Source: a virus
Reading direction: 5' to 3' (one strand)
DNA: 23,199 bases
Virus record (IMG/VR): IMGVR_UViG_3300012936_000181
Coordinates: 1 to 23,199 of that record
Part shown: piece by piece, positions 1-23,199 of the stretch
Position numbering within the stretch: position 1 is the stretch's first letter
Layout of the letters: every line of letters begins with the position of its first letter
Notes under the pieces: model-generated
Told to the model about the DNA's origin: nothing
Database searches by the model: none
What the model saw: the letters and a program-made list of their open reading frames with translations, nothing else
Made by a program: the position numbers and the translations under genes

Positions 1-2
1 AG

Positions 3-101
3 TATGAAGAAGTAGACAATGCTTCTATTCGTTCTGTCACAATGACTCGTAAAGATTTTAAACAATTCTATCGAGGTAGAAATGGCAGTATCGTTTACTA
101 A
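3..101 (+). CDS. C-terminal end of a head-tail connector-type protein (partial)
   Basis: The frame starting at base 3 is open from the window edge to TAA at 99-101 and encodes about 32 residues ending RGRNGSIVY. The other two + frames have stops within the first 15 bases. It overlaps the next gene by 20 bp, as is usual in this operon. Position just before the tail-completion genes suggests a head-closure or connector protein, but too little is visible for a family assignment. Confidence 0.55.
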   Translation, partial: YEEVDNASIRSVTMTRKDFKQFYRGRNGSIVY

Positions 102-501
102 TGCTTGGAAAGATAGTTTAAAGGACGGATTAGTTGTTGCTTTAAGGTCTTCTTTTAGCCCCTCTGTTCCAGTATATTTTTCAAAAAAAACTGAAATGAG
201 AGGAAGTCAATTTATCTCTGTAAAAGGAGATTTTTCAAACTCAATAAATAGTATGCAAAATTTAATCGATGTTAATTTTTCTATTACTTTAGACTATTTT
301 ATGCAAGACCATAAAAGAAATGATACAAGTCTAAGAAAGTTTTTTAATCAAGTATCAAAGATAGAAGAAAATGTTTATTCTTTATTAGATATAGAACCCT
401 TGTTTGATGTAGAGATAGAATCTATAAACTTTACTGACGATGAAGAGTTTCAAGGATATAGAAAAGCATCTTTTGATATAAACGTAAACAATGCAAGATA
501 A
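82..501 (+). CDS. Tail completion/terminator-like protein, paralogue 1
   Basis: 139 aa. It lies just before the tail tube gene, where siphoviruses encode tail terminator or HK97 gp10-like completion proteins, and its length fits. It resembles the next gene in order and spacing: an N-terminal amphipathic helix followed by VPVY, then a DY-F/V segment, then NDTS-L with KIEENVY. The two are probably diverged tandem duplicates. The stop overlaps the next start (TAATG). Function is inferred from position and size; no catalytic motif is expected. Confidence 0.65.
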   Translation: MAVSFTNAWKDSLKDGLVVALRSSFSPSVPVYFSKKTEMRGSQFISVKGDFSNSINSMQNLIDVNFSITLDYFMQDHKRNDTSLRKFFNQVSKIEENVYSLLDIEPLFDVEIESINFTDDEEFQGYRKASFDINVNNAR

Positions 502-1001
502 TGGCTTTAACTACACATAACATAGTATACGATAAAATTTTAATACCTCTAAGAGATGCTCTTAGAAATGAGTTTGAGGGTTCTATGCCTGTATATATAG
601 ACAGCAAACATAAAGATATAGGCACAAAGTATTTAAGAATATTTGTAGACTCACAAAGTTTGCAATACAGAAGAGCGAAATCATTTACAAATCTATATAA
701 CGTAGAAATGGATTACGTTCTTAAAACAACAAAAAATGATACATCTGCATTAGATAAGATGTATAGAGATGTCAGTAGAATAGAAACATTGTTATTTCAG
801 AATCCACATAATGGTTATTTTTTTAATCAAATGCCAAGCATAGAACAAAATGCTGATGTGGGAATAGACAATGCTTTAGTCGCTAAAATTACCGTTCCAG
901 TCTTGTATCAAGAAGATTATGAACGATTTGGTAAATTTGTTACATCGGATAACAAATTCTTTGTAACTTCTGCTGGTTCTTTTTATATTGTAAGGAGTTA
1001 A
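501..1001 (+). CDS. Tail completion/terminator-like protein, paralogue 2
   Basis: 166 aa. It shares a pattern with the preceding gene: LRDALRNEFEGSMPVY against LRSSFSPSVPVY, and KNDTSALDKMYRDVSRIE against RNDTSLRKFFNQVSKIE. It has about 25 extra C-terminal residues. Start 501 overlaps the upstream TAA by one base, implying coupling. Probably one paralogue is the tail terminator and the other a head-tail joining protein, but which is which cannot be told from sequence. Confidence 0.65.
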   Translation: MALTTHNIVYDKILIPLRDALRNEFEGSMPVYIDSKHKDIGTKYLRIFVDSQSLQYRRAKSFTNLYNVEMDYVLKTTKNDTSALDKMYRDVSRIETLLFQNPHNGYFFNQMPSIEQNADVGIDNALVAKITVPVLYQEDYERFGKFVTSDNKFFVTSAGSFYIVRS

Positions 1002-1003
1002 TT

Positions 1004-1183
1004 ATGTCTAAAAAATATAAATTAAAAGATAAACTTATGCCAAGAAGACCTAGCTTTTTAGGTTTAGAAACTAGTGATTGGTACGAATTAAATGCTGGTA
1101 ATGAAGTTGAAGTAAAAAAATTGCCAGATTTAGCAAAAAAATATTTAGAAGAAGTAAAAAGTAAAAGTAAAGAGGTAAAGTAA
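1004..1183 (+). CDS. Small basic protein before the tail tube gene
   Basis: 59 aa, starting MSKKYKLKDKLMPRRPSF and ending in a lysine-rich tail. AAGGAG sits 7 bases before ATG 1004. It lies between the tail-completion genes and the tail tube gene with no gaps (next ATG at 1185). No family recognised; the lysine-rich C-terminus looks like a flexible or coiled helix. Confidence 0.7.
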   Translation: MSKKYKLKDKLMPRRPSFLGLETSDWYELNAGNEVEVKKLPDLAKKYLEEVKSKSKEVK

Positions 1184-1184
1184 A

Positions 1185-2237
1185 ATGGCTATTAGTACAA
1201 CTTCAGTATCCCCAAAAGATTTTCAGTTAGCATTTATTAAAGAAGCTACTGCAGGTACAGCAGTAGTAGCATCTATGAATTTGATTAATATAGATTCTAT
1301 CGAAATGCCAACATTGAACCAGCTACAAGTAACAGACGTTAGACACGGAGCAGGTAGAACTTTAAAACAAGTTGATGCGTTTACAACAAATCAGCTTACA
1401 GTAAAAGAGATTTCATTTTCTGGTATTGCAGATAAAGTTGTTTTACCTCTATTGCTAGAAAACATTACACAAGATGTAGAGGGTGGAGACGATTTATATG
1501 AAATTTTAAATAATTACGAACCAGGTGGTATTGCTTTAGGTACAACTGCAGTTAGTGACAACACTAGCACTTTTACCGTAGTTATTGATAATCCTGTTGT
1601 AGTTGGCTCTGGTAGTGATACAGCAAGAAGTATGATTTTTAAAGGTTGTGTTTTAACATCTTTAACAATCAACGCAGATATTGGAGAAGAGTCTGGTAGA
1701 GTTAAAATGTCAGGAACATTTAAATCAGGAAGTATGCCTGACTTAACACCAACCTCGGGAGAAAGCAATTTACCAACTTTTGGAAATACAGCTCATTTTG
1801 ACGACAATTACTTTATGAGTGATTTTTCTACTACAACAGTAGCAGGTGTTTCTGAGTGCGTAATGAAGTCTTTTAGTCTTACGATAGAAAATGATGCTCA
1901 GTTTATGGGTCACGATGCAGACGGAAACTATCAAATTATTCAAAGAGCTTTACCAGAAGTAATTGCAACAGTTGATACAGTAGTTAAATATGACGGAAAA
2001 ACAGCTAACTTAATTAATGCTTTTGATTCCCAATCTTTGGGTGGGGAATCTGGACACGTAGATATTGACTTACAAATGGCTACAGGTACTAATAAAATAG
2101 GTATTGATATTGACCATACAATGATTACTGATGTATCTTTTTCAGAAGAAGAAGCTATGTTCTTATCAGTATCTCAAAAAGCAATAGCTGATGCTACAGG
2201 TGCAAACAAGTTTTTTACAATCAAAGCAACCAACTAA
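1185..2237 (+). CDS. Major tail (tube) protein
   Basis: 350 aa, the largest protein between the completion proteins and the chaperone/tape-measure pair, which is the fixed place of the tail tube subunit in siphoviruses. The sequence is rich in beta-prone Thr/Ser/Val segments. Features typical of tube proteins are the N-terminal AFIKEATAGTAVVA stretch and a central strand-rich SGRVKMSGTF block around residues 165-180. AGAGGTAAA precedes the ATG. Confidence 0.8.
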   Translation: MAISTTSVSPKDFQLAFIKEATAGTAVVASMNLINIDSIEMPTLNQLQVTDVRHGAGRTLKQVDAFTTNQLTVKEISFSGIADKVVLPLLLENITQDVEGGDDLYEILNNYEPGGIALGTTAVSDNTSTFTVVIDNPVVVGSGSDTARSMIFKGCVLTSLTINADIGEESGRVKMSGTFKSGSMPDLTPTSGESNLPTFGNTAHFDDNYFMSDFSTTTVAGVSECVMKSFSLTIENDAQFMGHDADGNYQIIQRALPEVIATVDTVVKYDGKTANLINAFDSQSLGGESGHVDIDLQMATGTNKIGIDIDHTMITDVSFSEEEAMFLSVSQKAIADATGANKFFTIKATN

Positions 2238-2252
2238 TAGAAAGGATATTCT

Positions 2253-2516
2253 ATGTCTAAAAAAATGACGCTTAAGAGTGGTGTAAAGGTCACTCTAAGA
2301 GAAATGTCTGTAGATGAATTTGATAAATGTATGGACAGTATCGAGTTCACAATGCAAGGCGACCAAGCAGTAATCAAAAATCAATTTTCATCAAGCACTA
2401 TGTGGATTAGAGCAGGTGTAGAAAAAGCAGATGATAAGTTTATTAAATCTCTATCTATTGATGATAGAGCAGAACTCCAAATAGCTATACAGGAATACAA
2501 TAGCTTGGGGGAATAG
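2253..2516 (+). CDS. Tail assembly chaperone, gpG-like short product
   Basis: 87 aa, starting MSKKMTLKSGVKVTLREMSVDEFDKC, with AAAGGAT before the ATG. It sits between tail tube and tape measure, the place of lambda gene G and its analogues. These bind the tape measure and tube subunits during tail assembly. The zero frame ends at TAG 2514-2516 immediately after a five-G run, and a long -1 frame opens at exactly that point (see the GT product). Confidence 0.8.
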   Translation: MSKKMTLKSGVKVTLREMSVDEFDKCMDSIEFTMQGDQAVIKNQFSSSTMWIRAGVEKADDKFIKSLSIDDRAELQIAIQEYNSLGE

Positions 2517-2566
2517 AAACCCTCTCACTTGAATTAAATATACTTATAGATGATTGGTGTGAGGGT
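2507..2566 (+). promoter_or_regulatory. Programmed -1 frameshift site with downstream stem-loop
   Basis: Five G (2507-2511) are read in zero frame as TTG GGG GAA TAG. A P-site slip of GGG onto GGG leads into the -1 frame (GGG GGA ATA). The -1 frame has a stop at 2501-2503 and the zero frame one at 2514-2516, so the slip must occur between them. Seven bases downstream of the G run, ACCCTCTCAC (2519-2528) can pair with GTGTGAGGGT (2557-2566) with a single T-T mismatch, a typical stimulator geometry. Confidence 0.75.
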
Positions 2567-2983
2567 TGTCAATATTCACAATTTCCTTATCAAGCAAAGT
2601 TACCTCTAAAGGATAATAACAGCACTTACACCTTTACATCTGTAGATGATGTATGGCACGTTGTTGGATTACTTAAAAAAGAAGTTGTCGAACATAATAA
2701 AAAACACAATAAAAAGTTTGAAATACATCAGAGTATTTTATCTCACGTACCTTTCTTTACTTGCACTAATCATTTTTTAGACAAAGATTTACAAAGAGAC
2801 ATACAAAGATATAACTATTGTATGAAGATGAAAGTACCTCCTTATAAAGGTTCTTACGGAAATCAACCAAAAAAGTGGATTGATAAGTGCAATATTATAG
2901 AAAAGATGTTAAATTATATCCAGAAAAAAGAGTATAACAAATCAATAAAATCAAATGAGCTTAGAAGTAAAAGTAGTATTTAG
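2507..2983 (+). CDS. gpT-like extension of the tail chaperone, reached by -1 frameshift
   Basis: The -1 frame is open from 2504 to TAG 2981-2983, about 158 codons. It has no ATG, GTG or TTG start near its beginning; the first ATG is near 2821. It encodes a soluble domain with IDDWCEGCQYSQFPYQ, then a helical middle (DVWHVVGLLKKEVVEHNKKH) and KMKVPPYKGSYGNQPKKW. Its end overlaps the tape measure start at 2955 by 29 bp. As in lambda GT, fusion to the 87-aa product by ribosomal frameshifting is the only plausible way to express it. The extension is long compared with lambda T. Confidence 0.75.
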   Translation, partial: GGIETLSLELNILIDDWCEGCQYSQFPYQAKLPLKDNNSTYTFTSVDDVWHVVGLLKKEVVEHNKKHNKKFEIHQSILSHVPFFTCTNHFLDKDLQRDIQRYNYCMKMKVPPYKGSYGNQPKKWIDKCNIIEKMLNYIQKKEYNKSIKSNELRSKSSI

Positions 2984-5156
2984 GGCAGAGGGAGCATCAA
3001 ACGTTGTTGCCTCTATACAAAAGTTGCGTGGAGAAGAACAAAAATTATCTACTACAACTGGAGCAACAAAAAAACAATTTGATAAACTTGGAGAAGCGCT
3101 AGATAAAAATACTCAAGCAACTAAAAGACTAGCTAACTCTAATGAAGATGCTACTAAGAAAATGGGATTATTTAGTAGACAATTACGTGGTGTACGTGGT
3201 GGTCTAGCTAAGTTCAGAAGTATTACATTGATTGCAGCATTTGCTGTTAATTTCTTAGATAGAACTCTAGGTGCTTTGACTAGAGCAGCAAAAGAACAGC
3301 AACAAGCAGTAGCTCGTCTAAATCAAACACTAAAATCAACTAACTTTGCAGCAAGAGTAACATCAAAAGAACTACAAGTATTTGCAGCTAGATTACAAAA
3401 ATTAACTGGTATTGGAGATGAAACAATACTTGCTATGCAAGGAATCTTATTAACCTTTACACAGATTAGAGGTAAAGTATTTAAAGATGCTACAAGAGCT
3501 ATTTTAGACGTATCTGAAGCTATGGGTCAAGACTTACAACAAACAGCCATACAGGTTGGTAAAGCGTTAAATGACCCTATATTAGGGGTATCAGCTTTAA
3601 GTAGAGTTGGTATTCAGTTTACCAATGTGCAAAAAGAACAAATTAAACAATTTGCACGTGGTGGAGAAATGGCTAAAGCACAAGCAATTATTTTAAAAGA
3701 ATTACAAGTACAATTTGGTGGAACTGCTGCTAATTTAGATAGCACTACTTTTCAAGTACGAAGATTACAATCTGCGTTTAGCGACTTTTTAGAAACTGGT
3801 GGTGGTAAACTTAGACCGTTTGTAGAAACAATAGCTAAAGGATTAGCAAATCTATTTGAAAATATGAACACTCCTCCAGATGCTGCTTTCCAACAGTTTT
3901 TAAATGCTGCAGATGACGACTTAAAAGGATTTTTGCAAACCAATCAAATGACAACAGAGCAAATAGAGTTTTTGCAAGACCAGTTAAAACTACCAACATT
4001 TAGTTTATTAGACTTACAAGATGCTGAAGAGTTTAACAAAATAATGTTTGCTATGAGGTCTAGGATTTCTGAATTAAGAACTGGTATTGACCCAACAGAT
4101 GCAGCTCTTAATATAATTTCAGCATCTTTTGTTAATAGCAGACAAAGCGTTGCAGATTACATAGATAATATTAACGAAAGCTCTCAATCAATGAAAATTA
4201 ATGCCACAAATGTAATGGCATTAGCAGAGCGTGTTGATAAATTAGCTGGAACAGGAGCTAGTCTTGATGACCAATTTTTAATGTTTGCTGGTGGTGGATT
4301 AAAAGAAATGGTTTCAGGATTAAATTTAGGAACGCAAGAAGCATTTAATTTAGCTAAAGGATACAGCATATTAGATAAAGTATTTGCAGACGGAAAAATT
4401 ACAGTCGGTGGTAATAAAGATGAGATGTTAAAACTGCAAGAAGCATTTCAAAAATTTCCAGCATTTATAGAAGAAAATGGAGAAGAATTTAGTGCATATA
4501 ATCATTTTATTAGACAAATAGTAAACGGTCAAGTAGAATTTGTAGATGAAAATGGAAATTTAGCTAATTCTTTAATGGTTTTATTACCTATTTTACAATC
4601 CATAGCAGCAGGTTTTGGTAATGCAGAAACATCTTCTAAAGGATTTGGAGAAAAGGTAAAAGAATTAAAATCATTTTTAAAAGAAAACGACGCACAATTT
4701 GATAAGACTTTAGCTAATTTACAAACCTTTGCTAAAGGCAATAAATCATTAACAATTACATTGTTAAAAATGAGAAAAGCGTTAGCTATAGGTAATATGA
4801 TTTTAGCATTTACTGAAATGTCTACTAAAGGATTTAAAGGATTCTTATTAGGTTTATCTATACTAGCTAAAGGTTTAGCACAGATAGGTCAGTTTGATGC
4901 AGCTATTTCATCTGCAAAATCTGCTGCTTTAGGTGCAGACTTTGTAGCAGATAAACCACAGTTTATTAAAGTTGGAGATAATCCACAGATGCGTGAACGA
5001 GTAACTGTGACCCCTATAGGTTCTCCTAATGTCAGAGGTGGTGGAGCTTCAGAAGTAGTTGTAAATCTAAATGGAAATATATTAGGTACAGAAGAATTTG
5101 TAAGAGATACTCTTATACCACAACTTGAAGATAGCTTAGGAAGAAATCTTGCATAA
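2955..5156 (+). CDS. Tail tape measure protein
   Basis: 733 aa, which at about 1.5 angstrom per residue corresponds to a tail of at most about 110 nm. A charged, coiled-coil-prone N-terminus comes first, then a hydrophobic stretch near residues 90-101 (ITLIAAFAVNF). Next comes the block common to tape measures: an AILDVSEAMGQDLQ helix followed by GKALNDPILGVSALSRVGIQFT (roughly residues 182-222). A second hydrophobic region lies near the C-terminus (GFLLGLSILAKGLAQ), and the last residues end SLGRNLA. The position after the chaperone pair is diagnostic. The stop overlaps the next start. Confidence 0.9.
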   Translation: MSLEVKVVFRAEGASNVVASIQKLRGEEQKLSTTTGATKKQFDKLGEALDKNTQATKRLANSNEDATKKMGLFSRQLRGVRGGLAKFRSITLIAAFAVNFLDRTLGALTRAAKEQQQAVARLNQTLKSTNFAARVTSKELQVFAARLQKLTGIGDETILAMQGILLTFTQIRGKVFKDATRAILDVSEAMGQDLQQTAIQVGKALNDPILGVSALSRVGIQFTNVQKEQIKQFARGGEMAKAQAIILKELQVQFGGTAANLDSTTFQVRRLQSAFSDFLETGGGKLRPFVETIAKGLANLFENMNTPPDAAFQQFLNAADDDLKGFLQTNQMTTEQIEFLQDQLKLPTFSLLDLQDAEEFNKIMFAMRSRISELRTGIDPTDAALNIISASFVNSRQSVADYIDNINESSQSMKINATNVMALAERVDKLAGTGASLDDQFLMFAGGGLKEMVSGLNLGTQEAFNLAKGYSILDKVFADGKITVGGNKDEMLKLQEAFQKFPAFIEENGEEFSAYNHFIRQIVNGQVEFVDENGNLANSLMVLLPILQSIAAGFGNAETSSKGFGEKVKELKSFLKENDAQFDKTLANLQTFAKGNKSLTITLLKMRKALAIGNMILAFTEMSTKGFKGFLLGLSILAKGLAQIGQFDAAISSAKSAALGADFVADKPQFIKVGDNPQMRERVTVTPIGSPNVRGGGASEVVVNLNGNILGTEEFVRDTLIPQLEDSLGRNLA

Positions 5157-7792
5157 TGGCATTAACATTAACACAAGATTATAAAGATGCTCTTGGAACA
5201 AGTTTTCAAGAAAATTGGCTTTTTGAAATAAGAAACAATACATATAGTAGTGGTAGCGCAACCACAGAATATATAAGATTAGGTACTGTAGAAAGTGGTT
5301 CTGGAAATTCTAAATACAATGCCTACATTACAAATCAACCAACGCTAAGAGAAAGTATTGACCTAGAAAAAGGTAGTGGTAAAGTTGGTAATTTATCTAT
5401 TAACTGCGTCAATCAACCTTTATCTAATCATAGCAATACAAAACTATCTGAAGAAATATTAGGTGGTACAAGATATTATTTGAATCATCAAGTTATTGTT
5501 TATTCTTCTGTAGGAGGATATAATCTCAAGATATTTACAGGCAGATTAAAAGATGTAACTATAAATGATAATCACGAAGTTACGTTGCAAATAGCTTCTG
5601 CAACACCTATAGATTTTATACAAGTACCAGACAAACAATCTAATGCTGGTAATTATTTTCCGATTGCTTATGGTAATTATAAACAAGCTCCAGAATCTAC
5701 TGTAGATACTCCAGCTTTTATAGACAGCGATACAGATACATTATTATTTCCTGTTGCAGTAGATAGTGTAAAAGGAGAAGTAGGATATAATTGTTTATTT
5801 CACGCAGACAGCACAACGACTTTTGATAGTGCAGTAGACAGCAATAAAGACTTAGACGGAATAGGTAATCAACAAATGTTAGCTAGTGCTAATGATAATA
5901 CATTTCAAATAATAAATGGTACTTCTTCTACAGTATTTAATACAGGAGATATTGTACAAATAGATAATGAAAAAATGTTAGTTACTAATAGCGTTTTAAT
6001 ACCCTCTACTTTTGAAGAAGTAACTGTTGTTAGAGGATTTGCTGGTACTACAATAGAGTTCCACGCAGACGGAAGTAGTATTTTTAATATAACGATAGCA
6101 AGTGGAGATTCTAAGCTACATTATCCTGTTGCTGACACATTTAGAAACGCTGACGATTATCCTTTATTTGCACCTTTAAATGCTTCTTCTGGTTTAGTAG
6201 ACAATATATATGAAACACAAAATGCTAGTGGAGATTTAATAGCAGACAACGATAGAAAAGTTACAAGAACTGCATTAGATTTAGAAAGAAGATATAAGTA
6301 TAGACCTAAAATAGATGATGTAATAATTAATACAAAATCATTTGTTACATCAGGATTTAGCTCTGATATAACCTCTAGTATAACAGAAGATTCTACCAAT
6401 AATAGAGATAAAGCAGTAGATACAAGCACTTCTACTTTTGCACAATTTAGTCATAGCGTTGCTTATGGTAGTGGAGTAGGTAATAATAATGTAGATGTAA
6501 GAGATATTTTTAATTTAGTATTTAATAATACAAAAGAAGACCATAAAGTTACCGAGTATAAACTTACAGTAATTTACGATGTTGCTTCTTATAGTGACGG
6601 ACTAGGAAACTCTGATTCACAAACAGCATACGAAGTTCAATTAGAAGCTACTGCTAAATACGGAGACGGTCAGACAGCAAAAGATACGGATATTAGTTTT
6701 GACTCTAACACAACCAACAGAACAAAAACATTTGATTTTTTAAACTCTTCTGATTTTAGTAATGCAGACGGAAATCCTCCTAGTGAAATTAAATTAGCTT
6801 TTGAGTTTTTTGCTGACAATGGACAGCAGGGAGAGTCTTGTAGTTCAATAGTAAAAATTAAAGATATATTTTTTACAATTAGAGCAAAAATAAGTCCAGA
6901 GACCGATTCTGACGTAAATCCATTAGAACACGAATCTGCTGTAAAAGCAGTAAAGAAATTGTATTCTGGTGGAGTAGGAGCATTAAAAAGTTTTGGTACG
7001 GGAGTTGTGGAAAATATTGTTGATATGCACAGAGACATATTATCAAGACACGCTGGAATATCAAGTAGTGCTAATGACGTAATAGTAAATACAGGAACTT
7101 ATGCTAATTTAGTAACTGCTAGGTCAAGTTGGAAAGTAGCATATTGGCTTGATAAACCAACAGACATTTCTAGGATATTAGAAAAAGCTCAATATGAGGG
7201 AGGATTTATATTTAGATTTAGAACGTCTGATGAAACTCCACAATATATTTATATACCTGACGGAACAATATCAGCAGACCATATAATAGATTTAAATGAT
7301 ATAAGTAGTTACAATGTAAAGGTAACGCCAATGGATAAATTAATAACAAAGCGTGTTATTAAATACAAGCGTAATCCAATAAACAATCAACACATAAAAG
7401 AACAAACATCAGAAGATACAACTAATAGCGTCAGAACTAATTACAATGTACAGACCAATGAAAATATACAGCAAGATAAGTTAGATATTTTAATATCTGG
7501 TATTGGCGCAGAAGATACAGGAACAGGCAATCGTAATGACGGCTTTGCAAACTATTATCAAGAAATAAACGGAGAGCCAAAATATATAGTAAATGTAGAA
7601 ATCAATGAAACAACAAGCTCAGGAGTTAGTGACTATTTTTATGGTATGGAAGTTGGAGACTTTGCAAAGTTTGGAAGTACAGTTTTAAATACAATGCCAA
7701 AGTTTGGTAATTTAACAACAAGTACAATTTTTATAGTAACAGGTATAACAAGAGGCGTTGGTTCTTTAAAAGTAACTTTGAGACAAGTTTAA
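5156..7792 (+). CDS. Large tail-tip/hub protein
   Basis: 878 aa, the largest protein here, directly after the tape measure and coupled to it (TAATG). The N-terminal ~150 residues (NWLFEIRNN, then IFTGRLKDVTINDNHEVTLQ) resemble a distal-tail or baseplate-hub beta domain. Around residues 265-310, GDIVQIDNEKMLVT is followed by VVRGFAGTTIEFHADG, a repeat-like block I recognise from tail-tip proteins of marine phages. The C-terminus (IVTGITRGVGSLKVTLRQV) is typical of a domain that closes the tip. A host-recognition role is plausible but not shown. Confidence 0.65.
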   Translation: MALTLTQDYKDALGTSFQENWLFEIRNNTYSSGSATTEYIRLGTVESGSGNSKYNAYITNQPTLRESIDLEKGSGKVGNLSINCVNQPLSNHSNTKLSEEILGGTRYYLNHQVIVYSSVGGYNLKIFTGRLKDVTINDNHEVTLQIASATPIDFIQVPDKQSNAGNYFPIAYGNYKQAPESTVDTPAFIDSDTDTLLFPVAVDSVKGEVGYNCLFHADSTTTFDSAVDSNKDLDGIGNQQMLASANDNTFQIINGTSSTVFNTGDIVQIDNEKMLVTNSVLIPSTFEEVTVVRGFAGTTIEFHADGSSIFNITIASGDSKLHYPVADTFRNADDYPLFAPLNASSGLVDNIYETQNASGDLIADNDRKVTRTALDLERRYKYRPKIDDVIINTKSFVTSGFSSDITSSITEDSTNNRDKAVDTSTSTFAQFSHSVAYGSGVGNNNVDVRDIFNLVFNNTKEDHKVTEYKLTVIYDVASYSDGLGNSDSQTAYEVQLEATAKYGDGQTAKDTDISFDSNTTNRTKTFDFLNSSDFSNADGNPPSEIKLAFEFFADNGQQGESCSSIVKIKDIFFTIRAKISPETDSDVNPLEHESAVKAVKKLYSGGVGALKSFGTGVVENIVDMHRDILSRHAGISSSANDVIVNTGTYANLVTARSSWKVAYWLDKPTDISRILEKAQYEGGFIFRFRTSDETPQYIYIPDGTISADHIIDLNDISSYNVKVTPMDKLITKRVIKYKRNPINNQHIKEQTSEDTTNSVRTNYNVQTNENIQQDKLDILISGIGAEDTGTGNRNDGFANYYQEINGEPKYIVNVEINETTSSGVSDYFYGMEVGDFAKFGSTVLNTMPKFGNLTTSTIFIVTGITRGVGSLKVTLRQV

Positions 7793-7810
7793 AAAATATT
7801 AAATTAAATT

Positions 7811-8227
7811 ATGGCAATAGCATCAGTACATTTCGCAACATCGTCAAACGGGTCAAATAAAAGTTCATTTAGCCCTGACCAAAATCCACAAATTAATGCT
7901 GACACAGATACAATATATGACGGCATTACTTTAAGAAAGACTTTAGGTGGTAAATCATTTGCCGTTGCTAATCATCAAACAAAAAGAAGAAGAAGAAAGT
8001 TTGTATATGAAAATATTTCAAGCGCTAACAAAACAAAGTTAGAAAATCTGTTTAATCAAGTTAAAGGAAGACTTACTAGTTTTTACTATAGTGAAGACAA
8101 TTTTAATAATAATGGTGCAGATTCTAGTAAAAATTTTGAAGTAAGATTCGTAAAAGACGTTTTACCTGTATCGGAAACAGCTTACAATGTGTTTAGTGTT
8201 GAAATTGAAATTGAAGAGCAAATTTAG
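7811..8227 (+). CDS. Small minor tail protein, last gene of the tail operon
   Basis: 138 aa, 18 bp after the hub gene. It has a basic turn QTKRRRRKFVYENIS near residues 55-70, followed by NKTKLENLFNQVKGRLTSFYY, the pattern of small distal-tail proteins in which strands alternate with one helix. The C-terminus is acidic (EIEIEEQI). No clear Shine-Dalgarno site is visible (AATATTAAATTAAATT before ATG), so translation may be coupled to the hub gene. It is the final + strand gene before the convergent gap. Confidence 0.6.
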   Translation: MAIASVHFATSSNGSNKSSFSPDQNPQINADTDTIYDGITLRKTLGGKSFAVANHQTKRRRRKFVYENISSANKTKLENLFNQVKGRLTSFYYSEDNFNNNGADSSKNFEVRFVKDVLPVSETAYNVFSVEIEIEEQI

Positions 8228-8313
8228 AAAATTTTTCTTCTTAAAATGCCTCTCTAAGGCGATAACTTATCTATCGGTAGCATATCATAAGCAAAGACGT
8301 ACACATTGGCGAC

Positions 8314-8360
8314 AACGCATAAAATAGTGCGTTATTCGTGATTTTTAATATTTTATAAGA
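8314..8360 (+). terminator. Possible terminator of the tail operon
   Basis: AACGCA-TAAAATAG-TGCGTT forms a 6-bp stem, followed after ATTCGTGA by TTTTTAATATTTT. The spacing between stem and T tract is longer than in a canonical intrinsic terminator, so this is only a candidate. Confidence 0.4.
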
Positions 8361-8366
8361 ATTTTA

Positions 8367-8465
8367 TGGGGTAGTGAGTAGCCAACCCTGTATTTACACA
8401 AACTTTTATTAACAAGAGAGTAAGCTCCTATATTTAATTGTTTATATTTATACCAAACTACCCCA
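8367..8465. repeat. 9-bp inverted repeat enclosing 81 bp in the convergent gap
   Basis: TGGGGTAGT (8367-8375) and ACTACCCCA (8457-8465) are perfect inverted copies. The second arm lies just before the stop of the SSB-like gene. A closing stem of this kind could bracket a structured 3' end of either transcript. It does not fold as a tRNA. Confidence 0.5.
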
Positions 8466-8470
8466 ATGAG

Positions 8471-8728
8471 CTAAAATGGTAATTCTTCTTCTTTTAGATT
8501 TTCTTCTTCTTTTTCTTCTTCTTTATCTTTTGGAATTTGGAACTTGCAGCCAAAATACTTTTCGCCACTTGATTTGCTTTCATTTACCCAGCAGGATATA
8601 TTATATACAGTTCCGTCTATTTTGCAATCTCCCGTATAATCTGGTTGATTCTCTTTTGTTTTATTTTTATTTTTAAAGATTGCGCCCTGCAATTCCTTGC
8701 GTTCAAACTTCTTTTTTGTTTCAGACAT
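8471..8728 (-). CDS. Small SSB-like protein with an acidic ELPF tail
   Basis: 85 aa. A lysine-rich N-terminus leads into a compact strand-rich core (ELQGAIFKNKNKTKENQPDY, then DCKIDGTVYNISCWVNESKS and YFGCKFQIP). This is followed by a run of Glu/Lys ending EEELPF. That tail resembles the DDDIPF tip of bacterial SSB, which docks replication and repair proteins. The core length is short for a classic SSB but fits small phage ssDNA-binding-type proteins. GGAG sits 9 bases before the ATG. It overlaps the upstream gene by 8 bp. The ssDNA-binding role is inferred. Confidence 0.55.
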   Translation of the reverse strand: MSETKKKFERKELQGAIFKNKNKTKENQPDYTGDCKIDGTVYNISCWVNESKSSGEKYFGCKFQIPKDKEEEKEEENLKEEELPF

Positions 8729-9020
8729 TATTTAATCTCCAAGTATATGTTTTTCTTCCAGAGCCACCCATAACTTTCTTATCTGTTTTTAACAGCTTAT
8801 CTTGATTTGTTAAATCGGTTATTGCTCTTCGTATTGAAGTTAATGGTGTTTGTTCATTAATTGAATCGTTATCAATTAAAAAAGACCACACATCATTAGC
8901 AGACAAACTTTCATTAGGATAAGTTTGAAAAACTGCTAAGGTTAATTCATTTTGATTGTTAGCTTGTTCTAGGTTTGCTTTATATCCAGTTCCACTTTCA
9001 TTGGTTGTATTATAATACAT
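8721..9020 (-). CDS. Winged-helix-like small DNA-binding protein
   Basis: 99 aa from the ATG at 9020, preceded by AAAGGAGGGG. An upstream in-frame ATG at 9101 exists but has no such site and would add a hydrophobic stretch, so 9020 is preferred. The pattern NELTLAVFQTYPNESLSANDVW, then TPLTSIRRAITDLTNQDKLLKT, then GGSGRKTYTWRL reads as a winged helix: helix, recognition helix and beta-wing. It may regulate or assist replication; no closer assignment. Confidence 0.6.
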   Translation of the reverse strand: MYYNTTNESGTGYKANLEQANNQNELTLAVFQTYPNESLSANDVWSFLIDNDSINEQTPLTSIRRAITDLTNQDKLLKTDKKVMGGSGRKTYTWRLNNV

Positions 9021-9062
9021 TACCCCTCCTTTGTTTTTATATTTAAGACAAAAAGATATTAT

Positions 9063-9077
9063 TACGTTATAAACGTA
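9063..9077. promoter_or_regulatory. Palindrome upstream of the winged-helix gene
   Basis: TACGTT-ATA-AACGTA is a perfect 6+6 palindrome 43 bases upstream of the ATG at 9020, inside the only sizeable gap (9021-9107) of the lower early operon. It could be an operator, or part of an internal promoter with nearby AT-rich -10-like sequence. No protein is assigned to it. Confidence 0.35.
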
Positions 9078-9107
9078 TTTGAATAAGTTGATGTTTAACA
9101 TAGTTAT

Positions 9108-9308
9108 CTACTCATCACAATTTTCACATTGTTTCCAAGTTGGATTTAGTCCTATGTACTCCTGTTCTGTTACTCTTTTAGGATTTGAAATTGCTCTGTT
9201 AATCTCCAATGCAACATTTTTAATTTCAGGTGGCAATTTTCTAACATAGTGACTATCAAAAATATGTTTCAACACTTCTGTTTCTTTTGGATTCAATTTT
9301 AACATCAT
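9108..9308 (-). CDS. Small protein of unknown function
   Basis: 66 aa, starting MMLKLNPKETEVLKHIFDSH and ending CENCDE. The first half looks like a helical, HTH-like segment, and the C-terminal CxxC is a half zinc knuckle. The start overlaps the stop of the metallophosphoesterase by 4 bp (ATGA), so translation is coupled. No family recognised. Confidence 0.6.
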   Translation of the reverse strand: MMLKLNPKETEVLKHIFDSHYVRKLPPEIKNVALEINRAISNPKRVTEQEYIGLNPTWKQCENCDE

Positions 9309-10534
9309 ATCGTTACCTCAAATATGGTTTTCTTTGGTTTTAGTTTGTTGGACGATTTTGCGTTATAGCTTTCAAGCTCACTATCTATATCGTAACACTC
9401 TTCTCCAACATATTGTAAATCTATTTTCATAGCGTCTATATTTTTATCTTTATGAAAAATATAAATATTTTGACTTGCTCTTCCTGATAGATTTAATCCT
9501 TTCTCGCTGTATTCGTTAGCTCCAACTAATGAACTACTTCTACTAGCTATATCTCCTACCCTTGCAGAGTGTATATGTCCAGAAATAATATAGTCTATCT
9601 GAACACCTCTACCTGCGTATCTTCCTTTAATCTGATTTACGCTTTTTTCATATTGGGTAGTAAAACTTCCGTTCCCGTGTAATAATAATAAATTTTGACC
9701 TTGAACGTTTACAACGCACTCTGCAGGGTCATCTTGTACAAATCTTACATCAGATTCTTTAAAATAATGTCTCAAAATTTCAAATATAACAAAATCGTAA
9801 TTGTCACTAGCCATAAAGTCTGACCAACCCCAGTCTTGCTTTAATCTACTTTCGTTACCTGTAACACAAGCTACTGAAACAGAGTAATCTTTACCTATAT
9901 CGTAAATAACTTGCTGCAATAAATCTACTGCTAAAAATACAGCTTTTGAGCGATTTGTAGACATATTGAGCATTTCGTCAAGACGTCTATCTGAATTTAT
10001 TAAATCTCCAGTAATAGCTATTAATACGTTTTTAATATCATATACTTTAAAAATTTCTTTTGCTCTACTTACGTAGTGTTTTAAGCGTCTACTAGCAACC
10101 TTGAAATCATAATTGTTATGAGGTAAGGAAACAAGTTCGTTAAAATGTGTATCAGATATTTGCAGAACTCCAGTAGATTTTCCCTGTTTAACTTTCTTAA
10201 ATTTAAAATCTGAAAAATTCTTTTGTTGCAATAGTGCCTGAATATCAAATAATAAATTATGTATTGCATTTTCATATCTAGCTTGTTCTCTAAACGCCTT
10301 TCTTTCTATTCTGTTAGTATCTTGGGCAGATTGTTTCTGCTTTGCTAACTTGATGTTTTCTCGGACAATCTCTAGGTCTAATAGTTGTGGATTCACAGTT
10401 CTTACGCCACAATCTTTACACATATAGCGCTGCTTATAACTTCCGTCATAATTCTTTTGACGGGACTTTTTAATCATATTTTTGCTGTCACAACTAGGAC
10501 AAGCTATGATATATCCGTCTTCTGTCACTTTCAT
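9305..10534 (-). CDS. Metallophosphoesterase with an N-terminal zinc ribbon
   Basis: 409 aa. The zinc ribbon has C12/C15 and C39/C42 (CPSC and CKDC), then a coiled-coil linker of about residues 55-105. A calcineurin-like phosphoesterase domain follows: ISDTHF (D128, H130), GD at 176-177, GNES (N227), LLHGNGS (H286) and GHIH at 319-322. All metal-binding motifs of the family are present. Related domains act as SbcD/Mre11-type nucleases. The neighbouring PD-(D/E)XK nuclease and ERF protein suggest DNA processing in recombination or replication. It overlaps both neighbours by 4 bp. Confidence 0.8.
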   Translation of the reverse strand: MKVTEDGYIIACPSCDSKNMIKKSRQKNYDGSYKQRYMCKDCGVRTVNPQLLDLEIVRENIKLAKQKQSAQDTNRIERKAFREQARYENAIHNLLFDIQALLQQKNFSDFKFKKVKQGKSTGVLQISDTHFNELVSLPHNNYDFKVASRRLKHYVSRAKEIFKVYDIKNVLIAITGDLINSDRRLDEMLNMSTNRSKAVFLAVDLLQQVIYDIGKDYSVSVACVTGNESRLKQDWGWSDFMASDNYDFVIFEILRHYFKESDVRFVQDDPAECVVNVQGQNLLLLHGNGSFTTQYEKSVNQIKGRYAGRGVQIDYIISGHIHSARVGDIASRSSSLVGANEYSEKGLNLSGRASQNIYIFHKDKNIDAMKIDLQYVGEECYDIDSELESYNAKSSNKLKPKKTIFEVTI

Positions 10535-10890
10535 TTAGTCAATCTCTTGAATCCGTTGCTATTGTTTATTAAATCTAATAAATCCTCAAATTCAAAGCAA
10601 ACCATTACTTTTGAGTGGTTTCTAGAGAAAACCAACAAAGGTTTTAAATCTTCTGAATTTTCAAATGCCTGTTCGTAACACTTCCAAATATTAATTTTTT
10701 CTACTTTTTTACACTCTACTGCATAAGGAAAAGTATCTCTACCTGCTTTAGATAATATAATATCCATACCACTCTCTCCCATAACTGCTGTCTTGATGTC
10801 GTGTTCATTTATACCCAACTTTTCCATAATCATTTCTCTTACTTTGTTCTGGAAGTTTCTGCCCTTTGCTTTTGCGCTACTTGGTTTCAT
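10531..10890 (-). CDS. PD-(D/E)XK nuclease, Holliday junction resolvase-like
   Basis: 119 aa. AKGRNFQNKVREMI is a helix typical of the family start. GESGMDIIL supplies the Asp (D43), AVECKK supplies the E-x-K pair (E59, K61), and a helix with INIWKCYEQA follows. Length and order fit small phage Holliday junction resolvases of the VRR/Hjc kind. The ATG at 10890 follows AAAGGAGCAAG, and the stop overlaps the metallophosphoesterase start. Substrate specificity cannot be told from sequence. Confidence 0.75.
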   Translation of the reverse strand: MKPSSAKAKGRNFQNKVREMIMEKLGINEHDIKTAVMGESGMDIILSKAGRDTFPYAVECKKVEKINIWKCYEQAFENSEDLKPLLVFSRNHSKVMVCFEFEDLLDLINNSNGFKRLTK

Positions 10891-11044
10891 CTTGCTCCTT
10901 TGGTTTTTTAATAAAATCGTTATATTCTTTCATTTTTTTATAAAGTTTTTGATACTTATTAGTATGGAAGATTATATTGTTTTTGTTCAACTTACCCTCT
11001 ACTTTAATACTCCATTGAGTATCTACTTTAGGGAGCTTCAACAT
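10877..11044 (-). CDS. Small basic protein of unknown function
   Basis: 55 aa, too short for usual ORF cut-offs. It starts MLKLPKVDTQWSIKVEGK and continues as a lysine- and tyrosine-rich helix (KYQKLYKKMKEYNDFIKK). GGGAG lies just before the ATG at 11044. It overlaps the gene before it by 7 bp and the nuclease by 14 bp, filling what would otherwise be the only gap here. No family recognised. Confidence 0.6.
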   Translation of the reverse strand: MLKLPKVDTQWSIKVEGKLNKNNIIFHTNKYQKLYKKMKEYNDFIKKPKEQDETK

Positions 11045-11238
11045 CTACTCCCGTCTAATATTTTATGATATTCTTCTTTATTGCCCATTGTTTCTTCAGC
11101 TATTTTTTCTTGAAATTCAAAGTATGTTATTATTTCTTCATCGCAGTCGCAATCATAAACTTCCTCAATGCCACAATATCCACAAACAAGCATATTATCT
11201 AAATCGTTTTCATCTTCAGCCATTGTGAATTTTATCAT
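11038..11238 (-). CDS. Small acidic zinc-knuckle protein
   Basis: 66 aa from the ATG at 11238, which has AGGAGG 9 bases upstream; the in-frame ATGs at 11262 and 11223 lack this. VCGYCGIEEVYDCDC offers four cysteines (CxxC then CxC) as a compact metal site in an acidic background (AEDENDLDN). It overlaps both neighbours. Function unknown. Confidence 0.6.
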   Translation of the reverse strand: MIKFTMAEDENDLDNMLVCGYCGIEEVYDCDCDEEIITYFEFQEKIAEETMGNKEEYHKILDGSRC

Positions 11239-11395
11239 CTTTGCTTTCCTCCTCAGTATCAATAAAGTGGTCTATATATTCTTCTTTCTGGTCTTTGGTA
11301 TATCCCGTAGCTAATTCGTTAATTTCATCTACTTTGGCAGCAATCATATCTAACTGCATTTCTATTTCTTTTTGTACCTTATCTTTAATCTTCAT
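11216..11395 (-). CDS. Small helical acidic protein
   Basis: 59 aa starting MKIKDKVQKEIEMQLDMIAA at 11395, with GAGGAG 6 bases upstream. An in-frame start at 11422 has a poorer site. The whole chain looks like a single amphipathic or coiled-coil helix followed by an acidic tail (DTEEESKDD). It overlaps the following gene by 23 bp and the preceding one by 11 bp. No family recognised. Confidence 0.6.
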   Translation of the reverse strand: MKIKDKVQKEIEMQLDMIAAKVDEINELATGYTKDQKEEYIDHFIDTEEESKDDKIHNG

Positions 11396-11555
11396 TTGCG
11401 AACTCCTCTTTGATAATATCATCTATTATGAATATAATAGTTTTGTTTGTCTTGTACTTAATGAAATTAATTTGTTTAATATCTTCAATAATTCTATTCC
11501 ATTTAGTAGTGTTTTTATGCAACTCTTGTTGCGTCTTTAATAATAAATCACTCAT
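11385..11555 (-). CDS. Small protein of unknown function
   Basis: 56 aa, MSDLLLKTQQELHKNTTKWN then a lysine/isoleucine-rich second half (KTNKTIIFIIDDIIKEE). AAAGGAA precedes the ATG at 11555, which overlaps the TGA of the replication gene (ATGA). It closes the gap between two longer genes and is kept open by overlap on both sides. No family recognised. Confidence 0.6.
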   Translation of the reverse strand: MSDLLLKTQQELHKNTTKWNRIIEDIKQINFIKYKTNKTIIFIIDDIIKEEFANED

Positions 11556-12289
11556 TTGTATTCCTTTCTAGGTTGTATTTGTTCATCGCAACACGAAACA
11601 TATAAATCTCTATATTCCGATGTTGTCTTTGTTTTGTTACATTTGTCACATTGATAAACGTAAATCGGTTCATCATCTTCAACAGGTAACAATACCTCGT
11701 CAGTCCACCTTTCTTGATTTAAATAGGTTTCTGGATTTGGTATATATTGTTTGTTTTGCCATTGTTCTGACTTCTTTTGTAATTCTATGTTCTTAATAAT
11801 TGAATCAATAGGATAATCATTAGCGTCAAATTTATCTTGAACTTTCTTCTTTCCTACTTTCTTTGGATATAACTCCCAAAATCTTTCAAAGTCTTTATTT
11901 TCTTTTTTCTTACTTTCTTTCTTTCTTATAATAGGGTTAGCTCTGGGTTGGGACTGGGTTACTTTATAATCATTATAGGTTGAGTATCCGACGATAATAA
12001 CGTGGGTTACCTCTGGGTTAGATTTTACTTGAATCATATTTGTTTTTGTCAGCTTAGACAAAAATGTTCTTAATTGCTGTCTTGACATACCATTACGCTT
12101 TGCAAAGTTTCTCTGAGAGAATACAATTTCTCCTCTCTTAATCTCTATAATTTGATTGTTAATCAACATTGACGAGGGCTTTATACTTGCCCTCATCAAC
12201 ATATCAATCCAACACTTTAGATATAATGGATTATCCCATATCCAATTATCTTGGATTTTACGATATAGCTTTATAAAACTATTGTCCAA
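11552..12289 (-). CDS. Replication initiation/DnaT-like protein with winged helix and C-terminal zinc finger
   Basis: 245 aa from a TTG start at 12289; no in-frame ATG lies upstream before the neighbouring gene, and GGGAG is about 10 bases away. N-terminal FIKLYRKIQDNWIWDNP through FAKRNGMSRQQLRTFLSKL is the winged helix of phage replisome-organiser proteins. FWELYPKKVGKKKVQDKF (residues 137-154) and PNPETYLNQERW (185-196) are the usual C-terminal half. Two cysteine pairs (C214/C217 and C233/C234) add a zinc knuckle. Likely role: origin recognition or helicase loading. Confidence 0.75.
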   Translation of the reverse strand: MDNSFIKLYRKIQDNWIWDNPLYLKCWIDMLMRASIKPSSMLINNQIIEIKRGEIVFSQRNFAKRNGMSRQQLRTFLSKLTKTNMIQVKSNPEVTHVIIVGYSTYNDYKVTQSQPRANPIIRKKESKKKENKDFERFWELYPKKVGKKKVQDKFDANDYPIDSIIKNIELQKKSEQWQNKQYIPNPETYLNQERWTDEVLLPVEDDEPIYVYQCDKCNKTKTTSEYRDLYVSCCDEQIQPRKEYK

Positions 12290-12410
12290 GAACCCACATC
12301 TCCCAAGCTATAACTAATAGCTTATTGATGTCTAACACAGCCCATAAAACTATAACTACTGCCATAACTAATATAACAGATAGGTCTAAAAAATCTTCTA
12401 TCTCTTTCAT
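12279..12410 (-). CDS. Small single-pass membrane protein
   Basis: 43 aa. MKEIEDFLDLS is followed by a hydrophobic segment (VILVMAVVIVLWAVL, residues 12-26) and a second weaker one near the end (LLVIAWEMWVL). The ATG at 12410 overlaps the TAA of the ERF gene, and the 3' end overlaps the replication gene start by 11 bp. Small membrane proteins recur in this operon; function unknown. Confidence 0.55.
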   Translation of the reverse strand: MKEIEDFLDLSVILVMAVVIVLWAVLDINKLLVIAWEMWVLGQ

Positions 12411-12874
12411 TAGAACGGCAGCTCATCTGATTGTATAGTCTTAGGTTTTGCAGTCTTAGGTTTTGATTTTTTTTCATATACGTCAAAACCTTTAGCGTCT
12501 ATGTCTTCTTCTCCAAATACACCTAAAAAACTCATTAAGGCATATCTCCTAAGATAAGTAATCGCACTTCCAGAACTTTGATATACGTTCATACCTTTCA
12601 TACCACCTATAGGACTTTCTAAATTTCCTACTAAGAACTCTCCAGACTCGTGCATATAGATAGTTTCTATCCCAATAGTAGTTTCAGTACCGATTGGATT
12701 TTGTACAAACGATAATCCGTACTTGCTACACATTTGTCTGGCATAATTTAGCAAGTGGTCTAATGAAGCATACTTATAATTAAAACCCTGTGCATTAAGC
12801 TCTAGGTTTCTAAGTTCTTTCTGCATTTTCATTTGAGCAATAGCTAGATTTTTAATACTCTCACTTCTTTCCAT
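12410..12874 (-). CDS. erf: ERF-family single-strand annealing protein
   Basis: 154 aa. The ERF hallmarks are present: NYKYASLDHLLNYAR (32-46), YGLSFVQNP (52-60) and GSAITYLRRYALMSFLGVFG (102-121) followed by EEDIDA. Such proteins anneal complementary single strands and drive phage recombination and genome circularisation. A lysine/proline linker ends in SDELPF, the same tip as the SSB-like protein at 8471-8728. AAAGGAG sits 6 bases before the ATG at 12874. Confidence 0.85.
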   Translation of the reverse strand: MERSESIKNLAIAQMKMQKELRNLELNAQGFNYKYASLDHLLNYARQMCSKYGLSFVQNPIGTETTIGIETIYMHESGEFLVGNLESPIGGMKGMNVYQSSGSAITYLRRYALMSFLGVFGEEDIDAKGFDVYEKKSKPKTAKPKTIQSDELPF

Positions 12875-12992
12875 ATTTCTCTCCTTTGTTAAGGTCTTCA
12901 GACCATTTTCCTAAATCTCTAAACCCCGACACTATTAATAGTATCGTAGCTGTTATAATATATATTTCAATGCTGTTCAAAGAGATACCCAT
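12861..12992 (-). CDS. Possible small membrane protein overlapping ERF and the HTH gene
   Basis: 43 aa, ATG at 12992. MGISLNSIEIYIITATILLIVSGF gives one membrane segment (about residues 8-24), then a charged tail (RDLGKWSEDLNKGEKYGKK). It overlaps the HTH gene by 26 bp and ERF by 14 bp, and spans the otherwise empty 12875-12966. A GAGGA lies close to the start but with short spacing. The clear membrane/charged layout supports it; the start site is uncertain. Confidence 0.5.
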   Translation of the reverse strand: MGISLNSIEIYIITATILLIVSGFRDLGKWSEDLNKGEKYGKK

Positions 12993-13170
12993 AGTCCTCT
13001 TGCAGAGCATAGCATATTGCATATTTTCTGCTTTCTGGAATTTGACCTTTGTCTTTCCAGATATAAACAGCTTGTCTTGATACGCCGACTTTATCTGCTA
13101 ACCAAGTAACAGACCTTTGGTTTTCTTTCAACCATAAATCAAGCATATAGAAGTCATTTAGTTTATTCAT
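12967..13170 (-). CDS. Cro/Cl-type helix-turn-helix protein
   Basis: 67 aa. WLADKVGVSRQAVYIWKDKGQIPE is a textbook helix-turn-helix of the XRE/Cro family with the usual Trp-Lys after the recognition helix. Length is that of Cro. AAGGAG precedes the ATG at 13170. Candidate targets are the repeats in the 13.6-14.0 kb and 17.6-17.75 kb gaps. Confidence 0.7.
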   Translation of the reverse strand: MNKLNDFYMLDLWLKENQRSVTWLADKVGVSRQAVYIWKDKGQIPESRKYAICYALQEDYGYLFEQH

Positions 13171-13179
13171 ATATTCTCC

Positions 13180-13404
13180 TTATGTTTTCCAATCTTCTGT
13201 CCAGCCAGACTCAATAGCTGCAGAAATGAGCTGTTTTACGCTTAAATGCGAATTGCTCATATAATCATATAGCTTTAAGTCTCCAGTATCAACAGAAGTA
13301 GTTTCTGTATTAATAATTTCTCTATCTACGTATTGCACTTCTGCAACACGATTGACTCTTAAATAAAGAATCATAGAGTTTATTTGTTTGTCATTATATT
13401 CCAT
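13180..13404 (-). CDS. Small protein of unknown function
   Basis: 74 aa from ATG 13404 (MEYNDKQINSMILYLRVN), one base after the stop of the upstream gene; GAGG lies 9 bases upstream. Earlier in-frame ATGs sit inside the upstream gene. The second half (SNSHLSVKQLISAAIESGWTED) is probably helical. No family recognised. Confidence 0.6.
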   Translation of the reverse strand: MEYNDKQINSMILYLRVNRVAEVQYVDREIINTETTSVDTGDLKLYDYMSNSHLSVKQLISAAIESGWTEDWKT

Positions 13405-13405
13405 A

Positions 13406-13600
13406 TTATAAAACCTCATTTTCATTGGGTTTAAAATGTTCATTAAATCTATCATTAGCATAATTTAGTCCGTCTAAGTATCCTTTCTTATACTGATAGT
13501 CAATGTTTCTTTCCATAGTTTTATATAGCTTATGTCCATAGTAAATACATATTAGAAGTAAAACTAAAGCTATAGCAGTTAGTATTTCGTCGTGTGTCAT
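13406..13600 (-). CDS. Small membrane-anchored protein, first gene of the early operon
   Basis: 64 aa. An N-terminal membrane segment (EILTAIALVLLLICIYYGH, about residues 5-23) is followed by a charged, tyrosine-rich cytoplasmic tail (ERNIDYQYKKGYLDG). GGAG lies 5 bases before ATG 13600. It is the first gene after a 16-bp leader hairpin and a candidate TTGACT promoter. It could be anchored at the inner membrane; function unknown. Confidence 0.6.
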   Translation of the reverse strand: MTHDEILTAIALVLLLICIYYGHKLYKTMERNIDYQYKKGYLDGLNYANDRFNEHFKPNENEVL

Positions 13601-13613
13601 TTGTTCTCCAATC

Positions 13614-13689
13614 TTTAAGGTGCAATACTAATTGATAGTAACTGAGGTATATTAATGAGAAGATAGTTGTTGAAGTATCGCACCTTAAA
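13614..13689 (-). promoter_or_regulatory. Leader hairpin of the early operon
   Basis: Arms 13614-13629 and 13674-13689 enclose 44 bases. In the - strand RNA all 16 positions pair, one as G-U. In the + strand RNA that position is A-C and does not pair. The 3' arm ends 5 bases from the Shine-Dalgarno GGAG of the gene at 13406-13600. It may control translation or protect the 5' end. Confidence 0.6.
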
Positions 13690-13736
13690 ATATTTATGTT
13701 AGTATTGTATTTCATTAAGTTAAGTAATTCTACAGA

Positions 13737-13765
13737 GTTTAATAATAATTTTACAAAATAGTCAA
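13737..13765 (-). promoter_or_regulatory. Candidate promoter of the early operon
   Basis: On the - strand TTGACT (13760-13765) is followed after 15 bases by TATTAA (13739-13744), or after 17 bases by TTAAAC (13737-13742). The -35 is close to consensus and the -10 weak. It sits directly upstream of the leader hairpin and the first gene. Confidence 0.45.
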
Positions 13766-13807
13766 GATAATTAAATAATATTGTTTTTGTAGAGATAAAA
13801 GTTTATT

Positions 13808-13837
13808 TTAAAGGGAGTAATTCAAGGGTTTTTTCAT
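13808..13837 (-). CDS. Nine-codon ORF, possible leader peptide or cassette remnant
   Basis: MKKPLNYSL, with AAAGGAAAGGG just upstream and, further upstream, CCAACCTAACAAAG, the same leader as in the 14-17 kb array. AAGGGT before the ATG pairs with ACCCTT in codons 3-5 and could hide the ribosome site. It may be a leader peptide, or the remains of a cassette that lost its gene. Confidence 0.3.
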   Translation of the reverse strand: MKKPLNYSL

Positions 13838-13867
13838 TACCCTTTCCTTTCTTTGTTAGGTTGGAAA

Positions 13868-13900
13868 ATGGGGGAAATTTATTTTTCCTCCATTTTTTTT
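13868..13900 (+). terminator. Hairpin with T8 tract
   Basis: ATGGGGGAAA (13868-13877) pairs with TTTCCTCCAT (13884-13893) on the + strand with one G-U, followed by a run of eight T. On the - strand that pair would be A-C. It therefore reads best as a + strand intrinsic terminator, although no + gene is near; it could stop antisense transcription. Confidence 0.5.
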
Positions 13901-13915
13901 ACGCCTTTAGAAAAA

Positions 13916-13970
13916 AGTATCAAGTCTAAAATAATACGAAAAAAAAAGTATCAGGTCTAAAATAATACGA
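13916..13970. repeat. Two 24-bp direct repeats, 31 bp apart
   Basis: Copies at 13916-13939 and 13947-13970 differ at one position (AGTATCARGTCTAAAATAATACGA split as AGTATCARGTC and TAAAATAATACGA). Start-to-start spacing of 31 bp is close to three helical turns, as for operators or origin iterons bound on one face. Confidence 0.7.
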
Positions 13971-14006
13971 GGGGTAAACCAGCCCGTTTTGATAGACACC
14001 CCTATC

Positions 14007-14024
14007 GGTGGGGGAGGGGAGGGG
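14007..14024 (+). other. G-run tract, possible G-quadruplex
   Basis: GG, GGGGG, GGGG and GGGG are separated by single bases on the + strand in a region that is otherwise AT-rich. It could form a G-quadruplex on the + strand, next to the repeats and parS. Confidence 0.45.
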
Positions 14025-14032
14025 TTGCCCTA

Positions 14033-14050
14033 GTGTTTCACGTGAAACAC
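14033..14050. promoter_or_regulatory. parS: Perfect parS-type ParB binding site
   Basis: An 18-bp perfect palindrome contains TGTTTCACGTGAAACA (14034-14049), identical to the chromosomal parS consensus known from Bacillus, Caulobacter and many other bacteria. A specified 16-mer has about a 5 in a million chance of occurring in a window this size. It lies 17 bp beyond the stop of the gene at 14068-14391. No ParB-like gene is in the window. Confidence 0.85.
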
Positions 14051-14067
14051 CAGAGCAATTTGATAGG

Positions 14068-14391
14068 TCAATCAAGACGATTGATTCTGCGAAGTGTGGA
14101 AGCAATTTCTCTTGGGGTTAGCCAACCAAGAACATCTGAAGTTATTGGCGTGTCGTAGGTAATGTACCAACCAGACTCAAATTGATGTTCTGTTCGGCTC
14201 ATCAAGGGCTTTCTAAAGCTAATGACAGCTAATTCCCAGAAATGCTTTTTTCCGTAGCTTCTTGAGTGAGAAACAACACTAGCTCCTAAGTCATTAGGAA
14301 ACCTAAAAATGTGTTGAACTCCGTCGTGAAGTGTACGGCTATTGACAAGAAAATCGTTAAGATTTCCTGTGAATCTCTGTATTTCGTTCAT
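14068..14391 (-). CDS. Cassette-array protein of unknown function
   Basis: 107 aa from ATG 14391 (MNEIQRFTGNLNDFLVNSRT), with AAAGGAG 6 bases upstream; an earlier ATG at 14451 lies before the leader and is not used. It has an aromatic core (KKHFWELAVISFRKPL and FESGWYITYDTP) and a C-terminal helix (TPREIASTLRRINRL). It is the last gene of the array, next to parS. No family recognised. Confidence 0.65.
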   Translation of the reverse strand: MNEIQRFTGNLNDFLVNSRTLHDGVQHIFRFPNDLGASVVSHSRSYGKKHFWELAVISFRKPLMSRTEHQFESGWYITYDTPITSDVLGWLTPREIASTLRRINRLD

Positions 14392-14470
14392 TGTGTTCTC
14401 CTTTGTTCGGTTTTGTTTGGGGTTATATTGCTCAGAAGTGAGCAAAGACACCCCCGATTTCTCGGGGGCG
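14392..14470 (-). promoter_or_regulatory. Cassette leader 8: hairpin plus conserved leader
   Basis: On the - strand ACGCCCCCGA pairs with TCGGGGGTGT around GAAA-like loop bases (14448-14470), one position being G-U on this strand but A-C on the other. A second hairpin, TTGCTCA/TGAGCAA, follows. The usual end is present: AACAAAGGAG then the ATG. Confidence 0.6.
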
Positions 14471-14476
14471 TTTAGG

Positions 14477-14872
14477 TTATTTAATCTTAGCGTTGGGGAT
14501 ACTAAGAGTGCCAGACTTTAACAACTTTCTGGCTTCTTTAATTTTAATGCCTAGAACTGAGTGTCTAGTACATCTTTTTTCATCTAGCGCTGATTGTATA
14601 GCAGTTCGAAGTTTTATGTTCTTATTTGTTCTAAGTAGATATTTTCTTTTTTCTATATCTCTTTTGATTGACATTTCTAACTCTTTGCCTGTTTTTCTTC
14701 GTTTTGCATTTTTGATTCTAGCTTTAACACGTTGTTCTTTATTTGTCCAATATTGTGCCGTGCTATAAGCAACATCAAACTTATCGGCTATGCTTTGATA
14801 AGTCCAGCCCTCAGCTCTAAGTTCTCGCATTTTATTGACGTCTTCTTGAGTCAATTTATAGCGTTTATCCAT
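14477..14872 (-). CDS. Helix-turn-helix regulator-like protein in the cassette array
   Basis: 131 aa from ATG 14872 (MDKRYKLTQEDVNKMREL); the upstream ATG at 14917 lies before the leader. GWTYQSIADKFDVAYSTAQYW (residues 19-39) is an HTH like those of resolvases and phage regulators. The rest is very basic (NAKRRKTGKELEMSIKRDIEKR) and fits DNA binding. It is the only array gene with a DNA-binding fold, so it may regulate the array or the repeats nearby. Confidence 0.65.
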   Translation of the reverse strand: MDKRYKLTQEDVNKMRELRAEGWTYQSIADKFDVAYSTAQYWTNKEQRVKARIKNAKRRKTGKELEMSIKRDIEKRKYLLRTNKNIKLRTAIQSALDEKRCTRHSVLGIKIKEARKLLKSGTLSIPNAKIK

Positions 14873-14971
14873 TATTTTCTCCTTTGTTGGGGTTAATGAA
14901 ATTTTCGCTTGAATCAAAAAAACTTTCTCTACGGCTAGTCATCAACCAAGAAAGTTATAACTCATCAAGCG
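14873..14971 (-). promoter_or_regulatory. Cassette leader 7 with a - strand terminator-like hairpin
   Basis: AACTTTCT (14949-14956 in + coordinates) pairs with AGAAAGTT (14921-14928), followed by a T tract on the - strand. An outer 7-bp pair CGCTTGA/TCAAGCG (14906-14912, 14965-14971) encloses it. This is the only unit in the array with a clear T tract in the gene direction. The leader ends ACCCCAACAAAGGAG before the ATG. Confidence 0.6.
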
Positions 14972-14996
14972 TTAGTTTTAAAATCCAATTTACAGA

Positions 14997-15314
14997 CTAA
15001 TTATTCCACCTGTCAGACTTCTTGATGTCGTATGCGTTCCAAAGCCACTCGCTGACTGATTCGTTCCAATCTTCATCAGTCATATTATCAACATCTTCAA
15101 GATAATCTTCAAACGGAATTTCTGACTCGTGGTAACTGGCAAACTCTCTCCAGCAGTCCCACTCTCCACAAACTCTGTGGTCGTCTTCGTATTCGTTCAT
15201 AGTCCAACCGACATAGAAAGTAGTAATTTCTTCGCCACACATACTACATAAACAAGTAGGTGTTTCTTGTGGTATTTCTCTATGAACATTTACTGCGCTG
15301 TATTCGTATTTCAT
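14997..15314 (-). CDS. Acidic zinc-finger protein in the cassette array
   Basis: 105 aa. TCLCSMCGEEI (C21, C23, C26) and RVCGEWDCW give two cysteine knuckles suited to one zinc. The C-terminal half is strongly acidic (EIPFEDYLEDVDNMTDEDWN); I count 26 Asp/Glu against 7 Lys/Arg overall. AAAGGAG lies 7 bases before the ATG. Small acidic early proteins of phages are often inhibitors of host defence or host enzymes; that role is only inferred here. Confidence 0.65.
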   Translation of the reverse strand: MKYEYSAVNVHREIPQETPTCLCSMCGEEITTFYVGWTMNEYEDDHRVCGEWDCWREFASYHESEIPFEDYLEDVDNMTDEDWNESVSEWLWNAYDIKKSDRWNN

Positions 15315-15400
15315 ATTGTTCTCCTTTGTTAGGGTTAAGTAAAATCTTGCCCTCTCTGTACATAATATTATTCCCCTGTAGGGTCTCAGTAAGAGAGGGC
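15315..15400 (-). promoter_or_regulatory. Cassette leader 6: hairpin plus conserved leader
   Basis: On the - strand GCCCTCTCT pairs with AGAGAGGGC (15349-15400), with an inner CCCTACAGGGG hairpin. It is followed by CAAGATTTTACTTAACC, CTAACAAAGGAG and the ATG. The same outer stem is repeated at 15407-15475. Confidence 0.65.
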
Positions 15401-15406
15401 TTTTTT

Positions 15407-15475
15407 GCCCTCTCTGTTCTCATAACTGGTCTGCGCTAATTTACGTTTATTAGTAGGTTCTCAGTAAGAGAGGGC
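15407..15475 (-). repeat. Second copy of the same hairpin, without its own gene
   Basis: GCCCTCTCT and AGAGAGGGC ends match those of the hairpin at 15349-15400. A 19-bp identical block, TCTCAGTAAGAGAGGGCTT on the + strand, occurs at 15384-15402 and 15459-15477. The internal loops differ completely, and no gene or ribosome site separates the copies. Confidence 0.7.
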
Positions 15476-15494
15476 TTGTCCAACCCCAACTGGA

Positions 15495-15695
15495 CTAAAA
15501 TAAATTCAAGTCGGGGTTTAATAGCTTGAGTACAACTATTTTCATAGCTGTTGCAAAGCCCACTCTGAATTGATGTGGCTCTGCGTCAAGGTCGTAGTCT
15601 GATAGTTTGTCCAATATTTCTTGGACACAATCTCTCAGCTCCTCATCAGACAAATTTATATCTTTAAATTTAATCTGTACGACTTCTTCACTCAT
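15495..15695 (-). CDS. Small acidic cassette-array protein
   Basis: 66 aa from ATG 15695 (MSEEVVQIKFKDINLSDEELRD), with AAAGGAG 6 bases upstream. An ATG at 15770 would precede the leader and is rejected. Two helices are likely: LSDEELRDCVQEILDKLSDYD, and the one containing FATAMKIVVLKLL. Net charge is about -7. No family recognised. Confidence 0.65.
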   Translation of the reverse strand: MSEEVVQIKFKDINLSDEELRDCVQEILDKLSDYDLDAEPHQFRVGFATAMKIVVLKLLNPDLNLF

Positions 15696-15757
15696 TGTTT
15701 TCTCCTTTGTTTTGGTTAATAAAATTCTTGTAGGTAGCCCCGAACTGAATCGGGGCT
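15696..15757 (-). promoter_or_regulatory. Cassette leader 5: hairpin plus conserved leader
   Basis: AGCCCCGA (15736-15743) and TCGGGGCT (15750-15757) form a perfect 8-bp stem. On the - strand AAGAATTTTATTAACC, AAAACAAAGGAG and the ATG follow. On the + strand TTATTT follows. Confidence 0.65.
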
Positions 15758-15926
15758 TTATTTGAGCCAATTTATATGCGCCACAGAGAGCAGGTTTGTT
15801 TGAATAATGCGTGAGAGCGCCTTACCTGTGAACTTTTACATTAATTGGTCGCCGTCCTAATAAGTAAAATTTTGCCCCAAGTAGACGTCCAGGACTTATT
15901 ATAATAGAGACTACTCGGGGACTTTT
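15758..15926 (-). other. Gene-less cassette unit: hairpin and half a leader
   Basis: CCCCGAGTAG pairs with CTACTTGGGG on the - strand (15875-15920, one G-U that is A-C on the + strand). GCAAAATTTTACTT follows, the first half of the array leader, but then no Shine-Dalgarno site or gene. The remainder (15758-15870) has a CCAATT/AATTGG outer pair and CACAG/CTGTG pairs, and no ORF. Confidence 0.55.
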
Positions 15927-16217
15927 TTAGTTGGTTTTTTTGGGCTGTACTTCTTCGGCAGTAAAATAACTTTCTTCTTCAAAGTTAGGTTCATAATCGC
16001 CGTCTAAGTAAACCGAAGCGTTCATACGTATATCGTCATAGACAATATCATAAATTGAGTCAGCGTCCCAGCCGTCAGAAAATTCTTCTTGGGCTTTTTG
16101 GACTGCTTCGTCGTAGCTGTTCGCTTCTACTTCAATAACATCTTCCCACTCTTTGGACACGTCAGATAATTCAATGTCCAAAGGTATAGAAATAGTTACG
16201 TTGTACTTTTTACTCAT
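15927..16217 (-). CDS. Very acidic cassette-array protein, DNA-mimic candidate
   Basis: 96 aa. I count 26 Asp/Glu against 7 Lys/Arg (net about -19), spread over the whole chain: VSKEWEDVIEVEANSYDEAV, EEFSDGWDADSIYDIVYDD and YEPNFEEESYF. This size and charge resemble phage DNA-mimic anti-restriction proteins such as Ocr and ArdA-type proteins, but no sequence match is claimed. AAAGGAG lies 6 bases before ATG 16217. Confidence 0.65.
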   Translation of the reverse strand: MSKKYNVTISIPLDIELSDVSKEWEDVIEVEANSYDEAVQKAQEEFSDGWDADSIYDIVYDDIRMNASVYLDGDYEPNFEEESYFTAEEVQPKKTN

Positions 16218-16284
16218 TGTTTTCTCCTTTGTTAGGGTTAAATAAATACTTGCCCGTAAACGCTTAAAATACAGCTTCTACGGG
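16218..16284 (-). promoter_or_regulatory. Cassette leader 4: hairpin plus conserved leader
   Basis: CCCGTA and TACGGG (16253-16284) form the base of an 11-position stem. On the - strand one further pair is G-U where the + strand has A-C. AAGTATTTATTTAACC, CTAACAAAGGAG and the ATG follow. Confidence 0.65.
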
Positions 16285-16292
16285 ACTTTTGA

Positions 16293-16466
16293 TTAATCAG
16301 CTAATAGTATGACGCCTAGACTTCCAATAATACCAGTATAAGCGATATATACAAATGGTTCATATTGCCAACCATAATACCACAGAATAAATAATACACC
16401 CACAGAATAAACTAATAAAGTTGGGGCAACTATTTTTTCCATAATTGTAAATAGTATATGCTTCAT
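16293..16466 (-). CDS. Small two-pass membrane protein in the cassette array
   Basis: 57 aa, MKHILFTIMEKIVAPTL then two hydrophobic segments, about residues 14-31 (LLVYSVGVLFILWYY) and 38-56 (FVYIAYTGIIGSLGVILLA), with a short polar turn. AAAGGAG sits 7 bases before the ATG at 16466. The topology would suit a holin or a superinfection-exclusion protein; neither is shown. Confidence 0.65.
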   Translation of the reverse strand: MKHILFTIMEKIVAPTLLVYSVGVLFILWYYGWQYEPFVYIAYTGIIGSLGVILLAD

Positions 16467-16521
16467 TTTAATCTCCTTTGTTAGGTTGTAAATTCTTGCC
16501 TCCCAGCGAGAAACTGGGAGG
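16467..16521 (-). promoter_or_regulatory. Cassette leader 3: hairpin plus conserved leader
   Basis: CCTCCCAG (16499-16506) and CTGGGAGG (16514-16521) form a perfect 8-bp stem. On the - strand GCAAGAATTTACAACC, TAACAAAGGAG and the ATG follow. On the + strand it is followed by TCTTTTTT, so it also looks like a + strand terminator. The T run includes the stop codon of the neighbouring gene. Confidence 0.65.
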
Positions 16522-16527
16522 TCTTTT

Positions 16528-16821
16528 TTATTTGTTAAGAAAAATAGCGTCTTTTAGTTGTTGTGTGTTCATCTCTACAAATTCAAGCTGACCAATCCAA
16601 GATATATCTGGTTTTGATTGTGTCATCTGTTTTGAAGTTGTGACGCTGTATTTATCGCTGTTTTTTACCCAAGTTCCATTGATACAAGCGTAAATTGGAA
16701 AATGGTAGCCGTAAGAATACACAACATAATGTCCGTTTTGAATCTCGGCAAATAAATTATTTGCTTTGAAAGTTTCACGTCTTGTTGTGTGTTCGTGGCT
16801 TTTTGCGTTTGTTGTTCTCAT
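16528..16821 (-). CDS. Cassette-array protein of unknown function
   Basis: 97 aa, MRTTNAKSHEHTTRRETFKA then a strand-rich core (NGHYVVYSYGYHFPIYACI, NGTWVKNSDKYSVTTSKQ) and a C-terminal helix (FVEMNTQQLKDAIFLNK). AAAGGAG lies 6 bases before the ATG at 16821. It resembles small single-domain phage proteins of the DUF type; no family recognised. Confidence 0.65.
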   Translation of the reverse strand: MRTTNAKSHEHTTRRETFKANNLFAEIQNGHYVVYSYGYHFPIYACINGTWVKNSDKYSVTTSKQMTQSKPDISWIGQLEFVEMNTQQLKDAIFLNK

Positions 16822-16880
16822 TGTGTTCTCCTTTGTTAGGGTTAAATAAAATTTTGCCCCCAGCCGTTAAACTGGGGGGC
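16822..16880 (-). promoter_or_regulatory. Cassette leader 2: hairpin plus conserved leader
   Basis: GCCCCCAG (16856-16863) and CTGGGGGGC (16872-16880) form the stem, with one extra base. On the - strand CAAAATTTTATTTAACC, CTAACAAAGGAG and the ATG follow. On the + strand seven T follow, again including the neighbouring stop codon. Confidence 0.65.
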
Positions 16881-16885
16881 TTTTT

Positions 16886-17092
16886 TTATTTGATTTTGTC
16901 CTCTAATTGCCAAGCAATATCGCAGAATAATTTTGCTAGAACATCTTCAAAAGACCAATTCCTTACATAGTCAGAAACTTTGTAGTCTTTCAAGTCTTGA
17001 AAGAATCTTTTTTTATCTTCTGCTGTGTAGTCCATTTCATTGAAATATGTCTCTATGTATTCAATCAAATATGTTTGTTGTACGTGTTTCAT
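16886..17092 (-). CDS. Helical cassette-array protein, first gene of the array
   Basis: 68 aa, MKHVQQTYLIEYIETYFNEM then FQDLKDYKVSDYVRNWSFED and LAKLFCDIAWQLEDKIK. The chain is probably all helical and mildly acidic. AAAGGAG lies 6 bases before the ATG at 17092. It is the first gene after a ~400-nt leader. No family recognised. Confidence 0.65.
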   Translation of the reverse strand: MKHVQQTYLIEYIETYFNEMDYTAEDKKRFFQDLKDYKVSDYVRNWSFEDVLAKLFCDIAWQLEDKIK

Positions 17093-17157
17093 TGTTTTCT
17101 CCTTTGTGGGGTTGTTTTAGTTTGCCGTTTAAGGCGTCAAATCGGACGCTTACGGGC
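17093..17157 (-). promoter_or_regulatory. Cassette leader 1: hairpin plus conserved leader
   Basis: On the - strand an outer GCC(C)GT/ACGGC pair and an inner GCGTC/GACGC stem (17124-17157) precede CAAACTAAAACAACCCC, then ACAAAGGAG and the ATG. It is the most diverged leader in the set. Confidence 0.55.
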
Positions 17158-17510
17158 TTTAAATGAAATCTTTGGGGGTTTGCTTGGTTCGGGATACCTT
17201 AACGGCGTGACTTACTACTCACAAAACCCCCTCCTGTTACAAAGGGAGGTTTTAATGATGTTCCAATTATCAAATATCTTCATCTAGAATATTTCAGCTT
17301 CTCAGCGCTTTAAATGGGTAGACTCACACGAGGGCTTAAAACCTCTTTATATTTCCGAGAGTAGTTGGAGCTAATCCGTTCCTCTTGTCCTCTACTGGCT
17401 TTAACGTGGGTTTAACAATCGTAAAGACTTGTTCAACGCTCTTTTGTCAGGTCATAATGACGCTGTCCCATTGGCTCTAGAATCAAATTGTAAAATAACT
17501 AAATCCACTA

Positions 17511-17540
17511 AGTCTACAGCTAAACAAACCAAGATGTCAA
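17511..17540 (-). promoter_or_regulatory. Candidate promoter for the cassette array
   Basis: On the - strand TTGACA (17535-17540), a perfect -35, is followed after 18 bases by TAGACT (17511-17516), a 4-of-6 -10. The start would be near 17504, leaving about 410 nt of leader before the first gene at 17092. Confidence 0.5.
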
Positions 17541-17637
17541 GAACTTTTACATATTTATCAAGTTTATTGTCTATAACTTTCTGGTATTAACTAGGGTTAA
17601 ACGCTCCAAAGTTTGTACAAAGGACTAATTGATTGGG

Positions 17638-17730
17638 TTCAAGTATCGCTTTAATGTTTGGCGTTTTTAGGTTCAAGTATTACTTTAACTTCAAGTATTA
17701 CTTTAAGGTTTAGTTAAAGTGTTACTTTAA
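17638..17730. repeat. Four 17-bp repeats, likely operators or iterons
   Basis: Copies at 17638-17654, 17672-17688, 17690-17706 and 17714-17730 read TTCAAGTATCGCTTTAA, TTCAAGTATTACTTTAA (twice) and TTAAAGTGTTACTTTAA. The last has perfect TTAAAGT/ACTTTAA arms, so the site is a pseudo-palindrome. They lie between the - promoter candidate and the + operon. Confidence 0.7.
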
Positions 17731-17993
17731 GGGGGTATAGGGTGGATTCACGCCAAAAGTGGTAGAGTAGTAGTATTCCTTGCAAAGTATAAAGTAACGA
17801 CTAAGGGGTTATAAAAAATAATAATTTAATACAGTTATATTTAAAATCAAGATTTAAAAAATATTCTGTAAACGACTAATAATAATAGACTTACAGGTTT
17901 TATGTTAAAGTAAAATATGAACTCAAAAAAAACTAGACGACCAATCCAAAAAATAAGTAGTATTTTTGTTCAACTTTCTGTTAAATTATGTGT

Positions 17994-18197
17994 ATGCCAA
18001 GATATGATTATCAATGTTTAGAGTGTGATAAGGTATTTGAAGTGATTCAAAAGATGACTGATGACCCTTTAGAAGTATGCTTATGTGAAAAGGAGCAATT
18101 CCTAGTAAAAAAGCTACTATCTGTACCAAAATTGGTCGTTAAGAACGAAAATACGATGTCAGATAGCGATTTACGCAAAGAATTAGATATAGATTAG
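17994..18197 (+). CDS. FmdB-family zinc ribbon protein
   Basis: 67 aa from ATG 17994; MPRYDYQCLECDKVFEVIQK is the family signature, and an ATG two codons earlier (17988) is less likely. The first knuckle is CxxC. The second, normally CPxCG, is CLC here (VCLCEKEQ), a change that could alter metal binding. The C-terminus is polar. Function of the family is poorly known (putative regulatory). No strong ribosome site is seen. It starts the + operon. Confidence 0.75.
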   Translation: MPRYDYQCLECDKVFEVIQKMTDDPLEVCLCEKEQFLVKKLLSVPKLVVKNENTMSDSDLRKELDID

Positions 18198-18349
18198 TGT
18201 TTGAATACTGTTCTTTAATCAAAAAGAAATGCTCGTTTGCTGGTAAAGAAAAGGGTATCACTTATTGTGGGTTACACACAGGATTACAGATACAAAACAG
18301 AATTGAATACATCAAGTCTTGTCCAAAGAAAAAATTTAAAAGGAGGTAG
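18197..18349 (+). CDS. Cysteine-rich mini-protein with GTG start
   Basis: 50 aa. GTG at 18197 overlaps the last base of the FmdB stop codon (TAGTG), pointing to coupling. Cysteines at 5, 12, 24 and 42, plus H27 in YCGLHTG, suit a zinc site; IEYIKSCPKKKFKRR ends it. Its last codons AGG AGG supply the Shine-Dalgarno sequence of the next gene. The pattern of conserved Cys and Gly supports a real gene. Confidence 0.65.
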   Translation: MFEYCSLIKKKCSFAGKEKGITYCGLHTGLQIQNRIEYIKSCPKKKFKRR

Positions 18350-18351
18350 CT

Positions 18352-18417
18352 ATGCCATACCATACAGGTAAAAAAAAGAAGAAAAAAAAGAAGATGAAAA
18401 AAGGTAAGAAAAAATGA
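18352..18417 (+). CDS. 21-residue polylysine mini-protein
   Basis: MPYHTG followed by 15 residues, of which 13 are lysine. AGGAGG (18341-18346) lies 5 bases before the ATG, a strong signal that this tiny frame is translated. It could neutralise DNA charge, as protamine-like peptides do, or bind RNA. The long A runs of the gene are slippage-prone. The stop overlaps the next start. Confidence 0.65.
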   Translation: MPYHTGKKKKKKKKMKKGKKK

Positions 18418-18557
18418 AAGTAAAAGCTCCAAGAGGATATCACTTTATGAAAAAGAAAGGTGGTAAATATTCATTAATGAAACATAGTGGTAAGTTTAAA
18501 AAGCATAAAGGAGCTTCTTTGTATGCTAACTTCCCTATTCAAAAAAGACATAAATGA
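18414..18557 (+). CDS. Basic mini-protein of unknown function
   Basis: 47 aa, starting MKVKAPRGYHFMKKKGGKYS, then LMKHSGKFKKHKGAS and ending QKRHK. Lys, Gly and His dominate, with almost no acidic residues. The ATG overlaps the previous TGA (ATGA). Likely nucleic-acid binding by charge. Confidence 0.65.
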   Translation: MKVKAPRGYHFMKKKGGKYSLMKHSGKFKKHKGASLYANFPIQKRHK

Positions 18558-18709
18558 CCAAAAGTATATATAGTAAACCAAACGGTGCTGGTAAAGGCGA
18601 CAAACCTAGACCTATGAGTATATCTAAAAAAGAATACGAGAAACGTTGGAATAAGATATTTGGTAAAAAGGAAAAGGAGAGAATCGATGTGGGAACTGTT
18701 CAAAGATAA
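18554..18709 (+). CDS. Small basic protein of unknown function
   Basis: 51 aa, MTKSIYSKPNGAGKGDKPRP then MSISKKEYEKRWNKIFGKKE. The start overlaps the previous TGA (ATGA), and the end overlaps the next gene by 23 bp. The PNGAGKGDKPRPMS segment is a short motif I have seen in phage mini-proteins, without known function. Confidence 0.65.
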   Translation: MTKSIYSKPNGAGKGDKPRPMSISKKEYEKRWNKIFGKKEKERIDVGTVQR

Positions 18710-18902
18710 AAACGAGTACAACGAAAAGAATATTATAGGTTTTCTTTCCTTTGCGCTGATGTGTGTTTTCGGTATCGTAGACCTAGCTATGGGTATTGTT
18801 GGTATTGAGCTAATGGTAAACGATTATATTTATAACTCATTTGTTTGGGTAACACTAGGTTCTTTCGGTATTGCAGGAGCAGAAAAAGTCTATAAAAAAT
18901 GA
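18687..18902 (+). CDS. Two-pass membrane protein, holin-like
   Basis: 71 aa from ATG 18687, which has AAGGAG 8 bases upstream; the ATG at 18660 has no site and would lie inside the previous gene. Two hydrophobic segments, about residues 16-38 (IIGFLSFALMCVFGIVDLAM) and 48-66 (NSFVWVTLGSFGIAG), flank a polar turn; the C-terminus is basic (EKVYKK). Size and topology fit a class II holin, but no lysis enzyme is next to it. Confidence 0.65.
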   Translation: MWELFKDKNEYNEKNIIGFLSFALMCVFGIVDLAMGIVGIELMVNDYIYNSFVWVTLGSFGIAGAEKVYKK

Positions 18903-19042
18903 GAAAATCATTATTTAGAGAACGCACTAGAAAGTCAAATGGTGCTAAAAAAACTCGACAAGGTTTAAGCCATAATACAAAGTTTGGCAATAAACAATCT
19001 AAAAAACACTATAAGAAAAAATACAGAGGACAAGGTAAATGA
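18899..19042 (+). CDS. Highly basic mini-protein
   Basis: 47 aa, MRKSLFRERTRKSNGAKKTR then a C-terminal half also rich in Lys, Tyr and Gly (KKHYKKKYRGQGK). ATGA overlaps tie it to the genes on both sides. Arg/Lys make up a large part of the chain; a nucleic-acid-binding role is likely. Confidence 0.65.
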   Translation: MRKSLFRERTRKSNGAKKTRQGLSHNTKFGNKQSKKHYKKKYRGQGK

Positions 19043-19701
19043 AAACTGCATTGAAAAAAGTAAATCAAAAAGCAGCAATAGATTTGCTAATACATAACCC
19101 CAATCTATCTAAACAACAATTAGCTAATGAACTAGAAGTTACAGAGCGTACAATACAGAACTGGTTTGCAGATGACCGTTTTGTTGATATGTATTATAAA
19201 AAATATATGGTAGAGTTTAATAGTCAGCTGCCAATGGTTTTGAATAGTATGGTTCGTGAAGCAGTTGAGGGTAATGTACAAGCTGGTAGATTAGTCTTAG
19301 AACACTCAGGTAAACTCATTAAAAATATTAATGTTACTGTAGATAGTCCATTTGAGAAGTTTTTAAAGGCAGAAGAGATAGACTCTGCAGAAATAATAGA
19401 CGCAGAAAGTGAAGAAGTTCAAGAAGCTGTAGAGGCACTTCCAGAAAGAAACCCAGAAAACGACAAACCTTTAGCCAGAAAAAAGAAAGAGATAAAAAGA
19501 GTTGAAGATATAAAAGCTAAAAAACCTAAAAGCAAAAAAAGTAAAGATAGAGCTAAGAGGTATCAATTATTACAAAGAGCTAAGAAAGTGGGATTAGAAC
19601 CTTTACCTAGTAGAAGACCAAGCAACTCAGAAAGAAGAAAGTGGATTGAAGAACTTATTGAAAGAGAAGAGTCTATGAAATCCCGTAATCTTCAGGCATA
19701 A
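19039..19701 (+). CDS. terS: Terminase small subunit
   Basis: 220 aa. LSKQQLANELEVTERTIQNWF (about residues 23-43) is the N-terminal HTH. MVREAVEGNVQAGRLVLEHS (71-90) is the oligomerisation segment seen in phage small terminases. A long acidic-then-basic linker follows (EEVQEAVEALPERNPENDK, then many lysines). The start overlaps the previous stop (ATGA). It recognises the packaging site and recruits the large subunit, which here lies on the opposite strand. Confidence 0.75.
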   Translation: MKTALKKVNQKAAIDLLIHNPNLSKQQLANELEVTERTIQNWFADDRFVDMYYKKYMVEFNSQLPMVLNSMVREAVEGNVQAGRLVLEHSGKLIKNINVTVDSPFEKFLKAEEIDSAEIIDAESEEVQEAVEALPERNPENDKPLARKKKEIKRVEDIKAKKPKSKKSKDRAKRYQLLQRAKKVGLEPLPSRRPSNSERRKWIEELIEREESMKSRNLQA

Positions 19702-19891
19702 TATCATACTCTTCAAACATTTCTGACATTTCCATAGAAGCAATCATAAAATCTTTTGTATCTAAATATTCTTTCTTTGTAGATACTGGGGATATTTTTT
19801 GACAGATAAATCCTAAAAGTTCGTTATTAGCTTCTGCAAGTCTTTTAACTTGTATAACCATTTCTAATATTTCTTTTATTACTTTATCCAT
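19673..19891 (-). CDS. Small protein of unknown function at the end of the packaging operon
   Basis: 72 aa, helical N-terminal half (MDKVIKEILEMVIQVKRLAE), then an acidic C-terminus (MEMSEMFEEYDIMPEDYG). The ATG overlaps the TAA of the upstream gene. Its 3' end overlaps that of the terminase small subunit gene, tail to tail, by 29 bp. No family recognised. Confidence 0.6.
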   Translation of the reverse strand: MDKVIKEILEMVIQVKRLAEANNELLGFICQKISPVSTKKEYLDTKDFMIASMEMSEMFEEYDIMPEDYGIS

Positions 19892-20412
19892 TATAAGTCT
19901 AATGTTGTTCCTGTACCTATTTTACGCATTTTTGTTTTAATAAGGTCTATAAAAAGCTCACGATACCTTTTTAATGCTTTTTCTGTAGCTCCTAAAAGCA
20001 TATTTTCATCGGTAAACATAGTTTTCACTTCGTCCTGTGTGTAAATCCATTTTCTTTGAGGGTTATCGCCCTCTCCAAAAAGATGATATTCAGGATATTT
20101 TTCTTTAATAGTAGAACCTACTGAAACTGTCATATTTGGTTCATTACTTCTTATTCGAATACTTTTAGCCAAATCTCCCATAAGGGTTAAAATTTTATTT
20201 TTATTTTTAAATTTAGATTTTTTATATTTTTTGTTTAAATCTTGAAAGGGTGTACCAGTTATATCAGTATTTGTTTTAAAAGTTTTTTGAACGTCTCTAC
20301 GTGCAGCGTTACCTATGTCTAGCATTACTGAGCTAAACATAACACGTTTAAGCAGCTTTTCAGTTGCTTTTTCGAAATCTAAATTACTGTGAATCTCTAC
20401 TTGGACTTTCAT
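19891..20412 (-). CDS. Virion morphogenesis protein, gpG/gpS-like
   Basis: 173 aa. The pattern TGTPFQDLNKKYKKSKFKNK, then KILTLMGDLAKSIRIRSN, then VSVGSTIKEKYPEYHLFGEG is that of the Mu gpG / P2 gpS tail-completion and virion morphogenesis family. It directly follows the portal gene with a 29-bp overlap. It probably joins or completes head and tail. Confidence 0.7.
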   Translation of the reverse strand: MKVQVEIHSNLDFEKATEKLLKRVMFSSVMLDIGNAARRDVQKTFKTNTDITGTPFQDLNKKYKKSKFKNKNKILTLMGDLAKSIRIRSNEPNMTVSVGSTIKEKYPEYHLFGEGDNPQRKWIYTQDEVKTMFTDENMLLGATEKALKRYRELFIDLIKTKMRKIGTGTTLDL

Positions 20413-21688
20413 CTACGACTACCTGTGATAAATTAACTTGTTTATTTTCTTCTATAATTCTTGAGGCGTCTTCAATGCTTAAGTCTTTATTTTCTGCAGC
20501 TAGTAACTGTGGCTGTGTAACGAGATTATGTTTTAGTTTATATTCATTTAACATAATCTTATCTTGTGTAGTCATTGGATATTCTACTTCTGAGAAATCT
20601 ACTTTAAATCTTTTAGGGTCTGGTAATCCTAAACTATTCATTTCAGATAAAGCATATTCTACTCTGTAGAAGTCTTGTTCATATTGACGATATAATTCTT
20701 TGTCATCGATAAAGTCTTCGTGGCGCTCGAGGTCTTTAATCATTAAAGAAATACCACTAGGTACTTCCCCTCCTGACTGAGCAAAGGTTACAAATAAGTG
20801 ATTATTTAGCGCCACTAATTCTATTTGCCATTTAATATTTTCTATTACGTCTCTTACATTACCCTCTGGAGATACAATATCATAGTTTGTACCCTCTGGT
20901 AGTGTAAGAATTTCATCTGAACCACCTCTAACATTACTATTGTCTGATATAATACCAGTAACAACTGGCTGTCCAAACATTTGGAATCTAAGACCAAGTT
21001 GCATTTCTGTCATTGTAATATTAATATGTTCATTAGCAGAAACTAAATCAGATGCTCCCTCAACAAAAAAAGAATCGAGCTGTTCTTCTCTGTGTGAAAA
21101 AACAAAAGGTAATACACCCAGATTATGTTCTATTTCTTCTAAGATGTTACCATTGTCATCAAATTTAATATGTGTATCTTTATCCCAATAAGCATACATT
21201 AATTCATCAGTATCTGATAAATCTGCGTGTCCGTGCATCATAGGATATACAATAGCTTCTGGTTTATAAGGGTTGTCTCCAAAATACGGCTCAAAATAAT
21301 AAATAGGTCTATAATCAAATTTTTCATCTACGGTATCGTACATAACATAAGTAGCAGTTGTGCCTAGCAATCTAGTCATACGCTCCATTTGTTTCATACG
21401 TGCATTTTTTACGCTAGTTAAATTATCATATTTTGCACTTACATTTCTTTTAGCACCAATCGTATAAATTTTAGACATACGATTTACAAACTTTTTCACA
21501 ATGTTTGTGTTGTAGTGTGGTATTTCCTGAAATGCGTCAGATTTGAAATAATTTTCTATATATTGTTCAGTTAAAGAACCAGAGTAGTAATCTAAAAACT
21601 TTCTTACTTCTTCTCTTCTAGCTTTTGCTTGTTCTTCTTTGAAATTTGTTAGTGAATCTTGTATAATTTCTCTAGCTGTTAATACCAT
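20384..21688 (-). CDS. Portal protein
   Basis: 434 aa, directly after the terminase large subunit as usual for tailed phages. N-terminal FLDYYSGSLTEQYIENYFKS and HYNTNIVKKFVNRMSKIYTI are typical of SPP1 gp6-type portals. A central ILEEIEHNLGVLPFVFSHRE strand region and IKWQIELVALNNHLFV lie in the stem/crown part. Size is in the low normal range. A dodecameric ring at the head vertex is expected. Confidence 0.8.
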   Translation of the reverse strand: MVLTAREIIQDSLTNFKEEQAKARREEVRKFLDYYSGSLTEQYIENYFKSDAFQEIPHYNTNIVKKFVNRMSKIYTIGAKRNVSAKYDNLTSVKNARMKQMERMTRLLGTTATYVMYDTVDEKFDYRPIYYFEPYFGDNPYKPEAIVYPMMHGHADLSDTDELMYAYWDKDTHIKFDDNGNILEEIEHNLGVLPFVFSHREEQLDSFFVEGASDLVSANEHINITMTEMQLGLRFQMFGQPVVTGIISDNSNVRGGSDEILTLPEGTNYDIVSPEGNVRDVIENIKWQIELVALNNHLFVTFAQSGGEVPSGISLMIKDLERHEDFIDDKELYRQYEQDFYRVEYALSEMNSLGLPDPKRFKVDFSEVEYPMTTQDKIMLNEYKLKHNLVTQPQLLAAENKDLSIEDASRIIEENKQVNLSQVVVDESPSRDSQ

Positions 21689-21699
21689 AAATGTTTCCT

Positions 21700-23019
21700 T
21701 TAACGTGATATTCTTCCAATGAAGTTACTTCTAATTGGAAATCTATTCAATATAAAATATCTAAAAGCATCGCAACCGTGTTCATTGTATCCGTCTTTGA
21801 TAGGATTGTTAGAAATAGCTTTGCCCTCTTGCGCTTCAGGGAATCTATAATTCTCAAAATCTTCTGCAATACCAACACATTTAGTATCGACTTTGATTCT
21901 TCTTAGTCCGTCTGCATTTTCAAAAAATCCTCTGCAATAACTAACGCCAGATTGTATATCTCGTGATAATCTATCCATACGATATTCTACATATATTCCG
22001 TGTTGTCTTAAAATATGTATATCTCCTAATCCAGATTGCCCTTGTACAAAGCTACCAGCAGGGTCTCCATAGTATGTGATGACTGGATACGGTTTTTCTT
22101 TAATTTTTATAGCAAGTTGTTCTGTAGATATATTTCTTTCGTGTATTATTTCATCGATAATATTTATGTGCCAATTACCCTCGTGTTTGTATGTTTGAAA
22201 CCATAGCACAGCAGGTAATCTGTACCCAAAGTCCATAGAGCAATAAGTTGGTAAATTTTCTTGATATGGAACATCTTCAACATCAATGTCTCTATCAAAA
22301 GGATAGACCCTACCCTCCATAGAAGTAAATTTAGCTGCAAATTCTTGCTCAAATAATTCCTTAGACATATTTCTTTTACGTTCTAAAATAAAAGAATCGT
22401 TTTTGCCCTCTGGAAAAGCATATTGATTTTCCCAGCTAGGAGATTGATGCGAATACCATTGAGGGTCAGTTTGACCTAATAAATACAAGTCATATATCCA
22501 ATTATAACCTTGAGGTGTTGTAATAAATATGGCTTTACCTTTTCTATCTACCAATGTAGGAGATAAATACATATCCCATATTCTTCTAGGCATTTTTGCT
22601 GCCTCGTCAATAATTAATAAGTCTACACCCTCTCCTACTAACGAATCTGGGTTTTCACAAGACATACCCTCTACAGTAGTACCCCATTTAAATTTTATAT
22701 ATTGTTCTTTTTCTGATGCCCTGTCTATATCTCCAGCTTTACCTGCTACCATATTTTTCCAAATTTCACGGAACATTAATCTTGATTTTTTGTAAGATAA
22801 ACCAACAAGCCATATTTTTTTATCTGGTTGTGCAGCATAAAATTCTGCTTCTCTAAAAGCTGCTGTAGTCTTACCGTAACGCCTACCACATATATTAACA
22901 AAATATGATGCGTTAGCTTTTTCTGGAAAGTGTAGCTTTCTTTGACCTGCGTGTGGCTGATAATTCATATAGTCAAACCACTTTTGTTTAAATTTAAATT
23001 CTTTGTTTTTATTTGACAT
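21700..23019 (-). CDS. terL: Terminase large subunit
   Basis: 439 aa. The ATPase domain has Walker A GRRYGKT (45-51), Walker B LLIIDE (134-139) and coupling motif TTP (167-169). The RNase H-like nuclease has D263 in SMDFGY, D319 in YYGDPAG and D417 in HGCDAFRYF, all three metal-binding acids. Length is as usual. The ATG at 23019 has no good Shine-Dalgarno site. It packages DNA through the portal encoded just downstream. Confidence 0.9.
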   Translation of the reverse strand: MSNKNKEFKFKQKWFDYMNYQPHAGQRKLHFPEKANASYFVNICGRRYGKTTAAFREAEFYAAQPDKKIWLVGLSYKKSRLMFREIWKNMVAGKAGDIDRASEKEQYIKFKWGTTVEGMSCENPDSLVGEGVDLLIIDEAAKMPRRIWDMYLSPTLVDRKGKAIFITTPQGYNWIYDLYLLGQTDPQWYSHQSPSWENQYAFPEGKNDSFILERKRNMSKELFEQEFAAKFTSMEGRVYPFDRDIDVEDVPYQENLPTYCSMDFGYRLPAVLWFQTYKHEGNWHINIIDEIIHERNISTEQLAIKIKEKPYPVITYYGDPAGSFVQGQSGLGDIHILRQHGIYVEYRMDRLSRDIQSGVSYCRGFFENADGLRRIKVDTKCVGIAEDFENYRFPEAQEGKAISNNPIKDGYNEHGCDAFRYFILNRFPIRSNFIGRISR

Positions 23020-23087
23020 TAGTAATTGTCATTAATTTAAATCATAATTAACTTACTAGCATATAATAATCCACTAAAGGAGTAAAA
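23020..23087. promoter_or_regulatory. Divergent promoter region between terminase and scaffold genes
   Basis: A 68-bp gap between divergent starts must hold promoters for both. TATAAT at 23062-23067 fits a + strand -10, 20 bases before the next ATG's upstream region; no good -35 is visible. AAAGGAG at 23077-23083 is the ribosome site of the + gene. Confidence 0.45.
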
Positions 23088-23199
23088 ATGTCTGAATTAG
23101 AACAGAATACAGCCGTTGAGGAAGCTGTAAAAGAACCTCAAGTCAGTCAAGACGAAAAAAAGACAGAACAAGCTGTTCCTTATTATCGTTTTCAGGAGC
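23088..23199 (+). CDS. Start of a probable scaffold protein (partial)
   Basis: 37 codons to the window edge, MSELEQNTAVEEAVKEPQ, then a charged stretch and VPYYRFQE. An acidic N-terminus ending in a V-P-Y-x-R-F segment is common at the start of phage capsid scaffold proteins. The strong AAAGGAG lies 5 bases upstream. Direction and place point to the capsid module. Confidence 0.5.
   Translation, partial: MSELEQNTAVEEAVKEPQVSQDEKKTEQAVPYYRFQE

Follow-up and report, generated by a model that had tools for sequence, protein, structure and literature searches.

The stretch of DNA analysed here (the window, a 23,199-bp viral fragment) raises the question of why a phage with no recognizable ParB gene should carry, among its early genes, an exact copy of the site at which bacterial chromosomal ParB docks. 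The sequence TGTTTCACGTGAAACA at positions 14034-14049 is the sole match to the 16-bp parS in the window at up to three mismatches and lies inside a perfect 18-bp palindrome, as the original prediction had stated; the likelihood given there for a chance occurrence, about 5 in a million, holds on recalculation, which yields about 5-8 exact 16-mers per million windows of 23,199-bp size. The features to which the argument below refers are as follows.

14033-14050, no strand: perfect 18-bp palindrome GTGTTTCACGTGAAACAC, enclosing the 16-bp parS and its 14-bp core
14035-14048, inside the 18-bp palindrome: 14-bp parS core GTTTCACGTGAAAC
14025-14058, minus strand: 34-nt inverted repeat centred on the parS palindrome, with stem UUGCUCUGGUGUUUC, loop ACGU and GAAACACUAGGGCAA
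14009-14024: G-run tract directly adjoining the parS palindrome, read on the gene-sense strand as CCCCTCCCCTCCCCC
13911-13939 and 13942-13970: pair of 29-nt direct repeats (97% identity) sharing an intergenic region with the palindrome
14068-14451, minus strand: 127-aa ORF of the PHROG 4074 family (unknown function), its stop codon ~10 nt upstream of the start of the hairpin
12967-13170, minus strand: 67-aa Cro-like helix-turn-helix protein, chief competitor among the phage's own proteins as a binder of the palindrome

The nearby repeats reported earlier do exist, although at 29 nt rather than the 24 bp then given, and are possibly lineage-specific operators. The G-run tract is kept in the three closest relatives of the window and in L224, a relative that carries no parS site.

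The window encodes structural and packaging proteins (TerL, tail completion protein, tail tube and tape measure) together with an Erf-type annealing protein, a DnaD-like helicase loader, an exonuclease-like phosphoesterase and the Cro-like protein; searches of it for Rfam families and tRNAs found none. A TerL search of IMG/VR retrieved more than 100 close relatives, the largest single-genome contigs of the family being ~34 kb, and the phage belongs to a marine siphophage-type family for which a near-DNA search and searches with the portal and one large tail protein returned no close relative among cultured phages. For the host, TerL was searched against 84,980 genomes, both as a single sequence and as an alignment, without a match. 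No integrase match rose above the cut-off in 20 family records, the only signal being a sub-cutoff one of 15 bits in a 91-aa ORF of the window, and for this reason the gene content suggests that the phage is probably lytic.

Two further observations concern the layout of the early region. On the minus strand of the window at 13800-17000, the small-gene cassettes open with almost the same leader, AACCCNAACAAAGGAGAAAACAATG, and hairpins precede several of them; such a modular arrangement might favour the shuffling of cassettes through recombination. The divergent control region (17093-17770 in the window, 15490-15620 in L148, and also seen in L232) carries lineage-specific repeats (TTAAAGTAATACTTGAA; GAATTATGTATAATTC; GACTGAGTAGTCGG), which differ between close relatives in the manner of immunity-type operators.

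Recurrence of the parS core within the family

Conservation in related phages had been proposed as a check on the palindrome, and the exact site proved to be kept at the corresponding position in L123, L203 and L202, all close relatives, a result that has little statistical weight alone because the whole region is 79% invariant. Four more relatives have the 14-bp core elsewhere between genes, for a total of 16 sites on 8 contigs, with one site in the window and up to three per contig in its relatives. Allowing at most one mismatch, the core is present in 6 of 43 family records, two more contigs having come from other searches; most family members among the 43 records lack the site, including the three of ~34 kb, and it is therefore not essential. 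The sites fall into three kinds of context.

Class A, divergent control region of L148, L232, L257 and L299: no extended hairpin; a 41-nt invariant run, AAAAAAGACCTTAAAACGTTTCACGTGAAACGGAAAGGGTG
Class B, small-gene cassettes, in the slot between a stop codon and the next ribosome-binding site: hairpin GTCC...GGCAA
Class C, window type: extended hairpin

In neighbouring cassettes the class B slot holds plain GC hairpins with unrelated stems, and recombination between intergenic sequences that resemble one another could have carried the terminator-slot copies of the site to new places.

The simplest account of the palindrome, that it is a meaningless 16-mer singled out for its familiar look, we consider very improbable. 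The site is present in a single copy in the window and many sequences were scanned in the first reading, both of which would suit an accident, but conservation in relatives and recurrence at non-homologous places already refute this account, and it is contradicted by the control palindromes described below as well as by a permutation test over 1.02 Mb of family DNA, in which GTTTCACGTGAAAC was found in 9 distinct contexts whereas the other 419 of 420 palindromes of the same composition were found together in 1.

The variation among the family copies is itself informative. Their half-sites vary only from GTTTCAC to GTTCCAC, with T or C and A or G as the outer bases; both half-sites are bound by several ParBs, and GTTTCACGTGAAAC is given as the parS of M. 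smegmatis (PMC7022226). Compared with the known bacterial parS sites in that source, the family copies stay within the natural variation, and because their half-sites are ParB half-sites the match to ParB specificity is more detailed than could be seen when the site was first noticed. The phage site thus shares with chromosomal parS of ParABS systems the identical 16 bp and the same tolerated variation, at positions 1 and 16 and from T to C in the half-site (PMC7022226), but differs in having no parAB nearby, in numbering one to three sites and in its hairpin context.

The RNA hairpin and candidate readers of the site

The 34-nt repeat pairs perfectly, with G-U pairs included, only in RNA of the minus strand, which is the gene-sense strand. 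The predicted fold of this sense RNA is a perfect 17-bp stem of -21.9 kcal/mol (z -6.3), whereas the opposite strand reaches -16.3 kcal/mol (z -3.6). The strand difference would suit an account in which the hairpin is everything, an intergenic terminator or a stabilizer of mRNA 3' ends whose stem has been copied between cassette boundaries by recombination and whose likeness to parS is incidental. Several sites in relatives agree with such an account: the copies in L232 and L297 have a GC-rich stem followed by a T-run, like intrinsic terminators, class B copies fold like the window hairpin and sit in terminator-like hairpins between small genes, and elsewhere the slot is occupied by unrelated GC hairpins. 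L224 carries CCCTAGTGTTTTACAAGACGCTAGGG at the window slot, where the hairpin is kept and the palindrome lost; RNA structure can therefore be the conserved thing, and it is a real, separate constraint. All variation among the extended-hairpin sites likewise keeps the RNA pairing.

The window hairpin itself, however, has the GC-rich stem of an intrinsic terminator without a T-run after it. A terminator does not require any particular stem; the core is nevertheless held constant, except for GTGAAAC to GTGGAAC, while the outer arms of the hairpin vary between slots and the stems of neighbouring hairpins are unrelated; class A sites have the same core within their 41-nt invariant run and no extended hairpin at all. 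A constraint on RNA structure accounts neither for the class A sites nor for a fixed core amid changing outer arms. Exact parS is moreover enriched across phages in which a hairpin extension is rare, and we accordingly rejected the extension as a general trait of phage parS outside the window family. Taken as the whole explanation, the hairpin is therefore unlikely, albeit still credible; the doubling of the site as an RNA hairpin appears to be new.

If the palindrome is read at the DNA level, the question becomes which protein reads it. A profile search found ParB_N (PF02195) neither in the window nor in any of the 43 family records, in keeping with the earlier remark that no ParB was in view. 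The records include G009, which has three parS sites and no ParB_N and whose first ~33 kb, by comparison with G003, hold the full gene set. This 51-kb contig (IMGVR_UViG_3300030102_002442) seems to consist of one complete ~33-kb genome and part of a second, related genome, and is possibly a chimeric assembly. The partition systems of P1, N15 and mycobacteriophages comprise their own ParA and ParB, or ParB, acting with distinct sites; the window family is like them in bearing centromere-like sites on a phage but differs in having no ParB gene, and the parB within the element that marks a P1-type phage-encoded ParABS was not found in it.

A phage regulator, most likely the Cro-like protein, might instead use the palindrome as its operator, in a stoperator-like or other operator system that happens to employ the parS sequence. 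Stoperators of Cluster A mycobacteriophages are asymmetric 13-mers, present in dozens per genome and bound by the phage repressor, and the window-family sites resemble them in being short, repeated and placed in narrow gaps between phage genes. One to three copies at regulatory or intergenic places are typical of operators, and the recognition helix VSRQ[A/I]VYIWK occurs in all site-bearing contigs where the gene was seen, nearly all site-less relatives having other helices. The correlation breaks in L224, whose whole early region is covered and which has the same helix (VSRQIVYIWKDK) but no parS site, and which weakens the case for the Cro-like protein as sole recognizer. The class A site does not lie over the nearest promoter-like sequence. 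Furthermore, no phage gene with a recognizable DNA-binding domain was found to track the site perfectly within the family, the genes that co-occur with it encoding only small proteins that have no such domain and none co-occurring perfectly. An operator would also have to agree by accident with the ParB half-site at all 7 bases, and parS is enriched in unrelated phages with other regulators. We regard an operator of this kind as rather improbable. Host ParB remains, to judge from the sequences, the most economical candidate reader, and an exact parS in a family with no ParB of its own suggests that host ParB is probably recruited.

Host-type parS across phages and the possible role of the site

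A search for the 16-mer across phage genomes, also proposed at the outset, placed it far above control palindromes in both IMG/VR and cultured phages. At least 120 stretches in IMG/VR contain the parS 16-mer, compared with 33 and 6 for two control palindromes. Among the IMG/VR matches listed, 55% of 146 parS sites fall outside ORFs of at least 100 aa, against 9% for the control and ~17% for random positions (Fisher p = 5e-7 for the intergenic excess of parS over control sites), and ParB_N occurs in 4 of 100 parS-bearing contigs, many of which are fragments and some of which are perhaps prophage or host DNA. In cultured phages, 345 records match a short site-centred query, 217 of them at 99% identity or above, whereas a control palindrome in the same flanks matches 12 records, 3 at that identity; about 0.5 exact 16-mers would be expected by chance in the 2.3 Gb of cultured phages searched. 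Matching records are often close relatives, so that independent origins are fewer than the record count. All 17 isolates checked, from varied hosts, carry an exact or one-mismatch parS and 14 of the 17 are without ParB_N; among them are Listeria LP-048, Gordonia Woes, Lactobacillus LpeD and Lpa804, and Butyrivibrio Arian. The phi29-type Bacillus phages Goe23 and Goe1 have 4 and 2 exact or one-mismatch sites, respectively, and Vibrio phage phi 3 has two in each terminal repeat, none of the three having ParB_N. Phages thus carry exact parS far more often than the control palindromes, for the most part between genes and in the absence of ParB_N. A full-text search brought up 15 papers containing the 16-mer; no survey of host-type parS in phages turned up in the literature searched, whose coverage is incomplete enough that one could be missed.

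Two published systems offer precedents. According to PMC9437464, which cites Meijer et al. 2005, the chromosomal ParB Spo0J traps the chromosome of phi29 inside the spore. The window phage would resemble phi29 as a lytic, ParB-less phage exploiting the chromosomal ParB of its host, and host-type parS without ParB or integrase was found here too, the window itself being a fragment; it differs from phi29, which uses Spo0J for spore entrapment in a Gram-positive host, in being an unrelated marine siphophage-type phage with its site within an RNA hairpin of an early-gene array. Host-ParB use by a ParB-less phage is accordingly already known in one system, and the original prediction that use of the host-type site would be something different was too strong. 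The second precedent is SGI1, which hijacks the parABS of IncC plasmids with stolen parS sites and has been shown to bind the helper ParB, to gain stability and to destabilize the helper (PMC10954446). Like the phage, this mobile element lacks a ParB of its own, and it carries two appropriated parS-like sites (PMC10954446); unlike the phage it is a replicating island, and it takes a plasmid parS, not the universal chromosomal one. Relative to these cases, the likely breadth, the marine family and the union of parS with an RNA hairpin appear to be new.

We therefore favour, with modest confidence, the reading that the palindrome is a genuine parS-type docking site for host chromosomal ParB, embedded in an intergenic hairpin among the early genes. 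Recurrence of the core, parS-like variation, the lack of a ParB gene and phage-wide over-representation all argue for the borrowing of host ParB that was first proposed; copy-number partition, one of the purposes then suggested, is unlikely because the relatives searched yielded neither an integrase nor a ParB gene. A phage that has no integrase would be likelier to use the site for positioning or as a decoy than for long-term partition, and the candidate docking site would most likely act as a decoy, an anchor or a local regulator. After injection, host ParB, which is a CTP-dependent clamp, would load at the phage parS, phage replication would multiply the one to three sites per genome, and the multiplied sites might titrate ParB away from the host's own parS sites. 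Alternatively, the sites may tie the phage genome to the ParA/SMC positioning machinery of the host, and local effects on early transcription could also occur. The core would occupy the hairpin slot because this offers free intergenic space between packed cassettes and because the palindrome is usable as an inner stem.

A broader proposal, which we put forward tentatively, is that ParB-less carriage of host chromosomal parS is a widespread convergent phage strategy for recruiting or titrating ParB, fused in the marine family with an RNA hairpin in a dual role at the DNA level (ParB) and the RNA level (termination or stability). The phages that can be named for such convergence, with the same reserve, are marine phages and those of Listeria, Lactobacillus, Bacillus, Vibrio, Gordonia, Arthrobacter and Butyrivibrio. 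Were the proposal correct, phages of many hosts, beyond the sporulation-trapping phi29, would plug into the chromosome-segregation machinery by means of a 16-bp tag; phi29 would then exemplify a general strategy, and ParB would often be interfered with or exploited by phages. Cultured phages in which this could be tested are available, for example Bacillus Goe23 and Goe1, Gordonia Woes, Arthrobacter Joann and Lactobacillus Lpa804.

Some individual matches from these searches merit separate mention. The control palindrome TCTATGTCGACATAGA matches Rhodobacter phages H257-H267 within a gene annotated as encoding a ParB-like nuclease domain, probably by chance. In the T5-like phi 3 (L311), exact and one-mismatch parS lie at 2934-2949 and 821-836, and genes A1 and A2 flank the exact copy. 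Clusters of 3-5 exact parS within ~1 kb, again with no ParB_N, occur in L017 (2657-3444), L044 (10535-11462) and L053 (240-961). L027, L042, L045, L066, L101, L111 and L119 have in common a conserved parS that frequently adjoins a GCCTAA...TTAGGC hairpin and is followed by a TTCATATCATTTTTCACATG-like sequence, and apparently represent another viral family with a conserved host-type parS.
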